NCBI GenBank assembly: GCA_017554235.1
Contig: JAFZIV010000041.1
Coordinates: 1-64,000, forward strand
Direction: 5' to 3'
DNA: 64,000 nt
From: Selenomonadaceae bacterium
Lineage (GTDB): Bacteria; Bacillota; Negativicutes; Selenomonadales; Selenomonadaceae
Position 1 is the first letter of the stretch; every line of letters starts with the position of its first letter. Shown here piece after piece: positions 1-64,000 of the stretch. Below the pieces are notes generated by a model. That model searched no databases, was not told the DNA's origin, and worked only from the letters and a program-made list of their open reading frames with translations. A program made the translations under genes and the position numbers.

Positions 1-1
1 A

Positions 2-130
2 CGCAATGAAGTTGAACGTTTTTTTAGAAGAATAAAACGGTTTCGTCGAGTTTTTACGCGTTACGATAAGTTAGACGTAGTCTTTGAGGGGTTTATTCTC
101 TTTGCTATTGTGATTGATTCTTTAGTGTGA
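2..130 (+). CDS. IS5-family transposase, C-terminal fragment (cut by window edge)
   Basis: An open frame enters from the left edge and ends at TGA 128-130, giving 42 residues. It contains RNEVERFFRRIKRFRR followed by FTRYDKLDVVFEGF, which matches the C-terminal end of DDE transposases of the IS5 family, where a conserved Glu and the R-x6-K-x2-RR-x3-RYD pattern occur. A short inverted repeat (TAGTG-tgaa-CACTA, 123-136) follows at once and may belong to the right terminal repeat of the element. The rest of the element lies outside the window, so family subgroup and completeness cannot be judged. Confidence 0.75.
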   Translation, partial: RNEVERFFRRIKRFRRVFTRYDKLDVVFEGFILFAIVIDSLV

Positions 131-161
131 ACACTACCTAACTAAAAAAGGAGATTTTTTT

Positions 162-461
162 ATGGAAATTATTAAAAACTTGGCAGGTACAAGGTTGACG
201 ATGAATATTTCAGGTAGGCTTGATGCGTCAAATGCGTCGACGCTTACAAATGAGCTTAACGCCTCGCTTAACGGCGTTCAGGAATTGATTTTCGATTTTA
301 AAGACTTAAAGTACATTGCGTCTGCAGGATTGCGCGTTCTTCTTACCGCGCAGAAACGTATGAATAAGCAGGGCTCTATGAAAATTCGCAACGTCAATGA
401 TAGCGTTATGGAAGTTCTTGAGATGACGGGTTTTGCCGACCTTATGAACATTGAAAAGTAG
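162..461 (+). CDS. STAS-domain anti-sigma factor antagonist
   Basis: A single 99-residue STAS domain, the usual length for SpoIIAA/RsbV-like proteins. The phospho-acceptor loop YIASAGLRVLL is present, with Ser54 as the probable phosphorylation site. In the family the unphosphorylated form binds an anti-sigma kinase and so frees a sigma factor or other partner. It is the first gene of a three-gene operon with a HATPase kinase (472) and a PP2C phosphatase (890), which are the cognate kinase and phosphatase by position. The start ATG follows the SD AAAAAAGGAG. The target of the switch is not encoded in the window. Confidence 0.9.
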   Translation: MEIIKNLAGTRLTMNISGRLDASNASTLTNELNASLNGVQELIFDFKDLKYIASAGLRVLLTAQKRMNKQGSMKIRNVNDSVMEVLEMTGFADLMNIEK

Positions 462-471
462 TGGAGCTTTT

Positions 472-879
472 ATGGATCAGCTTAAAATAGAAGCGACGGT
501 AGACAATTTGCCGATTGTGACAGAATTTATTATCGCACCACTTGAAGAAATGGGTTGCAAGCCAAAAATTTTAATGCAGTTGGAATTGGTTATTGAGGAA
601 CTTTTTGTAAACGTTGCCAGTTACGCCTACAAGCCTAATGTCGGTAATTGTACCGTCATAAAGAGTTTTGAAAAAGATCCGCGTGCAATTAACGTGACTT
701 TCATTGATTCCGGCATACCTTACAATCCTTTGGAGAAGAAAGACCCCGATACAAGTCTTGGTGTCGAAGAACGCGAAATTGGCGGACTTGGAATTTTTCT
801 GGTTAAAAAAAATGTTGACGCGATAACCTACGAATATAAAGACGGGCAAAATGTTTTGACGTTTAAAAAAATTTTTTGA
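472..879 (+). CDS. Anti-sigma-type serine kinase (HATPase, RsbW/SpoIIAB-like)
   Basis: A 135-residue GHKL ATPase. The N-box lies around residues 42-53 (VIEELFVNVASYAY), the D-box is FIDSGIPYNP and the G-box is GGLGIFLVKK. Proteins of this type phosphorylate a STAS antagonist and sequester a partner. I start it at ATG 472, which has GTGGAG just upstream; an in-frame ATG at 451 lies inside the preceding gene and lacks an SD. It sits between the STAS gene and the phosphatase gene in one operon. Its partner may be a sigma factor, but proteins of this kind can also control non-transcriptional targets. Confidence 0.87.
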   Translation: MDQLKIEATVDNLPIVTEFIIAPLEEMGCKPKILMQLELVIEELFVNVASYAYKPNVGNCTVIKSFEKDPRAINVTFIDSGIPYNPLEKKDPDTSLGVEEREIGGLGIFLVKKNVDAITYEYKDGQNVLTFKKIF

Positions 880-889
880 CAGGTAGCCT

Positions 890-3058
890 ATGAAATTAAA
901 TATTCATCAAAGAGTGCTTTTGTTGGTATTATCGGCAGGCATTCTATCTTTTTTTGTGCTTAGCGGAATTGCCTTCTACGGTATGTCGGCGATAAAGCGC
1001 GACGTTTCGGAAATGGGGACGGAACTCGGCGAATCGGGCGTAACTTACACGCAAGATTTAATAACCAATCAACTTAAGCAAACTCTTGGAGCGTTGGCGT
1101 CTTCGCGGGCTGAATACATCAATCACGAAATGGAAAGGCTTATGCAGGACGTAATAATTTTGTCCGAAACGATGACGGAAATTGCGTCTAATCCGCAGAA
1201 TCATTCTCCGCGCAAATTGATTGACCCGCGTAACGAAAAAGTGCCTATGGGTGAAACTTATATAACATACAGCCCCGACCTTCATGCTAACGGCATATCT
1301 GAAGAAATTCAACGTGAAGTAGCTATCGAATCGAATATCAGCGATTACCTTGTACCGCTGGCACATTCTTATTTCAATTACAAATCTTCCTTCTACGTTG
1401 GTTCGCGTTACGGTTTCTTTATCTGTAGCAGTGTTTTTCCACATCAAGAATTTAGTCCCGTTGAGCCGGATGAAATTTCTAATTACGACCCTCGTCAACG
1501 TCCTTGGTATAAAAAAGCTATGGACGCAGGCAAGCCGGTTTTTTCAGAGCTTTACACTAATATAACTGATGACGGTTACCAGCTTGTAGGTTGCAGTGCA
1601 CCTTACTACGACGCTAATGGAATCGCCGGCGTTGTAGGACTTGATGTTTCCAACACTGACATTTACGACGCCATTGACAAAACTAATATTGGTGAAGAAG
1701 GTTTTAGTTTTGTGCTGGACGAAAACGGCAAAATAATTTTTTCTTCAATAAAAGAAGGGTATTTTTCAACGCGGGAAAACAGCGGCGATTTAAGATACAG
1801 TTCCTCCACTTCGCTTGCTGATACGGCAAAAAGTATGGTCAACGGCGAAAGCGGAATAAGTTTGATTAAAATCGACGACAAAGATTTTTATATTGCTTAC
1901 GCGCCAATGCCTTCGGTTGGTTGGAGTTTTGCGACGCTTACACGTGAAGAAACTCTTCTTAATTATGAAGAAAAAAGTAGAGAATATTTTGCAGGACAAG
2001 TTGAAAAATTTCAGGAAAGTTTAAGCAACGAATATAGATTTCTGTTTTCAATCGCCGTAGTTCTTTTGGCGGCATTGTTGGGCGTTTTATTTTTCTTAAG
2101 CAATAAATTTTCAGGGAAATTTGTAAAGCCGATTCAGCAACTTTCAGATAATGTCCGCGAAATTGCAAGCGGTAACCTTGATAAAAAAATTACTGACGTT
2201 CACACCGGCGACGAGATTGAACATCTTGCGGTTTGTTTTAACGCGATGACCGACGAGCTTAAAGTTTATATGGACAATCTTCAGAAAGTCACTGCCGATA
2301 AAGAGCGCATTGCTACAGAATTAAATGTTGCGAAAGATATTCAGCAGGGAATGTTGCCAAGTATTTTCCCGCCATATCCCGAAAGGAAAGAGTTTGACGT
2401 TTACGCGACTATGGACGCTGCGCGGAAAGTTGGTGGAGATTTTTACGATTTCTACTTGCTTGACGAAAATCATTTAATTGTGACAATCGCGGACGTTTCC
2501 GGCAAAGGTATTCCCGCGTCGTTGTTTATGGTTATCTCAAAAACTATACTGAAAAATTTTGCGGTCTTCATGAATAATCCCGACGATTTTGCGGCGGTTA
2601 TGTCCTGCGCGAATAATCAACTTTGTCAAGGCAATGAAGAAATGATGTTTGTCACTGTCTTTTTAGGAATGCTGGACTTGAAGACAGGGAAATTTATTTA
2701 CGTCAACGGCGGACATAATCCACCGATAATTTATCATCGCGCAGAAAATCGTTGCGAATATCTCAACGTCAAGAAAAATTTTGTGCTTGGCGGTATGGAA
2801 GATATGCACTTTGTACAGCAGGAAATTCAACTTGAAAAAGGCGATTTAATTTTCATGTACACTGACGGCGTTAATGAGGCGATGAATAAGGACAACGAGG
2901 AATATACGTCGGAGCGTCTTTTGGAGTTTATGAATAAGACTGATTGCAAAGTTGAGTTGTCGGAACTTTTGAAAGCTGTTAAAAACGATGTTCAAAGCCA
3001 CGTTGACGGCGCGGAACAATCGGACGATATGACGATGATGGCGTTGCGGAGAAATTAA
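890..3058 (+). CDS. Membrane sensor PP2C/SpoIIE-type phosphatase with Cache and HAMP domains
   Basis: 722 residues in sensor-transducer order: an N-terminal membrane segment (about 8-30), a long extracytoplasmic dCache-like region containing YDPRQRPWYKKA and an NITDDGYQ stretch (about 35-375), a second membrane helix (about 383-405), a HAMP domain with KPIQQLSDNVREIASGNL, a short coiled coil, then a PP2C/SpoIIE phosphatase domain (about 485-722) with the metal-binding motifs GGDFYDFYLL and DVSGKGIPASLFM and a late SDDMTMM. It would dephosphorylate the STAS protein encoded at 162 in response to an external ligand. The third gene of the operon, it begins 10 nt after the kinase gene. Confidence 0.9.
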   Translation: MKLNIHQRVLLLVLSAGILSFFVLSGIAFYGMSAIKRDVSEMGTELGESGVTYTQDLITNQLKQTLGALASSRAEYINHEMERLMQDVIILSETMTEIASNPQNHSPRKLIDPRNEKVPMGETYITYSPDLHANGISEEIQREVAIESNISDYLVPLAHSYFNYKSSFYVGSRYGFFICSSVFPHQEFSPVEPDEISNYDPRQRPWYKKAMDAGKPVFSELYTNITDDGYQLVGCSAPYYDANGIAGVVGLDVSNTDIYDAIDKTNIGEEGFSFVLDENGKIIFSSIKEGYFSTRENSGDLRYSSSTSLADTAKSMVNGESGISLIKIDDKDFYIAYAPMPSVGWSFATLTREETLLNYEEKSREYFAGQVEKFQESLSNEYRFLFSIAVVLLAALLGVLFFLSNKFSGKFVKPIQQLSDNVREIASGNLDKKITDVHTGDEIEHLAVCFNAMTDELKVYMDNLQKVTADKERIATELNVAKDIQQGMLPSIFPPYPERKEFDVYATMDAARKVGGDFYDFYLLDENHLIVTIADVSGKGIPASLFMVISKTILKNFAVFMNNPDDFAAVMSCANNQLCQGNEEMMFVTVFLGMLDLKTGKFIYVNGGHNPPIIYHRAENRCEYLNVKKNFVLGGMEDMHFVQQEIQLEKGDLIFMYTDGVNEAMNKDNEEYTSERLLEFMNKTDCKVELSELLKAVKNDVQSHVDGAEQSDDMTMMALRRN

Positions 3059-3059
3059 G

Positions 3060-3128
3060 TTAGTGAATAGTTAATAGTGAATAGTGAAGAGTAAAAACTG
3101 ACCACTGACCACTGATTACTGACCACTT
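3060..3128. repeat. Heptanucleotide intergenic repeat, copy 1
   Basis: The gap holds heptamers of type ATAGTGA/ATAGTTA in its left half and TGACCAC/TGATTAC in its right half. The right-half units resemble reverse complements of TAGTGGT-type units. Related blocks occur at 23818-23873 and 48778-48846, always between genes. No coding potential is seen. The spacing of 7 bp is the defining property. Function unknown. Confidence 0.75.
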
Positions 3129-3138
3129 AAAATGTAAA

Positions 3139-4599
3139 ATGAATAAGCGAATTGTATTTGGACTTTTGGGCTACTTGACATTAGCGACGGGGGCGGCAAT
3201 GCTCCCGCCGTTAATTCTTGCCGCAATGAGCAATGCCAAAGGCGACGCGGCATCATTTTTGTTGGCAATGTTTCTTTGCATAGCCGTAACTTTTGAACTT
3301 GAAAGATTCGGCGGCTTAAAGGGCAAAGACAATATCGGAGTGCGTGAAGGAATAGCCGTCACGGGATTAGGTTGGTTGCTGGTTTCAATCTTGGGAACAG
3401 TTCCATACCTTGCGGGCGGCTATTTAAATTTGGTCGACAGTCTCGTAGAATCATTTGCGGGATTTTCAGGAACGGGCGCAACAGTTTTTGATGACGTAGA
3501 AATTTTGCCGCGCAGTATATTATTATGGCGCAGTTTATCAAATTGGGTCGGCGGACTTGGTATCGTAGTAATTTTTATGGCGATACTTTCACAATTTGGA
3601 CGCGGTGCAATGTTTATCTTGAAAGCGGAAATGACAGGACCCACTAAAGATAGAAATATGCCGCGTATTCGTGACAATGCTAAGGCACTTTTTCAAATTT
3701 ATGTAGCATTAACATTAATCTGCGCGGGAGGATATTTTCTTTGCGGTCTGGATATTTTTACGGCAGTTAATCACGCGATGACGACGATTGCAACGGGCGG
3801 CTATGCGGTTTACAATTCAACCGTCAATGAATACGGCAACCCATACTTGGAATTTTGTATGGCGTTTTTTATGATCGTGTCCAGCGGTAGTTTTGCTATG
3901 TACGCGGTTGCATATCGGCGCGGCGTCTCAACGATTTTTCGTAACGCAGAATTTAAAGTTTACTTGTGGATAGTTTTTATAACGTCGGCAATAATTGCAA
4001 TCGATTTAATTATTGAAATGGATTGGGAAATTGGTTTCGCAATAAGAAGCGCATTGTTTCACGTTGCCAGCTTAAGTTCGACGACGGGATTTGTTGCGCA
4101 CGATTTTGATTTATATCCGCCGATAAGTAAAGCATTTATGATGATGACAATGTTTTTAGGCGGTTGTGCAGGTTCGACGGCAGGCGGCTTAAAAGTTGCG
4201 CGAATAATTTTGCTGTTTAAGTTTGTTCAAATGATTGTGAGACAAAAACTTCACCCGCAATTAATTAACAACGTCAAGCTAAACGATAAAACGATTGACG
4301 AGGGAGTTGTACACGGCGCGGCAAGATTTTTTTTCGCTGTGGTTGTACTGGACATAATTTTTGCCTTTGTTATGATGTTCGACGGAATAGATTTTATAAA
4401 CAGTATTTCAGTCAGCTTATCGACAATGGCAAGCGTCGGACCGGGTTTCGGCATTGAGGGCGCGACTAGTACTTACGGACTTTTGTCGACACTTAGCAAA
4501 CTTGCCGCTTGCGTCTGTATGTTTTTAGCCAGATTAGAAATTTTCACGGTGCTTGTACTTTTAACGCCATCATTTTGGAGAGATTCCGGTGGCTGGTAA
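3139..4599 (+). CDS. trkH: TrkH/KtrB-family potassium transporter, membrane subunit
   Basis: A 486-residue polytopic protein with the four pore-loop pattern of the SKT superfamily. Selectivity-filter-like segments GFSGTGATVFDDV, TTIATGGYAVYN, SLSSTTGFVAHDF and TMASVGPGFG each contain the key glycine. GGCAGSTAGGLKVARI is the typical TrkH signature. It mediates K+ (or Na+-coupled K+) uptake and normally needs a TrkA-like gating subunit; none is adjacent, though KtrA at 12286 could serve. Translation starts at ATG 3139. A rho-independent terminator follows at 4613. Confidence 0.88.
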   Translation: MNKRIVFGLLGYLTLATGAAMLPPLILAAMSNAKGDAASFLLAMFLCIAVTFELERFGGLKGKDNIGVREGIAVTGLGWLLVSILGTVPYLAGGYLNLVDSLVESFAGFSGTGATVFDDVEILPRSILLWRSLSNWVGGLGIVVIFMAILSQFGRGAMFILKAEMTGPTKDRNMPRIRDNAKALFQIYVALTLICAGGYFLCGLDIFTAVNHAMTTIATGGYAVYNSTVNEYGNPYLEFCMAFFMIVSSGSFAMYAVAYRRGVSTIFRNAEFKVYLWIVFITSAIIAIDLIIEMDWEIGFAIRSALFHVASLSSTTGFVAHDFDLYPPISKAFMMMTMFLGGCAGSTAGGLKVARIILLFKFVQMIVRQKLHPQLINNVKLNDKTIDEGVVHGAARFFFAVVVLDIIFAFVMMFDGIDFINSISVSLSTMASVGPGFGIEGATSTYGLLSTLSKLAACVCMFLARLEIFTVLVLLTPSFWRDSGGW

Positions 4600-4612
4600 A
4601 ACTTTAACGGTT

Positions 4613-4646
4613 TCTTCGACAATTTCGCATTGTCGGAGATTTTTTT
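4613..4646 (+). terminator. Rho-independent terminator after trkH
   Basis: An 11-bp stem (4613-4623 with 4629-4639, loop TTCGC, two wobble or mismatch positions) is followed by a run of T residues. It ends the trkH transcript just before the promoter of the small gene at 4765. Confidence 0.8.
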
Positions 4647-4649
4647 TGA

Positions 4650-4697
4650 AAAAATTTTTTTCAAGCCATTAATATTTTTTAAGTTGGCACGTATAAT
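4650..4697 (+). promoter_or_regulatory. Shared-family promoter, copy 1
   Basis: A palindrome TTGAAAAAA/TTTTTTTCAA is followed by -35 TTAATA (4669-4674), a 17-nt spacer ending AAGTTGGCACG, and -10 TATAAT (4692-4697). The same arrangement with a conserved spacer occurs at 5118-5159 and, on the minus strand, at 39326-39375. The leader also shares the SD context TTTGAAAGGAAGTTTT with copy 2. Confidence 0.8.
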
Positions 4698-4764
4698 AGA
4701 CAGAAAGAAAAATTTAAAAATTAAAAAATAGAAAATAAAAAAATTTGAAAGGAAGTTTTTAAAA

Positions 4765-5109
4765 ATGAAATGCAAAATGTTATTGATGGCGTGTTTGGCA
4801 ACAAATTTACTGTTTTCGGGAGTGACTTCTGCTCATTCTTTAGACGACGCAAAATGTACACCTATTAATAGTACAGGATATTCAGAAAGTTGTATCAGTT
4901 CATTAAATGATAAAGACAGTGTAATTAATTATTCTAGCGACAATCCGTTTAAAGGTTATCATTATAATCGTGGATCACATGAAGACAATCCCTTTAAGTA
5001 TTATCGTGAGCATCATAGATCACGTGATGACGACAATCCGTTTAAAGGTTATCATTATAATCGTGGTCATCATGGGCATAGTGATGATTATTACAAGCCG
5101 CAATTCTAA
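4765..5109 (+). CDS. Small secreted protein with DNPFKGYHYNRG repeats
   Basis: 114 residues. Residues 1-24 form a signal peptide (basic start, hydrophobic core, then SAHS). The mature part is hydrophilic and repetitive: DNPFKGYHYNRG occurs twice almost identically, with a degenerate middle copy DNPFKYYREHHR, and the tail is rich in His, Asp and Tyr. I do not recognise a family. A surface or metal-binding role is conceivable from composition only. ATG 4765 follows the SD GAAAGGAAG. Its promoter block is shared with the next gene (5202) and with the leader-bearing HPr gene at 38957, which suggests common control. Confidence 0.75.
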   Translation: MKCKMLLMACLATNLLFSGVTSAHSLDDAKCTPINSTGYSESCISSLNDKDSVINYSSDNPFKGYHYNRGSHEDNPFKYYREHHRSRDDDNPFKGYHYNRGHHGHSDDYYKPQF

Positions 5110-5117
5110 AAAAAATT

Positions 5118-5159
5118 TTTTTAAAAGCTATTAATAATTTTTAAGTCGAAACGTATAAT
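5118..5159 (+). promoter_or_regulatory. Shared-family promoter, copy 2
   Basis: -35 TTAATA (5131-5136), a 17-nt spacer ending AAGTCGAAACG, -10 TATAAT (5154-5159), preceded by an A/T-symmetric tract. It is strongly similar to the block upstream of 4765 and to the one upstream of the gene at 38957. Confidence 0.8.
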
Positions 5160-5201
5160 AAGTGAAAGAAAAAATTAAAAATTTGAAAGGAAGTTTTAAA
5201 A

Positions 5202-5561
5202 ATGTTAGAAGAAAAAATTATGAGTGAAGAAATTATGAACGAAGAGGAACTCAACGAAGTTGCAGGAGGCACATGGAATCAAGTTGCAGACGATGCAGAA
5301 AATATACGCTATCTTGAAAGACGTTATCACGTTGATCTCTTGCCTCCGGGCTCTGCTTCAGCAGATGATATTAATTACGCTATGAACACAATAGGTGAAC
5401 TTATCTCTAGATATTACTGTTGTGATTTTCATATCGGTTGCGATCTTAAGTTAGACGGCGAGAAGAACCACTACTACCTTAATCACAATAAAATGGGACA
5501 CAATCAAATTTGGGGAGCAATTTACGACAGGCTTAATATTGAAGTAAGACCTAACATCTAA
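5202..5561 (+). CDS. Double-glycine-leader protein of unknown function
   Basis: 119 residues. The first 23 residues form an acidic leader ending in ELNEVAGG, the cleavage signature of Nif11-like and bacteriocin-type leaders processed by C39-peptidase ABC exporters. The leader matches that of the HPr-like protein at 38957 at 14 of 23 positions, and both have GG at residues 22-23. The following 96 residues (starting TWNQVADDAEN) contain a YYCC pair and one further Cys; I do not recognise the domain. ATG 5202 has an SD GAAAGGAAG. No exporter or modifying enzyme is encoded nearby. Confidence 0.78.
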   Translation: MLEEKIMSEEIMNEEELNEVAGGTWNQVADDAENIRYLERRYHVDLLPPGSASADDINYAMNTIGELISRYYCCDFHIGCDLKLDGEKNHYYLNHNKMGHNQIWGAIYDRLNIEVRPNI

Positions 5562-5608
5562 AATTTTAATCTTAAACTAGTTTTGATTAATTGAACTAGT
5601 CGAAAAAA

Positions 5609-5638
5609 AATTCCTTCGTAAATTCGGAGGGATTTTTT
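5609..5638 (+). terminator. Rho-independent terminator
   Basis: Stem AATTCCTTCG with CGGAGGGATT (G-U pairs allowed), loop TAAATT, then a T-run. It ends transcription of the leader gene at 5202. Confidence 0.75.
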
Positions 5639-5786
5639 AGTTTGCAGGAAAAAATTTTAATTCAAAACTTTTTAATATATGTTAAAATTTAAGCGTATAG
5701 ATAAAGAGAGCGATAAACTATTCAGAGCTTTTTTACATAAAGGGAATGAAAATTTATAAACGGATATAAGATTGGAGGAAATACTT

Positions 5787-7619
5787 ATGGATACCGTAGT
5801 AAGTGCGTCCAATGTTTCTATTACAGGAACAGCAGATGCCGATTTGATAAGGTCGACAGGAGATGGCGTAACTATTTCTGCAATGGCAGGAGATGATTAC
5901 GCTTTAGCACGCGGTCAAGGCAGTTACATTTATGGCGGAAACGGAAACGATACGGTGATACTTTTGCCGGCTATTGTTTCGTCTTCGACAGGTTCGGGAG
6001 GTGCCGCAGGTGGAGGTAAGAAACCGAATGCGACACTTTCCACTGATACAGAAATTTACGGAGACGCGGGCAACGATGATATAATGATTGTTCATGATTC
6101 CGCTATTGTGTACGGAGGCGCAGGTGACGATTACATAACCGTCAAGCTCTACGAAAGTGCAGGAGAATTTTTGACTTCGCTTAGCAACATAACTTTGACT
6201 GGCGGAGACGGGCGCGATACTTTTTCGTTTAATACTTCATTGCCGACGAATTTGGACACGCTTTCTTCTGTCAGTGGTTACAAAATTCAAGCTGTTATAA
6301 CGGATTTTTCGAATAGCGCACATTTTTGTTACGATTCAAGTTCGGATTATTTTGTTTACTCAATTCTCACGGATTCGCAAGGCAATTATACGGATATCGT
6401 TTTGACTGATGACGCAGAAAGATTGAGCGTAACTTTGCAAGGCGTGACTGATATTGAGGACATAGTTTATGCTACTGCCGTAAAGTTTACTGAAGACAGT
6501 TTGAAGTCGTCTTACTTGGGAGCAGTCCTCTCGAATTACGGCGAGGATATGTCATCTGTTCCCGAAGGGATTAATTACTACGATTATACGGTTTATGTTT
6601 ACAATCAATATAATCGTAATGTTTGGCTGTTAGGAACAGATGAGGTCAACAAAACTTCGACGTACAGAAATATTTCTGCCAAAACGCTTGACGCAAGAAA
6701 TTCTACCATCAAAAGAACATTGGTCGGAAATACGCGCTCAAATATTATATATGCAGGTTCAGGCGGCGATTCGTTATGGGGCGGTAATTCTGCAAACGAT
6801 ACGCTTTATGGCGGAAGTGGTCGTGATATGTTTTGGTACGGTACAGGTGACGGCACTGATTGTATAAAAAATTTTGTTTGCGGCTCTGAAAAAAATTCTG
6901 ACGTCATAAATTTCTACAACGGCGGAATAGCGAACATTTACAGAAATAATAACGCTCTTCATGTTGGTATGATAACGGGAGAAGAATTAGTCGTAACTTT
7001 GGATTATGACGTTGACACGGAAATCCAATATTCTGCGGATGCAAATTCGATTAGCCGCGTAAAAGTCGGTAATCTTTACGAATCAGACTCTTTTACTTAT
7101 GACGCCGGAATAAATTTTTTCATAGGATGTTCCAAAGATAATACTTTGAAGGTTGAAGGCTCTCGAACGAATATGATTTGGCTTGACGGAAGTTATGGGC
7201 AAGTTTTTCAAGACATAACGAACATTGATGCGTCAGAGGCAACGGGAAATAATCAACTTGCCGGTTCTAATTACGCCGCTGATAATATTATTGGAGGTTC
7301 AGGATCATCGTCATTGTGGGGAGGTAGCGGAAATCAAAATGACACTTTAACAGGCGGAACAGGTGCTGAAATGTTTTTCTATGGCAATGGCGACGGTAGC
7401 GATATAATTATCGGCGCAACGGCTTCTGATACGATTAACCTTTACAATATTTCTATTGGCGACATAACGGGATTTGAGACGGTAAAGGGCGGAATGACGC
7501 TCTCTTTTACGAATGGCAACAGCAGTTTGACTTTACAAAATTATTCGGACTCTCCAACATTTTTACTTTCTGATGGAAGTAAGTGGGCTTACGAAAAAAA
7601 TGTTTGGACTAGAAAATAA
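5787..7619 (+). CDS. RTX-like (haemolysin-type) calcium-binding repeat protein
   Basis: 610 residues, acidic, with scattered nonapeptide-type repeats: YGGNGNDTVIL, YGDAGNDDIMIV, YGGAGDDYITV, LTGGDGRDTFSF, LYGGSGRDMFWYG and LTGGTGAEMFFYG. Such repeats bind Ca2+ after secretion through type I systems. There is no N-terminal signal peptide, which fits type I export, but no transporter gene lies in the window. ATG 5787 has GGAGG eight bases upstream; a TTG at 5772 overlaps that SD. The repeats fall in groups separated by longer non-repeat segments, so this is not a classic toxin. The substrate or binding role is unknown. Confidence 0.8.
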   Translation: MDTVVSASNVSITGTADADLIRSTGDGVTISAMAGDDYALARGQGSYIYGGNGNDTVILLPAIVSSSTGSGGAAGGGKKPNATLSTDTEIYGDAGNDDIMIVHDSAIVYGGAGDDYITVKLYESAGEFLTSLSNITLTGGDGRDTFSFNTSLPTNLDTLSSVSGYKIQAVITDFSNSAHFCYDSSSDYFVYSILTDSQGNYTDIVLTDDAERLSVTLQGVTDIEDIVYATAVKFTEDSLKSSYLGAVLSNYGEDMSSVPEGINYYDYTVYVYNQYNRNVWLLGTDEVNKTSTYRNISAKTLDARNSTIKRTLVGNTRSNIIYAGSGGDSLWGGNSANDTLYGGSGRDMFWYGTGDGTDCIKNFVCGSEKNSDVINFYNGGIANIYRNNNALHVGMITGEELVVTLDYDVDTEIQYSADANSISRVKVGNLYESDSFTYDAGINFFIGCSKDNTLKVEGSRTNMIWLDGSYGQVFQDITNIDASEATGNNQLAGSNYAADNIIGGSGSSSLWGGSGNQNDTLTGGTGAEMFFYGNGDGSDIIIGATASDTINLYNISIGDITGFETVKGGMTLSFTNGNSSLTLQNYSDSPTFLLSDGSKWAYEKNVWTRK

Positions 7620-7712
7620 TTCTAGGGCGTGTTGAATAATTGCAAATTTCTATTGTTCGTATTGTATTTGAATTTAAATTTTATCGACAAAAATAGAAAA
7701 TTATGATAACTA

Positions 7713-7746
7713 TAAGAGACTGACTTCTGAAGCGTCTTATTTTTTT
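7713..7746 (+). terminator. Possible terminator after the RTX-like gene
   Basis: An imperfect hairpin (TAAGA...TCTTA) is followed by seven T residues. The stem is weak, so this is only a candidate. The rest of 7620-7861 shows no gene I can support. Confidence 0.4.
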
Positions 7747-7861
7747 GAGACATTTGAATTTCTCATTTCAGGTTTCTTGCAATTTTACTTTACCTGAAAA
7801 TTTTTCAAGTGTCTCATTTAATTTTACATCTAACAGAGTTTTTTTACTTATAAGGAATAAT

Positions 7862-9067
7862 TTATTCCGAAGTAAGGAAATCCAAAACATTTGTAACTTT
7901 AATGCCGTCATCAGAGTTGGTGGCATTTTCGTCCGACGTGATAACCCAACGCGCAAACAAATTTTTTATCGTTCGAAGAGGAGTATAGGCGGCGTCTTGA
8001 GCTTCTTCACTTTCAAGATTTTTTGCCGTCTTAATGTAAATTTTATCGCCCAAGTCACTGCGTTCAATCTGAAAAACGGTTGACTTGCCAACGCGAAAAA
8101 TGGTACAGCCGACTTCAAGCCTCAAAATTTCAAGGTAAACAAGGCATTCTAAAATTTCGTCCGTCAAAACCTGTTCGCCAATCATGAGAGTTTGATAACC
8201 CAAATCCACCGGAAAATATTTTGCCATACGAGGAATAGGCGTCCCGTCCCGCAAATCTATTACCGGCACAGCGTAAAACAGATAAGCTTTTCTTAACCGC
8301 TCAATATAATTTTCAATCGTCGTAACTTTCGGCGGGCGTTCGTCAAACATTTTCCGTAAACTGTTAAACGAATTTACTGCCCCGAACTGTGCGAAAATTT
8401 TTTTTGTCAAGTTAATCATCAGGTCGTAGTCAGTCATACCTACGCCGCTTAAAACGTCAGCCATAAGTGACGCCGAAAAATTACTTAACATCATCGAAGT
8501 TAAAGCCGATTCATTAGCACGCATTTGTACAGCGGCAGGCATTCCTCCGACTTTCAAATAAACTTCAAGGCGTTCCTTCAATGGTACTTCTTCGGAAAAT
8601 CTGTAGAAAATTTGAAACTCCTGAAAAGACAGCGGCAGAACATTTAAAAAAATAGGCAACGGATCGAAAAATTCTGTAAGGTCTTCTTCTGCAATTTCTA
8701 CCGAACTGGTTATGTAAATGTCGGCACCAAAAATATTTTTCACACCCGAAACTACCATTTGCCAATTCGGTATTCGCGCAGGTTCATCAAGCAACAAATA
8801 AGTTTTGCCCTGATCCGCAATCTGTGTGGAGATTAAATCAAAAAATTCTTCCGCGTCAATCAGCGTCCGAAATGTCAGCGCGTCAAGGTCTATCCGTACA
8901 ATATTTGCCCTTTTGACACCGCTTAGCAATAAACTTTGTGCAAACATATCAAGAATAGACGTTTTGCCGACTCCGCGTGCTCCTACCAAAATTTTTACTT
9001 CGTCGCGTTCAAGCAATCTGTTCAATCGATTCAAGTACAGCGGACGATGCAACAAACTCAAATTCAA
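7862..9067 (-). CDS. AAA_14/DUF4143-type P-loop ATPase
   Basis: 401 residues. Walker A is VGARGVGKTS (about 29-38), Walker B is YLLLDEPARIPNW, and the following VLPLSFQEF motif is typical of the AAA_14/DUF4143 family. The C-terminal part normally has PD-(D/E)XK-like residues; here the segment around FQIERSDLGDKIYIKT does not keep the usual EIDF...VEVK pattern. The family is widespread in anaerobes and its function is not established. The start is TTG 9067 with CGGAG four bases upstream. It is a monocistronic gene on the opposite strand to its neighbours. Confidence 0.8.
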   Translation of the reverse strand: MNLSLLHRPLYLNRLNRLLERDEVKILVGARGVGKTSILDMFAQSLLLSGVKRANIVRIDLDALTFRTLIDAEEFFDLISTQIADQGKTYLLLDEPARIPNWQMVVSGVKNIFGADIYITSSVEIAEEDLTEFFDPLPIFLNVLPLSFQEFQIFYRFSEEVPLKERLEVYLKVGGMPAAVQMRANESALTSMMLSNFSASLMADVLSGVGMTDYDLMINLTKKIFAQFGAVNSFNSLRKMFDERPPKVTTIENYIERLRKAYLFYAVPVIDLRDGTPIPRMAKYFPVDLGYQTLMIGEQVLTDEILECLVYLEILRLEVGCTIFRVGKSTVFQIERSDLGDKIYIKTAKNLESEEAQDAAYTPLRTIKNLFARWVITSDENATNSDDGIKVTNVLDFLTSE

Positions 9068-9264
9068 TCATCTCCGAAAAAAATTTCAATGTAAGTTATT
9101 TTACCGTAATTCTTAATTGAAGTAAACGAAATTTTATAAAATCCAGTTTTTAAAATTTTTATAGCAAATCTTCTCGTCGACGAAAGGATAAAAAAATTTT
9201 TTTAAGAAGGAATTTTTAACGCTTTATAGAAATATTTCTTAAAATTTCATTTTGGAGGATTATC

Positions 9265-9798
9265 ATGGCAGAACAAGATCAGAGTAGGCAAGAGGTTATT
9301 GATCGCTTAACAAAATCTATTGATGAAATTGTTAAGGCAATGGGCGTTGTCTATGATACAGTTAATAGAGTGGCGAAAAGCGCGAAAACTTTGGCGATAG
9401 CGGGACAAGAATCAATCAAGCAGGCAAAACTTTTGCAGGAAAAAAATTCCGATACCGTTAAGGTTATCGACTTCATTACAAACATTGCGGGACAAACTAA
9501 CTTGCTCGGTTTGAACGCGGCTATTGAAGCGGCCCGCGCAGGTGAACAGGGACGAGGATTCGCAGTTGTCGCTGAAGAAGTTCGTAAACTCGCTGAACAA
9601 TCTCGCGAAGCTACTGAAAAAATTCAGCTTACCCTTAATCAGATGAATGACGCCGTTACCGAAATTTCAAAGACTATCGAAAGTACCGGCGCAATCAGTC
9701 AGGAACAGGAAGCATCAACCGCAGAAATTACGCAGAACCTTTCACGCGCTCAAAAATTTGCTGACGAAATGAAACTTTATATCGAAAATATGAGATAA
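9265..9798 (+). CDS. Short soluble methyl-accepting chemotaxis-like protein
   Basis: 177 residues, only the cytoplasmic signalling hairpin. The nearly invariant tip [20 protein letters not shown] is followed by [18 protein letters not shown]. There are no membrane helices, HAMP or ligand domain, so it is far shorter than usual MCPs. Such forms could couple CheA/CheW to an unknown partner or act outside chemotaxis. ATG 9265 follows an SD TTTGGAGGA. The nearest downstream gene, mnmA, begins about 20 nt later and may be co-transcribed. No other chemotaxis genes are present. Confidence 0.85.
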
Positions 9799-9817
9799 GT
9801 TTTTTTTGGCAAGTCAG

Positions 9818-10849
9818 ATGAGAAAAAAAGTTGCCGTTGCGATGAGTGGCGGTGTGGACAGTTCCTTGACGGCGGCACTTTTGCTTGAACGCGGATTTGA
9901 AGTTGTCGGCGTAACTATGCAACTTGATGATGATTTTTCCGCACAAGATGCTAAATCTGTTGCAAGTCATCTGGGGATTGTTCATTACGTTGCCGATTTT
10001 CGCGAAATTTTTCGGACGGAAATTGAAGATTATTTTGTAGCCGAGTATCTGCGCGGGCGGACGCCTAATCCTTGTGTACGTTGTAATAAAAAAATTAAAT
10101 TTGGTAAGTTGCTCGACTTTGCGAAAAGTATCGGCGCGGATTATTTGGCGACGGGGCATTATGCGCGAATAGTTTTTGAAGACGGCAAATTTAAACTAAA
10201 AAAAGGCGTTGACCTTAAGAAAGATCAATCCTATGTGCTGTACAATTTGACGGCGGAAAATCTTTCACGAATAATTTTTCCATTAGGCGAATTTTCAAAA
10301 ACTGAAACGCGGGAGCTTGCAGAAAAATTGAAGTTGCCGGTTGCCAATAAGCCTGACAGTCAAGAAATTTGTTTTATACCTAACGACGATTACAAAGATT
10401 TTATTTCGCGCCGCGCAGGTGACGTTGACGCATTGAAGGCGGGCGATATTGTCAACACGTCGGGAAAAGTTTTAGGCAGTCACAACGGCGTTGCAAATTA
10501 CACAATCGGACAACGTAAAGGCTTGGGCATTGCCGCCGAGTATCCGCTGTATGTAGTGCGTATCGATGTTGAGAATCATCAAGTTGTGGTTGGAAAGTCT
10601 GAAGAACTTTTTTCAGATGAATTAACGGCGGATAATGTTCATTGGATTTATAAGCCTGAAAATTTTCCTGCGAAGTTGCAAGCCAAAATTCGATACGGTT
10701 TTAGAGTATCTGATTGTACGGTTGAAAGTTTTGGTGACAATTTACACGTGACATTTAATGAACCGCAACGCGCCATTACTAAAGGACAGTCGATAGTTTT
10801 TTATGACGGCGATGAACTTTTAGGCGGCGGAATTATCAGCGGTCAGTGA
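9818..10849 (+). CDS. mnmA: tRNA-specific 2-thiouridylase MnmA
   Basis: 343 residues. It catalyses 2-thiolation of U34 in tRNA-Lys, Glu and Gln, using ATP and a sulfur relay. The ATP-pyrophosphatase P-loop AMSGGVDSS is near the N-terminus. The first catalytic cysteine lies in RTPNPCVRCN, the second in SQEICFIP, and ATGHYAR and NYTIGQRKGL are also present. I choose ATG 9818 because the family starts just before the P-loop; an in-frame TTG at 9806 is possible, and neither has a strong SD. A terminator follows at 10878. Confidence 0.93.
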   Translation: MRKKVAVAMSGGVDSSLTAALLLERGFEVVGVTMQLDDDFSAQDAKSVASHLGIVHYVADFREIFRTEIEDYFVAEYLRGRTPNPCVRCNKKIKFGKLLDFAKSIGADYLATGHYARIVFEDGKFKLKKGVDLKKDQSYVLYNLTAENLSRIIFPLGEFSKTETRELAEKLKLPVANKPDSQEICFIPNDDYKDFISRRAGDVDALKAGDIVNTSGKVLGSHNGVANYTIGQRKGLGIAAEYPLYVVRIDVENHQVVVGKSEELFSDELTADNVHWIYKPENFPAKLQAKIRYGFRVSDCTVESFGDNLHVTFNEPQRAITKGQSIVFYDGDELLGGGIISGQ

Positions 10850-10877
10850 AAAGTTATCAATGGTCAGAATTTTTTAA

Positions 10878-10903
10878 GCGTCCGTATTGGGCGCAATTTT
10901 TTT
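10878..10903 (+). terminator. Rho-independent terminator after mnmA
   Basis: Stem GCGTCC/GGGCGC with one G-U pair, loop GTATT, then a run of T residues after AA. It lies just upstream of the SD of the next gene, so it could also act as an attenuator. Confidence 0.7.
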
Positions 10904-10919
10904 GTAAAGGTGCAAAATT

Positions 10920-12275
10920 TTGAAACGCTTAAATGACGTTATACTTCAAGAAGTTTTCAAATTCAGAAGTACGCAAATCATTATTTTTAGTTTCGTACTG
11001 ATGATTTTTTTTGGAACAATACTTTTAATGTTGCCGATAAGCACAACGGACTGGCAGGGTCTTCACCCAATCGACGCGCTATTTACATCAACATCAGCGT
11101 CTTGTGTCTGCGGCTTGACGGTTGTCGACGTACACAACGATTTAACTTTTTTTGGTCAAGTCGTAATGCTGTTTCTAATGCAAATTGGCGGACTCGGCAT
11201 AATGACGCTCGCAACTTTGGTCGTTCACACAATGGGCTACCGATTTCAAATGAAAGAAAGTTTATTGGTACAAGAATCACTAAATCAAGGCGGACAAGCA
11301 GGAATTTTCGACTTGATTAAGCGAATTATAATGTACACTTTCGCGATTGAAGGCTTCTTCGCGATATTGCTTGCGATTCATTTTTATCCTGAATTTGGAT
11401 TCAGCGCGATTGGTTACGGAATTTTTCATTCAGTGTCGGCATTTTGTAACGCAGGCTTTGATTTATTTGGAAATTACGACAGCCTTTGTAAACGCAACGA
11501 TGATTATTTTTTGATGACTTGCTTAGGTATGCTGATAATTTTGGGCGGCATTGGCTTTACGGTTATTTACGATTTTATACACAAGCGAAGTTGGAGAAAA
11601 TTTTCTCTGCACACAAAAATTGTCGTAATTGTCAACGTCATAATGATTTTCGCAGGAGCGATATTATTATTTCTGCTTGAATACGATAACCCGGCGACGA
11701 TTGCAAATATGGACGTAGGTGGCAAATTCGCTAGTACACTATTTACGTCAGTCGCCTGCAGGACGGCGGGAATTAATACCTTCGATTTGGCATCTACGGA
11801 ACAAATTTCACAGTTTACGATGATAGTTTTAATGTTTATCGGCGCATCGCCTTTATCAACGGGCGGCGGAATAAAATCCACAACAATTTTTATAATCGTA
11901 ATGTCAATGTGGGCGGTCTTTAGCGGCAAAAATGAAATTGTAATTTTCGGTAGAAGAATCCCTCAAAAATTAAGAGATCAAGCGTTTGCGATATTTACAA
12001 TGGGAACAATTTGGGTCGTAACGTCAGGAATAATTTTATCAATTATCGACGGAGAAGTTCATTCGTTGCTGGAAGTAATCTTTGAAACGGTATCAGGTTT
12101 CGGCACTGTAGGAATGGGCATTGGAATTACAAATGAATGGGATATTTTAGGCAAATTAATTTTATCGTTGACGATGTTGGTCGGAAGGGTCGGAATAATG
12201 ACTTTTATGTTGGCTTTGATTAAGCAAAAATCTACGCTGATAAAATATCCTGCAGAAAATGTTATGATTGGATAG
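10920..12275 (+). CDS. ktrB: KtrB-type potassium transporter membrane subunit
   Basis: 451 residues, polytopic, SKT superfamily. Pore-loop segments are TSTSASCVCGLTVVD, HSVSAFCNAGFDLFG, TSVACRTAGINTFD and ETVSGFGTVGMGI, with SPLSTGGGIKSTT as the family signature. It imports K+ together with the RCK subunit encoded directly downstream. The start is TTG 10920 with AAAGGTG about nine bases upstream. The stop overlaps the SD region of ktrA (12286), so the two are one operon. It differs clearly from the TrkH at 3139, so the genome has two such channels. Confidence 0.9.
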   Translation: MKRLNDVILQEVFKFRSTQIIIFSFVLMIFFGTILLMLPISTTDWQGLHPIDALFTSTSASCVCGLTVVDVHNDLTFFGQVVMLFLMQIGGLGIMTLATLVVHTMGYRFQMKESLLVQESLNQGGQAGIFDLIKRIIMYTFAIEGFFAILLAIHFYPEFGFSAIGYGIFHSVSAFCNAGFDLFGNYDSLCKRNDDYFLMTCLGMLIILGGIGFTVIYDFIHKRSWRKFSLHTKIVVIVNVIMIFAGAILLFLLEYDNPATIANMDVGGKFASTLFTSVACRTAGINTFDLASTEQISQFTMIVLMFIGASPLSTGGGIKSTTIFIIVMSMWAVFSGKNEIVIFGRRIPQKLRDQAFAIFTMGTIWVVTSGIILSIIDGEVHSLLEVIFETVSGFGTVGMGIGITNEWDILGKLILSLTMLVGRVGIMTFMLALIKQKSTLIKYPAENVMIG

Positions 12276-12285
12276 AGGTGATGAA

Positions 12286-12948
12286 ATGGCGAAAAAAAAA
12301 CAATTTGCGGTACTTGGTCTTGGGCGATTTGGAAGAAACGTTGCTCTGACTCTTGAAACGATGGGCTACGACGTTTTAGGAGTTGATAAGGATGAAAGCA
12401 TTGTAGAAGATTTAGCGGAAGATTTAACGCACGTCGTAAGCTTTGATATAAGAGATGAACGGGCGTTGACGCAGGCGGGCATTGCGAATTGTGATACGGT
12501 AATCATAGCGTCTGCTAATCTTGAGGCAAGTTTGATGGCAACAATGCTGTGCAAGGAAATGGACATAGCGGAAATTATTGTTAAGGCGATTGACGAGCGT
12601 CACGCGGGAATGGCGCGGCGACTCGGTGCAACGCAGGTAATTTTTTCTGAACGTGACACTGCGCGGCGACTTGCAATGCATTTAGTATCGAACAACGCCG
12701 TTGATTACATTGAAATTGCTGGTAACATAAAAGTTTTGAGTTTGATTGCGCCAAAAAGTATCGTTGGAAAAAATCTGATACAGGCGAATCTGCGAGCCGC
12801 CTACAATGTAAATGTTATTGCGATAATTCATAACAGAGAAACAATTGTAACGCCACCGCCGACATATGTTTTTGAGGAAGGCGACAAAATTTTCTTGGTA
12901 GGAACTCCAGCCGCCTTAAAGAAATTTGAACAAAGTTTTGACAGCTGA
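12286..12948 (+). CDS. ktrA: KtrA/TrkA RCK-domain potassium uptake regulator
   Basis: 220 residues. An N-terminal Rossmann RCK_N domain carries the nucleotide motif VLGLGRFGRNVA, followed by an RCK_C domain from about residue 140 (KSIVGKNLIQANLR, then VFEEGDKIFLVG). In the family it forms an octameric ring that gates KtrB on binding ATP or ADP; many RCK_C domains bind c-di-AMP. Start ATG 12286 follows AGAGGTGATG; an upstream in-frame TTG lies inside ktrB and is rejected. A bidirectional terminator follows. Confidence 0.93.
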   Translation: MAKKKQFAVLGLGRFGRNVALTLETMGYDVLGVDKDESIVEDLAEDLTHVVSFDIRDERALTQAGIANCDTVIIASANLEASLMATMLCKEMDIAEIIVKAIDERHAGMARRLGATQVIFSERDTARRLAMHLVSNNAVDYIEIAGNIKVLSLIAPKSIVGKNLIQANLRAAYNVNVIAIIHNRETIVTPPPTYVFEEGDKIFLVGTPAALKKFEQSFDS

Positions 12949-12964
12949 AAATTTTCTACAACTA

Positions 12965-13004
12965 AAAAATCCCTCGACATAAAACAATCGGGGGATTTTT
13001 ATTT
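12965..13004. terminator. Bidirectional terminator between ktrA and glyA
   Basis: A 13-bp stem (12965-12977 with 12988-13000) is flanked by A-run and T-run on either side, so it can stop both converging transcripts. Confidence 0.85.
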
Positions 13005-13027
13005 TTGTTGGAATTAACTTCTAAAGT

Positions 13028-14257
13028 TTAGTACAGCGGATATTTTTCACAGAGAGCGGCAACACGTTCACGAGCCTGAACTTTTTTATCTTCGTCGCTA
13101 GGATTGTTCAAAACCAACGCGATAATGTCCGCAACTTCTGCCATATCATTTTCTTTAAAGCCGCGTGTCGTCAACGCAGGACTACCTAACCTAAGTCCGC
13201 TTGTCACAAATGGGCTGCGCGGTTCAAACGGAATTGTATTTTTATTAGCGGTGATATTAACTTCGTCCAAAACATTCTGCGCTTCCTTGCCGGTAATATT
13301 TTTACTCGTCAAGTCAACCAACATTAAATGATTGTCCGTTCCGCCTGAAACAATTCTAAATCCGTCAGCAGAAAGTTTATCGGCAAGTACTTTAGCATTT
13401 TTGATAATCTGCGCGGCATATTCCTTAAACGCAGGTTGAAGAGCCTCACCGAGTGCAACAGCTTTAGCCGCAATGACGTGCATTAAAGGTCCGCCTTGAA
13501 TGCCGGGAAAAATCGCTTTATTGAACTGTTTGCCAAATTCAGCGTCTTTGCAAAGAATCATACCGCCACGAGGTCCGCGCAGAGTTTTATGCGTCGTTGT
13601 CGTGACAACATCAGCGTAGGGAATGGGATCTGGGTGCAAACCTGCCGCTACAAGCCCTGCAATGTGCGCCATATCAACGAGCAAGTACGCGCCAACTTTC
13701 TTTGCAATGTCCGCAAAACGTTCAAAGTCAAGCGTTCTAGCATAAGCAGACGCGCCAGCTACAATCAATTTAGGTTGACATTCCCGCGCAGTTTTTTCTA
13801 AGGCGTCATAGTCAATCATTTCAGTTTCACGGCTTACACCGTAGGGAACAATCTTAAAATATTTTCCGCTCATATTAACGGGACTTCCGTGCGTCAAGTG
13901 TCCGCCGTCAGTTAAATTCATTCCCATAACCGTATCGCCCGGCGTCAACAGCGCGAAGAATACTGCCATATTAGCCTGCGCTCCTGAATGCGGTTGAACG
14001 TTTGCATATTCCGCATTAAAAAGTTTTTTAGCACGGTCAATGGCAAGTTGCTCTACCACGTCAACAAATTCACATCCGCCGTAATAACGCTTGCCGGGAT
14101 AACCTTCCGCATATTTGTTGGTTAAAACACTTCCCTGCGCTTCCAAAACTTGACGGCTTACAATATTTTCAGACGCAATAAGCTCCAACTTTGTGCGCTG
14201 TCTGTTCAGTTCATTATCAATCGCCTGAAAAACGGCGTCATCTCTCTCAAAATTCAT
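13028..14257 (-). CDS. glyA: Serine hydroxymethyltransferase
   Basis: 409 residues, the usual length for bacterial SHMT. It interconverts serine and glycine with tetrahydrofolate using PLP. Diagnostic motifs: LIASENIVS near the start, [25 protein letters not shown], and the PLP lysine in [17 protein letters not shown] 14257 is preceded by an SD GGAGG. The flavin-reductase gene lies 21 bases upstream on the same strand and could be co-transcribed. Confidence 0.97.
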
Positions 14258-14278
14258 TTTCTAACCTCCAAAATTTTT

Positions 14279-14812
14279 TTATTCTTCAATAATGTACGAC
14301 TTCAAAATTTCGCCGTAATAAGCAATGTGTGCACCGCCGTACTCATCTAATTTGGCGGGATAAAATTTTTCAAACTTACGGGAAATTTCTTTAACGGGTT
14401 GAATCTGCTGGAAAACTACGCGACATTCAAGAGTTAAAGGCAACTCCTTAATTGCGGGCGGACGAACAATTTCAGCGTCGACGAGGGTAACTCCTGCCTG
14501 TGCAAGTTTGTCAACGTCACGACCACTTTTACTGCCGCAAATTCCTATAGCCTTTGTTGCCTGCTTAGAAAATTTTTCACCGTAGGGAACGCAAACCGTA
14601 AATTCGCCTATGCGGTCAATCAGTTCACGAGTAAAACGCCCTTCACGAACGTAAACTGCAAAAATCGGCACGCCCCATTCAATGCCCAACGTCGCCCAAC
14701 CTATTGTCATGGCGTTGACGCAATCTTCGGCTTCACTTACAAGCAAAATTCCTTTCGGCAATGCCTTAAAAATTTCGCCCGCGTAATCAAACGCGTTAAT
14801 CTCTTTCTTCAA
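14279..14812 (-). CDS. Flavin reductase-like FMN-binding protein
   Basis: 177 residues. The pattern MTIGWATLGIEWGVPIFAVYVR and the later TVCVPYG match the flavin reductase-like split-barrel family (HpaC/FlaRed-type), which binds FMN. The physiological electron acceptor cannot be deduced. The start is TTG 14812, with GGAAG seven bases upstream. It precedes glyA on the same strand. Confidence 0.82.
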   Translation of the reverse strand: MKKEINAFDYAGEIFKALPKGILLVSEAEDCVNAMTIGWATLGIEWGVPIFAVYVREGRFTRELIDRIGEFTVCVPYGEKFSKQATKAIGICGSKSGRDVDKLAQAGVTLVDAEIVRPPAIKELPLTLECRVVFQQIQPVKEISRKFEKFYPAKLDEYGGAHIAYYGEILKSYIIEE

Positions 14813-14924
14813 ATTAAAACTTCCTTTCAGATTTTCTAAAAGACGCTGACTATTTTACCACATTTTGAAAAATTTTGTGCTTAAAAATTTTTGCTATGAT
14901 ATAATCAAATTTGAGGTGGATTTT

Positions 14925-15737
14925 ATGATTGATTATGGATTAAAAAATAAAGTTGCTTTAATTACCGGCGCGAATAATCCGCAGGGAATAGGAGCAACGA
15001 CAGCCATTTCATTTGCTCGTGAAGGCGCGAAAGTTGTTTTGGTTTACAAAAAAATTTTTAGGCAGTTTGATAAAAACAAAATTGATAAAAACGGTGTTGA
15101 TAAATATTATGCGGCAAATTCAGGGAATGCAGATATTGTTGAAAGTCAACTTAAAAAAATGAACGCTGATTATATTATTTTGGAAAGCGATATTTCTGAT
15201 GAAGATTCAGTAAAAAAGATTTATTCGACAGTTATTGAGCAATACGGAAGAATTGATATTCTAATTAACAATGCCGCTGTTGATGATGAAAACGGATTTG
15301 ACACGATAGAAAAAATTACAAAAAATGTTATTGATGAAACTTTTGCGGTAAATGTTCGCGGAAATATTTTGATGATGAGAGAATTTATAAAAAATCGCGG
15401 CGATTATGGAAGGATTATAAATATTTCTACAGACGCGGCGCAAATTTTTGCCGGACAAATTACATATGGAGCGAGTAAAGCAACTTTGGAGGCACTTACG
15501 CGGAGCATTGCGCTTGAGGTAGCCAAATATGGCATTACAGTAAATTGCGTTGCACCCGGTCCGACTCAAACAGGTTGGATTGATGAAAATTTAGAAAAAA
15601 ATGTAGTTCCGTTAATTCCGCTTAGAAAATTGATTCAACCTGAAGATATTGCAGATACGATTTTATTTTTGGCAAGTGAACAGGCACGAATGATTACAGG
15701 ACAAGTCATAAAAGTTTCCGGCGGACATGCAATATAA
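14925..15737 (+). CDS. Short-chain dehydrogenase/reductase
   Basis: 270 residues, classical SDR fold. The coenzyme motif TGANNPQGIGA has an insertion relative to TGxxxGIG; NNAA is present at about residue 110, and the catalytic Y-x3-K is in TYGASK with the preceding Ser in NIST. The C-terminal GQVIKVSGG is typical of FabG-like enzymes. The substrate is unknown; annotation as 3-oxoacyl-ACP reductase would be a guess. ATG 14925 follows GAGGTGG. The 3' end faces the lipoprotein gene only five bases away. Confidence 0.85.
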   Translation: MIDYGLKNKVALITGANNPQGIGATTAISFAREGAKVVLVYKKIFRQFDKNKIDKNGVDKYYAANSGNADIVESQLKKMNADYIILESDISDEDSVKKIYSTVIEQYGRIDILINNAAVDDENGFDTIEKITKNVIDETFAVNVRGNILMMREFIKNRGDYGRIINISTDAAQIFAGQITYGASKATLEALTRSIALEVAKYGITVNCVAPGPTQTGWIDENLEKNVVPLIPLRKLIQPEDIADTILFLASEQARMITGQVIKVSGGHAI

Positions 15738-15742
15738 AATTT

Positions 15743-16672
15743 TTAATTGCTGACTAAATCACGTACAAGGCGCACTGCTTCAGGATAACGAAGGGCAGGA
15801 CTTAACAAAAATAAATCTTGTGGCAGGTAGTAAACGCGATTATTTTTTATCGCTCCAATCGTCTGCCAAGCGGAATTTTCGGCGATAGTCTGTTGCATAT
15901 TTGATTTAATGTCGTCAATATTTCCCATACTCGTTACAAAAATTATTTCGGGATTCTGCGCGGCAAGCGTTTCCATACTGTACGGCGCGGCATCGGGATT
16001 ATTTTCAAGCGGCGTCGTACCTGCGGCGACATTTTCCCAACCAAACATTTTTACGACGCAACCTGCAATACTTCCGTCAAGTTGAACGGTTAAACCCTGC
16101 GCGGTGCTGTGAAGAATAGCGACGCGGAATTTTTCTTTAGGCGCACTGTCGAAGATATTTTTAATTTCGGCGTCCATATTATTCACAATCTCATTACCCT
16201 TGTCAACGTTGCCGGTAAGTTGCGAAAAAATTTTCACTTCGCGTTTTACGTCGTCATAAGTTTTCATATTCAGCACAAGCGCGGAAATATTATTTGCGTC
16301 AAGCACGCTCAAAAGTTTTTCATTCATACCTTTGTTGAGGATAACCAAATCAGGTGCGCAAGCTAAAAGTTTTTCAACGTCAATTTGGTAAACGTTTCCA
16401 ATTTCGGAAATATTTTTCGCCCAATCAGGCGTATTTGTTTTAGACGAGGGACGCCCAACGATATTTCCGCCGACTTCGTGAAGTGGTTCAAGGAATGACG
16501 CAGAAGTTACGACGATTCTTTCAGGTTTATTTGCAATGTAAACTTTTCTGTCTGCGTCGTCATCGATTATCGCGAAAACTTTATCGGGAACAGATTCAAC
16601 TTTATCATTGCCGCAACCCGTCATAAAAAAAATTACGGCGACAACTGAAATTAGACTAAAAAATTTTTTCAA
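15743..16672 (-). CDS. ABC transporter substrate-binding lipoprotein (iron-chelate/cobalamin type)
   Basis: 309 residues. Residues 1-22 are a lipoprotein signal ending in the lipobox MTGC. The mature protein has the class III binding-protein (BtuF/FepB/TroA) pattern: KPERIVVTSASFLEPLHEVG near the N-terminus, a long connecting helix, and IIFVTSMG in the second lobe. It probably binds a siderophore, haem or cobalamin at the outer face of the membrane. Start is TTG 16672 with GTGGGG eight bases upstream and a TATAAT at about 16697. No permease or ATPase gene is adjacent, so it is an orphan. Confidence 0.83.
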   Translation of the reverse strand: MKKFFSLISVVAVIFFMTGCGNDKVESVPDKVFAIIDDDADRKVYIANKPERIVVTSASFLEPLHEVGGNIVGRPSSKTNTPDWAKNISEIGNVYQIDVEKLLACAPDLVILNKGMNEKLLSVLDANNISALVLNMKTYDDVKREVKIFSQLTGNVDKGNEIVNNMDAEIKNIFDSAPKEKFRVAILHSTAQGLTVQLDGSIAGCVVKMFGWENVAAGTTPLENNPDAAPYSMETLAAQNPEIIFVTSMGNIDDIKSNMQQTIAENSAWQTIGAIKNNRVYYLPQDLFLLSPALRYPEAVRLVRDLVSN

Positions 16673-16710
16673 TGAAAATACCCCACTTTCGACAAGATTA
16701 TAACACAATC

Positions 16711-16745
16711 AAAAAATCGGTCAGAAAAATTTTCTCCAACCGATT
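16711..16745 (-). terminator. Rho-independent terminator after gdhA
   Basis: Stem AATCGGT/ACCGATT (16715-16721 with 16739-16745), followed on the minus strand by a T-run. It lies just upstream of the promoter of the lipoprotein gene. Confidence 0.8.
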
Positions 16746-16777
16746 CAGTTTTTATTGGATTAATCTAAAATAACAGA

Positions 16778-18151
<1,374 letters not shown>

Positions 18152-18231
18152 CTACGAAGGAATTTTAACATATTATAAAAAATTTGTATAGTAGCCCTAA
18201 TAAAAAATATTCAGTATACATATTTGAAGTT

Positions 18232-19308
18232 TTAATCGGCAATAATTAAAACATCTGTGCCAATTTTTTCAACGCTGATATTTTTGAATTGAATAGCATC
18301 TTCCAAATTTTTAAATCCCGCGCCGCCAACAGAGGTAGGCGCATTTTTTCCGCCTAAAATTTTCGGAGCGATAAAGGCGTAAACTCTATCGACAAGTCCC
18401 GCTTCAAGCATTGCAAAATTTAAAGTACTTCCGCCTTCCAAAAGTATCGACGTAATTTCACGGGCGGCAAGTTCTCTCATTAAAATTTCTAAGTCAACTT
18501 GCTCACCGTCACCTGCAATAATAATTTCCGCGCCGCTATGTCGAAGTGCTGAAAGTTTCCCTGCAGGTGCACTCGCAGTAACCGCAATAATTGTTTCGGC
18601 TAAATCGTCGCAAATAATTTTCGCTTCAATCGGCGTCCGCGCCATACTGTCAGCCACAATTCGCACGGGATTTTTTCCGCCTTCAATTCGCGCAGTCAAG
18701 CTGGGATTATCTATCAAAACCGTGTTGACGCCAACCATTATTCCCGCGTGAATATCGCGCAGTTGATGTACAAATTTACGCGACTCTTCGCAAGTTATCC
18801 ATTGAGATTGATCCGTAACTGTAGCAATTTTTCCGTCAAGCGACGCGGCAAATTTCATCGTCACGAATGGCAAATTTTTCGTAACCCATTTGAAAAAAAC
18901 TTCGTTGAGTTTACGGGCTTCATCTTCCAAAATTCCAACGTCAACTTTAATTCCGGCTTTGCGCAAAATTTCAATGCCTCGCCCTGCAACTTTAGGATTC
19001 GGGTCAATCGTCGCAACCACAACCCTTTCAATTCCCGCAAAAATAATTTTATCAACACAAGGCGACGTTCTTCCAAAATGTGAACAAGGTTCAAGCGTTA
19101 CGTAAAGCGTCGCGCCGCGTGCAAGGTCGCCAGCCATATTCAGTGCGTGTACTTCGGCGTGAGGAGTTCCCGCTTTCCTATGCCAGCCCTCCGCAATTAT
19201 TCTGTTGTCCTTGACGACAACTGCACCGACTAAAGGATTAGGTGTAGTGCGTCCCGTTGCATTTTTCGCCAACCGTAAAGCTTCTCTCATAAAAAATTCG
19301 TCCGTCAT
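18232..19308 (-). CDS. ribD: Bifunctional riboflavin biosynthesis deaminase/reductase
   Basis: 358 residues. The N-terminal cytidine-deaminase-like domain has HAEVHALNMAG and TLEPCSHFGRTSPC (zinc ligands His, Cys, Cys); the C-terminal reductase domain has AASLDGKIATVTDQSQWIT and LLEGGSTLNFAML. It carries out the second and third steps from GTP towards riboflavin. Start ATG 19308 follows AAGGAGAATTTTTT; an ATG six codons upstream overlaps the SD. No other rib genes or FMN riboswitch are seen here. Confidence 0.95.
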   Translation of the reverse strand: MTDEFFMREALRLAKNATGRTTPNPLVGAVVVKDNRIIAEGWHRKAGTPHAEVHALNMAGDLARGATLYVTLEPCSHFGRTSPCVDKIIFAGIERVVVATIDPNPKVAGRGIEILRKAGIKVDVGILEDEARKLNEVFFKWVTKNLPFVTMKFAASLDGKIATVTDQSQWITCEESRKFVHQLRDIHAGIMVGVNTVLIDNPSLTARIEGGKNPVRIVADSMARTPIEAKIICDDLAETIIAVTASAPAGKLSALRHSGAEIIIAGDGEQVDLEILMRELAAREITSILLEGGSTLNFAMLEAGLVDRVYAFIAPKILGGKNAPTSVGGAGFKNLEDAIQFKNISVEKIGTDVLIIAD

Positions 19309-19326
19309 AAAAAATTCTCCTTCCAT

Positions 19327-19359
19327 AAAAAAAGACCGTCAGCAATCAACTAACGATCT
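19327..19359 (-). terminator. Rho-independent terminator of the AAA+ cluster
   Basis: On the minus strand the stem AGATCGT/ACGGTCT (one G-U pair) is followed by seven T residues. It lies between the last gene of the cluster (19380) and ribD, so the cluster ends here. Confidence 0.75.
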
Positions 19360-19379
19360 AAAAAAATTTATAAAACGTT

Positions 19380-19826
19380 TTATCTGGTACTTTCAGAAAC
19401 TTCAACGTCAATAACGTCGGAAGGCGGCGTGATTTGTTCAATATTTTTATCGGACTTTTCGGGAGTTGGCGCATCAATCGAAAATTCCGCCGTTTTAAGC
19501 GTCTTCATCGTATTAATTAAGCTGTCTTCTAAAAGTTTAATATCGCGCAATTCGCTTTCATTTGAAATTTTGTGCCAATGTTCCTCTTCATCGCGGAAAT
19601 ACATTTCAAATTCCAATTTAAAATGCTTTTCGTCAACGTATTTGACATAAAATTTTCCGCCGCCGTAATTGTAACCTTTTTGGGTATAATTTTTAATGAG
19701 TTCCTGAAAACGCGGGAAGGTAATTTGTTTAATGTCTTCAAGTTGCATATTGGGGCGCAACAAATCTTTGAAAAAATCTTTAACCGTCTCAACCGCAATT
19801 CCTACGGATTCTTTAGTAATTGCCAC
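19380..19826 (-). CDS. Hypothetical protein of the AAA+ cluster
   Basis: 148 residues, soluble, mixed charge. It begins with an amphipathic stretch (SVGIAVETVKDFFKDLL) and has a Tyr/Gly-rich middle, YNYGGGKFYVKYVDEKHF, followed by EFEMYFRDEEEHWHKI. The tail is low in structure and rich in Pro/Glu/Ser. I do not recognise a family. GTG 19826 has GAGGTG seven bases upstream. It is the last gene of a four-gene set (21742 to 19380) with gaps of 6 to 20 nt, downstream of rsmG. Confidence 0.7.
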   Translation of the reverse strand: MAITKESVGIAVETVKDFFKDLLRPNMQLEDIKQITFPRFQELIKNYTQKGYNYGGGKFYVKYVDEKHFKLEFEMYFRDEEEHWHKISNESELRDIKLLEDSLINTMKTLKTAEFSIDAPTPEKSDKNIEQITPPSDVIDVEVSESTR

Positions 19827-19841
19827 TTAAAATCACCTCGC

Positions 19842-20189
19842 TTAAAGCGTAAGTTCGAGTTCTTTTTGATAACGTTCGGTAACGTCTGTTTCCTTTGTAG
19901 ATAAGCCAGCCTTAGCCCATTCAGGAACTTGCGACTCTTCAATTTCGCGCGTGGTAGTTTTTTCAATCCATTTGCCATTTTCTTTGTAATAAAGCCTGTG
20001 GACAAGCGTCAACGCGCCATTTGTAACACTTGAAAAAAGTTTCGCCGCATATTCAGTAATTCCGCTACTTTTAAGCGTCTCTTGAACTTTTGGCATAAAA
20101 TCTTTCAACCAGTTGGTAATTTCGTCCCAATGGTTTACGACCAAGTACCCGCCAACGAGCACTCCCGCACCAATTAAAATCGGAATCAT
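19842..20189 (-). CDS. Small membrane-anchored hypothetical protein of the AAA+ cluster
   Basis: 115 residues. One N-terminal membrane segment (about 2-20, IPILIGAGVLVGGYLVV) is followed by a soluble region with helices and a basic motif KWIEKTTTREIEE. No family recognised. It lies 15 bases upstream of the gene at 19380 and 20 bases downstream of the AAA+ ATPase gene, so the three are probably translated from one message and could form one complex at the membrane. Confidence 0.72.
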   Translation of the reverse strand: MIPILIGAGVLVGGYLVVNHWDEITNWLKDFMPKVQETLKSSGITEYAAKLFSSVTNGALTLVHRLYYKENGKWIEKTTTREIEESQVPEWAKAGLSTKETDVTERYQKELELTL

Positions 20190-20209
20190 AAATAAAAAAC
20201 CTCCTATAT

Positions 20210-21052
20210 TTAGCTTTTATCTGAATTTGCTTTTTTACTCTTCAAAATATTTTCGACAGCCTCAAAGACTAATTTTTTGTCAAGAAAGTCAGCTTTCAAT
20301 CGTGCCGCCTTAAACGCCGCATTAAGCATCGCATTTGAAATATCACTGCCGGAAATTCCGTCGAACTTTTTAGCAATTTCGTCAAGGTCAATATTATTCG
20401 GTAAAGCCTTCGGAATATACATCGCCCAAAGTTTTTTTCGGCAATCTTCGTCGGGCAAATCAAATTTTATGTGAATAGAAATTCGCCGCATAAACGCCGG
20501 ATCAAAATTTGAAATAAAATTCGTCGCAAAAATTATAAAGTCTTGAAATTCATTCATCAGCATTAACATAACCGAGCGCGTCTGATTAACGCTGACATCA
20601 ACGGCTTGCGTCATATTGGTAACACGCTTGCTTAAAATTGCGTCCGCCTCGTCAAAAAATAAAATGCTGTTAGTTTTCTTAGCAACCTCAAAAACTTTAC
20701 GAATATTTTTCGGCGTCTCTCCGACATATTTTGATTCAATGTCCGCGTAGTTGACGACTAAAATTTTTCTGCCGAGATTTTTAGCAATCGCATGCGCCGC
20801 CATAGTTTTACCTGTACCGGGCAACCCGTAAAGATTAACGCCGATTCGACGCGAATATTTATGCGTATATTTAAATCCCCACAATTCAAAAACTCTGTAT
20901 GAATTTTCCGCATAAGTTGCCACGTCTAAAATCTGCGCCTTAACCGCGTCGCTCAAAATTATATCGTCTAAAGAAAATTTCGGCTCTTCAGGAATAAAAA
21001 CTTCCTCTTCAACTTTTTCTTTAGCCGAATTATTTTTTTTATCAGCGTCCAT
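20210..21052 (-). CDS. AAA+ ATPase (classical AAA, FtsH/katanin-like core)
   Basis: 280 residues. Acidic N-terminus, then one AAA module: Walker A GLPGTGKTMAA (about 75-85), pore-loop-like YADIESKYVGET, Walker B SILFFDEADAIL, sensor 1 IIFATNF, arginine finger region FMRRIS, and the C-terminal helical lid GISGSDISNAMLNAAF. There is no protease or MIT domain, so it would remodel or unfold a substrate. ATG 21052. It is the second gene of the four-gene cluster and probably acts on its neighbours' products; function unknown. Confidence 0.85.
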   Translation of the reverse strand: MDADKKNNSAKEKVEEEVFIPEEPKFSLDDIILSDAVKAQILDVATYAENSYRVFELWGFKYTHKYSRRIGVNLYGLPGTGKTMAAHAIAKNLGRKILVVNYADIESKYVGETPKNIRKVFEVAKKTNSILFFDEADAILSKRVTNMTQAVDVSVNQTRSVMLMLMNEFQDFIIFATNFISNFDPAFMRRISIHIKFDLPDEDCRKKLWAMYIPKALPNNIDLDEIAKKFDGISGSDISNAMLNAAFKAARLKADFLDKKLVFEAVENILKSKKANSDKS

Positions 21053-21058
21053 AACTAC

Positions 21059-21742
21059 CTACCGAATTGAAATGCGCGTGTACTCTTCAAAATAATCTGC
21101 AAAAGTCATATGCCCCTGCTCATACGACATAGCGTCGCCGATTGTTTTTAAAACTTTTTTGTAGATAATCGATTCGATACTGCCGGGAATTAATTCTTCC
21201 CAATTTCTAACGTCATAAGCTCTGCCAGCCTCGTTATTCTGCGGATGCCCGACGACTTCCAATTCGCACAAAAATTGAATTTGCTTACGTTGCGGTCTCA
21301 AATAATAATGCTCCAAAAAATATTGTTTGTGCATTAAAACTTCAATGTCAGACGGCGCGTAATTAATATTTTGTTCCCGCGCGTATGCAAGCTCGGCAAT
21401 TTCTGAAATATCTGCGTCATCTATAGGCTCGACATCTTGCGATTTCTCAATCATACGAATCCAAATATCAGCCATATATTCCGACGCGGTATAAGGCACG
21501 CGCTTCCACTTGACGCTTTCCCTGTCAAGATAATAATCGTAGCGATCGTCCGAAGTCAACTTTACGAAACGCAACTGTTCATGTTGCGCATTGCCTTTTG
21601 ACGGCGATATAAGTTTCCGATGAGTTAAACGCTGCTCTGTTGTATCGCGTGTAGAATTTGAGTTTGCCGCAAAAGTTACGTTAAAACTTCCTGCCATAAT
21701 CGAAAAGGCAACCGCGCAGGTTAAAATTTTTTTCAGGTTCAT
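21059..21742 (-). CDS. Secreted hypothetical protein of the AAA+ cluster
   Basis: 227 residues with a signal peptide (NLKKILTCAVAFSIMAGSFNVTFAA). The mature part contains FVKLTSDDRYDYYLDRESVKWKRV-type sequence, resembling the surface-antigen-like domains common in Negativicutes that report on a DRY/YLD motif, and ends with a helical region. Its family is not recognised with confidence. ATG 21742 is supported by GGGTG five bases upstream; an in-frame GTG three codons earlier is less likely. It starts the cluster, 44 bases after rsmG. Confidence 0.72.
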   Translation of the reverse strand: MNLKKILTCAVAFSIMAGSFNVTFAANSNSTRDTTEQRLTHRKLISPSKGNAQHEQLRFVKLTSDDRYDYYLDRESVKWKRVPYTASEYMADIWIRMIEKSQDVEPIDDADISEIAELAYAREQNINYAPSDIEVLMHKQYFLEHYYLRPQRKQIQFLCELEVVGHPQNNEAGRAYDVRNWEELIPGSIESIIYKKVLKTIGDAMSYEQGHMTFADYFEEYTRISIR

Positions 21743-21786
21743 CAAAATCACCCAATTTTCTATTCGACTTCAAATATAAAATTCCT

Positions 21787-22503
21787 TTAGCTTAATGGAT
21801 TTTTGGCAGGAGTTCCCGCCTTACGTGGAAATTTTTTTGGCGTAGAAAATTTTTTGTCAACATAAATAACTGCGCGGACATCAGGCAAGTCAGGCAAATT
21901 TTTTTCATTATAGGTTATGTTGTCGCCGCCTAAAATTTTTATTGCTTTTTCCGACTCGACAATTTCTTCACGAAAAATTTTTCCTTTCAATGCCGCAAAT
22001 GTCCCGCCGACCTTCACAAATGGCAAGCAATATTCCGCCAAAACGTTTAACCTTGCAACTGCGCGGGCTGTCACTAAATCAAAACTTTCACGTAAATTTT
22101 TATCACGCGCTAAATCTTCTGCGCGACCATGTAGACATTCTACGCCGTCAAGTTTTAATTCAGCGACAACTTTTTTCAAAAATTCGACACGCTTTGCAAG
22201 TGAATCAATCAGCGTAACTTCAAGGTTAGGTTTAAAAATTTTCAGTGGAATTGCAGGGAAACCTGCGCCGGTTCCTACGTCAACAAAATTTTTTACGTTG
22301 ATAAATTTTCCTTCGTCCCAAACAGTTAAAGAGTCTATAACATGTTTAACTGCAAAATCCTTCGCGTTCACAATAGCCGTTAAATTTATTTTCGTGTTCC
22401 AATCGACAATCAGATTATAAAAAATCTCAAATTGTTCAAGCTGTCTTTCCGTAAAAGTCAATCCGCTAATCTGCGCGGCGGCTGATAAAATTTCTTTAAA
22501 CAT
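21787..22503 (-). CDS. rsmG: 16S rRNA (guanine527-N7)-methyltransferase
   Basis: 238 residues, Rossmann-fold SAM methyltransferase. The SAM motif is VDVGTGAGFPAIPLKI, followed by VTLIDSLAKRVEFLK and VTARAVARLNVLAEYCLP, all diagnostic of RsmG/GidB, which makes m7G527 in 16S rRNA. ATG 22503. The AAA+ cluster follows on the same strand 44 bases later. The C-terminus carries a Lys/Pro-rich extension. Confidence 0.95.
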   Translation of the reverse strand: MFKEILSAAAQISGLTFTERQLEQFEIFYNLIVDWNTKINLTAIVNAKDFAVKHVIDSLTVWDEGKFINVKNFVDVGTGAGFPAIPLKIFKPNLEVTLIDSLAKRVEFLKKVVAELKLDGVECLHGRAEDLARDKNLRESFDLVTARAVARLNVLAEYCLPFVKVGGTFAALKGKIFREEIVESEKAIKILGGDNITYNEKNLPDLPDVRAVIYVDKKFSTPKKFPRKAGTPAKNPLS

Positions 22504-22585
22504 AATGCCTCGATATTGACGATAAATTTTTTAATTGATAGAATTCTTTTTGTAAATAAAAATTCCTTTGTGAGGAGTGCAAATT

Positions 22586-23815
22586 TTGAGATTAAAAATT
22601 TTTTTAATGTTAATGGCGGTGATTTTACTGATGAGCGGAAAAACTTTTGCGGCAATAGAAATTACGGACGAACGCGCTACGCCTAATTATTGGACGCGCA
22701 TTGACGGCGATGAAATTATTTTGTCCGCGCAGGAGATTTTCGATTTAAATCAGCAAATGCGTATGAATGACGATTACTCCGCCGATTTATTAAATTATCC
22801 GCAAACAATTTCCGCCGAAAATCTTGAAGCGCGAATCCTTAAGGCTACCGACGATATGGGAATGTATCCCGATTACAGCCAAAATTTAGACGCGATTGTT
22901 GACGACGTAGAAGTTAAATACGCAGTGACGACTGAAAGGGTTAATGTTAGAATTTTGCCTATAGCGTGGACGGGTGAAAATTTTGATAAACTTCAAGGGA
23001 CTGCGCTTGATCCTGCCGAGCCTGTAGCAGTTTTATGGGAAAGTGCGGACGGAAGATATAATTTTATTCAAGCGCGAAATTATTTTGGTTGGGTTGAGAA
23101 AAATAAACTTGCCTTTACGACGCGCGAAATTTGGCAGGAATACGTTAAGCCTGAAAATTTTATAGTCGTGACTTCAAATAAAAAATTCATTGATGTCGGC
23201 GGGAAAAATATTTTATTTCAAATGGGCGCGGTAATTCCTCTGACGAAAGATATTGAGGACGAAAATTTTTGGCTCGCGCAGATTCCCGTAAATGACGGCG
23301 GCACACTTCAGCAAGTAACTGTAAAAATTTTTAAAGATGATACCGTAAACAAAAATTTCTTGCCGTGTACGACGAATAATTTTATCAGACAAAGTTTTAA
23401 GTTTTTGGGAGACGTGTACGGTTGGGGCGGCTTGAAAGACAGCGTTGACTGTTCAGGCTTTACGAGTGACATTTATCGCAGTATGGGAATTGAAATTCCG
23501 CGCGACGCTGACAGGCAGGAACTTTTTATGCCGAGTGTTGCTCAATTTAATTATCAAAGTTACGATGAAAAAATACAGATTTTACAGCAAAGTCCGACAG
23601 GTTCATTACTTTTCAAGCCCGGTCACGTTTTAATGTTATTGGGCAATGACGCGAACGGTACGCCGATTGCTATTCACGCGGCAAGCAGTTATTATGTTGA
23701 GAACAAACAAATTTATGTCAGCAAAGTTTTAGTTTCTGCGATGGATTATCCCAACGATTACGGAGTTTCGACGGTTGAAAGATTGACGGGCGTAAGTTTT
23801 GCAAAAGGATTTTAG
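22586..23815 (+). CDS. Secreted NlpC/P60 cell-wall endopeptidase with SH3-like domains
   Basis: 409 residues. A signal peptide (about 1-23, ending TFA) is followed by a region with two bacterial SH3-type segments (VNVRILPIAW..., FGWVEKNKLAF), then a C-terminal NlpC/P60 domain from about residue 260. The catalytic Cys is in DSVDCSGFTSD, the His probably in KPGHVLMLLG, and a second His in IAIHAASSYY. It should cleave peptidoglycan stem peptides. I prefer TTG 22586, eight bases after GAGGAG; the GTG at 22577 overlaps that SD. Confidence 0.88.
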   Translation: MRLKIFLMLMAVILLMSGKTFAAIEITDERATPNYWTRIDGDEIILSAQEIFDLNQQMRMNDDYSADLLNYPQTISAENLEARILKATDDMGMYPDYSQNLDAIVDDVEVKYAVTTERVNVRILPIAWTGENFDKLQGTALDPAEPVAVLWESADGRYNFIQARNYFGWVEKNKLAFTTREIWQEYVKPENFIVVTSNKKFIDVGGKNILFQMGAVIPLTKDIEDENFWLAQIPVNDGGTLQQVTVKIFKDDTVNKNFLPCTTNNFIRQSFKFLGDVYGWGGLKDSVDCSGFTSDIYRSMGIEIPRDADRQELFMPSVAQFNYQSYDEKIQILQQSPTGSLLFKPGHVLMLLGNDANGTPIAIHAASSYYVENKQIYVSKVLVSAMDYPNDYGVSTVERLTGVSFAKGF

Positions 23816-23817
23816 TA

Positions 23818-23873
23818 AATAGTGGTTAGTGAATAGTTAATAGTACTGACCACTAACCACTATTCACTAATCA
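23818..23873. repeat. Heptanucleotide intergenic repeat, copy 2 (palindromic)
   Basis: Left arm units TAGTGGT, TAGTGAA, TAGTTAA; right arm units TGACCAC, TAACCAC, TATTCAC. The arms can pair (for example TTAGTGAATAG with CTATTCACTAA), so the block can form a cruciform or an RNA hairpin. It separates the NlpC/P60 gene from efp. See also 3060 and 48778. Confidence 0.8.
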
Positions 23874-23880
23874 AAAAAAT

Positions 23881-23909
23881 TTGTCAATTAAATTCAAGTG
23901 TGGTAAAAT
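23881..23909 (+). promoter_or_regulatory. Sigma-70-type promoter of efp
   Basis: -35 TTGTCA (23881-23886), a 17-bp spacer, -10 TAAAAT (23904-23909), about 32 bases before the efp start. Confidence 0.7.
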
Positions 23910-23940
23910 CTTTTCAGAAAATTTTTTAGAGGTGATTCCA

Positions 23941-24498
23941 ATGATTTCAAGTACCGATTTTAGGACGGGTTTAACGATAGAAATTGACGGCAGTGCATGG
24001 CAAGTCGTAGAATTTCAGCATGTTAAACCGGGTAAGGGTGCCGCATTTGTGCGCACGAAAATTAAAAACGTCGAGACCGGCGCGGTTGTCGAACGTACTT
24101 TCAATCCCAATGAAAAAATGCCGCCTGCACGTCTTGATACGCGCAAAATGCAATTCCTTTACGAAGAGAGCGGCAATTACACTTTCATGGACACGGAGAC
24201 TTATGAGCAGACCGAATTGACTAAAGAGCAACTCGGCGACGCGCTTAATTATCTTATGGAAAATATGGAAGTTAATCTGCAGACTTTCAAAGGACGCATT
24301 ATCGGCGTAAACCTTCCCAATTCCGTTGAATTGAAAGTTACGGAATGCGAACCTGCAGTAAAAGGTAACACTGCTACCGGCGCGACGAAAAATGCAACTC
24401 TTGAAACCGGTTACGTTGTCAGAGTTCCGCTTTTCATTAACGAGGGCGATATTTTGAGAATCGACACGCGCACCGGCAACTACATTGAACGCGCTTAA
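23941..24498 (+). CDS. efp: Translation elongation factor P
   Basis: 185 residues, three OB/KOW-like domains. It relieves ribosome stalling at polyproline. The loop that contacts the peptidyl-transferase centre is [13 protein letters not shown], with Lys32 at the tip, the position modified in other Firmicutes. The C-terminal signature [19 protein letters not shown] is intact. Start ATG 23941 follows AGAGGTGATTCC. It is followed 15 bases later by the SYLF-domain gene. Confidence 0.97.
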
Positions 24499-24513
24499 TT
24501 TGAGGTTAAACGT

Positions 24514-25089
24514 ATGCAAAAATTTTCTTTAAGACTTTTTTTGATTACGTTGCTGATAATTTTAACTTCAACGTCAGTCAGTTTAGCCAAAGAAAAAGAT
24601 CCCGATAAGGAACGCGCCGAATTAATGCAAATGTCCGGCGAAGTACTCGACAAAATGTCCAAAAAATATCCCGAAACGACAGATCAAGTTGAAAATTCTT
24701 ACGCTTATTGCACAATCAGCAGTTCAAGTGTCAAACTTGGTTTTTGGGGATCAGGTCACGGTCGCGGCGTTGCGATAAATAATGAAACCGGCGAAAAAGT
24801 TTACGTCAAAATGAAAGAAGTGACAGTCGGTTTTAATATCGGCGCGAAAGAATATGATTTACTTTTCATCATAACGAATAAAGACACTTGGGACAAATTT
24901 ATTTCAGGCAAAATAGAATTTGGCACTGAAGTTACTGCGGCGGCTACTGACGGAGTAAGCGGTGACGCTTATACCAACGCGAAGAATGTTGCTAAAGGCG
25001 TTTATGTTTATCAGGTCGACAAGAAAGGGCTTGCCGTTGAACTAACTTTTAAAGGTGCGAGAATTTCTCCAATAAGACACCTTCAATAA
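24514..25089 (+). CDS. Secreted SYLF/Ysc84-domain protein
   Basis: 191 residues with a signal peptide (about 1-25, ending SLA). The mature region has the SYLF-domain pattern: AYCTISSSSVKLGFWGSGHGRGVAINNETG, VTVGFNIGAKEYDLLFIITN, and a C-terminal GVYVYQVDKKGLAVELTFKGARI. Related domains bind lipids; the bacterial role is poorly known. ATG 24514 with TGAGG upstream. A terminator follows at 25102. Confidence 0.85.
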   Translation: MQKFSLRLFLITLLIILTSTSVSLAKEKDPDKERAELMQMSGEVLDKMSKKYPETTDQVENSYAYCTISSSSVKLGFWGSGHGRGVAINNETGEKVYVKMKEVTVGFNIGAKEYDLLFIITNKDTWDKFISGKIEFGTEVTAAATDGVSGDAYTNAKNVAKGVYVYQVDKKGLAVELTFKGARISPIRHLQ

Positions 25090-25101
25090 ATCAGAATTTT
25101 T

Positions 25102-25130
25102 GACCTTGAGATTTTCTTAAGGTCTTTTTT
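25102..25130 (+). terminator. Rho-independent terminator
   Basis: Stem GACCTT/AAGGTC (25102-25107 with 25119-25124) plus further partial pairing, followed by six T residues. It ends the efp-SYLF transcript. Confidence 0.8.
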
Positions 25131-25131
25131 G

Positions 25132-25160
25132 TTGTCAAATTTTATCGTCAATGTTAAAAT
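25132..25160 (+). promoter_or_regulatory. Sigma-70-type promoter of the phosphodiesterase gene
   Basis: -35 TTGTCA (25132-25137), 17-bp spacer, -10 TAAAAT (25155-25160). It directly abuts the upstream terminator. Confidence 0.7.
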
Positions 25161-25191
25161 GTTTAAAAATTTTTAGGAGAGAGGTTATAAA

Positions 25192-25761
25192 ATGAAAATT
25201 GGAGTTATCAGCGATACGCACGGCTACGACGGACGTTTTGAACTGGCTTGTGAAAAATTTTTTAACGGAGCTGATATGATTTTGCATGCGGGCGACGTTC
25301 TCAATCACGGTCCTAACAATCCCAACTGCAAAGGTGAAGATTACGCGCCGAAGGCTCTTGCCAATCGCATTAACAGTTCCGAAATTCCGATTATAATTTG
25401 TCGTGGAAATTGCGATTCCGAAGTGGATCAAATGGTTATAAATTTGCCGATTCAAGCTCCCTACGCTTACGTTTTCGCTAATGGTAAGAGAATTGTTTTG
25501 ACGCACGGTCACACCGTTATGAGCGATGAAGAAAAAAATTCTATGGCGGAACATCTTAAGGCGGACATTTTCATTACGGGTCACGTTCATAAAAATGTTT
25601 TGGAGAAACGCGGCAATACAATTTTCCTTAATCCCGGCACGCCTTCGCCCTACCTTACCAATCGCGAAGATAAAAAAACTTCCGTTGCCGTCATTACCGA
25701 CGAAGATATTAAAATTTTTGATTTAGACAGCGGCGAAGTTTTGATGAGTTTGAATTTTTAA
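25192..25761 (+). CDS. YfcE/MJ0936-type metallophosphoesterase
   Basis: 189 residues, calcineurin-like fold. Metal ligands: ISDTHG at the N-terminus, LHAGDVLNHG, RGNCD, LTHGH and TGHVHK. The family hydrolyses phosphodiesters with Mn2+; the physiological substrate is not known. ATG 25192 with GGAGAGAGG upstream. It has its own promoter. Confidence 0.93.
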   Translation: MKIGVISDTHGYDGRFELACEKFFNGADMILHAGDVLNHGPNNPNCKGEDYAPKALANRINSSEIPIIICRGNCDSEVDQMVINLPIQAPYAYVFANGKRIVLTHGHTVMSDEEKNSMAEHLKADIFITGHVHKNVLEKRGNTIFLNPGTPSPYLTNREDKKTSVAVITDEDIKIFDLDSGEVLMSLNF

Positions 25762-25845
25762 TTGACGCTACAGAGAACTTTTAATCTTCGATAAAATTTT
25801 GTCGGAGATTTTTTTAATCTTAAAAATTTTGAGAGGTGAAAAATT

Positions 25846-26814
25846 TTGCCGAGAATTTTTAATCCCGACGGAACTTTTGAAGATGTCGACCACGTTAATT
25901 TTTATCTTTTAAACGGTTCTGACATTTTTGTAAAGTCGCGCTCAACTCCGCTTTGTCCAGTCCCTAAAATCGTTACGGGAAACAGACCTGCTGACGGCGG
26001 AAATTTAATTTTAAGCGAAGATGAAAAAAATTATTTCATTGAAAAATATCCGCAAGATAAAAAATTTATTCGTACATTAATTGGCGGTGAAGAATTTCTT
26101 CATAATAAAAAAAGATATTGTCTATGGCTTGTTGACGCTACTCCTGATGAAATTAAAAGAAATAAATTTATTTATGAGCGCGTTAAAAAATGCAAAGAAG
26201 ACAGATTAAAAGGCGCGGCTGACAGACAAAAATTAGCAGATACGCCGCATTTGTTCAGAGAAACTTTTGTTCCTTCTAATGCTATTGTAATTCCTGTTGT
26301 TTCTTCAGAAAAAAGAAAGTATATTCCAATGGCTTATATAGATAATCAAGTTATTTGTACGGATAGAGTGAAACTCATTCCAAACGCAGAAATTTGGCAC
26401 TTCGGGATTTTAACAAGTTCGGTTCATATGATATGGATGCGAGCAGTTTGCGGAAGATTGGAAAGCCGATATAATTATTCAGTAAAAATCGTTTACAATA
26501 ATTTTGCTTGGATGAACATGGAGTTCGGAGATTATGCAGAATTAATTTTGGCGGCAGGAAAAATTTTAAAGGCGCGAAAAAATTATCCCGATGCGTCGCT
26601 TGCTGATTTATATGACGAAGTGACAATGCCAAAAGATTTACGCGCGGCACATCGTGAAGTTGACAAAATTGTTATGAGGATTTACGGCTATGATGAAAGT
26701 TGGAGCGAAGAAGAAATTGCGATAGATTTGTTGAAGCGTTACGAATTTTTAAGCAATTACGTTGACGAGCATAAACATGATAAAAAAATTTCAGACGATG
26801 ACGACGAAGAATAA
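25846..26814 (+). CDS. Orphan target-recognition and C-terminal half of an MmeI-like (type IIL) restriction-modification enzyme
   Basis: 322 residues. The order of motifs matches the C-terminal half of MmeI-like fused restriction-methyltransferases: KSRSTPLCPVPKIVTGNRP, DGGNLILSEDEK, FIRTLIGGEEF, KKRYCLWLVDATP, LADTPHLF, KYIPMAYIDNQV, WHFGILTSSVHMIWMRAV, YNNFAW, YPDASLADLYDEVTMP. Neither the nuclease nor the SAM-binding and NPPY catalytic motifs are present, and there is no room for them upstream (gap of 84 bases). A TTG start with AGAGGTG is in good position, so the fragment may be expressed as a free-standing DNA-binding module. It could equally be a decayed remnant. It ends just before the tRNA cluster, a common site of insertion. 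Confidence 0.82.
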   Translation: MPRIFNPDGTFEDVDHVNFYLLNGSDIFVKSRSTPLCPVPKIVTGNRPADGGNLILSEDEKNYFIEKYPQDKKFIRTLIGGEEFLHNKKRYCLWLVDATPDEIKRNKFIYERVKKCKEDRLKGAADRQKLADTPHLFRETFVPSNAIVIPVVSSEKRKYIPMAYIDNQVICTDRVKLIPNAEIWHFGILTSSVHMIWMRAVCGRLESRYNYSVKIVYNNFAWMNMEFGDYAELILAAGKILKARKNYPDASLADLYDEVTMPKDLRAAHREVDKIVMRIYGYDESWSEEEIAIDLLKRYEFLSNYVDEHKHDKKISDDDDEE

Positions 26815-26844
26815 AAAGAAAATGTAAGTTGTAAAAAAAATTAC

Positions 26845-26873
26845 TTGACATATTTCAAAAGTTTTGTTAGACT
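26845..26873 (+). promoter_or_regulatory. Sigma-70-type promoter of the tRNA-ribosomal protein cluster
   Basis: -35 TTGACA (26845-26850), 17-bp spacer, -10 TAGACT (26868-26873), 36 bases upstream of the first tRNA. Confidence 0.75.
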
Positions 26874-26909
26874 TTGTAACTGTTAATCATACGTATTGAT
26901 TTTTAAGGA

Positions 26910-26982
<73 letters not shown>

Positions 26983-26986
26983 CTAA

Positions 26987-27062
26987 GCTGATGTAGCTCA
27001 GTCGGCAGAGCGTATCCTTGGTAAGGATAAGGTCACCAGTTCAATCCTGGTCATCAGCTCCA
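26987..27062 (+). tRNA. tRNA-Thr (GGT)
   Basis: Acceptor GCTGATG/CATCAGC, anticodon arm TATCC ttggtaa GGATA giving anticodon GGT, T-arm ACCAG/CTGGT, and an encoded CCA end. Confidence 0.95.
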
Positions 27063-27083
27063 GTAAATAATAAATTGCTATAT

Positions 27084-27160
27084 GGCGGCGTAGCTCAGTT
27101 GGCTAGAGCATTCGGTTCATACCCGGAGTGTCACTGGTTCAAATCCAGTCGCCGCCACCA
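27084..27160 (+). tRNA. tRNA-Met (CAT), elongator
   Basis: Acceptor GGCGGCG/CGCCGCC, anticodon arm TTCGG ttcatac CCGGA with anticodon CAT, T-arm ACTGG/CCAGT, encoded CCA. The overall sequence resembles elongator tRNA-Met; a lysidine-modified tRNA-Ile2 is less likely. Confidence 0.92.
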
Positions 27161-27210
27161 TTATTTACCCCTAGCAAGGGATTTTGTTTTTTTAAGGAGT
27201 GAATTAAACC

Positions 27211-27360
27211 GTGCGCGTCAAAATTACTTTGTCCTGTCAAGAGTGCAAAAATCGTAACTATCGGACGAACAAGAATAAGAAAAATACTGCCGACCGTATT
27301 GAGCTTAAAAAATATTGCAAGTTCTGCAAGAAGCATACCGCCCATAAGGAAACGAAATAG
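27211..27360 (+). CDS. rpmG: 50S ribosomal protein L33
   Basis: 49 residues, translated as [17 protein letters not shown], then a Lys/Asn-rich stretch and [17 protein letters not shown]. Four cysteines in two CxxC pairs identify the zinc-binding form of L33. GTG 27211 is preceded by AAGGAGTG. It sits in the standard order tRNA-rpmG-secE-nusG. Confidence 0.95.
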
Positions 27361-27374
27361 GAAGGGGTTTTCTG

Positions 27375-27566
27375 ATGGCGGAAAAAAAGGGCGTCATACA
27401 ATTCTTGAAGGAAGTACGCGCCGAATTGAATAAAGTTGCGTGGCCAACGAAGGAAGAATTATTTTCCTATACCGGTGTTGTAGGGTTGGCAGTGGTAATC
27501 GTCTGTATGCTGATTTGGGTTTGTGACACGGCATTTGCAAAGTTGTTTCGACTTATACTGGGCTGA
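27375..27566 (+). CDS. secE: Preprotein translocase subunit SecE
   Basis: 63 residues, the short single-helix form of Firmicutes. The amphipathic FLKEVRAELNKVAWPTKEEL is diagnostic and precedes one membrane helix (about 31-54). It clamps SecY in the membrane. It begins 14 bases after rpmG and ends 15 before nusG. Confidence 0.95.
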   Translation: MAEKKGVIQFLKEVRAELNKVAWPTKEELFSYTGVVGLAVVIVCMLIWVCDTAFAKLFRLILG

Positions 27567-27581
27567 AAGGGCGCGACTTAA

Positions 27582-28124
27582 ATGGAGCAGAATAATTCGG
27601 ATCAAAAGTCTAAACGTGCTTGGTACGTAATACATACTTATTCGGGACACGAAAATAAGGTTAAAGCGAATTTGGAGCGCAAGGTTGAAGCACAAGACTT
27701 AGGCGACGTAATTTTCGATGTGGTTGTACCAATGCGCCTTGAGTCGGAGTTCAAAGACGGTAAAAGAAAAACTGTTCGGCGGAAAATTTTTCCGGGATAC
27801 GTTCTTGTGGATATGATTGTAAACACAAATTCGTGGTTCGTCGTGAGAAATACGCAGGGCGTCACGGGATTTGTCGGAGCGGAAAAAGAGCCGATACCTT
27901 TGACAAGAGAAGAAGCCGAAAGAATTTTAATAGCGTTAAATGATGAAAATCCCGTTGAAGCACCGATTGAATTTGAAATTAACGATAGAGTAAGAATCAT
28001 TTCGGGACTTTTTGAAAATCAAGTCGGAGTTTTGAAAGCCATTGACACTGCGCGACGCCGCGTAAGAGTTTTGGTAGAAAATGCACCCGTCGAGTTGGAC
28101 GTAAGTCAAATTGAAAAAATGTAA
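27582..28124 (+). CDS. nusG: Transcription termination/antitermination protein NusG
   Basis: 180 residues. The NGN domain begins with [15 protein letters not shown] and includes FPGYVLVDM; the C-terminal KOW domain has [18 protein letters not shown]. It binds RNA polymerase and links it to the ribosome or Rho. ATG 27582. Confidence 0.96.
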
Positions 28125-28153
28125 ATTTTAATCAGCGAGAGGAGGTGACGTTT

Positions 28154-28579
28154 ATGGCAAAGAAAGTTACGAAGGTCGTCAAATTACAAGTCCCCGCAGG
28201 TAAAGCAACCCCCGCACCGCCCGTAGGTCCTGCACTCGGTCAGGCAGGCGTCAACATTATGGCGTTTGTTAAAGAGTTCAACGATCGCACGGCACAGCAG
28301 GCAGGCTTGATAATTCCTGTTGAAATTTCGGTTTACGAAGACAGATCATTTACTTTCATCACGAAGACTCCGCCGGCAGCAATACTCTTGAAAAAAGCGG
28401 CAGGTATTGAAAAAGGTTCAGGTGAACCCAACAAAAATAAAGTCGCTAAAGTTCCGCGTGCTAAAGTCGTTGAGATCGCCGAAATGAAAATGAAAGATTT
28501 GAACGCGGCATCAATCGAAGCGGCTACGAGCATGATTGAAGGAACTGCGCGTAGCATGGGAATTGAGGTTGTAGCTTAA
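28154..28579 (+). CDS. rplK: 50S ribosomal protein L11
   Basis: 141 residues, the normal length. [19 protein letters not shown] and the C-terminal [25 protein letters not shown]-type region are diagnostic of L11, part of the GTPase-associated centre. Start ATG 28154 follows GGAGGTGACGTTT; the in-frame GTG nine bases earlier lies within this SD. Confidence 0.97.
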
Positions 28580-28634
28580 TTTAGTTGTAGTGGAAGACTT
28601 TTTTAAGTCGCTAATACCACAGGAGGAAATTTTA

Positions 28635-29318
28635 ATGGCAAAACGCAGTAAAAAGTATCGTGCGGCGTTGGAACTTCTCGAAAAGAATAAAGTTTACGAC
28701 GTTGACACGGCAGTAGAGCTTGTCAAGAAAACTGCTACGGCAAAGTTCGATGAGACGATTGAAATGCACGTTCGCCTTGGCGTAGATCCCAAATATGCGG
28801 ATCAACAAGTACGCGGTGCTATGGTTCTGCCCAACGGTACAGGTAAATCCAAAAAAGTTTTGGTCTTCACGAAGGGCGAAAAAGTTCAAGTTGCACAAGA
28901 CGCCGGCGCAGATTATGTAGGTTCTGATGAACTCGTTGCGAAAATTCAAGGCGGCTGGTTCGATTTCGACGTAGCGATTGCAACTCCCGATATGATGGGC
29001 GTTGTCGGTCGTCTCGGTAAACTTTTAGGTCCGCGCGGACTTATGCCTAACCCTAAACTTGGAACTGTTACGCCTGATGTTGCAAAGGCTATCAGCGAAC
29101 AAAAAGCAGGTAAAGTTGAGTACCGCACCGATAAGGCTGGTAACATTCACTGCCCGATTGGTAAAGCGTCATTTGATGCTGACAAGCTTAAGGAAAACTA
29201 TCAAGCATTGTTGGATACGTTGATTCGTGTACGTCCTGCGGCGGCTAAAGGACAATATGTCCGCTCAATTCATCTTTGCGCGGCTATGGGTCCCGGAATC
29301 TCCGTAGTACTTCCGTAA
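28635..29318 (+). CDS. rplA: 50S ribosomal protein L1
   Basis: 227 residues. Conserved L1 signature [21 protein letters not shown], then [11 protein letters not shown] and [18 protein letters not shown]1 forms the stalk near the E site. ATG 28635 follows AGGAGGAAATTTTA. The L10 leader lies 20 bases downstream. Confidence 0.97.
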
Positions 29319-29338
29319 ACGTAAATTTTCTATAAATT

Positions 29339-29430
29339 GACCTAAGACGTAGGTTCGGCTTGCCGATTAAATTACCTGCTGAGGTCGGAGCTATTAAAAA
29401 TTTCTCCGATTGTCTTAGGTCGGGGATTTT
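29339..29430 (+). ncRNA. Ribosomal protein L10 leader with possible attenuator
   Basis: A perfect 10-bp closing stem GACCTAAGAC/GTCTTAGGTC (from 29339 and to 29421) encloses GTAGGTTCGGC, CCTGCTGAGGTCGGAG and similar pieces, as in the L10(L12)4-binding leaders upstream of rplJ. An alternative stem TCTCCGA/TCGGGGA (29402-29408 with 29420-29426) followed by a T-rich tract overlaps the closing stem and could terminate transcription. It should control rplJ-rplL, although rplJ is interrupted just downstream. Confidence 0.87.
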
Positions 29431-29479
29431 TGTTTGTGTTGACATTTAATAAAAAATTTTTGGGAGGTGAACCTAAAAA

Positions 29480-29489
29480 GTGGGCAACT
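29480..29489 (+). other. rplJ: rplJ exon 1 (start codon and first codons), candidate
   Basis: After SD GGGAGGTG comes GTG at 29480, the only start that can serve L10. Element sequence begins within the next few bases. If the 5' splice site is after T29489 and the 3' site after G31430, the joined message reads GTG GGC AAC TTA ACA CCT, in frame with L10. T29489 and G31430 fit the group I rule of exon ending in U and intron ending in G. The exact sites are inferred. Confidence 0.55.
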
Positions 29490-29910
29490 AAACTGTCGAT
29501 AAAAATCTAGACATAGTTGCATAAAATACTGAAATAGATTTGAGACAGAATACCCTTTGTATCTCGGAAGAGGTGCAAACTCAACGTTAATTGCTTTGAA
29601 ATCCTAAAGCCTCAAAAACCACAACGCAGTTTGAAAAAACAAACGTGAAGGTTGCGAAAGCGGAAAAAATTTTGAGGATGGCATAAGCTGAAAAAAAGCT
29701 AATCAGTGTCTGTAAGTGACAACAGAAAACGTTAGTGCTAAGTGCTGTGACAATGGAAGTTTAGCAACCAATCACCTTTAAAATGGTGAAGGCTCAACGA
29801 CTATCCGATAGAGTCGGAGTAAAGCCGCAAGCGAAGGGCGGAAGAAAAATGTTGCAACCTGCGGGTTGAAGAAATAGTCTGCGCTGAATGGAAACATTCA
29901 GAGGTCTACT
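29490..29910 (+). ncRNA. Group I intron catalytic core
   Basis: P/P4-like AATTGCTTTGAAATCC with CTAAAGC (29589-29610); P6 TCACC/GGTGA (29772-29789); R element CTCAACGACTAT (29793-29804); P8 TCCGA/TCGGA (29804-29818); S element AAGAAATAGTC (29869-29879). P7 forms from GACTAT (29799-29804) and ATAGTC (29874-29879). A P9-like hairpin CTGAATG/CATTCAG has a GAAA tetraloop (29884-29901). A candidate P1 hairpin pairs GCAACTA (29484-29490) with TAGTTGC (29514-29520), though it gives U-A rather than the usual U-G at the proposed splice site. Confidence 0.88.
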
Positions 29911-29969
29911 CGAGAGAGAAAGACTGCATTAGAAGTTGCGTTCTAATGTGAACAAGATAAATACATACG

Positions 29970-30000
29970 CTCTTTGAAAAGTGAATATTTACAGTGATGA
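29970..30000. repeat. Left arm of an inverted repeat bracketing tnpB (mate 31371-31406)
   Basis: ACAGTGATGA (29991-30000) is a perfect complement of TCATCACTGT (31371-31380), and pairing continues outward with small bulges through AATATTT and CTCTTTGAA. The stem would fold the tnpB reading frame into a loop and bring the 3' splice site near the intron core. Confidence 0.75.
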
Positions 30001-30032
30001 AATAATTTGCTAAGATAATCTCGGTGAAAAAA

Positions 30033-31361
30033 ATGCTGAGAGCAATAAAAATTAGATTGTTGCCGACGCCTGAGCAAGAAATATTGTTCAGAAAATCGGC
30101 AGGAACAGCAAGATGGGCATACAATTATTTCTTGTCGGAAAATCAGCGATTGTATCAAAAGTTTCTTGAAGGGAAAAGCGAAGTAAAATTTCTAAGTGAA
30201 ATGGAAATTCGCAAGCATATCAACAACGTTTTGAAAAAGACTACGCATAAATGGCTCGGAGAAATTTCAAGCAACGTGATGAAACAGGCGGTAAAGGACG
30301 CTGACAATGCTTTTAAGAGATTTTTTAAGCAGGTGTCGGGCTATCCAAAATTTAAATCACGACATAAAATCAAGCCAAGTTTTTATGTAAATTACCGAAA
30401 AGCGGCGGAAAGCCCCTTGCTTTAGCTATGTGGATGAAAGCCGCAAAATATTTCTTGCCCAATCTACATTTATGTTGTAGAATACTTCCGATTTATATTT
30501 CATCAGGTTGGGACAACGACCTGTGCAGGAGACCTTGTCAGACTTCTTTTTTGAAGCATAGGTTGATGATAGCAGAATCCCCATTGGGGAGTTTGTCAAG
30601 AAGTTGAAGCTAAGAAAGTCGAATTGACGGGCGAGAGTATAGGAATAGATTTAGGGATAAAAAATCTTGCGGTGGTTTCAACAGGTAAAGTGTATAAAAA
30701 TATTAATAAAACGAAGAAAGTAAAACAGCTTGAGAAACGCTTAAAAAGAGAGAAACGCAAAGTATCGCGCAAGCTTGAAGGCAATATAGAAAAACGCGAT
30801 TCAAGTCACCGACCAATTTGGAAACGTCCTTTAAGAGAATGCAAAAATATTGAGCGTCAAAATCAGAAAATACGCTCGATATATAAGAAATTGACCGATA
30901 TAAGAAATAATTATCTTCATCAGATAACAAGAGAGATAGTGAAAACCAAACCGTCTCGAATAGTGATGGAGAATTTGAACGTAAGCGGCGTGATGAAAAA
31001 TCGACATTTATCAAAAGCCATAGCAGAACAAAAGTTTTATGAGTTCAAACGTCAGATAAAGTACAAATGCGAAATGTACGACATAAACTTTGTTGAAGTT
31101 GGCAGATTCTACGCCAGCAGTAAAATTTGTTCGCAATGCGGACACAAGAAAGCTGACTTGAAATTATCTGACAGAATCTATAGATGTTGTGAATGTGGAT
31201 TGGTGATTGACAGAGATTTAAACGCCGCGATAAACTTAGCAAATTATAAAATCTGAAACAAATTACCAGTACCTATCGCTACTGGGGAATTAAAGCCTGT
31301 GGAGCGTCACACAAACGCAAGTAGCTACGGCAAAAGCGGACGCGTTGAAGCAGGAAGATGA
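30033..31361 (+). pseudogene. tnpB: tnpB, interrupted RNA-guided nuclease gene of the IStron
   Basis: The N-terminal part (30033-30398) starts LRAIKIRLLPTPEQEILFRK and runs to KPSFYVNYRK. The C-terminal part resumes near 30600 (EVEAKKVELTG) with the RuvC residues intact: Asp in IGIDLGIKNLAV, Glu in IVMENLNVSG, Asp in DRDLNAAINLA, and a zinc finger of two CxxC pairs (CSQC, CCEC). Between them about 200 noncoding bases replace an expected 40-70 codons. A further in-frame TGA at 31254 cuts off the usual tail, which is still readable to 31361 (LPVPIATGELKPVERH). The nuclease is therefore very likely inactive. Confidence 0.85.
30398..30600 (+). mobile_element. Nested IS200/IS605-derived miniature element inside tnpB
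   Basis: Noncoding, hairpin-rich segment. The left end has AAAGCCCCTTGCTTTAGC...GTGG, the hairpin form seen at IS200/IS605 ends. Then come CTACA/TGTAG and CTTC/GAAG hairpins and GGTTGATGATAGCAGAATCCCCATTGGGG-type sequence, which resembles the omega-RNA/right end of TnpB elements. No reading frame spans it. It looks like a palindrome-associated (PATE-type) relic; flanking tnpB codons seem to be lost as well. Confidence 0.6.
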
Positions 31362-31426
31362 TTCGCGAGGTCATCACTGTATAAATATTTACAACTTCTT
31401 CAAAGAAAATATATATTTATCGTAGC
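31257..31426 (+). ncRNA. Likely omega-RNA scaffold / right end of the IStron
   Basis: Overlaps the displaced tnpB tail and extends to the element end. It contains CCAGTA...TACTGG, GTAGC...GCTAC-like pieces and the right arm of the repeat that pairs upstream of tnpB (31371-31406). In TnpB elements the guide RNA scaffold occupies this position, with the guide read from the flank, here rplJ. Boundaries are inferred. Confidence 0.5.
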
Positions 31427-31430
31427 GGAG

Positions 31431-31975
31431 TAACACCTAAGAAAGAAGCAATCGTCGCCGAAATTCAAAATTGGTTAAAGACTGCACAAGGTATCGTAAT
31501 CACGAGCTACAAAAGTTTAAACGTTGCGACTGATACGCAAATGCGCCGTGAACTTCGCGAAGCCGGCGTAACTTACAGAGTCGTGAAAAATACAATGCTC
31601 CGAATTGCCGCTAAAAATATTGGCATTGAAGGGCTTGAATCACACCTTGAAGGTACAACGGCTATAGCTTTTTCTACGACGGACGCTGTTGCACCGGCTA
31701 AAGTTCTTTGTGACTTCATGAAGAAGAATAAACTTGAAGACGCCGGAATTTTGACGATTAAAGCCGGTATCCTCGACGGCAAAGTTATTGAAGAAAAAGA
31801 CGTTAAAGCGTTGGCGGCATTGCCGAGTAAGGAACAACTTATCGCAAAACTTTTGGGCAGCATGAATGCTCCGTTGTCAAATACGGTTGGCGTTCTGTCT
31901 GCTATTATTCGCAACGCTGTTGGAGTTATCGCGGCTATTCGCGACAAAAAAGAAAAAGAAGGATCAGCGGCGTAA
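31431..31975 (+). CDS. rplJ: 50S ribosomal protein L10, exon 2
   Basis: The frame VTPKKEAIVAEIQNWL (from 31430), then ITSYKSLNVATDTQMRREL, VKNTMLRIAAKNIGIEGL and LGSMNAPLSNTVGVL is L10, the stalk base that binds L7/L12. Between an in-frame stop at 31382 and ATG 31541 there is no ATG, GTG or TTG in this frame, so the conserved first 37 codons can be translated only if the upstream start codon is joined by splicing. ATG 31541 would give a protein lacking its rRNA-binding N-terminus. The reconstructed protein has about 183 residues. rplL follows 60 bases later. Confidence 0.9.
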
Positions 31976-32035
31976 ATTTAATTAAGAATTTAGAATTATG
32001 AATTCTTAAAAGCTAATTTGGAGGGAAAATTTATA

Positions 32036-32410
32036 ATGACTAAAGAAGAAATTATTGAAGCTATTGGTAGTATGACAGTTTTGGAACTTTCCGAACTCGT
32101 TAAGGCTATGGAAGAAAAATTCGGCGTTTCTGCTGCAGCTCCTGTAGCAGTTGCAGCAGTCGGTGCGGCTCCTGCGGCGGCAGCTGAAGAAGAAGAGAAA
32201 ACTGAATTTGACGTTATCCTTGCTGAAATCGGCGCAGAAAAAATTAAAGTTATTAAAGCAGTCCGTGAAGCAACCGGTCTTGGTCTTAAAGAAGCTAAAG
32301 CTCTCGTCGACGGCGCACCTGCTCCTGTCAAAGAGAAAATCTCGAAGGCTGATGCTGAAGCTCTCAAAGCTAAACTCGAAGAAGTCGGCGCAAAAGTCGA
32401 AATTAAATAA
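32036..32410 (+). CDS. rplL: 50S ribosomal protein L7/L12
   Basis: 124 residues. N-terminal dimerisation domain ([21 protein letters not shown]), an Ala-rich hinge, and the C-terminal factor-binding domain [34 protein letters not shown] 32036 follows GGAGGGAAAATTTATA; an in-frame TTG six codons upstream overlaps the SD. Confidence 0.97.
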
Positions 32411-32450
32411 TTTTAGCACTGAAAAAAATATTCGAATAAAATATTTTTCA

Positions 32451-32482
32451 AGCAACGTAGAAATTTCTGCGTTGCTTTTTTG
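32451..32482 (+). terminator. Rho-independent terminator after rplL
   Basis: Stem AGCAACG/CGTTGCT (32451-32457 with 32470-32476) then six T residues. Both stem and flanking CGAATAAAAT...CAAGCAACGT recur downstream of glnB at 34321-34368. Confidence 0.88.
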
Positions 32483-32522
32483 GTGCGTGAAAAAGTATTT
32501 CGGTATACAAATTTTAAACTTA

Positions 32523-32551
32523 TTGACAATCAGGTATAACAAAATTATAAT
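32523..32551 (+). promoter_or_regulatory. Sigma-70-type promoter of amt-glnB
   Basis: -35 TTGACA (32523-32528), 17-bp spacer, -10 TATAAT (32546-32551), 47 bases upstream of the amt start. Confidence 0.8.
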
Positions 32552-32598
32552 AATCGTATGGTTGACCATAAAAATTTTTTACAAGGAAGATGTTTTTT

Positions 32599-33918
32599 AT
32601 GGATACAGGAAACGTAATTTCAAGCGGCGATACAGCTTGGGTGCTTGTAAGTACGGCAATGGTTTTGATAATGACGCCTGCGGTCGCACTTTTTTATGGA
32701 GGAATGGTACGCGGCAAAAATGTTTTATCAACGATTATGCAGGCGATGTTTATATTGGGAATGGTTTCCGTTGAATTTATTTTAATCGGCTACACAATGG
32801 CATTTGGCGCGGATATAAACGGATTTATCGGCGACTTGTCGAAATTTGGATTGGCAGGAGTCGGCTATAACATTTTGGAAGGAACAACGATTCCCGAACT
32901 TGCCTTTGTAGGTTTTCAATGCGCATTTGCGGCGTTGACACCTGTGCTGATAACGGGCGCATTTGCAGAAAGAATGAAATTTGGCGGTTTCGCGTTATTA
33001 ATGCTTTTATGGGCAATTTTCATTTACAATCCAATGGCTCACTGGGTCTGGGGCGGCGGATTTTTGGCACAACTTGGCGCGTTAGATTTCGCAGGCGGAC
33101 TTGTAATTCATATTTTATCAGGCGTAAGCGGCTTAACGATATGTATATTGATTGGAAAGCGGCGCGGCTACGGTAAGCGTGCAATGGTTCCGCATAATAT
33201 CCCAATGTCAGTGATAGGCGCGGCGTTCCTGTGGTTCGGATGGTTATTCTTCGACGCGGGAAGTGCACTTGCGGCAAATGAGTTGGCGGCTAATGCGTTT
33301 GTAGTTACGAACATAGCGGCGGCATCTGGACTTCTCGGCTGGGTAATTATCGAATGGATTAGGAGCGGAAAGCCAACAGTTTTAGGAGCAATTTCCGGCT
33401 GTGTTGCGGGTATGGTTGCGATAACTCCTGCGTCAGGATACGTGACAATAATTCCTGCGCTGATAATCGGTTTAATTGGCGGCGGGATATGTTATTGCTC
33501 GGTTGCCATTGTGAAAGTCAGATTGGGTTATGATGATTCGCTTGACGCCTTCGGTATTCACGGAGTTGGCGGAATTTGGGGCGCATTGGCAACAGGACTT
33601 TGGGCGACGACTTCCATTAATCCTGACGGTGCTAACGGTCTTTTTTATGGCGAAACTGATTTGTTTATCGCGCAAATTATTTCGATTGGCGTTGCGATAA
33701 TTTTAGCGGTTGTCGGCTCAACGATTCTTTATAAAATTGTCAGTGCCTTTGTAGAAATCCGCGCAGATGAAAACGAAGAAATTAACGGACTTGATATTGT
33801 TGAACACGGCGAAAGAGGATATACTGAAACAATTTTCACGGGCGTACCAAATTTTATCGGCGAAGATTTTTCCTCAACGTCAAGCGTATTCAATTTAAAT
33901 TCGCATAGTTCAAACTAA
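32599..33918 (+). CDS. amt: Ammonium transporter Amt
   Basis: 439 residues, eleven-helix Amt fold. Motifs: DTAWVLVSTAMVLIMTPAVALFYGG at the N-terminus, AERMKFGG, HWVWGGGFL (the twin-His region) and DSLDAFGIHGVGGIWG. It moves ammonium across the membrane and is blocked by the PII protein encoded next. Start ATG 32599 lies nine bases after AAGGAAG; ATG 32590 overlaps the SD. It is followed 13 bases later by glnB. Confidence 0.96.
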   Translation: MDTGNVISSGDTAWVLVSTAMVLIMTPAVALFYGGMVRGKNVLSTIMQAMFILGMVSVEFILIGYTMAFGADINGFIGDLSKFGLAGVGYNILEGTTIPELAFVGFQCAFAALTPVLITGAFAERMKFGGFALLMLLWAIFIYNPMAHWVWGGGFLAQLGALDFAGGLVIHILSGVSGLTICILIGKRRGYGKRAMVPHNIPMSVIGAAFLWFGWLFFDAGSALAANELAANAFVVTNIAAASGLLGWVIIEWIRSGKPTVLGAISGCVAGMVAITPASGYVTIIPALIIGLIGGGICYCSVAIVKVRLGYDDSLDAFGIHGVGGIWGALATGLWATTSINPDGANGLFYGETDLFIAQIISIGVAIILAVVGSTILYKIVSAFVEIRADENEEINGLDIVEHGERGYTETIFTGVPNFIGEDFSSTSSVFNLNSHSSN

Positions 33919-33931
33919 GGAGTTGTCATAA

Positions 33932-34312
33932 ATGGATCAGCGCAAAATTACTAAGATTGATATAATTACTCGTCCGAATAAATTAGACGAATTGAAGGAC
34001 GCACTAAACGCAATCGGCGTACATGGCATGACTGTTAGTCAAGTTTACGGTTGCGGACTTCAAAAGGGACATAAGGAAGTTTATCGCGGGCGAGAATATG
34101 AAGTTAATCTTGTACCGAAAATTAAAGTTGAAACTGTTGTCTGCGAAGTTCCCGTAGAAACAGTTTTGGAAACCGCGCAGAAAGTTTTACGAACCGGCAA
34201 ATTTGGTGACGGAAAAATTTTTGTCTATGAACTTTCAGACGCCGTAAGAATCAGGACAGGTCAGCGCGGCGTTGAAGCTATTATGGATATTCCCGGCGAA
34301 GTCGCCAAATAA
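33932..34312 (+). CDS. glnB: PII nitrogen regulatory protein
   Basis: 126 residues. The T-loop YRGREYEVNLVPKIKVE keeps the uridylylatable Tyr position, and the nucleotide-binding TGKFGDGKIFVYEL and VRIRTGQRG are present. PII senses ATP/ADP and 2-oxoglutarate and, from a position next to amt (GlnK-like arrangement), gates the transporter. ATG 33932 with AAGGAG upstream. The operon ends at the terminator 34337. Confidence 0.95.
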   Translation: MDQRKITKIDIITRPNKLDELKDALNAIGVHGMTVSQVYGCGLQKGHKEVYRGREYEVNLVPKIKVETVVCEVPVETVLETAQKVLRTGKFGDGKIFVYELSDAVRIRTGQRGVEAIMDIPGEVAK

Positions 34313-34336
34313 TGAAACGCCGAATAAAATTTATCA

Positions 34337-34368
34337 AGCAACGTGGAAAAATTCTGCGTTGCTTTTTG
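34337..34368 (+). terminator. Rho-independent terminator after glnB
   Basis: Stem AGCAACG/CGTTGCT (34337-34343 with 34357-34363), then TTTTT. It is a near-copy of the rplL terminator, including the upstream CGAATAAAAT. Confidence 0.88.
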
Positions 34369-34371
34369 ATT

Positions 34372-34400
34372 GAAAAAAAATAGCCCGCTTGTGCAGGCTA
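34372..34400 (-). terminator. Rho-independent terminator for the gene at 34413
   Basis: On the minus strand AGCCTGC/GCGGGCT (one G-U pair, loop ACAA) is followed by eight T residues. Confidence 0.85.
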
Positions 34401-34412
34401 AACGAAATTTTT

Positions 34413-35027
34413 TTATAATGTCGCATCCAAGTCAATAATTCCTACGGCGTATGGTGCAACGTCATACTGCTGAAAAATAAAATGCAGGTGAAAATTTTTG
34501 TCGAAATAAAAATTCTCCGGAAGTTTTTCCAATTTCTTAAAATCGCTGTACAACATTATATTATTTTCTCTGGCATATTTTTTTAATTTTTTCGTGATAC
34601 CTTCAGGCGTGTAATCTTTTTTCGCATATTCGCTTGAAATTTTTGGCAAGTTTTCAAGCTTTATAGGCTTACCAGTCCGCGTGTCAAAGTTTAATGCCCG
34701 CTTAAATGTCAAAGGATGCGCCGCGCCCTGATTATACATCATTTCAGTCAAAACTATGCTCAAAATATTTTTGTCGTCGCACATAATTTCATAAGTCATT
34801 TTCGCCGCAGTTGAAATGTCAGGTTGTTTCACGGTGTCGAAAAGTTCCTTGACTTCCTCGCGAATCTTTTGATTAATTCTGTTTTCGACAAATGTGTTTG
34901 AAATTTTTACTGTTGGATAAGTAAATTTGAAATCGCCCGTGTAATCCGTCGATTTAATTTCAGTTGCACCACAAATATTTGGAATCATTAACGCTAAAAT
35001 CATTGCGGCATAAAAAATTTTTTTCAC
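34413..35027 (-). CDS. Secreted DUF3298/DUF4163-like protein, paralogue 1
   Basis: 204 residues with signal peptide KKIFYAAMILALMIPNICGA. The mature part has paired segments INQKIREEVKELFD, LNFDTRTGKPIKLENL and a C-terminal FHLHFIFQQYDVAPYAVG typical of the RsiV-type extracytoplasmic DUF3298 fold, which in RsiV binds lysozyme. No anti-sigma helix is attached, so it acts as a free periplasmic or surface protein. GTG 35027 with GGGGGTG upstream. It is 22 bases downstream of its paralogue. Confidence 0.8.
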   Translation of the reverse strand: MKKIFYAAMILALMIPNICGATEIKSTDYTGDFKFTYPTVKISNTFVENRINQKIREEVKELFDTVKQPDISTAAKMTYEIMCDDKNILSIVLTEMMYNQGAAHPLTFKRALNFDTRTGKPIKLENLPKISSEYAKKDYTPEGITKKLKKYARENNIMLYSDFKKLEKLPENFYFDKNFHLHFIFQQYDVAPYAVGIIDLDATL

Positions 35028-35049
35028 TTAATCACCCCCAAAAAATTTC

Positions 35050-35706
35050 CTACTTCGTTATATCAATATCTATAAAATCATAATACTTCAACGTCGGCGA
35101 AATTTCATAGCCTGCAAAAATAAAGTGCAGATGTAAATTCTCATCAATGTAATAACGTTGCGGAATAATTTGTAAATTATTAATTTCAGGAGACAACTCA
35201 AAATTATTCGCCTTAGCGTAAGCCTGTAATTTTTTCAAAATATCTTGAGGCGTGCAGTTATATTTGTTAGAAAGATTTTTTAAATTGTCCGGCTCAATAA
35301 AATCTCCCGTCCGCATATCAAAATTTAAAGTCTGCTTGTACATAAAAGGTATTTCGTTTCCGTAAGCGTCCTTTTCATAAAGACTGGGCTTGTCTGCAAA
35401 CTTCATAGTCGACGTAAAAACTATACTCAAAATATTATCTTTGTCGCAAGTAATTTCGTAGTTCAGATTCGACTTAATAAATCCCCCCGTAACTTCTACA
35501 GAGTTCCAAAAATCCTGCAACACTTCACGAATTTTATCGCCTATTTTGTTATAAATTGGAAGTTCCGAAACGTCTACATCAGGGTCGACACTCGGATAAA
35601 CGGCGTGATATTCGCCGTCAATTTTCCACGTTTGAATTGCACTTGCGCCACAAATATTTGGAATCATCAACGCTAAAATCATTACGGCAAAAAAAAATTT
35701 TTTCAC
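35050..35706 (-). CDS. Secreted DUF3298/DUF4163-like protein, paralogue 2
   Basis: 218 residues. The signal peptide is almost identical to that of the next gene (ALMIPNICGA), and LNFDMRTGDFIEPDNL, YYIDENLHLHFIFAGYEISP correspond to the same DUF3298 pattern, so the pair arose by tandem duplication followed by strong divergence of the mature domains. GTG 35706 overlaps the ecfA stop by four bases (GTGA), giving translational coupling. Confidence 0.8.
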   Translation of the reverse strand: MKKFFFAVMILALMIPNICGASAIQTWKIDGEYHAVYPSVDPDVDVSELPIYNKIGDKIREVLQDFWNSVEVTGGFIKSNLNYEITCDKDNILSIVFTSTMKFADKPSLYEKDAYGNEIPFMYKQTLNFDMRTGDFIEPDNLKNLSNKYNCTPQDILKKLQAYAKANNFELSPEINNLQIIPQRYYIDENLHLHFIFAGYEISPTLKYYDFIDIDITK

Positions 35707-36527
35707 TTAATTGCCCTCCAAATTTCTTTTTCGGCTTCGTCTATTGTTAAAATTTCTGTGTTGACGTTGAAACCTGCGCGGGAAAATTTCTGTATCAGAC
35801 GAGTTGCCGCCGGAAGTTCAAGCCCTGCCCGTTCCAAAATTTCAGTTTTAGTGAAAAGTTTTCGCGGCATTCCTTCAAACAAAATTTCTCCGTCCGTCAA
35901 GACCAAAACTTTTTCGGCTAAGTTTGCAATATCTTCCATTGAATGCGTTACCAAAATTATTGTCACGCCTGATTTGTGAAGTTTTTCAATTTCCGCCAAA
36001 AAATTTTTCCGCGTCTTAGGATCAAGTCCCGCCGTCGGTTCATCTAAAATTAAATATTTTGGCTTAAGGGCTAAAATTCCTGCAATGGCTACGCGTCGCC
36101 GCTGTCCGCCCGAAAGTTCAAAGGGCGATAAATTTTTCAGCGACAAGTCAAGCCCTACCAACTTCATCGCTTCATCAACGCGCTTTGTAACTTCCGCATC
36201 ATTCAATCCAAAATTTTTCGGTCCGAAGGCAATATCTTTTTCGACAGTTTCTTCAAAAAGTTGGTGTTCGGGATATTGAAAAACTATTCCTATTTTACGC
36301 CGCGCAGATTTTTTTGTAATTGATTCGCCGTCAACTTCAACCGCGCCGATTTTAAAATCAATCAATCCCGCAATTATCTGAATCAGCGTTGACTTGCCGC
36401 TACCTGTATGTCCCGCGATGGCAAAAAAATTTCCCTCCTCTACGCCGAATGAAATATTTTTCAGCGCAGTTTTCTCGAAGGGAGTATCTTTCATATAAGT
36501 ATAAGTTAAATTTTTTACTTCAATCAT
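35703..36527 (-). CDS. ecfA: Energy-coupling factor transporter ATPase (EcfA-like)
   Basis: 274 residues. ABC ATPase with Walker A GHTGSGKST, Q-loop VFQYPEHQLFEETVEKDIAFGP (the EcfA-specific stretch), signature LSGGQRRR, Walker B YLILDEPTAGLD and the H-loop VTHSMED. ECF transporters import vitamins and metals with two ATPases, EcfT and an S component; none of those is adjacent, so this is an isolated ATPase gene or one whose partners lie elsewhere. ATG 36527 overlaps rnmV by eight bases. Confidence 0.9.
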   Translation of the reverse strand: MIEVKNLTYTYMKDTPFEKTALKNISFGVEEGNFFAIAGHTGSGKSTLIQIIAGLIDFKIGAVEVDGESITKKSARRKIGIVFQYPEHQLFEETVEKDIAFGPKNFGLNDAEVTKRVDEAMKLVGLDLSLKNLSPFELSGGQRRRVAIAGILALKPKYLILDEPTAGLDPKTRKNFLAEIEKLHKSGVTIILVTHSMEDIANLAEKVLVLTDGEILFEGMPRKLFTKTEILERAGLELPAATRLIQKFSRAGFNVNTEILTIDEAEKEIWRAIK

Positions 36528-37050
36528 TTTCAAGCGCGTTTAAAAATTCTTCACGCGTTACACCGTAAGAATTTAATCTTTTCACGAAAGTTTTTACATT
36601 ACCGTAACCAATGCCCAACTTTGCACCGATTTTGTCACGAAGTTTTGAACTTTCGACGCCGCCGGATAAGCCATATTTAACCATTTCGGCGGCTGTAAAT
36701 TCTTCACGCGGATTAATTTCCATTGTACGAACTTTGGCAAGTGCCGCGCGTATACTTTCAGGGGACGCCTGCTCAATTCCTATGTCGTCATTAGCCGTCG
36801 CCTCAATTCGCGGTACGTAAGCGTGTTTTGCGTTGGGAAATTTCTCTGTCAAAAATTTTCGTATACGCTCGCCCGCCGAATCAGGATCAGTCAAAATAAT
36901 TATTCCGCGCCGTTCGTAAGCCGCTTTAATGTCAGTCAAAGTCCTGCGATTGAGGGTAAAGCCGCCCGTGATGATACAATCTGCGTCAACGGCTTTACTT
37001 ATCGCGGCAACGTCCATTTTTCCTTCGACGATTAAAACTTCCTTAATCAT
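36520..37050 (-). CDS. rnmV: Ribonuclease M5
   Basis: 176 residues. TOPRIM domain with VEGKMDVAA, then LTDPDSAGERIRKFL, and the C-terminal GYGNVKTFVKRLNSYGVTREEF helical part typical of RNase M5, which matures 5S rRNA. ATG 37050 overlaps the aspS stop as ATGA, indicating translational coupling. Confidence 0.92.
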   Translation of the reverse strand: MIKEVLIVEGKMDVAAISKAVDADCIITGGFTLNRRTLTDIKAAYERRGIIILTDPDSAGERIRKFLTEKFPNAKHAYVPRIEATANDDIGIEQASPESIRAALAKVRTMEINPREEFTAAEMVKYGLSGGVESSKLRDKIGAKLGIGYGNVKTFVKRLNSYGVTREEFLNALEND

Positions 37051-38834
37051 TTCGCAGGAACTTTAACTTTGATATGTAATTCGCGCAGTTGTTTTTCGTC
37101 AACTTCACTCGGCGCATGGCTCATCGGATCAATCGCGCTTTGAGTCTTCGGGAAGGCAATAACGTCCCGAATAGATTTTCTTTGCGCCATTAACATTACA
37201 AGGCGGTCAAGTCCGAATGCAATTCCACCGTGCGGAGGCGTGCCGTATTCGAAAGCGTCCATTAAAAATCCAAATTTCGCGTGTGCTTCTTCCTTCGTCA
37301 AGCCGATAGCTTCAAAAACTTTTTCCTGCAAGTCACTTTGATAAATTCTCAAACTGCCGCCGCCGACTTCAACGCCGTTTAAAACTATATCGTAAGCATT
37401 AGCCTTAACTTTTTCAGGTGCAGTCAACAAAAATTCTACGTCCTCTTCACGCGGCGAAGTAAACGGATGATGCATTGCCTTGTAGCGTTTATCTTCCTCG
37501 ACGTATTCAAACATAGGAAAATCTACTACCCACAAGAAACAAAGTTTATTCGCGTCAATCAAATTTCTGCGACGCGCCATTTCTAAACGAAGTTCACCTA
37601 AAGCTTGCGCAACAACTGACGGCTTGTCCCCTACGACTAACAGTAAATCGCCCGTTTCTGCGCCCGTAGCTTTTTTAATTTGCTCAAAAGTTTCTTCGCT
37701 GTAAAATTTTTTAAACGGTGATTTAATTCCTTCTGAAGTGTATTGAATCCACGCTAAACCTTTCGCGCCGTAAGTTTTCACGTATTCAACAAGCCCGTCA
37801 AGTTCCTTGCGCGGAATATTTGCATAACCTTCGACGTTGATAACTTTAATTTGTCCGCCGTTTTCAAGCACGCTTGTAAAAACTTTAAAGTTACTGCCTT
37901 TAACGTATTCCGAAATATCCTTAAGCTCCATTCCAAAACGCAAGTCAGGTTTATCTGTGCCGAATCTGTCCATAGCCTCTTGCCAACTCATACGCTTAAA
38001 CGGCGTCGAAATTTTTACGTCAAGCGTCGATTCAAAAATATTTTTAATCAAGCCTTCCATAAGCGTAATTATGTCGTCTTGATTTAAAAATGAAGTTTCA
38101 ATATCAAGTTGCGTAAATTCCGGCTGACGGTCTGCGCGTAAATCTTCATCGCGGAAACAACGTACAATCTGAAAATATTTTTCAAAGCCCGACACCATTA
38201 ACAACTGCTTAAAAATTTGCGGCGATTGCGGCAGGGCGTAAAATTGTCCCGCATTTAATCTGCTCGGTACAAGAAAATCTCTTGCGCCTTCGGGAGTACT
38301 GCGACAGAGCATAGGCGTTTCAATTTCCAAAAAGCCGTTTTCGTCAAGATAATCACGCATAATTTTTGTAACGCGATGACGGAGCATGATATTTTGTTGC
38401 ATTTCAGGACGACGTAAGTCAAGATATCGATAACGCAACCTGACATTTTCGTCAACGTCAACACCGTCTTGAATGTAAAACGGCGGCGTCTTTGCCTTAT
38501 TCAAAATTCTAAGCTCGGACGTAACAATTTCAATTTCGCCCGTTGCCATTTTGGGATTAACGGTCTCGATACTGCGTGCGCGAACCTTTCCGCGAATACC
38601 GATAACAAATTCATTGCGTAAAGTTTCCGCTTTATCGAAGGCATCAGCTCCCATTGCCGCTTCGTCAAACACAACTTGCACAATCCCGCTACGGTCGCGC
38701 ATATCCACAAAAATTAATCCGCCGTGATCTCTGCGACGCGATACCCAACCGGCAAGTTGTACTTCCTTACCTTCGTCAATTTTTCTAAGTTCTCCGCAAT
38801 TATTAGTGCGTTCCATTCCTTTTAAAGTTTCCAA
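37047..38834 (-). CDS. aspS: Aspartyl-tRNA synthetase
   Basis: 595 residues, bacterial type with the GAD insertion. OB-fold anticodon domain (VQLAGWVSRRRDHGG), class II motifs RYRYLDLRRPEMQ, FRDEDLRADRQPEFTQ and HGGIAFGLDRLVML. The start is set at TTG 38834, eight bases after AAGGAGG; ATG 38816 would lack an SD. It is first in the operon aspS-rnmV-ecfA-DUF3298 pair. Confidence 0.96.
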   Translation of the reverse strand: METLKGMERTNNCGELRKIDEGKEVQLAGWVSRRRDHGGLIFVDMRDRSGIVQVVFDEAAMGADAFDKAETLRNEFVIGIRGKVRARSIETVNPKMATGEIEIVTSELRILNKAKTPPFYIQDGVDVDENVRLRYRYLDLRRPEMQQNIMLRHRVTKIMRDYLDENGFLEIETPMLCRSTPEGARDFLVPSRLNAGQFYALPQSPQIFKQLLMVSGFEKYFQIVRCFRDEDLRADRQPEFTQLDIETSFLNQDDIITLMEGLIKNIFESTLDVKISTPFKRMSWQEAMDRFGTDKPDLRFGMELKDISEYVKGSNFKVFTSVLENGGQIKVINVEGYANIPRKELDGLVEYVKTYGAKGLAWIQYTSEGIKSPFKKFYSEETFEQIKKATGAETGDLLLVVGDKPSVVAQALGELRLEMARRRNLIDANKLCFLWVVDFPMFEYVEEDKRYKAMHHPFTSPREEDVEFLLTAPEKVKANAYDIVLNGVEVGGGSLRIYQSDLQEKVFEAIGLTKEEAHAKFGFLMDAFEYGTPPHGGIAFGLDRLVMLMAQRKSIRDVIAFPKTQSAIDPMSHAPSEVDEKQLRELHIKVKVPAK

Positions 38835-38903
38835 AAAAAATTCCTCCTTAGGCGTCAATGATAACTAAAAGCAGCCGTTACGTCAAATTTTTTTTTGCAA
38901 ACT

Positions 38904-38940
38904 AAAAAATCCCAACTAATAATCGAAGGGATTTTTTAGA
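38904..38940. terminator. Rho-independent terminator of the HPr-like gene
   Basis: Stem AAAAAATCCC with GGGATTTTTT separated by about 13 bases; T-runs occur on both strands, so it may be bidirectional. Confidence 0.8.
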
Positions 38941-38956
38941 TAAAAATTTTAGATTT

Positions 38957-39295
38957 TTAATTTTTGCCGAAATTATTATTAATGAAATCGGTTAAAGTTT
39001 TTACAGCTTCTTTTTCATCAGGTCCGTCTGCAATAATCTTTATTTCATTACCATTTTTTACGCCCAAGCCCATGAGTTTCATCATATTTGTAGCACTAAC
39101 GTTTTTATCATTCTTCTCAATGAAAATATTTGTTGATTGGAACTGCTTTGCTAATTTAATGAGTTGTCCTGCGGGACGCGCATGAATACCGTCTTTGTCT
39201 CGGATAGTTATTGTAGCTTCATACATTCCGCCTGCAACTTTGTCAAGCTCTTCATCGCTCATAATTTCATCTTCAAAAATTTTTTCGTCAGACAT
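38957..39295 (-). CDS. HPr phosphocarrier-like protein with a double-glycine leader
   Basis: 112 residues. Residues 1-23 are an acidic leader (EEIM-type core, ending ELDKVAGG), 14 of 23 identical to that of the protein at 5202. Residues 24-112 are a full HPr domain: the phospho-His loop GIHARPAGQL, the regulatory Ser region SATNMMKLMGLGVKNG and a C-terminal DEKEAVKTLTDFI. HPr is normally cytosolic and leaderless; this leader predicts cleavage after GG and export by a peptidase-containing ABC transporter, or processing by an unknown system. ATG 39295. Its promoter matches those at 4650 and 5118. No PTS genes are nearby. Confidence 0.88.
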   Translation of the reverse strand: MSDEKIFEDEIMSDEELDKVAGGMYEATITIRDKDGIHARPAGQLIKLAKQFQSTNIFIEKNDKNVSATNMMKLMGLGVKNGNEIKIIADGPDEKEAVKTLTDFINNNFGKN

Positions 39296-39325
39296 ATTAT
39301 CAACGACCTTTCAAATTTTCTGTTT

Positions 39326-39376
39326 ATTATACGCGATAACTTCAAAAATGTTAATCGATTTGAAAAAATTTTTTCA
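39326..39376 (-). promoter_or_regulatory. Shared-family promoter, copy 3
   Basis: On the minus strand: palindrome TGAAAAAATTTTTTCA, -35 TTAACA (39349-39354), 17-bp spacer with GAAGTTATCGCG, -10 TATAAT (39326-39331), and AATTTGAAAGG before the start codon. It is clearly related to the two promoters at 4650 and 5118. Confidence 0.8.
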
Positions 39377-39431
39377 TTGACTATGGTAAATCGACTTGCT
39401 AAACTACAGAAAATTTTTTGGAGGAATCTTT

Positions 39432-39740
39432 TTGACACACGAAATTTATATCTACCTTGCAGTAATGAGCGCGGTAACTTTAGCAATACGAATTTTGCCG
39501 CTGACTTTGATTCGCCGTGAAATAAAAAATGTCACATTACGTTCATTTTTATATTATGTTCCGTATGTGACATTAGCCGTTATGACTTTTCCAGCAATCC
39601 TGCACGCTACACAATCGGAAATTTCCGGCGCGTTGGCATTAATCGTAGGAATTTTAGCCGCATGGTTTGGAGCAAGTTTATTCCGCGTCGCCGTTTTATG
39701 TTGCGTGATAGTTTTTGTGAGCGAATTATTTATCGGCTGA
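39432..39740 (+). CDS. azlD: AzlD-like branched-chain amino acid export subunit
   Basis: 102 residues, four hydrophobic helices. YLAVMSAVTLAIRILPL and FLYYVPYVTLAVMTFPAIL are the AzlD-domain signature. AzlD normally works with the larger AzlC permease, which is not next to it here. TTG 39432 lies seven bases after GGAGG. Its last 15 bases overlap the 3' end of folP, which converges on it. Confidence 0.85.
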   Translation: MTHEIYIYLAVMSAVTLAIRILPLTLIRREIKNVTLRSFLYYVPYVTLAVMTFPAILHATQSEISGALALIVGILAAWFGASLFRVAVLCCVIVFVSELFIG

Positions 39741-40547
39741 AAATTTTTGCCGCGTTAAAACGTCCGTCATCTTACACATTTTAGAAATCATTTTAACGTT
39801 ATGGACTCGCACAATATCAACGCCTTGCGCAATAGCCAGCACGCATACCGCGCCCGTCGCCTCGTCTCTGTCGTCAACTTCAAGCCCAGTCGCATAACCT
39901 ATAACGCTTTTCCGACTCACGCCCAACAATAACGGAATTTCTACGCAGTCAACAAATTTCAAGTCGCGTAAATTTCTCAAGACGGTTAAATTTTCTTCCT
40001 GCGTCTTATTGAAACCAATTCCAACGTCAAAAATAATCTGCGCGGAATTTTTATAGCGTCGCAAAGTTTGACGGAAAAAATTTTTAATGTCGTCGATAAC
40101 ATTTCCGCCGAATTTACGATTGTGCATGGCAATGACAGGCGCATTAAATTTTTCTGCAACGTCAATCATTTCTTCATCTGCAAGCCCGTTTATGTCGTTG
40201 ATAATTTCCGCGCCAAGTTCCAATGCAACGGCGGCAACCTTCGGCTTGTAAGTATCGACGCTGATTGGTACGCAAAATTTTTTTACGGCAGGGATAATTT
40301 TTTCAAGGCGTGAAATTTCTTCCTCCGCGCTAATCGGCGTGAAATTTGGGCGGGTAGATTCTGCGCCAATGTCAATAACGTCCGCGCCGTCATCAATTAA
40401 ATTTTTAGCGTGATTAACAGCCGTTTCGAGGGAATAAAAAAAACCGCCGTCCGAAAATGAATCAGGCGTCACGTTCAAAATTCCCATTACGAAAGTTTTT
40501 TTACCAAATTCTAAATTTCTTCCGCGCAGTTTTATAATTTGTTTCAA
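39726..40547 (-). CDS. folP: Dihydropteroate synthase
   Basis: 273 residues, TIM barrel. Motifs GILNVTPDSFSDGG, DGADVIDIGAESTRP, ISVDTYKP, INDINGL and the C-terminal GVSRKSVIG, VHNVK. It condenses p-aminobenzoate with pterin pyrophosphate in folate synthesis. TTG 40547 with AAGGTAG upstream. No other folate gene is adjacent; the porin gene lies only ten bases upstream. Confidence 0.95.
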   Translation of the reverse strand: MKQIIKLRGRNLEFGKKTFVMGILNVTPDSFSDGGFFYSLETAVNHAKNLIDDGADVIDIGAESTRPNFTPISAEEEISRLEKIIPAVKKFCVPISVDTYKPKVAAVALELGAEIINDINGLADEEMIDVAEKFNAPVIAMHNRKFGGNVIDDIKNFFRQTLRRYKNSAQIIFDVGIGFNKTQEENLTVLRNLRDLKFVDCVEIPLLLGVSRKSVIGYATGLEVDDRDEATGAVCVLAIAQGVDIVRVHNVKMISKMCKMTDVLTRQKFSADK

Positions 40548-40557
40548 AATATCTACC

Positions 40558-41934
40558 TTAGAAGAAGAAGCTTACACGACCGAATAAAGATTTGTTTGTT
40601 TTTCTAGTGTCAAGCGTTTTGCCTCTAAAATAACTTAATTCAGTGAGCGTATTTTTGAAAGGCGACCAACTAACTCCGAAATCAAAACCTTTTTTATTGG
40701 ACGAAATACCATATGAATCGTAAGTCGGTGACAATGAAACATTATTGCCTGCATAACGATAAGCGATGAAAGCTCCCCAACTTCCCGGTGTACGATCTGC
40801 ACCCGCGTAGGAAAGTTCAACGTTGTAACCTTTGTTATACTCATCTGCCTTTGTATTTTTCGCGTAGGCGGCATCAAGTTCAAAATCTCCAAACTTATAT
40901 CCTGCACCTACAGATACGATATTAGCTTTGTTATTGTCGCCGTAACCATCCGCATTGGCAAATTTATCAGATTTAAAATGACGATAACCTAAGCCAAAAT
41001 TAAAACGGTTGTCATCGTCATAAAGAAGATCTCCGCCAACGTAATTTGACGCATCACTTCCTACCTCGAGATTACTGTTTTTGAGATTCCAACGTCCCGC
41101 CTCAAGGTTAATCTTAAATTTATCGCCGTAAGTTATACGTCCACCGCTGAAGAAGTCATCCATAACCAGACCGCTGTCAGCTTTACTGACGAAAGGCATT
41201 TTACCTAATTGAATATTCAATTTGTCATACTTGCCGTCAGCATAAACAAAAGTCAATTTAGCATTGCCGGTTGTATCTTCTTCCATGTTTAAAGATGCCG
41301 TAAAACGTGCCTTAGCCGTCCAATGATCGTCAAGCTTAGCTGTCGGGAAAAGCCTAATCTGAAATTGATTAAGTGTATCTTTTTCGCTATCAGTAGTTTT
41401 ATCATTCCAGTAACGATAGCGCAATTCGCCCGTCCATTTTACCTTATCGGAATGATCTTCAAGGTCTTGAACACGAATGCCGATAGTATCCAATTCTTCG
41501 CGGAACTCAATCAAAAGATTCATAAGCTCATCAAGTTTTTGCATATCGACGACTGCGCCGTTGTTGAGTTTGAAAGGAACAACCGTACCGTCAACTACAC
41601 GACGGACGCCGCTGTTATCTACGAAAGTCCATTGATGTCCGCGCAGTTGAATATTAAATGGGCTGGATTCGCCTTCAATACGCGCAAGAGTTTTAGCAAT
41701 CATCTGCGCCATTTCATAACGAGTAATGTTACGATTGCCGACGAATTTACCGTTTAAGCCAGCGTCTGAATTGTCGTAACCTGTGATAATTCCGGCTTCG
41801 GCAAGTCCGAGAACAGACTGATAAGCCCAATGATGCTCATTGACATCGCTGAAAGGATTTTGTGCCGCAAAACTTGTCGACGCTGTACCAATGATAAGTG
41901 CTGAAGTCAACGCAGGAATAATAAATTTCTTCAA
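40558..41934 (-). CDS. OmpM-type outer membrane porin with SLH domain
   Basis: 458 residues. Signal peptide (to about residue 24, ending SFAA), one SLH domain (PFSDVNEHHWAYQSVLGLAEAGII, ITRYEMAQMIAKTLARI), a linker with coiled-coil heptads around VDMQKLDELMNLLIEF, then a beta-barrel ending in Phe (RVSFFF). This architecture ties the outer membrane to polyamine-modified peptidoglycan in Negativicutes. TTG 41934 sits eight bases after GGAGGG. An AT-rich upstream region of about 190 bases probably holds its promoter and that of the divergent fcl operon. Confidence 0.93.
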   Translation of the reverse strand: MKKFIIPALTSALIIGTASTSFAAQNPFSDVNEHHWAYQSVLGLAEAGIITGYDNSDAGLNGKFVGNRNITRYEMAQMIAKTLARIEGESSPFNIQLRGHQWTFVDNSGVRRVVDGTVVPFKLNNGAVVDMQKLDELMNLLIEFREELDTIGIRVQDLEDHSDKVKWTGELRYRYWNDKTTDSEKDTLNQFQIRLFPTAKLDDHWTAKARFTASLNMEEDTTGNAKLTFVYADGKYDKLNIQLGKMPFVSKADSGLVMDDFFSGGRITYGDKFKINLEAGRWNLKNSNLEVGSDASNYVGGDLLYDDDNRFNFGLGYRHFKSDKFANADGYGDNNKANIVSVGAGYKFGDFELDAAYAKNTKADEYNKGYNVELSYAGADRTPGSWGAFIAYRYAGNNVSLSPTYDSYGISSNKKGFDFGVSWSPFKNTLTELSYFRGKTLDTRKTNKSLFGRVSFFF

Positions 41935-42123
41935 ATTAACACCCTCCAAAAAAATCTTTACGATTAAAACTTTGACTTAAGCAATTCCGCGCAGATTTAT
42001 TGAGTGTCCACGTTTCCTCAAAAACTTTTCGGCGTGTTTGCTTTAAAGCCTTAAAAATGTTATCATAACAAAAGAAATTTTTCAATCGAAATTTGTATAC
42101 TTTTTAAAATTGGAGTTGACGAC

Positions 42124-43065
42124 GTGAATAAAAACTCAAAAATTTATGTTGCCGGACATCGCGGAATGGTCGGCTCGGCTATCGTTCGTGAACTGAATCG
42201 GCAAGGTTACACCAATATTATCACAAAGACACACAAGGAACTTGATCTTTGTCGTCAAGTTGACGTGGAAAATTTTTTTGTAACTGAAAAACCTGACTAT
42301 GTTTTTTTGGCGGCGGCTAAAGTCGGCGGGATTATTGCAAATTCATCTTCACCTGCAGATTTTATGTACGATAACATGATGATTGAGATGAACGTTATTA
42401 ACGCCGCTTGGAAAAATTCCTGCAAAAAACTTTTATTTCTCGGATCGTCGTGTATCTATCCTAAGCTTGCGCCGCAACCTATGAAGGAAGAATATTTATT
42501 GACTTCCGCGCTTGAAATTACAAATGAAGCTTATGCGTTGGCGAAAATTGCGGGATTAAAATATTGTTCGTATCTCAATCAGCAATACGGCGCGGATTTT
42601 ATTTCGGTAATGCCGCCTAATCTTTACGGTCCTAATGACAATTATCACTCGACTAACAGTCATGTATTGCCCGCGTTGATTCGGCGTTTTCATGAAGCTA
42701 AGGTTGAGGGAAAAAATTCTGTTACTTGTTGGGGCGACGGCAGTCCTTATCGCGAATTTTTATACGTCGATGATTTAGCTAATGCCTGCGTTTTTCTTAT
42801 GAATAATTACAGCGGCGATGAAACAATCAATGTTGGGAGCGGCAATGAAATTTCGATTAAAGGTTTGACAGAACTTGTCGCAAAAGTTATTGAATATAAC
42901 GGAGAAATTTTATGGGACACTTCCAAGCCCAACGGTACGCCGCGTAAACTTATGGACGTGTCGAAGGTTAAAAATTTAGGCTGGACATACAAAACTGAAT
43001 TGATTGACGGTATCAAGTTAGCTTATAAAGATTTTTTAGAAAGCGGAGGAAAAAATTGCAAATAA
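42124..43065 (+). CDS. fcl: GDP-L-fucose synthase
   Basis: 313 residues, extended SDR. Coenzyme motif GHRGMVGSAIV, catalytic SSCIYPKLAPQPM region with Ser, and Y-x3-K in YALAKIAGLK; the conserved GPNDNYH follows. It makes GDP-L-fucose from the 4-keto-6-deoxymannose intermediate. The preceding enzyme, Gmd, is not in the window. GTG 42124 follows TTGGAG. It overlaps manC by ten bases. Confidence 0.95.
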   Translation: MNKNSKIYVAGHRGMVGSAIVRELNRQGYTNIITKTHKELDLCRQVDVENFFVTEKPDYVFLAAAKVGGIIANSSSPADFMYDNMMIEMNVINAAWKNSCKKLLFLGSSCIYPKLAPQPMKEEYLLTSALEITNEAYALAKIAGLKYCSYLNQQYGADFISVMPPNLYGPNDNYHSTNSHVLPALIRRFHEAKVEGKNSVTCWGDGSPYREFLYVDDLANACVFLMNNYSGDETINVGSGNEISIKGLTELVAKVIEYNGEILWDTSKPNGTPRKLMDVSKVKNLGWTYKTELIDGIKLAYKDFLESGGKNCK

Positions 43066-44360
43066 TTTTACTTTCTGGCGGCAGTGGCAAAAGATTGTGG
43101 CCACTCTCAAATGAAATTCGTTCAAAACAATTCGTAAAAATTTTTCAAGGCGTTGACGGTTACGAATCTATGTTGCAACGAACCTTTAGACAAATTTGCA
43201 CGATTCCCGCGCAGATTTCCGTAACGGTATCAACGTCAAAAGCTCAAGAAAAAATTTTACGTAAATATATTCCCGCTAATATTGATATTTCGGCGGAACC
43301 TTGCAGGCGAAATACTTTTCCCGCTATTGCGTTGACTGCGGCGTATTTGCGCGACGTAAAGAAAGTTGACGCGGACGAGCCGGTTGTAATTTGTCCTGTC
43401 GACCCATATGTTGACGACGATTATTTTGCACAGTTCAAAACGCTTGCAGAATTGGTACAAACTTCGACGGCAAATTTAATTTTGTTGGGAATCAATCCAA
43501 CTTACCCCAGCGAAAAGTACGGTTACATAATTCCTGCGTCAAAAGAAAAAGTTAGCGACGTTGTAGAGTTTAAAGAAAAGCCTGATCTTGAGACGGCTGA
43601 AAAATATATTGCGGCTGGCGGCTTATGGAACGGCGGCGTATTTGCCTGTAAAATTTCTTACGTGCTGGAAAAAGCTCGCGAAATTTTAAAAACGGATTCT
43701 TACGAGGAACTTTTCAAAAATTATTCGGAACTCACGAACATTAGCTTTGACTATGCTGTTGTCGAGCGTGAAAAAAATATTAAAGTTTTGCGTTACAGCG
43801 GCGAATGGAAAGACGTTGGCACTTGGAACACTTTAACAGAAGTGATGACCGAAGAAAATATAGGTAAAGTTTACTTTGACAAGACTTGCCAAAATTCGCA
43901 CGTCGTCAACGAAACTGATACGCCAATTATCGCAATGGGATTGAAAAATATTGTTGTCGCGGCGAGTCCCGACGGAATTTTGGTGGCAGATAAAGCGCAG
44001 TCAAGTTATATGAAACCGCTTGCCGAAAAAATTCACGATATACGATTCGCTGAAAAATCTTGGGGAACTTATAAAGTTATCGACGCAGACGAACAGAGTT
44101 TGACTGTGAAAGTTATTCTTAACGCCGGACATCAGATGAATTATCACAGTCACGAAAGGCGCAGTGAAGTTTGGACGGTCGTTGAAGGGACGGGGCGCGT
44201 TAATCTTGACGGCAAAATTAAAAATGTCACTGTTGGCGACGTTATCGAAATTCCAATAGGCGTCAAGCATACAATTCTTGCCGTAACTGACTTAAAAGTT
44301 ATCGAAGTTCAACTCGGTAAAGATATTAGCGTTGACGACAAAATTTTATGGAAGGAATAA
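43056..44360 (+). CDS. manC: Mannose-1-phosphate guanylyltransferase / mannose-6-phosphate isomerase
   Basis: 434 residues. N-terminal nucleotidyltransferase with ILLSGGSGKRLWPLSN and a C-terminal cupin-type isomerase region (SWGTYKVID, YHSHERRSEVWTVVEGTG, GVKHTILA). It supplies GDP-mannose, the precursor of GDP-fucose, so it feeds fcl and the fucosyltransferase downstream. TTG 43056 with CGGAGGAAAAAAT upstream. Slightly shorter than the usual 470 residues. Confidence 0.94.
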   Translation: MQIILLSGGSGKRLWPLSNEIRSKQFVKIFQGVDGYESMLQRTFRQICTIPAQISVTVSTSKAQEKILRKYIPANIDISAEPCRRNTFPAIALTAAYLRDVKKVDADEPVVICPVDPYVDDDYFAQFKTLAELVQTSTANLILLGINPTYPSEKYGYIIPASKEKVSDVVEFKEKPDLETAEKYIAAGGLWNGGVFACKISYVLEKAREILKTDSYEELFKNYSELTNISFDYAVVEREKNIKVLRYSGEWKDVGTWNTLTEVMTEENIGKVYFDKTCQNSHVVNETDTPIIAMGLKNIVVAASPDGILVADKAQSSYMKPLAEKIHDIRFAEKSWGTYKVIDADEQSLTVKVILNAGHQMNYHSHERRSEVWTVVEGTGRVNLDGKIKNVTVGDVIEIPIGVKHTILAVTDLKVIEVQLGKDISVDDKILWKE

Positions 44361-44366
44361 TTTTTA

Positions 44367-45935
44367 ATGATAATTACAACTTTGTATGGAGGATTAGGCA
44401 ACCAACTTTTTCAGTACGCAGCAGGACGTTATCTCGCTTGGAAACATAAAACTAAATTAAAATTGGATTTGACGCAATGCAATCTTAATACAAATTCTCA
44501 TCACGCTTTTTATAATCTTGGAGCATTTAATATTCAAGAAAATTTTGCGACAGAATCTGAAATTGGAAATTTACCAGTTGTCAATAATAAAAATCCTTGG
44601 ATATTTGAGCCACATATTTTGAATTTGTCGAATAATATCTGTTTGAAGGGTTTCTGGCAGAGTGAAAAATATTTTGTAGGTATTGAGGATATTTTGCGGA
44701 AGGAATTTACGCTGAAAAATCCATTGGGAAAAAATTCTGCCGCGTGGAAGGAAGAAATTCTTGCGTCAAAATGTTCAGTGTCCGTACATATTCGACACGG
44801 AGATTTTATAACCTATTATGCCAGAAATACTATCGGTTTACTGCCTCTTCATCATTACGACGTCTGCATTAAACAGTTGCAAGAAAAATATTCTGACCTT
44901 ACGGTATATGTTTTTTCTGACGACTTGCAATGGTGTAAAGAAAATTTTAAAGTGGACGCACCGACAAAATTTGTTGAAGGCTGCGAACATGATTTTGAAG
45001 AATTATATCTGATGAGTCTTTGTCATCACAATATCCTTTCCAGAGGAACTTTTTCATGGTGGAGTGCATGGCTTAATAAGAATCCTGATAAAAAAATTTT
45101 TGCGCCTTATCCTTGGCAGTTATGTATCAATTATGAGAGTGACATAATTCCTGACAGTTGGATAAAAATTCCTGCGGATTATTCTTCGTGGATGCCGCCA
45201 ATGCTTTCGATAATTGTTTATATTGAGAATGATTTGCCTACAATCAATTTGCTTTTACAAAGTGTTTTAATGCAAAATTTTAGAGACTACGAAATAATTT
45301 TAGTAGATGCATCAGTGGACTACAGTAGAAAATTTTGTCATCAAGCGGCATTAGATGAACGTGTAACGACTTTAAAAGTAGATTCGTCTACCAATAAATT
45401 TACTGCATGGAATAAAGGTTTAGACGTAGCACGTGGAGATTATGTTACGTTCATGACAGCTAAAAATTTCTTGTTCCCTTATAGTGTTGCAATTTTTTCC
45501 GGAATTTGCGAACAAATTTTCAAACAATATTCCAACACTCGTGAAAATTATATTACCTATAAAAATTATGATTACTATCTTCCCAACATTGTTTGTGCTA
45601 CTCAAATGATTGAAGAGGACGAACGCGGCGAAATTAATGTAAATGGTATACCAAATAAAAAATTTTCTCCTAAGATAGATCCTGCTTTTCAAAATTTGAA
45701 TGGTATTACTGAAGTCGAAATTCCCAATCAACAAAAGCTTTTAGCTATAGGATCAAATGGAATTAATGGATTAGTGGGTACGAAGTTTTTCAAACACAAA
45801 TTCTTAAACGAAAATAAAATTCGCTTTAATGAAAATGAAGGCGTAGACGCTGAATTAAAATTTATCGTAGATGCTTTTATGTCGACAGAAAAAATTACTT
45901 TCGCGTCAGCTCTCTTTTATGGGCGGCTTAAATAA
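44367..45935 (+). CDS. Fused alpha-1,2-fucosyltransferase (GT11) and GT2-like glycosyltransferase
   Basis: 522 residues. Residues 1-270 are GT11: GGLGNQLFQYAAGRYLA, ICLKGFWQSEKYF and the GDP-fucose motif HIRHGDF, then FSDDLQWC and SWWSAWL. Residues about 285-522 begin as a GT2 domain (LSIIVYIENDLPTINLLLQS, YEIILVDASVDYS, VARGDYVTFMTA) but the usual DxD and later motifs look changed. The order fcl-manC-this gene suggests it uses locally made GDP-fucose to decorate a surface glycan. ATG 44367, six bases after manC. Confidence 0.88.
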   Translation: MIITTLYGGLGNQLFQYAAGRYLAWKHKTKLKLDLTQCNLNTNSHHAFYNLGAFNIQENFATESEIGNLPVVNNKNPWIFEPHILNLSNNICLKGFWQSEKYFVGIEDILRKEFTLKNPLGKNSAAWKEEILASKCSVSVHIRHGDFITYYARNTIGLLPLHHYDVCIKQLQEKYSDLTVYVFSDDLQWCKENFKVDAPTKFVEGCEHDFEELYLMSLCHHNILSRGTFSWWSAWLNKNPDKKIFAPYPWQLCINYESDIIPDSWIKIPADYSSWMPPMLSIIVYIENDLPTINLLLQSVLMQNFRDYEIILVDASVDYSRKFCHQAALDERVTTLKVDSSTNKFTAWNKGLDVARGDYVTFMTAKNFLFPYSVAIFSGICEQIFKQYSNTRENYITYKNYDYYLPNIVCATQMIEEDERGEINVNGIPNKKFSPKIDPAFQNLNGITEVEIPNQQKLLAIGSNGINGLVGTKFFKHKFLNENKIRFNENEGVDAELKFIVDAFMSTEKITFASALFYGRLK

Positions 45936-45951
45936 TTTGAGGTAAATTTTT

Positions 45952-46920
45952 ATGCGAGTTGGAATAATCGGTTGCGGACGTTGGGGAAGTTTTCACGCGT
46001 GGTACGCAAGCCGTATTGGTCATGATGTCATGTTATACGGTCGCGCAAGTTCGGCGAATATGCAACGCCTTGAAGTTACACGCGGCAATGAATATCTTAA
46101 ACTTCCCGACAATGTTCGATTGACTAAAAATCTTGAAGACATTTTAAATTTTTCTGAAGTCATAATAATTTCCGTCGGCTCACAAAATCTGCGCGGATTA
46201 GTTAAGGAAATTAAATTTAAAACGAATAATATATTGGACGGAAAAATTTTTGTGTTATGCATGAAAGGTTTGGAACGCGGCACAGGAAAAAGATTGACGG
46301 AAGTTTTTGTAGAGGAAAATAAATCTGCGCGGGAAAAAATTGCCGTATGGGTAGGACCGGGACATGTGCAGGATTTTTTAAGAGAAATTCCGAATTGTAT
46401 GGTAATGAGTTCGACTAATGAAAATTTGACGCGACAGCTTGTAGAAATTTTTAAAAGCCCGTTGATTCGTTTTTACTACGGAAAAGATTTGCTCGGCACG
46501 GAAATTGGCGCGGCGGCAAAAAATGTTATCGGTATAGCGGCAGGAATGTTGGACGGCTTAAATTATTCCAGCTTGAAAGGCGCGTTAATGGCGCGTGGGA
46601 CGGCGGAACTTTCACGGCTTGTAGGTGCATTGGGCGGCGATAAAATGACGGTTTACGGGCTTAGTCACTTGGGAGATTACGAGGCTACATTATTTTCCGC
46701 ACACAGTCACAACAGAAAATTCGGTGAAGATTTTGTACAGCACAAAACTTTTGATAAACTTGCTGAAGGCGTTGAAACGGTTGCCGCGTTGATTCAACTT
46801 GCAAAGTCAGTTAATGTCGAGTTGCCTATAAGCGAATCGGTTTACAAAATTTTATACGAAAATGCGAATCCTAAAGAGGAGTTGACAAAATTATTTTTAC
46901 GTTCAACTAAGGAAGAATAA
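45952..46920 (+). CDS. gpsA: Glycerol-3-phosphate dehydrogenase [NAD(P)+]
   Basis: 322 residues. Rossmann motif IGCGRWGSFHAWYA, then VGPGHVQDFLREIP, the catalytic Lys in TEIGAAAKNVIGIAAGMLDGL and LSGHLGD-like GLSHLGDYEAT. It makes sn-glycerol 3-phosphate for phospholipids. ATG 45952 with TTGAGG upstream. It closes the fucose operon; a link in function is not evident. Confidence 0.9.
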   Translation: MRVGIIGCGRWGSFHAWYASRIGHDVMLYGRASSANMQRLEVTRGNEYLKLPDNVRLTKNLEDILNFSEVIIISVGSQNLRGLVKEIKFKTNNILDGKIFVLCMKGLERGTGKRLTEVFVEENKSAREKIAVWVGPGHVQDFLREIPNCMVMSSTNENLTRQLVEIFKSPLIRFYYGKDLLGTEIGAAAKNVIGIAAGMLDGLNYSSLKGALMARGTAELSRLVGALGGDKMTVYGLSHLGDYEATLFSAHSHNRKFGEDFVQHKTFDKLAEGVETVAALIQLAKSVNVELPISESVYKILYENANPKEELTKLFLRSTKEE

Positions 46921-46948
46921 TTTTTAATTAAAGAGGGGTGGCGTTAAG

Positions 46949-47470
46949 ATGAAGATTGGCGACAGAGTAGTTTACCCAATGCACGGCGCGGGGGAGATAA
47001 CCGACATTGAGGAAAAAGAGGTCGGCGGAGTGACACAGTCGTATTACGTCCTGCGTTTGCCAATGGGGAGTCTTAAACTTATGCTGCCCGTTGACAAAAT
47101 TGACGAAATAGGTTTGCGCGACGTTATTGACAAATCTAAACTGGAAGCATTGACGGAAATTCTCGGCGATAAATCCGAAACTACACAGGGAAGTTGGAAT
47201 AAACGTTTCCATGCGACTTTGGACAGACTGAAGTCCGACGACATTTTAGAAATTGCGGCGGTTGCAAGAAATTTAACTCGCCAACATTGGAAGAAAAAAA
47301 TTGCCAGCGGCGAACGACGATTAATGGAACTTTCACGACAAATTTTAATCAGCGAATTGGTTTACGTTCTTGATAAAAATGCGGAGGAAGTCACTGAATG
47401 GGTTGACAAAATCATTGCTAAAGGCGAAAATATTTCCGAAATGTCAAGCGAAAATTCGGAATCAGAATAA
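46949..47470 (+). CDS. carD: CarD/CdnL-type transcription regulator
   Basis: 173 residues. The N-terminal RNA-polymerase interaction domain has IGDRVVYPMHGAGEITDIEEKE and YVLRLPMGSLKLMLPV, and a helical C-terminal domain follows (SWNKRFHATLDRLKSDDILEIAAVARNL). CarD-like proteins bind the RNAP beta subunit and stabilise open complexes at rRNA and other promoters. ATG 46949 with AGAGGGGTGG upstream. A strong hairpin lies between it and sucC. Confidence 0.9.
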   Translation: MKIGDRVVYPMHGAGEITDIEEKEVGGVTQSYYVLRLPMGSLKLMLPVDKIDEIGLRDVIDKSKLEALTEILGDKSETTQGSWNKRFHATLDRLKSDDILEIAAVARNLTRQHWKKKIASGERRLMELSRQILISELVYVLDKNAEEVTEWVDKIIAKGENISEMSSENSESE

Positions 47471-47479
47471 TTTTTGATT

Positions 47480-47537
47480 GGAGGTGTTAGCAAGTTGCAC
47501 CGTTAGAAATTTTAACGGTTAAACTTGCAATTTTTTT
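47480..47537 (+). promoter_or_regulatory. SD - hairpin - start codon arrangement upstream of sucC
   Basis: GGAGGTG (47480-47486) is followed after three bases by a long hairpin: GCAAGTT (47490-47496) pairs with AACTTGC (47522-47528) and CCGTTA (47500-47505) with TAACGG (47513-47518). Then come AA, seven T residues and the sucC ATG. No other SD precedes the ATG. The hairpin may bring the SD close to the start codon, or it may be a terminator/attenuator for carD. A four-codon frame TTG CAC CGT TAG starts after the SD. Confidence 0.7.
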
Positions 47538-48782
47538 ATGAACATTCACGAGTACCAGAGTAAGGAAATTTTGAAAAGCTATGGCGTTGCAGTGCCGAAA
47601 GGTAAAGCGGCGTTTAGTGCCGATGAAGCGGTTGAGGTTGCTAAATCGCTTGAAAGTCCCGTCGTAGTTGTCAAGGCACAAATTCACGCTGGCGGACGCG
47701 GCAAGGCTGGCGGTGTTAAGCTTGCGACAAATCTTGACGAAGTTAAAACTTATGCGGAAGAACTTCTCGGCAAAACTTTAGTCACTCACCAAACAGGTCC
47801 TGAAGGTAAAACGGTTAATCGTCTGCTGATTGAGGAAGCCTCCAACATTGCCAAAGAATATTATCTTAGCTTTGTTATCGACAGACAGACCGCGCAGATT
47901 GTTATGATGGCAAGTTCGGAAGGCGGCGTAGAAATTGAAAAGGTTGCCGAAAAAACTCCCGAAAAAATTTTTAAAGAATACATTGACCCTGTAGTTGGGC
48001 TTGCACCTTTCCAAGCTATGCGTATGGCTTACGCGCTTGAGTTCCCGCCTGCCGCGATTCGTAAGGCTGCAACTTTTATGCGCCAACTTTACAACGTATT
48101 CATCGGCAAAGATTGTTCGCAGGTTGAAATTAATCCGCTTGTCTTGACGAAGGAATATGACGTTATAGCCCTCGACGCTAAATTGAATTTTGATGACAGT
48201 GCGCTTTTCCGTCACCCTGAACTTGCCACGTTGCGCGATGAGACGGAGGAAGATGCTAAGGAGTTGCGTGCGTCAAAATCCGGCTTGAATTACGTCAATT
48301 TGGGCGGCGACGTTGCTTGCATGGTAAACGGTGCCGGGCTTGCAATGGCTACTGTTGACATTATAAAATTTTACGGCGGTTCTCCTGCGAATTTCCTTGA
48401 CGTTGGCGGAAGTTCTACGCCTGAAACGATTGCTGAAGCGATGCAAATTATGTTGGACGGCGGACAGGCTAAGGGAATTTTTATTAACATTTTCGGCGGT
48501 ATCGTGAAGTGCGACGATATTGCGAAAGGGATTATTGACGCGGCGCAAATTATTTCTGGCGGTGCTAAAAGTGGAATGGCTAAAGTTCTTTTTGCCGCTG
48601 CGAAAGTTGTTTCGGGTAAAGCTGATAAATTCCCCGTACCTGTCGTAGTTCGTCTTGAAGGCACTAACGTTGAACTTGGGCGGCAGATGTTGAAGGACGC
48701 GGCTATAGAAAATGTTATGGTTGCCGAGACTATGGAGGGCGGCGCAGAAAAAATTGTTCAGTTAGTGAAAAGTAATCAGTGA
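47538..48782 (+). CDS. sucC: Succinyl-CoA (or ADP-forming acyl-CoA) synthetase beta subunit
   Basis: 414 residues, slightly longer than typical SucC (about 388). ATP-grasp domain: [43 protein letters not shown]-terminal CoA ligase part: [41 protein letters not shown]. With sucD it makes ATP or GTP from succinyl-CoA, or runs in reverse to feed a propionate pathway. The ATG at 47538 is the expected family start but has only a hairpin-separated SD (see 47480). A heptanucleotide repeat separates it from sucD. Confidence 0.93.
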
Positions 48783-48846
48783 TCAGTGTTCAGTGATAAG
48801 TAAAATTTCTGACCACTGATCACTGACCACTAACCACTAACAACTA
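48778..48846. repeat. Heptanucleotide intergenic repeat, copy 3
   Basis: GTGATCAGTGTTCAGTGATAAG on one side and TGACCACTGATCAC, TGACCAC, TAACCAC on the other, again about 7 bp periodic and self-complementary. It interrupts the sucC-sucD operon without an evident terminator T-run. Confidence 0.75.
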
Positions 48847-48859
48847 AAGGAGAATTTTT

Positions 48860-49765
48860 ATGGGAATTTTAGTTAATAAAGATACAAAAGTTATCGTGCA
48901 GGGAATAACCGGCAAGGCGGCAACTTTTCACACAAAACAAATGCTCGACTACGGTACAAAAATTGTCGGCGGCGTAACACCCGGTAAAGCTGGTCAAGAA
49001 GTTGAAGGCGTTCCCGTTTTTAATACGGTTGCGGACGCGGTAAAGGCTACGGGCGCAACGGCATCTGTCGTCTACGTACCTGCGAAATTTGCGGCAGATT
49101 CTATCCTTGAAGCAGTTGACGCGGATTTGGATTTGGTAGTTTGCATTACTGAACATATTCCCGTTTTAGATATGGTAAAAGTTCGCCGCTTTATGGAAGG
49201 TAAGAAAACTAAATTGATTGGTCCGAATTGTCCCGGCATTTTGACGGCTGATGAATGCAAGCTTGGAATTATTCCCGGTTATATCCATCGCAAAGGACAT
49301 GTCGGCGTAATTTCGCGGTCGGGAACTTTGACTTACGAGGCAACTTTCCAACTTACAGCGGCAGGTATCGGACAGACGACAGCTATTGGTATTGGCGGCG
49401 ATCCTGTCAAGGGAATTGATTTTATTGACGCGCTTAAACTTTTCAAAGAAGATGACGATACAAAAGCGGTATTGATGATTGGCGAAATTGGCGGCAGTGC
49501 TGAAGAGGACGCCGCGCAGTGGATTGCTGAAAATATGACGGAAAAACCTGTTGCGGCATTTATCGCCGGTCGTCAAGCTCCAAAGGGTAAACGTATGGGA
49601 CACGCAGGCGCGATAATTTCAGGCGGTAAAGGTACGGCAGCTGATAAAATTGCGGCACTTAATGCGGTCGGGATTGATGTTGCAGATACGGTTGCACACA
49701 TTGGCGAAACAGTTGTAAATACTTTGAAACGCGCAGATATTTACGAAATTTGTCACACTTGCTAG
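48860..49765 (+). CDS. sucD: Succinyl-CoA synthetase alpha subunit
   Basis: 301 residues. CoA-binding motif [16 protein letters not shown], then [18 protein letters not shown], and the phospho-His motif [14 protein letters not shown] with the active His. It pairs with sucC upstream. ATG 48860 with AAAGGAG upstream. Confidence 0.96.
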
Positions 49766-49777
49766 GGCGTGATATAA

Positions 49778-50410
49778 ATGATTGCGATAATTGATTATGG
49801 CGTTGGCAATTTGTACAGCGTCGAAAAGGCAGTTGAGGCTGTCGGCGGAGACGTGACCGTTACAAGTGACGCTGAAGATTTAGAATTTGCGGAAAAGCTG
49901 ATTTTGCCGGGCGTCGGTGCATTCGGTGACTGCATGAAAAATCTTGAGGATACGGGATTAATTCCTACGATTCTTGAGCAGATTAAAAATAAAAAGCCGC
50001 TATTCGGAATTTGCGTCGGACTGCAGATTTTATTTGAGAACAGTGAAGAATCGCCTGACGTTAAAGGCTTGGGAATTTTTAAAGGCAAAGTTAAGAAAAT
50101 CTGCGCGGAAGGCTTAAAAATTCCGCATATGGGTTGGAATTACGTTAAAGTTGGAAGTAAAAATTTTACGAAGTTTGGCGCATCAAAATTTATGGCGGGA
50201 CTTCATGCGACACCGTATTTTTACTTTGTGCACAGCTATCAAGCAATACCTGACGACAAAAATTTAATTGCGGCAAAAACTTTTTACGGTGAAAGTATAA
50301 CGGCGGCAGTTGAATACGAAAATATTTTTGCAACGCAATTTCATCCCGAAAAATCGGGCGACGTTGGATTGAAAATCTTAAAAAATTTTGTAGATTATTC
50401 TGCAAGCTAA
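49778..50410 (+). CDS. hisH: Imidazole glycerol phosphate synthase, glutaminase subunit
   Basis: 210 residues, class I glutamine amidotransferase. Catalytic Cys in FGICVGLQ, His-Glu pair in TQFHPEKSG, and the oxyanion loop LPGVGAFGDCM. It delivers ammonia to HisF in histidine synthesis; hisF itself is not in the window. ATG 49778, 12 bases after sucD; hisA follows at once. Confidence 0.95.
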   Translation: MIAIIDYGVGNLYSVEKAVEAVGGDVTVTSDAEDLEFAEKLILPGVGAFGDCMKNLEDTGLIPTILEQIKNKKPLFGICVGLQILFENSEESPDVKGLGIFKGKVKKICAEGLKIPHMGWNYVKVGSKNFTKFGASKFMAGLHATPYFYFVHSYQAIPDDKNLIAAKTFYGESITAAVEYENIFATQFHPEKSGDVGLKILKNFVDYSAS

Positions 50411-50426
50411 AACGGAGGTGTTAAAT

Positions 50427-51152
50427 TTGATAATTTTACCTGCAATAGATATTCTCGGCGGAAAATGTGTCCGCTTGACGCAAGGCGATTACGATAAAAA
50501 ATTTACTTATTCGATGTATCCCGAAGATACAGCGGTTGAACTTCAAGACGCCGGCGCACACTTTTTGCACGTAGTGGATTTGGACGGCGCGAAAATCGGT
50601 CACCCTATGAATATCTTCACGATTAGAAAAATTTTGGAGAATGTAACGATACCTATTGAAGTCGGCGGCGGTATTCGTTCAATGGAAGAAATTGATTTAA
50701 TGTTGGATTTAGGCGTTGAACGTGTAATGATTGGGACGGCGGCTGTTGAAAATCCTAAGTTTGTACGCGAGGCGGCGGCTCAATTTGGCGAAAAAATTGC
50801 CGTATCGATTGATGCTCGTGACGGCGTTGTTGCGGTAAACGGTTGGGGAGATTCAGGCGAAATTGCCGCAGAGGAACTTGCCGCGCGAATTGGTGATTGC
50901 GGAATTACGACGATAACTTACACTGACATTGCGCGGGACGGTATGCTGACGGGCGTCAACGTTGAAATGGTCGCGAAGATTGCTGAAAAATCGGGCTTAT
51001 CGGTTATCGCGTCGGGCGGCGTAAATTCTTTGGACAATATCCGCCAACTCAAGGAGAAAGAACATTTAGGAGTTATCGGCGCGATTATCGGCAAGGCAAT
51101 TTATGAAGGCGTCGTAGATTTGCAGGAAGCCTTAAAAGTGGCAAGTGAATAA
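50427..51152 (+). CDS. hisA: Phosphoribosylformimino-AICAR ribotide isomerase
   Basis: 241 residues, TIM barrel. ILPAIDILGGKCVRLTQGDY, VGGGIRSMEEI, SIDARDGVVAVNGW (catalytic Asp) and ASGGVNSLDNI. The N-terminal Asp and sequence after GGK fit HisA rather than HisF. TTG 50427 follows ACGGAGGTG; an in-frame GTG at 50418 lies within the SD. It ends the two-gene his segment. Confidence 0.93.
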   Translation: MIILPAIDILGGKCVRLTQGDYDKKFTYSMYPEDTAVELQDAGAHFLHVVDLDGAKIGHPMNIFTIRKILENVTIPIEVGGGIRSMEEIDLMLDLGVERVMIGTAAVENPKFVREAAAQFGEKIAVSIDARDGVVAVNGWGDSGEIAAEELAARIGDCGITTITYTDIARDGMLTGVNVEMVAKIAEKSGLSVIASGGVNSLDNIRQLKEKEHLGVIGAIIGKAIYEGVVDLQEALKVASE

Positions 51153-51176
51153 ATTTTTAAAGCGAGGTGGACTTTC

Positions 51177-51728
51177 GTGAAAAAGTTGTTTAGCATAATG
51201 TTAGCAGGTATACTGATTTTATACGCGCAGGTTACATTGGCGGCTACGCGGACAGTCTACCTTAACTATCAAGCGTATGTACAAGGTGTCGGCTGGCAAA
51301 AAGCGGTAGGTAACGGGAAAGTTGTTGGAACTGTCGGGCAAGGTAAACGTATGGAAGCGTTGCTGATAAATTTCATGGACGGCACAACGAATATGATTCA
51401 GTATAACGCACACATACAGGATATTGGCTGGCAGGGCTGGAAAAATTCAGGTAGCGTCGCAGGAACGGCAGGAAAAAATAAACGTATGGAAGCCGTAAGA
51501 ATCAGGTTGGTTGGCGAATACGCAAAAGTTTTAGATATTTACTATAGAGCGCACGTACAAAACGGCGGCTGGCTCGGTTGGGCGGCTAATGGTGAACCTG
51601 CCGGAACTGCCGGTGCAAGTCTGCGTATGGAGGCTTTACAAATTCAAGTTGTCCCCAAAGGCACTAAAGTAGATCGCGGCGGACAAGCTTATTTTGAAAA
51701 GAAAGGCTCATCCGTACCGACGATTTAA
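51177..51728 (+). CDS. Secreted protein with three ChW repeats
   Basis: 183 residues. Signal peptide to about residue 22 (VTLAA), then three clostridial hydrophobic-W repeats, each with a xHxQxxGW core, a G-rich turn and a KRMEA/LRMEA end: VQGVGWQKAVGNG...GQGKRMEALL, IQDIGWQGWKNSG...KNKRMEAVRI, VQNGGWLGWAANG...ASLRMEALQI. ChW proteins are cell-surface or extracellular; ligand unknown. GTG 51177 with GCGAGGTGG upstream. Confidence 0.9.
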   Translation: MKKLFSIMLAGILILYAQVTLAATRTVYLNYQAYVQGVGWQKAVGNGKVVGTVGQGKRMEALLINFMDGTTNMIQYNAHIQDIGWQGWKNSGSVAGTAGKNKRMEAVRIRLVGEYAKVLDIYYRAHVQNGGWLGWAANGEPAGTAGASLRMEALQIQVVPKGTKVDRGGQAYFEKKGSSVPTI

Positions 51729-51733
51729 AAAAT

Positions 51734-52369
51734 TTAATTCCGCGAATCATTTATCAAGTACAAAATTGCATTTAAGGCGGCAACAGCAATGGAACTTCCT
51801 CCCTTCGTACCTTCTACGGTTATGAAGGGAATTTTTTTTTGCTTGGCAAGTTCCGCTTTAGAATCAGCCGCGCCGACAAATCCCACAGGTACGCCGATAA
51901 TCGCGGCAGGTAAAATATTTTCTTCACGCACAAGCCGCAAAACTTCAAATAAAGCCGTTGGAGCATTTCCTACAGCAATAATCGCACCGTCCAAATTTTT
52001 TCCGAAAATACGCATTGCCGCCATTGAACGCGTAATATTTTCACGTGTAGCAAGTTCCCGCGTGTCGTCATCAGCAACTTTGCAGAAAACTTCACCGCCA
52101 AATTTTTTCAAGGCACGCTTATTAATTCCCGTCCGCACCATTTCCACATCAGTAAAAATATTTGCGCCGCGCAGAATCGCAGACTTAGCCGACTCAATAA
52201 AATTTTTGTGAATCTTAATCAACGGCGCGTAGTCAACATCTCCAGCCGCGTGAATGATTCGAGAATAAATTTTTGTTTCCTCAAAACTTAAATTCAAGTC
52301 TTTAATGTACGGCGCAATAATTTCCATACTGCGATTTTCAATCTGCGCGGGATTTTTCATAAATTCCAA
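51734..52369 (-). CDS. cbiC: Precorrin-8X / cobalt-precorrin-8 methylmutase
   Basis: 211 residues. RIIHAAGDVDYAPL carries the catalytic His, followed by DVEMVRTGI, VGNAPTALFEVLRL and IGVPVGFVGAADSKAEL, diagnostic of CobH/CbiC. It moves the C11 methyl group in adenosylcobalamin synthesis. The rest of the cobalamin genes are not in the window. TTG 52369 lies seven bases after GGAGGG. It converges on the ChW gene. Confidence 0.94.
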   Translation of the reverse strand: MEFMKNPAQIENRSMEIIAPYIKDLNLSFEETKIYSRIIHAAGDVDYAPLIKIHKNFIESAKSAILRGANIFTDVEMVRTGINKRALKKFGGEVFCKVADDDTRELATRENITRSMAAMRIFGKNLDGAIIAVGNAPTALFEVLRLVREENILPAAIIGVPVGFVGAADSKAELAKQKKIPFITVEGTKGGSSIAVAALNAILYLINDSRN

Positions 52370-52475
52370 AAGTTTTCCCTCCAAAATTTTTAGAAAAGTC
52401 TTTTCAATGTCGAATGAATTAGTTATAATATTTCTAAAGATTATACTACGAAAATTTTAAAGGGGGAAATTTTTT

Positions 52476-53777
52476 ATGGCGTTTAACGAAAAAATTTTTC
52501 AGTCAGTCATCTCTGAATTTGAGGCGACAACCGAAATGCTCCGCGAAATTTCAGCTAACTTCCGTCAAGACCTTCAACTTGGCTTGAAAAATCCTGACAA
52601 TTCTTCGCTCCGCATGTTGAAATCTTACGTCGGACTGCCCAGCGGCAATGAAAAGGGCGAATATCTCGCGTTGGACTTCGGCGGCACCAATGTTCGTGTT
52701 TCGCGTATCAAGCTTAACGGTGGCGGCGAATTTGAAATTATTAAGCGCGTCGGTGAACCTTTAATCGTCGAAGGTCAATACGATTATATCGGTAAAGATT
52801 CGACTGCCGAGCAAATGTTTGACTTCCTTGCAAAATTGATTGACGAAGCCATTGACGGCGACCACGACACTAAATTTTATCTTGGGCATACTTTTTCTTT
52901 CCCGTCGACGCAGGACGATTTAAACAACGCCCGCTTAATCATTTGGACGAAAGAATTTGCGACGCCCGGCGTTGAAGGTGAAGTTGTCAACGATTTGCTT
53001 AACGCCGCTCTGAAACGTCGAGGGATTAACAATGTTGAACCTGTTGCCGTCATCAATGATACGGTTGCAGTTTTACTTTCTGCCGCGTATAAGACTGCAG
53101 GAATTTATATCGGTTCGATTTACGCGACGGGACATAACACCTGCTACCTTGAACCCAGCATTAATGATCCGAAATGTTTTGGAAAAGGCGGAATGATTCT
53201 GAATTTGGAATCGGGCGGCTTTATGAAGTTGACGCCTAACCGTTTTGATAGAAGGTTTGACAGAAAATCCGAAAAGCCCGGCGAACAACGCCATGAAAAA
53301 ATGGTATCAGGACGTTATATGGGCGAATTGCTCGGTATGGCGGTTGCTGAACTTTTAGGCGAAGAAGAAAAAGAATACGGTTTTACGTCAATCGATATGT
53401 CAATGATGATTTTGGACGATACGCCGAATTTGGAAAAGGCAACAAAGATTGTCGAAGAACGTACAGGAAAAGTCTTGGAAGTTGGCGACGTTCAAAAGAT
53501 TAAAGAGTTGGCGTCGGCTATTGTAATTCGTTCTGCGCGAATCGTAACTTGTTCATTCGTAGGTATTATTTGGCAACGTGCGGGCGAAGGAGCTATTGAG
53601 AAACAGCACATAGCGATTGACGGTTCTGTTTATGAGAAAATGCCGCTCGTTAAAGAAAATATCGCTAAGGCTCTTAGTGAATTGCTTGGCGAAGATGCGG
53701 CTAATGTCGATACGATTTTGGATAACGGCGGTAGCGGACTTGGTGCGGCAATCGCGGCGGCTATGGCAGTCAGCTAA
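52476..53777 (+). CDS. Hexokinase of the eukaryote-like family
   Basis: 433 residues. Sequence order matches the hexokinase_1/hexokinase_2 domains of eukaryotes rather than bacterial Glk: phosphate-1 motif LALDFGGTNVRVSRI, sugar-binding GHTFSFPSTQ, catalytic region VINDTVAVLLSAAY, YATGHNTCYLE, NLESGGF, and a late GGSGLGAAIAAAM. It phosphorylates glucose or other hexoses. ATG 52476 after AAGGGGG. Members of this type are known in some Negativicutes, so transfer in the past is possible but not recent by base composition. Confidence 0.88.
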   Translation: MAFNEKIFQSVISEFEATTEMLREISANFRQDLQLGLKNPDNSSLRMLKSYVGLPSGNEKGEYLALDFGGTNVRVSRIKLNGGGEFEIIKRVGEPLIVEGQYDYIGKDSTAEQMFDFLAKLIDEAIDGDHDTKFYLGHTFSFPSTQDDLNNARLIIWTKEFATPGVEGEVVNDLLNAALKRRGINNVEPVAVINDTVAVLLSAAYKTAGIYIGSIYATGHNTCYLEPSINDPKCFGKGGMILNLESGGFMKLTPNRFDRRFDRKSEKPGEQRHEKMVSGRYMGELLGMAVAELLGEEEKEYGFTSIDMSMMILDDTPNLEKATKIVEERTGKVLEVGDVQKIKELASAIVIRSARIVTCSFVGIIWQRAGEGAIEKQHIAIDGSVYEKMPLVKENIAKALSELLGEDAANVDTILDNGGSGLGAAIAAAMAVS

Positions 53778-53829
53778 GGTCAGTTGGTAAATTCCAACTT
53801 GGGAAAGAATTTTTATATTTTTAAATATA

Positions 53830-53856
53830 CTTTTCTCTTTGGCGCAAAGAGAAAAG
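53830..53856. repeat. Perfect 12-bp inverted repeat in the gap after hexokinase
   Basis: CTTTTCTCTTTG and its complement are separated by three bases, then follows AGTAACAAAAGAGAAACAGC and GC-richer sequence to about 53925. Such extragenic blocks recur in many genomes. Nothing in the 288-base gap looks coding. Confidence 0.6.
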
Positions 53857-53972
53857 TAACAAAAGAGAAACAGCCCGCTGAAATCGCATCCGGCGATTTG
53901 CGCGTCCTTGCGCGCCTCTCCTATACCAATGTTGACTTTGACAATAAGCTATAGTTCAAAAAAATTTCTTGG

Positions 53973-54001
53973 GAGTCGGGAAAATTTTCCGGCTCTTTTT
54001 T
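53973..54001 (+). terminator. Rho-independent terminator
   Basis: Stem GAGTCGG/CCGGCTC (one G-U pair) with inner GAAAATTTTC, followed by six T residues. It insulates the hexokinase region from the DUF6056-like genes. Confidence 0.75.
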
Positions 54002-54065
54002 GATTAAAGGAATAAACTGCGCGGCGGCGAAATGTAAAGGAAAATCTTTCAGTGAGGGTTATAAA

Positions 54066-55451
54066 TTGAATAAGGCAACTATTTATTTTTGTCTGTTTAT
54101 AGGATATTTTTTTCTGCGAAATATTTTTATGCCTCTGTCCAATGATGATTTTGGTTATTCATTCATATGGGACGGAGAAAACGGCGGTAATTTCTTAACT
54201 AAGAGTGGTGAAGAATTTCAACATAGAGACCGTGTGGAATCTTTAAGTGATATTTTTAAATCCCAATATTCCCACTATTTCACTTGGGGAGGGCGCATAG
54301 TTGCGCATTTTTTTGCACAATTTTTTCTTTGGATCGGCAAGTCTTACTTTGAAATTGCAAACACGATAATTTTTGCGATTTTCATAATCTTAATTTTAAA
54401 ATTATCAAACACAGAATTTAAAAAATCGGAATTTGCAATAGGCTGGATATTTTTTACTTTATTTTGCGTATCGTCGATAACTCCTCTAAATATAGCCTGT
54501 ATGACTTGGCTGACAGGTTCTTGTAATTATCTTTGGATGGCTACTTTACAACTTGCATTTTTGTTGCCTTACGTAATTGCAATTCGTTCAGGGAAAATAG
54601 TTGACTCGAAATTAAAGATATTTTTTATGGCAGTTTTCGGAATTTTTGCAGGCTGGTCAAATGAAGCCGGAAGTTTAGCTACAATATTTTTGGTGTCAAC
54701 TTTAACCTTGTTGGCAATACGAGAAAAACTTTTTCAAAAATGGATGGCGGCAGGATTATCTACGGCTATGATTGGAAGTTTTTTCTGTATAACTTCTCCG
54801 GGAAATTTTGTTCAAACTGAATGGTATCATTCAATCGATCCCGTTATGTTCAATTTCACGCCGGAACATTTTAAAGGAGTTTTTCTTAACGCATTTTTAC
54901 CGATAATAGGAATGGACTTGGTTGTACTTTTACCTATGATAATTTACTTTTTTAAACGAGGATTAATAGAATTAGACATTTCCGAAAAAATAATGTTAGC
55001 TTTTGCAGCGGCAGGATTTATTGTCCCGTTAGCAATGATGTTTTCTCCAAAATTTGATTCGTATATTGCGATAGTCTCCTTTCCGTTTATGTTAGTTGCG
55101 TCAATAGCCGCTTATGGTAAACTCAAATTTTATATCCCGAAAAAATTTGGAGCTGCCATTTTTTTAGCGGCAGTAATTTATGCGATTCCTCTTTTAGGCA
55201 TACAAGCTTTGATATATAGAGATTGGCAGAATCAAATTGAAAATGTATTAGCTCATAAAAACGACGAAATTGTTTATGTACCAAAGGTATTAGAAATGCC
55301 TAAAATTTTTACATATATTTATGGCGGAACTTTTCCTAATCACAAATATTTTCACCCATATATTGGCGGAGTAACTGCTGACAAAAATTTTTTCAATAAC
55401 GTAATGATGGCTCAATATTATGGCGTAAAATCTATTATCGCTAAGGAATAA
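54066..55451 (+). CDS. DUF6056-like polytopic membrane protein, copy 1
   Basis: 461 residues with about ten hydrophobic helices. The N-terminal NDDFGYSFIWDGENGG, RVESLSDIFKSQYSHYFTWGGR and the later GWSNEAGSLATIF match the DUF6056 pattern; the acidic loop after helix 1 recalls GT-C-fold glycosyltransferases, but this is not proven. TTG 54066 is preceded by GAGGGTTATAAA, identical in copy 2. An alternative in-frame start at 54000 lies in the terminator. The gene pair precedes ychF. Confidence 0.8.
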   Translation: MNKATIYFCLFIGYFFLRNIFMPLSNDDFGYSFIWDGENGGNFLTKSGEEFQHRDRVESLSDIFKSQYSHYFTWGGRIVAHFFAQFFLWIGKSYFEIANTIIFAIFIILILKLSNTEFKKSEFAIGWIFFTLFCVSSITPLNIACMTWLTGSCNYLWMATLQLAFLLPYVIAIRSGKIVDSKLKIFFMAVFGIFAGWSNEAGSLATIFLVSTLTLLAIREKLFQKWMAAGLSTAMIGSFFCITSPGNFVQTEWYHSIDPVMFNFTPEHFKGVFLNAFLPIIGMDLVVLLPMIIYFFKRGLIELDISEKIMLAFAAAGFIVPLAMMFSPKFDSYIAIVSFPFMLVASIAAYGKLKFYIPKKFGAAIFLAAVIYAIPLLGIQALIYRDWQNQIENVLAHKNDEIVYVPKVLEMPKIFTYIYGGTFPNHKYFHPYIGGVTADKNFFNNVMMAQYYGVKSIIAKE

Positions 55452-55536
55452 TATCATACGAGCTATTATCGTTTGAATACGAATAGCTCGTGCATTGGCG
55501 AAATGTATGGTAAAATTTTTAAGTGAGGGTTATAAA

Positions 55537-56940
55537 TTGAATAGGGCGACTATTTATTTTTGTATGTTTATAGGATATTTTTTCCTACGAAATATTTTTG
55601 TGCCTCTGTGCTATGACGATTTTGCATACGCTTTCATCTGGGACGGAGAAAACGGCGGTAATCTCGACGGAATAGAAACTGATGAAACAACTATACATAG
55701 GGATCGCGTAGAATCTTTAAGCGATATTTTTAAATCGCAGTACTCACATTATTTCACTTGGGGAGGACGGATAGTTGCGCATTTTTTTGCACAATTTTTT
55801 ATTTGGATCGGCAAGCCTTATTTCGACATTGTAAACACGATAATTTTCATAGTATTTATAATGTTAATTTTGAAGTTAACGAACACAGAATTTAAAAAAT
55901 CGGAATTTGCAATGGTTTGGATATTTTTCATTTTATTTTTCGTTGGTGCTAGATTTTTTGAAACCACAGCATGGATGACTTGGCTTACAGGTGCTTGCAA
56001 TTATTTTTGGATGTCAGTTTTTCAACTAACATTTTTATTGCCATATGTTAATGCAGTTCGTTCAGGAAAAAGAGTTGATTCGAAATTAAAAATATTTTTT
56101 ATGGCGGTTCTCGGGATTTTTGCAGGCTGGTCTAATGAAGCCGGAAGTTTAGCAACAATATTTTTGACGACGATTTTAATTTTTATATCTTCGCGAAAAA
56201 AATTTCTTCAAATTTGGATGATTACGGGATTTTTCACCCTAATTTTAGGTAGCGTATTATGCATACTTGCACCGGGAAATTTTGCGCAAACAGAATTTAT
56301 TCGATCTGTCAATCCCGATTTTAATTTCAGTATGGAATTACTTAAAAATCATTTTTGGAACAAATTTATCCCTATAGTTGGATTAGATTTAATAGCAATC
56401 TTACCGACGATAATTTACTTTTTTAAACGCGAATCAGGAAAATTAAACACTTTGGAAATTTTAAGTTTATCATTCGCGGCAACGGGATTTATTGTTCCGT
56501 TAGTAATGATGTTTTCTCCAAAATTTGATTTTAGAGTGGCTTTAATTTCATTGCCATTTATGATTGTTTCAGCGATTATTTCTTACAATGAATTAAAAAA
56601 GCTTTCATGGAACATTAAATTATCGCCTGTTTTAAGTAAAGGGATTTTTATTATAATTTGTATTTATGCGGCTTCTATAATTTATTCTTATGCTTTGATA
56701 AGTGAAAGTTGGAAAGATCAATTAAACTTTATCCTTGAAAATAGACAAAGTGAGGTTATTTATATTCCTTCGCCACCGCCTTTATCGTCGGTACAAAAAT
56801 TTTTAGAGCATATTCACGGGGCGGATTGTCCTACATCTTTTATAATACATTTCGGAGGTTTGACCACTAATAAAAATTATTGCATTAATTTAATGATTTC
56901 TCAATATTATGGTGTAAAATCTATTATTGCTAAAGAATAA
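55537..56940 (+). CDS. DUF6056-like polytopic membrane protein, copy 2
   Basis: 467 residues, a tandem paralogue of the preceding gene: CYDDFAYAFIWDGENGG, RVESLSDIFKSQYSHYFTW, and even the C-terminus (ISQYYGVKSIIAKE versus MAQYYGVKSIIAKE) are conserved. The upstream 45 bases, with the SD GTGAGGGTTATAAA and TTG start, are also duplicated, so the unit copied includes its regulatory segment. Middle portions diverge, pointing to an old duplication or different acceptors. Confidence 0.8.
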   Translation: MNRATIYFCMFIGYFFLRNIFVPLCYDDFAYAFIWDGENGGNLDGIETDETTIHRDRVESLSDIFKSQYSHYFTWGGRIVAHFFAQFFIWIGKPYFDIVNTIIFIVFIMLILKLTNTEFKKSEFAMVWIFFILFFVGARFFETTAWMTWLTGACNYFWMSVFQLTFLLPYVNAVRSGKRVDSKLKIFFMAVLGIFAGWSNEAGSLATIFLTTILIFISSRKKFLQIWMITGFFTLILGSVLCILAPGNFAQTEFIRSVNPDFNFSMELLKNHFWNKFIPIVGLDLIAILPTIIYFFKRESGKLNTLEILSLSFAATGFIVPLVMMFSPKFDFRVALISLPFMIVSAIISYNELKKLSWNIKLSPVLSKGIFIIICIYAASIIYSYALISESWKDQLNFILENRQSEVIYIPSPPPLSSVQKFLEHIHGADCPTSFIIHFGGLTTNKNYCINLMISQYYGVKSIIAKE

Positions 56941-56959
56941 CAAATTTGGAGGAAAAATG

Positions 56960-58060
56960 ATGAGTAGTCTTGAAGTTGGTATAATCGGACTTCCCAACGT
57001 TGGTAAGTCGACACTTTTTAACGCGATAACAAAAGCGGGCGCAGAGGCGGCGAATTATCCTTTTTGCACGATTGAACCTAATGTGGGAATTGTTGCCGTA
57101 CCTGATGCGCGGCTTGACGTTTTAACAAGAATGTACAATTCTAAAAAAACTACGCCTGCAACGGTTAGATTTGTTGACATTGCGGGACTTGTACAAGGCG
57201 CGTCTAAGGGCGAAGGACTCGGCAATAAATTTTTGGAACATATACGGCAAGTTGACGCCGTTGCGCACGTTGTAAGATGTTTTGACGACGAAAATATTAC
57301 ACACGTCTCCGCACAGATTAATCCTCTTCGCGACATTGAGACGATACAAACTGAATTGTGTTTGGCAGATTTAGAAATTGTCGACAAAAAAATTGCAGGG
57401 CTTGTACGTGTTTTGAAGTCCGGTAACAAGGCGGCGAAAATTGAAAATGAAATTTTACAAAAGATTCGTGACGCCTTAAACGAAGGTAAACCTGCGCGGA
57501 ATATAGGCTTGACGGACGAAGAAATTTTTGCGATACGTGAAACAAATTTGTTGACGCTTAAGCCGACGTTATATGTTGCAAATGTTTCTGAAGATGATTT
57601 AACCGGCGGGAAAAATTCTTACGTCAAGCAGGTTGAGGAACTTGCGGCAAAAGAAAACGCGCAGACCGTAATGATCTGCGCTAAAGTTGAGTCTGAAATT
57701 GCGGAACTTGACGAGGACGAAGCTAAAGAATTTTTATCTGACTTAGGGCTGGAAAGTTCCGGCTTAAATCGCTTAATTAACGCCGCATTTGAGCTGTTAG
57801 GGCTGATGACTTTCTTGACTTCCGGTCCTGACGAGTGCCGCGCTTGGACGATTAAAAAAGGTACTCCTGCCGTAAAAGCCGCCGGTAAAATTCACAGTGA
57901 TATTGAACGCGGTTTCATACGCGCAGAAATTGTAAACTACGACGATTTAGTTAAATACGGTTCAATCGCCGCCGCTCGTGAAAAAGGTCTCGTACGTCTT
58001 GAAGGAAAAGATTATATTATGCAGGACGGCGACGTAACTTACTTTAGATTTAACGTTTAA
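56960..58060 (+). CDS. ychF: Ribosome-binding ATPase YchF
   Basis: 366 residues, Obg-related P-loop protein. G1 GLPNVGKST, G2/G3 region FVDIAGLVQGASKGEGLGN, and NVSE in place of the usual NKxD motif, which explains ATP preference; the TGS domain is at the C-terminus (RGFIRAEIVNYDDLVKYGS). ATG 56960 lies seven bases after GGAGG; the ATG at 56957 is also possible. A strong terminator follows. Confidence 0.95.
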   Translation: MSSLEVGIIGLPNVGKSTLFNAITKAGAEAANYPFCTIEPNVGIVAVPDARLDVLTRMYNSKKTTPATVRFVDIAGLVQGASKGEGLGNKFLEHIRQVDAVAHVVRCFDDENITHVSAQINPLRDIETIQTELCLADLEIVDKKIAGLVRVLKSGNKAAKIENEILQKIRDALNEGKPARNIGLTDEEIFAIRETNLLTLKPTLYVANVSEDDLTGGKNSYVKQVEELAAKENAQTVMICAKVESEIAELDEDEAKEFLSDLGLESSGLNRLINAAFELLGLMTFLTSGPDECRAWTIKKGTPAVKAAGKIHSDIERGFIRAEIVNYDDLVKYGSIAAAREKGLVRLEGKDYIMQDGDVTYFRFNV

Positions 58061-58084
58061 AATTTTAAAATAAATCATCAAAAA

Positions 58085-58118
58085 AACTCCACGAAAGACA
58101 ATCGTGGAGTTGAATTTT
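58085..58118. terminator. Bidirectional terminator between ychF and the 3D-domain gene
   Basis: A perfect 10-bp stem AACTCCACGA/TCGTGGAGTT (58085-58094 with 58102-58111), with A/T-runs at both ends, serving both convergent genes. Confidence 0.88.
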
Positions 58119-58162
58119 TATGTTACAAAAAATTATTTCCAAAAGCTTTTTTTACTTACAAA

Positions 58163-58825
58163 TTAATCCAAAACATAAACCGTAACTGTGCGGCGACCAA
58201 AATCCATACACGCATCATAACTTTCCATGCAAAGATCTATACAATAACCGATAATCGCGCCGCCCGTATCAGCCGCAATGGCTTCGCCATAACCGGGAAT
58301 ATAAACTCTACTGCCTAACGGAATTACATCTGGGTCAACCGCAACAACGCCGTAAGTTGCAGGGATTCCCATTGCCGTAAGCCCTTCCGCACTTCCGTCT
58401 GTAGGTAAATATGCCGTCGCCTCCATTGCCATAACCGCTCTATAATTCATACCGTTTTCGGTAACATTATATCCTGCTGATTCCGTATTTATATCATTTT
58501 CTATACTAACATTTTCATTATCATCATGATTGAGCTCTTCAACGTTGCCGATAACTTTAAGAGGTTCGATAACGTCTTCTTTAGGTGGATTCTCCACCGA
58601 TTCGCTCGTCGTATTAATAAAATCTGCCGTTGGCACAATTGCCTCGTTACCTGCGACTTCAGGAACTTCGACTTGAACTTCCTCTATTGTTTTAATTTTT
58701 TCAACCTCAACGCTTTCATTTTGATTCGTGAAACCTACGCTGAATGCCGAAAGTCCCGCTATCATTAAGCAAAGTGCCAGCTTTTTTTCACTGTTCTTAA
58801 TGCTCTTCCAAAAATTACGCTTCAT
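58163..58825 (-). CDS. Secreted 3D-domain protein (double-psi beta-barrel)
   Basis: 220 residues. A basic N-terminus and membrane segment (about 14-33) are followed by an acidic, Val/Glu/Asn-rich linker (about 35-120) and a C-terminal 3D domain: MEATAYLPTDGS, GVVAVDPDVIPLGSRVYIPG, YGEAIAADTGGAI, IDLCMES, with three conserved Asp residues. Related domains occur in lytic transglycosylases (MltA) and Rpf-like cell-wall proteins. ATG 58825 has no good SD, and the start is preceded by a GC-rich structured leader (58826-58910). Confidence 0.88.
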   Translation of the reverse strand: MKRNFWKSIKNSEKKLALCLMIAGLSAFSVGFTNQNESVEVEKIKTIEEVQVEVPEVAGNEAIVPTADFINTTSESVENPPKEDVIEPLKVIGNVEELNHDDNENVSIENDINTESAGYNVTENGMNYRAVMAMEATAYLPTDGSAEGLTAMGIPATYGVVAVDPDVIPLGSRVYIPGYGEAIAADTGGAIIGYCIDLCMESYDACMDFGRRTVTVYVLD

Positions 58826-58910
58826 TATTCCGCTGCCTAACGCGAACCGTGCCGCGTCCCGAGCTTGCCGACTGACAAAGTCGCCTCGCCGCTTCGGAGC
58901 AGCCTTCCCC
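58826..58910 (-). ncRNA. GC-rich structured 5' leader of the 3D-domain gene
   Basis: In contrast to the AT-rich surroundings this stretch is GC-rich and folds: outer GCTGC/GCAGC (58832-58836 with 58899-58903), hairpin ACGCG/CGCGT (58840-58844 with 58853-58857), and a bipartite arm CGAG/CTCG (58860-58863, 58885-58888) enclosing CGACT/AGTCG (58869-58873, 58879-58883). It lies wholly between the promoter and the start codon. I do not recognise a known riboswitch; a mobile extragenic repeat is also possible. Confidence 0.5.
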
Positions 58911-58929
58911 CTTTCAAAACTAAAAAAAC

Positions 58930-58977
58930 AAATTCATAACGAAGTTTATTATACCACAACTTTATGAATTTGTCATG
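58930..58977 (-). promoter_or_regulatory. Promoter with palindromic operator for the 3D-domain gene
   Basis: On the minus strand -35 ATGACA (58972-58977), 17-bp spacer, -10 TATAAT (58949-58954). An 11-bp inverted repeat CAAATTCATAA/TTATGAATTTG (58930-58940 with 58963-58973) brackets the -10, the layout of a repressor site. Confidence 0.75.
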
Positions 58978-59122
58978 AATTATTAATGTAATTGTCCTGA
59001 AAAAATGAAAATTTTTTCCGCTAAATTTCAGTTTAATTGTACGACTTAAGAGTTTATCCTCATTTCGGCTAGAAGATGCCTGCTTTTTTAGGCTAAATAG
59101 CTATAAAAATTTTTGTTAAAGC

Positions 59123-60031
59123 TTATGCAGTTAAGCCCGTAATTACAGCGAAATAATAAAATACCGGCGCAGTAAAAAATAAGCTGTCAAATCTGTCCAA
59201 TACGCCGCCGTGTCCCGGAATTAAAAATCCCGAATCTTTGACGCCTGCCGCGCGTTTTATCGTCGACTCCGCTAAATCGCCTAAAGTAGCCGCTATCGCC
59301 ATTACAAACCCTAACATTAACATTTGTTTCATATCAAATGCAAAGAGTAAATTTCCGACAACTGCCGCCGTAAAAACTGTTCCGACTATTGAGCCGAAAA
59401 TTCCTTCAACAGTTTTATTAGGACTTATCTGCGGAGCAATTTTGTGCGAACCGATAGCCGAGCCGATGAAATATGCAAATGTATCACTAGCCCAAGTACA
59501 CAGGAATAAAAGCCATACCAACTTGCACCCCATATCAATGTTAAACAAAGCTTGAACGTGAGCCAAGTCGACATGCGTCATTAACGCACTGACTTCGTTG
59601 CTTATGTCCGGCAAAATTTTTATTTCGTCTACCGATTCAAAAGGCATACGATCATCTTGCAAAAATCTCAACATAATTAAGTGTACAAACGGCATTCCGA
59701 TATAAACTAATCCAGCCGTCGATACACAAACGTCAGTCGGACGCAAATCGAATAAAACCATTAAAAGAAAAATCGCGATTGTTCCCAAAGTCAACGCGCC
59801 TAAAATTTCTTCAAAATTTCCAAGCCATGCACAACACAACATTAAAACTAACGGTATCGCGCCCACAATGTATGCTGTTGAAACGCCCGCACGCTGAAAT
59901 ATGGCGCAATATTCAAACCAAGAAATTAACGCCAACAATATCGCGGCAATCGCAAACGGTGTCCCGCCAATTTTTATGAGTACCGCAGATATTGCAATTC
60001 CGATTATCCCAGTGATTATCCTTAAAACCAA
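59123..60031 (-). CDS. cdsA: Phosphatidate cytidylyltransferase
   Basis: 302 residues with about eight membrane helices. The C-terminal signature is intact: SPNKTVEGIFGSIVG, GDLAESTIKRAAGVKDSGFLIPGHGGVLDRFDS, with the two catalytic Asp residues. It makes CDP-diacylglycerol. TTG 60031 has GGGAGATG upstream. A loop of about 25 residues around 128-155 is longer than usual. It is followed by no clear terminator. Confidence 0.95.
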   Translation of the reverse strand: MVLRIITGIIGIAISAVLIKIGGTPFAIAAILLALISWFEYCAIFQRAGVSTAYIVGAIPLVLMLCCAWLGNFEEILGALTLGTIAIFLLMVLFDLRPTDVCVSTAGLVYIGMPFVHLIMLRFLQDDRMPFESVDEIKILPDISNEVSALMTHVDLAHVQALFNIDMGCKLVWLLFLCTWASDTFAYFIGSAIGSHKIAPQISPNKTVEGIFGSIVGTVFTAAVVGNLLFAFDMKQMLMLGFVMAIAATLGDLAESTIKRAAGVKDSGFLIPGHGGVLDRFDSLFFTAPVFYYFAVITGLTA

Positions 60032-60062
60032 TTTTACATCTCCCTTTAAATTAAAAATTTTT

Positions 60063-63000
60063 TCAGTGCGTCAATTTTTTAGCCGCGCTTATAATTTCTT
60101 CCCTATCATTAACCAATTCTTTTAACTTATTCAGCACAGCCTGTTCACTTATTTCATCTAAAATCCAACCGCCACCAGTACGCTTAACACGATCTGCAGG
60201 TGCTCCTATTGGAAATACCATAACCGGGTAACCTGAATACATTGCCTCAGTTGTCGTGTAAGAATAAGTTTCAGGAATTATTGAAGTTACAATAACGACG
60301 GCAATTTTATGAACCGATAACAAATCTGAAATTTTGTTATTATCGTAAGCACCGGTAATTTCAAACTTTCTACTTTCGCTTCGGTAAGCGTTATTGTGCA
60401 AGTTAGTTATACCTATTACCGTTAATTTGACGGGCAATGAAATTTTTTCTAAATCGTTAGCTAAATCATATATGATTCGCGAACCTTTTTCAATTCCGAT
60501 AGCCCCGATTATTGCAACGTTTAAAATTTCCTCTCGCGCAAATTCTTCACGAAAAGTATACGTCAAGTTATCATTTACTTCGTGTTCCCGCACGGTGATT
60601 GAAATTGATGGATAGTAGTGACGGAAAATTTCTGCTGTATTGTCACTCGGTACAATAACTTCTTTGGCATTAAAAATGAACTCTTGAAAATTTTTTCGCC
60701 ATTTGGAAATATCGACCGAATTTACACTATCAATACTACTTCTTTTAAGACACGCCGCGCATTTATTTAAATTGGTTTCAGCACCGCAATATTCCATACT
60801 TTCTGTGAGAAAATGACATCTTGGACATACGGCAAAAAAATCATGACCAAAAAAAGTATACGGAATTTCAGATTGAATAATCCATTGAAGAATTTTCGGT
60901 ATAGGATAAGTTACCAGCTGATTAACGTAAAGCCAATCGATATTCAGCGCATGCAATAATTCCTTGAACTCTTCGGCATTCATTTCATCAATATTGAAAT
61001 CGGCAACTTTTTCTTCATCATTGTCGTTGTAACTTTTAACCAACAGTGTTTTTCTGTCAGCAAGCGGTTCCATACCGTAAACACGCCAATTTTCTTTCAA
61101 CTTCGCAATAATTCTGTTTTGATAAGTCGTTGCACCGCCGCCCATTGAGTGATTCAAAAACATAACACCCTTAACATCAGATTGAGCCTGTACACAGTGG
61201 TACAAAAATTTTCTGTTCGCACCGGCGGGATCTGCGTGTATGTAATCTTGGATTATTTTATCATATCCGGGATAACGTTCATTAATAATTGCAAGATTCT
61301 CCTGAATGCGTTGCTTTTTAGATTTATCGACACGCTCGGCAAAACTTGCGCCGTGTTTGTGATATACAAAAAGATTTCTGACGTGAACATGATGATAACC
61401 CTGCGCGGCAGTCCTTCTGCACCAATCATTTTCTTCACCGTATCCCTTACCAAAAATCGTATCAAAGCCGCCAAACTGTTTGATACACTCACGACGCATC
61501 AACATACAAAAACCTATGCCTGTCGGCATATCGCAAAAAGTTTTGTCGCCGTAACGTGCAAAGAGTGAGTCAAGTTCGGTGACAGTTAAATTTTTCGGCA
61601 AATCATTATTAGTACAAATATTTGGGAAGGAACAAATTTCAGCACTGTTTGAAAAAGGCGTAACAGAGGCAACTTTTTCATCCTCAAGCATAGGGCGAAT
61701 AAGACGTGATAACCAATTCGGCGGAACTTCAGTGTCGGTATTGAGTAATACAACATGGTTGCGCGTCATTTTTAAGCCGCGATTAACTGTACCGATAAAA
61801 CCGAGATTTTCTTCATTATGGGAAATATCCAGATTAAGCAAAAGTTTTGGTCTTTTCCAAAATGCAACATCTATCAACAAAGAATTAATGCGTTCATCAG
61901 GACTACAATCATTAATCAAATACAAATTAAACTTAACGTCGGTATTTTCAAAAACAGTTTCAAGACATCTGCGCGTAAAATCGACGGCATTGTAAATCGG
62001 CACAATAATATCGACTACAATATCACGCGGTACAGTATATGGAATTTTTTCATCAAGCCAAGCATTTCCATAAACAATCTCGTTAAATTTTTCTATTTCA
62101 GTAACGGCAGGCGAATTTAATTTGTTATCGGAACGAATCATCACCTGACGCAATCCGCCATGACGAAACGTCGAAATCAACTTGCCGATATTTTCACTGT
62201 TTATAAGTGAAAGTGCACGACGAGGATTAAAAAGTACCCAAGCTAAATTTTTGACGAACAAGCGGCGCGTCGTACCCTTAGGTAAAAGTTTGTCACGAAG
62301 TCCATAATATTTCTGTAAAAACCGATAACCACGCGAAGAATATATTTCGTTCAAATGACTCTGCAAACCGTCGAATTGCTGTTGGGCGGAATTAACCTGC
62401 CCTTTCAATTCTTCAACCTTTTGCAGATTTAAATTTAACACATTCTGTAAATTATCGATAATTTGATTATCTGTCTCAATTTGTTCTTCCAATATGTTAA
62501 TCTTGCTAAATTCGGCGGTAGCTTGATCTAATTTTTGATTCTGCAGATTTAAAGATTGTATCAAGTTATATTTATCTTCAAGCAGTGAAATATTTTCATC
62601 ACGAAGTATTTGAAAAGGGTCATATGTGCGGGAAATTTCTCCGATAATTTTTACTCTAATATTACCGTTACCGCTATATTTCACCATGTACTGCGGATCT
62701 TGAGTTAAGAAAATTTGATTTTCGTCAATTTCTTTAAATGGCGGTAATGCCGTCATATCTACGGATTCATCATTAACCTGCGCAGAAATAATTTTCATTG
62801 CCAAAGATTCATTTTCCGAAGGGTCAAAACGAAGTGCAACAATTTCATTGGCATTAACAAAAAATTCCGAAGTGAAAATTCCGTCTTGCCTGACATAAGC
62901 AAGCACTCGTATACGATTTTGTTCAGAAAATCCCAAGCCGGTATCATAGTATAAAGAAGTGCGCAGGTAACGAATATTTGTCAACGTGTAGATTATACCT

Positions 63001-64000
63001 GCCTCCGCGTTGTCATGAACAAAACTTTTTTCGTCATATTTGTACCAGTCGATTAATTTCTGCGCGGTATTTTTATCGTTGAGAAGATCAAACAAAATAT
63101 CCAGTGCCAAAAGTTTACGTGCCGCGCTACTTGACGATTGAAGAATTTTTGCAAGCGCGTATTGCGGCAAAATATTTCCTTCGATAACATAAGGTTGAGC
63201 TTCAGGAAAAACTTTTAGAAATTCTTTAGCGTCAGTAATACGTCGATATTCTTGGAGTATTCGGTAAAGTTCAAGTTCACTGCGAATAACCGTATCGGGA
63301 CGCTCGGCACTGGTATTATCATTCGTAAATCTTCTCAATCGAAAAAACGTAAGTTTATCTTCGATAACGTACACATTGTATTGAAGAAGTAATCGAATCC
63401 ACATTGCATAATCAATCAACTGCCATAATCCGCTAATTTTGTAAACTTCTTGAAGAAATTTTGTATTGCGAAGAAGTACGCTTGGATGACAAAAACAGTT
63501 ACCCTTGAAAAATAAATCGTGCAACCATTGCTCTCGACTGCGATTGCGTTGTTTAAAAACATTATGATACAAATCATAATCGGAAACTTCATAAAGCATG
63601 CCGTCTTCATCAATGAACTCAGCCCACGTAAAACAAGCGACGTATTCTGCGTTATTGTCAAGAAATTCAACTTGCTTTTGAAGTTTATCTTCCTTCCAAA
63701 CATCGTCTGAATGATGAACGGCAATATATTTTCCTTGCACGGCGTTAAAGGCTTCTATAGCGGCAATTCGAGGTCCGCGATTCTCTTCATAAAGAAAAGT
63801 TTTTACGCGCGGGTCGTCAAAAGTTTTAATAATTTCGCGACTGTTATCGGTTGAGCCGTCGTCATAAATCAGCAACTCAAAATCAGTGAAAGTTTGATGA
63901 AGTACACTTTCAATGGCGGTGGCAACATATTTAGCGTGATTGTAACTAGAAAGAATTACGCTTACCTTCGGTTTTTTTTCTTCAACTTTAGGTAACGTCG
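60063..64000 (-). CDS. Giant multi-domain glycosyltransferase (GT2-coiled coil-GT2-GT4), 5' end outside window
   Basis: 1311 codons are visible; the frame continues past the right edge as KVSVILSSYNHAKYVATA, the true start of the first GT2 domain. Domain order: GT2 (SVILSSYNH, YDDGSTDNS, VHHSDDVWKEDKL), a long helical and beta region, a coiled coil (about residues 480-560, many Gln/Leu/Asn), a second GT2 (DIIVPIYNAVDFTRRCLETV, INDCSPDERI, LLNTDTEVPPNWL, EENDWCRR), and a C-terminal GT4-type domain (AIIGAIGIEKGSRIIYDLA, TSIIPETYSYTTTEAM). Such proteins build O-antigen or surface-layer glycans, in line with the nearby fucose genes. Confidence 0.9.
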   Translation of the reverse strand, partial: TLPKVEEKKPKVSVILSSYNHAKYVATAIESVLHQTFTDFELLIYDDGSTDNSREIIKTFDDPRVKTFLYEENRGPRIAAIEAFNAVQGKYIAVHHSDDVWKEDKLQKQVEFLDNNAEYVACFTWAEFIDEDGMLYEVSDYDLYHNVFKQRNRSREQWLHDLFFKGNCFCHPSVLLRNTKFLQEVYKISGLWQLIDYAMWIRLLLQYNVYVIEDKLTFFRLRRFTNDNTSAERPDTVIRSELELYRILQEYRRITDAKEFLKVFPEAQPYVIEGNILPQYALAKILQSSSSAARKLLALDILFDLLNDKNTAQKLIDWYKYDEKSFVHDNAEAGIIYTLTNIRYLRTSLYYDTGLGFSEQNRIRVLAYVRQDGIFTSEFFVNANEIVALRFDPSENESLAMKIISAQVNDESVDMTALPPFKEIDENQIFLTQDPQYMVKYSGNGNIRVKIIGEISRTYDPFQILRDENISLLEDKYNLIQSLNLQNQKLDQATAEFSKINILEEQIETDNQIIDNLQNVLNLNLQKVEELKGQVNSAQQQFDGLQSHLNEIYSSRGYRFLQKYYGLRDKLLPKGTTRRLFVKNLAWVLFNPRRALSLINSENIGKLISTFRHGGLRQVMIRSDNKLNSPAVTEIEKFNEIVYGNAWLDEKIPYTVPRDIVVDIIVPIYNAVDFTRRCLETVFENTDVKFNLYLINDCSPDERINSLLIDVAFWKRPKLLLNLDISHNEENLGFIGTVNRGLKMTRNHVVLLNTDTEVPPNWLSRLIRPMLEDEKVASVTPFSNSAEICSFPNICTNNDLPKNLTVTELDSLFARYGDKTFCDMPTGIGFCMLMRRECIKQFGGFDTIFGKGYGEENDWCRRTAAQGYHHVHVRNLFVYHKHGASFAERVDKSKKQRIQENLAIINERYPGYDKIIQDYIHADPAGANRKFLYHCVQAQSDVKGVMFLNHSMGGGATTYQNRIIAKLKENWRVYGMEPLADRKTLLVKSYNDNDEEKVADFNIDEMNAEEFKELLHALNIDWLYVNQLVTYPIPKILQWIIQSEIPYTFFGHDFFAVCPRCHFLTESMEYCGAETNLNKCAACLKRSSIDSVNSVDISKWRKNFQEFIFNAKEVIVPSDNTAEIFRHYYPSISITVREHEVNDNLTYTFREEFAREEILNVAIIGAIGIEKGSRIIYDLANDLEKISLPVKLTVIGITNLHNNAYRSESRKFEITGAYDNNKISDLLSVHKIAVVIVTSIIPETYSYTTTEAMYSGYPVMVFPIGAPADRVKRTGGGWILDEISEQAVLNKLKELVNDREEIISAAKKLTH

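Follow-up and report, generated by a model that had tools for sequence, protein, structure and literature searches.

HPr normally acts only inside the cell, where it relays phosphate to sugar transporters. The locus described here raises the question of why an HPr domain should follow a double-glycine (GG) leader of the kind used for export. We analysed a window of 64,000 nucleotides, the whole stretch of DNA taken from contig JAFZIV010000041.1 of a Selenomonadaceae bacterium. The gene in question, leader-HPr, was an open reading frame at 39295-38957 on the minus strand encoding a protein of 112 aa, MSDEKIFEDEIMSDEELDKVAGG followed by MYEATITIRDKDGIHARPAG... The gene lay inside the interval 38957-39376 of the preliminary description, but the reading frame began at 39295, and the remainder to 39376 added the ribosome-binding site (RBS) and the promoter (Table 1). 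According to the translation, residues 1-23 ended in DEELDKVAGG. In the alignment, Met24 corresponded to the native Met1 of ordinary HPr; thus, a cut after Gly23 would free an HPr with its native N-terminus. The GAAAGG element also preceded most sibling leader genes, and AGGCGG was found immediately before the Met24 codon. A strong terminator-type hairpin ended the gene, so leader-HPr was most likely monocistronic. Membership of a ptsHI or aspS operon was rejected on the basis of the gene's own promoter and hairpin, and because no HPr gene preceded aspS in the loci read from other genomes of the genus.

Table 1. Positions of the features of the leader-HPr gene and of a sibling gene in the window.
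Feature	Position	Strand	Basis
Promoter TTAACA-N17-TATAAT, spacer TTTTTGAAGTTATCGCG	39326..39354	(-)	Consensus scan, 11/12 positions
Ribosome-binding site GAAAGG, upstream of leader ATG	39307..39312	(-)	Read from sequence
Double-glycine leader MSDEKIFEDEIMSDEELDKVAGG, 23 aa	39227..39295	(-)	Profile match and similar copies in the genome
HPr domain, 89 aa and stop, residues 24-112	38957..39226	(-)	PF00381, alignments, AlphaFold2, Foldseek
Terminator-type hairpin between leader-HPr and aspS	38904..38937	(-)	RNA fold -16.1 kcal/mol, z -5.6
Sibling GG-leader gene, 119 aa, unrelated payload	5202..5561	(+)	Leader profile E 1.7e-10; same RBS and promoter context

The identity of the domain behind the leader was examined by profile search, alignment and structure prediction. 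Residues 26-106 matched the Pfam family PTS-HPr (PF00381) with an E-value of 1.1e-28 and 99.5 bits (cut-off 23), and the protein scored 88.4 bits against TIGR01003 (cut-off 47.9). The alignment revealed an intact active-site motif, GIHARPAG, in which His15, Arg17 and Pro18 were kept as H38, R40 and P41 of leader-HPr. An AlphaFold2 model, built from a 16-sequence alignment, gave a confident HPr fold, with block pLDDT values of 89-96 across most of the domain; the first ten residues of the protein were poorly ordered (pLDDT 52). In a Foldseek search, the best PDB match to the model was 3le1 (TM 0.94 by target), and every one of the 39 PDB matches passing E 0.001 was an HPr or Crh chain. Crh itself was rejected: the score against NF010354 was 78.6 bits versus an equivalog cut-off of 123, and the active-site His was present, whereas Crh lacks His at position 15. 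These results showed that the domain combined an intact HPr motif with a predicted HPr fold, and the complete HPr domain with GIHARPAG named in the preliminary description was thereby confirmed. The same description had also read a regulatory Ser region, which did not hold, as the position aligned with Ser46 was Asn (ATNMMKLMG versus AKSIMGIMS). Ser46 of HPr is the HPr kinase site, a residue that not every HPr must have. The HPr part contained no cysteine.

The preliminary description had proposed a 23-residue leader with a double glycine and a search for other proteins that carry it. Both were borne out by the family found in this genome, where about 30 copies of the leader were obtained by a single-sequence search and 28 by a profile search. 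The leader of leader-HPr scored 53 bits (E 1.3e-13 per genome) and stood fourth in the profile listing. The profile consisted of 17 rows from the genome's leaders, leader-HPr being itself one of them, and the single-sequence search, whose matches nearly all started small open reading frames, supported the leader independently of this circularity. A chance GG motif was ruled out by about 30 similar leaders and the profile score, far beyond chance. By profile search, 50 of 66 genus genomes, this one among them, had members of the family. The published recognition motif of C39 peptidases consists of hydrophobic residues at -4, -7 and -12 and Glu at -8, with Leu usual at -12 (PMC6363468). Counted by hand relative to the cut, leader-HPr carried Val-4, Leu-7, Glu-8 and Met-12, thereby fitting three of these four residues (PMC6363468), with Met replacing Leu at -12, as it also did in many sibling leaders. 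The leader models TIGR03793 and TIGR03798 gave no match to leader-HPr at E-values up to 1.

The payloads behind these leaders were also compared. Among the 126 leader-bearing proteins of the fetched loci, 77 formed one cluster, typically of 80-100 aa, while the others included peptides of 27-40 aa and a few proteins with Nif11-type leaders. The HPr payload stood alone among the 126 and, at 89 aa, fell into the size range of the main class (about 80-100 aa). A Pfam scan of 18 sibling proteins found a payload domain in none, the sole match over the cut-off being a Nif11 leader, and the main sibling payload, modelled for one member (pLDDT 73), gave no significant fold match. Leader-HPr also draws attention to an extensive set of small GG-leader proteins in the genus, many under one common promoter, whose payloads, as far as tested, had no Pfam match and, for the one member modelled, no significant fold match. 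Two regions, G000:C41:1-6000 (L041) and G000:C12:1-5000 (L044), each held an array of GG-leader genes; the payloads were diverse, at about 90 aa, and represent an uncharacterised exportome. At 4679-5109 of the window, directly before the sibling leader gene at 5202, a variant of the leader-gene promoter preceded the gene of a protein of 114 aa whose N-terminus resembled a signal peptide.

The promoter linked leader-HPr to the same set of genes. The spacer in Table 1 was common to the promoter of leader-HPr and those of other GG-leader genes. A 19-base promoter pattern, TGAARTTRTCGCGTATAAT, had six exact matches genome-wide, and all six, leader-HPr included, preceded GG-leader genes and stood at most about 50 bases from the gene start; among the five matches with one mismatch in the whole genome, four preceded GG-leader genes. 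DNA identity between leader-HPr and nine siblings was 52-73% over the 102 bases upstream and 76-87% in the leader region, and it fell past the leader to about 50%, which was the background. High identity upstream and in the leader, with a payload at background, is what a cassette join would look like.

The source of the HPr domain was then considered. The genome also encoded an ordinary leaderless ptsH adjoining ptsI, to which the leader-HPr domain was 44% identical. A recent duplication of this ptsH was ruled out by that identity, by branching outside the ptsH group of the genus and by the missing Ser46. Since the promoter and leader were shared with the sibling genes and the HPr was not a recent ptsH copy, a promoter-plus-leader cassette appears to have been joined to an HPr domain. 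In two trees, leader-HPr branched with the Ser46-less HPr of Blautia and of genomes G340, G334 and G092, joined in the second tree by that of G447; support for this fructose-type grouping was moderate (94/78 and 94/99; 88 columns, unrooted). By eye, the grouped genes of Blautia, G340 and G092 adjoined a fructose-type PTS permease gene, and the fructose-type HPr of the group likewise lacked serine at position 46. Leader-HPr resembles the Ser46-less type of HPr family phosphocarrier (TIGR01003, PF00381) in its fold, its GIHARPA site and its lack of serine 46; in Blautia, and in further families belonging to that class, genes of this type have fructose-type PTS genes as neighbours. In contrast to these, leader-HPr has an export leader and a leader-gene promoter, and it does not adjoin PTS genes. 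With any other HPr encountered, its domain shared only about 50% identity. The GC3 of the HPr part was 0.30, unlike the 0.58 of ptsH and close to the 0.34 of the other leader gene in the window. A third HPr-like domain of the genome, at G000:C1:36356-36577 (L003), lacked the active-site His.

The fusion occurred in 1 of the 66 genomes of the genus. Searches of 380 class genomes and 398 phylum genomes, with matches restricted to E 1e-15 and 1e-18, gave no further leader-HPr; these two sets overlap and together comprise roughly 700 further genomes. Three candidates for a second fusion (G013:C97, G729 and G615) were inspected, and none was a fusion. A phage origin was rejected, as no relative was found in viral contigs, and a defence gene was rejected, as there was no PADLOC match. 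On plasmids, the relatives among the matches listed were ordinary HPr or ptsP, and one that apparently started earlier was annotated as ordinary HPr. GG-leader exportomes and HPr are already known; a natural leader-HPr fusion under a leader promoter was not found in the literature searched, largely papers open without subscription, with the wider search made by title and abstract. In that literature, one paper, a review of class IIa bacteriocins, mentioned both HPr and a double-glycine leader.

A peptidase-containing ABC transporter, which the preliminary description had suggested looking for, was present on contig C33, a different contig from that of leader-HPr. It formed part of an NHLP set of HlyD (TIGR03794), peptidase ABC (ABC1, TIGR03796) and second ABC (ABC2, TIGR03797), all above their curated cut-offs (984 bits versus 853 for TIGR03796). 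The C39 domain of ABC1 kept the catalytic Cys and the His context (ECGAASLSMI, HWEFNHF), and the two other C39-like domains of the genome, in HlyB-type systems, lacked the catalytic Cys. By eye, the neighbours of the exporter resembled YebC, RuvC, RuvA and HypF, and no modification enzyme was recognised beside it. No LanC-like protein was found in the genome, this being the class of maturation enzyme that the search covered. Like the precursors of the NHLP/NHLM peptidase ABC systems (Nif11 and NHLP families; Haft et al. 2010, PMC2887384), leader-HPr has the GG motif and the recognition residues, and the genome holds many paralogous precursors with variable payloads and the full TIGR03794/03796/03797 exporter. 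It differs from them in its short leader of 23 aa, which falls outside TIGR03793 and TIGR03798, and in its payload, a folded housekeeping domain instead of a hypervariable core, with no maturation enzyme found (PMC2887384). A second comparison is the Microcin V type GG-leader exporter, which takes many kinds of cargo, limited mainly by length: secretion increased up to 66 aa and fell at 116 aa, the native substrate having 88 aa (PMC10231218). The 89-aa HPr lies within these sizes and below the drop at 116 aa. As in that system, a leader before a small cargo would be expected to give one-step export; unlike it, leader-HPr is a natural HPr fusion, with NHLP in place of the CvaAB transporter (PMC10231218).

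Taken together, these results suggested, with a probability that we put at about 0.6, that leader-HPr is a natural cassette fusion in which the family promoter, RBS and 23-residue leader stand in frame before a Ser46-less HPr, and that a native-length HPr is exported via NHLP. According to this model, leader-HPr would be transcribed together with the leader genes. The leader would dock in the groove of the C39 peptidase domain of the NHLP ABC transporter, the peptidase would cut after Gly23, and the native-length HPr would exit through the HlyD/ABC1/ABC2 apparatus. Since enzyme I (EI) and PEP both reside in the cytosol, EI could phosphorylate the protein only before it leaves the cell. Judged from sequence, leader-HPr is probably cut free and sent out of the cell; against this, the exporter is encoded on another contig instead of beside the gene, and a narrow channel might hold back an HPr that is stably folded. 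In the company of these leader genes, a secreted protein active at the cell surface or on neighbours would be more in keeping than one with a role in sugar transport. More specifically, the exported HPr might be an effector, either interfering with the sugar transport system of neighbouring cells or reporting on it, for instance by accepting phosphate as a decoy or by binding the PTS in the manner of a bacteriocin, which we consider very unlikely in this particular form.

Three other explanations were weighed against export. The protein could remain cytosolic, its leader carried along or weakly used, with leader-HPr or a form starting at Met24 serving as an accessory HPr for a PTS permease. 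The retained His, Arg and Pro of the active site, eight EIIC-domain matches in the genome and the grouping with HPr genes that adjoin fructose-type PTS genes in several genomes are consistent with such a role, and an internal start at Met24, aligned with the native Met1 and directly preceded by AGGCGG, could be a source of cytosolic HPr. However, AGGCGG abuts the ATG and so is poorly spaced for a Shine-Dalgarno sequence, whereas the ATG of the leader lies behind the family RBS; moreover, leader-HPr has the leader genes' promoter, and inspection of its surroundings by eye showed no recognisable EII or EI gene. We therefore regard a cytosolic role as unlikely. With only one genome known to carry it, the fusion may instead be an evolutionary accident in which a leader cassette landed before a foreign HPr gene without a selected function as yet. 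This would agree with its occurrence in a single genus genome and nowhere else searched, and with the other genus genomes whose loci were read, none of which had an HPr gene upstream of aspS. Against it stand a junction in frame exactly at GG/Met, a motif and predicted fold retained despite identities of only about 50% with any other HPr seen, and the gene's own terminator hairpin, so that an accident seems quite unlikely.

The preliminary description had left export and a docking tag for a maturation enzyme side by side. The tag would recruit an enzyme that modifies the HPr domain, and in other systems GG leaders of the Nif11 and NHLP types are indeed used by modification enzymes (PMC2887384). 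Yet neither a LanC-like enzyme in the genome nor a recognisable one among the YebC-, RuvC-, RuvA- and HypF-like neighbours of the exporter was found, and the core is a folded domain without cysteine. The missing LanC-like enzyme and cysteine make this the weakest alternative, and an extremely improbable one. The export half, in comparison, was supported by the roughly 30 siblings, the shared promoter cassette and the NHLP exporter with its C39 peptidase, and we infer that export is the best-supported reading of leader-HPr. The fusion looks like a natural event in which promoter, RBS and leader, together an export cassette, became joined to a cytosolic domain of housekeeping function; if so, it would show how a GG-leader exportome can acquire new cargo. 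As HPr is among the best-studied bacterial proteins, leader cutting and phosphorylation are directly testable by standard assays.

HPr domains were also found in other settings in the genus. Many HPr-domain fusions occurred in which HPr formed the C-terminus of a longer protein. A domain of about 200 aa recurred at their N-terminus, in many cases with '...EVRxxDxLKxHFD...', and several of these fusions (among L091, L096, L097, L105, L106, L108, L058, L052, L099 and L100) lacked the active-site His. As in leader-HPr, HPr is re-used here as a module; most of these fusions branched with the genus ptsH, whereas leader-HPr did not. From position 4489 of L107 (G021:C30) onwards, an HPr-like domain without the active-site His followed the signal-peptide-like MKKLFLTALLVAMMSSSTVFA, an arrangement that hints, as a second and independent sign, at HPr-like domains leaving the cytosol in this genus. 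Three tandem HPr genes were observed in one genus genome (G003:C39, L101:5945-6797).
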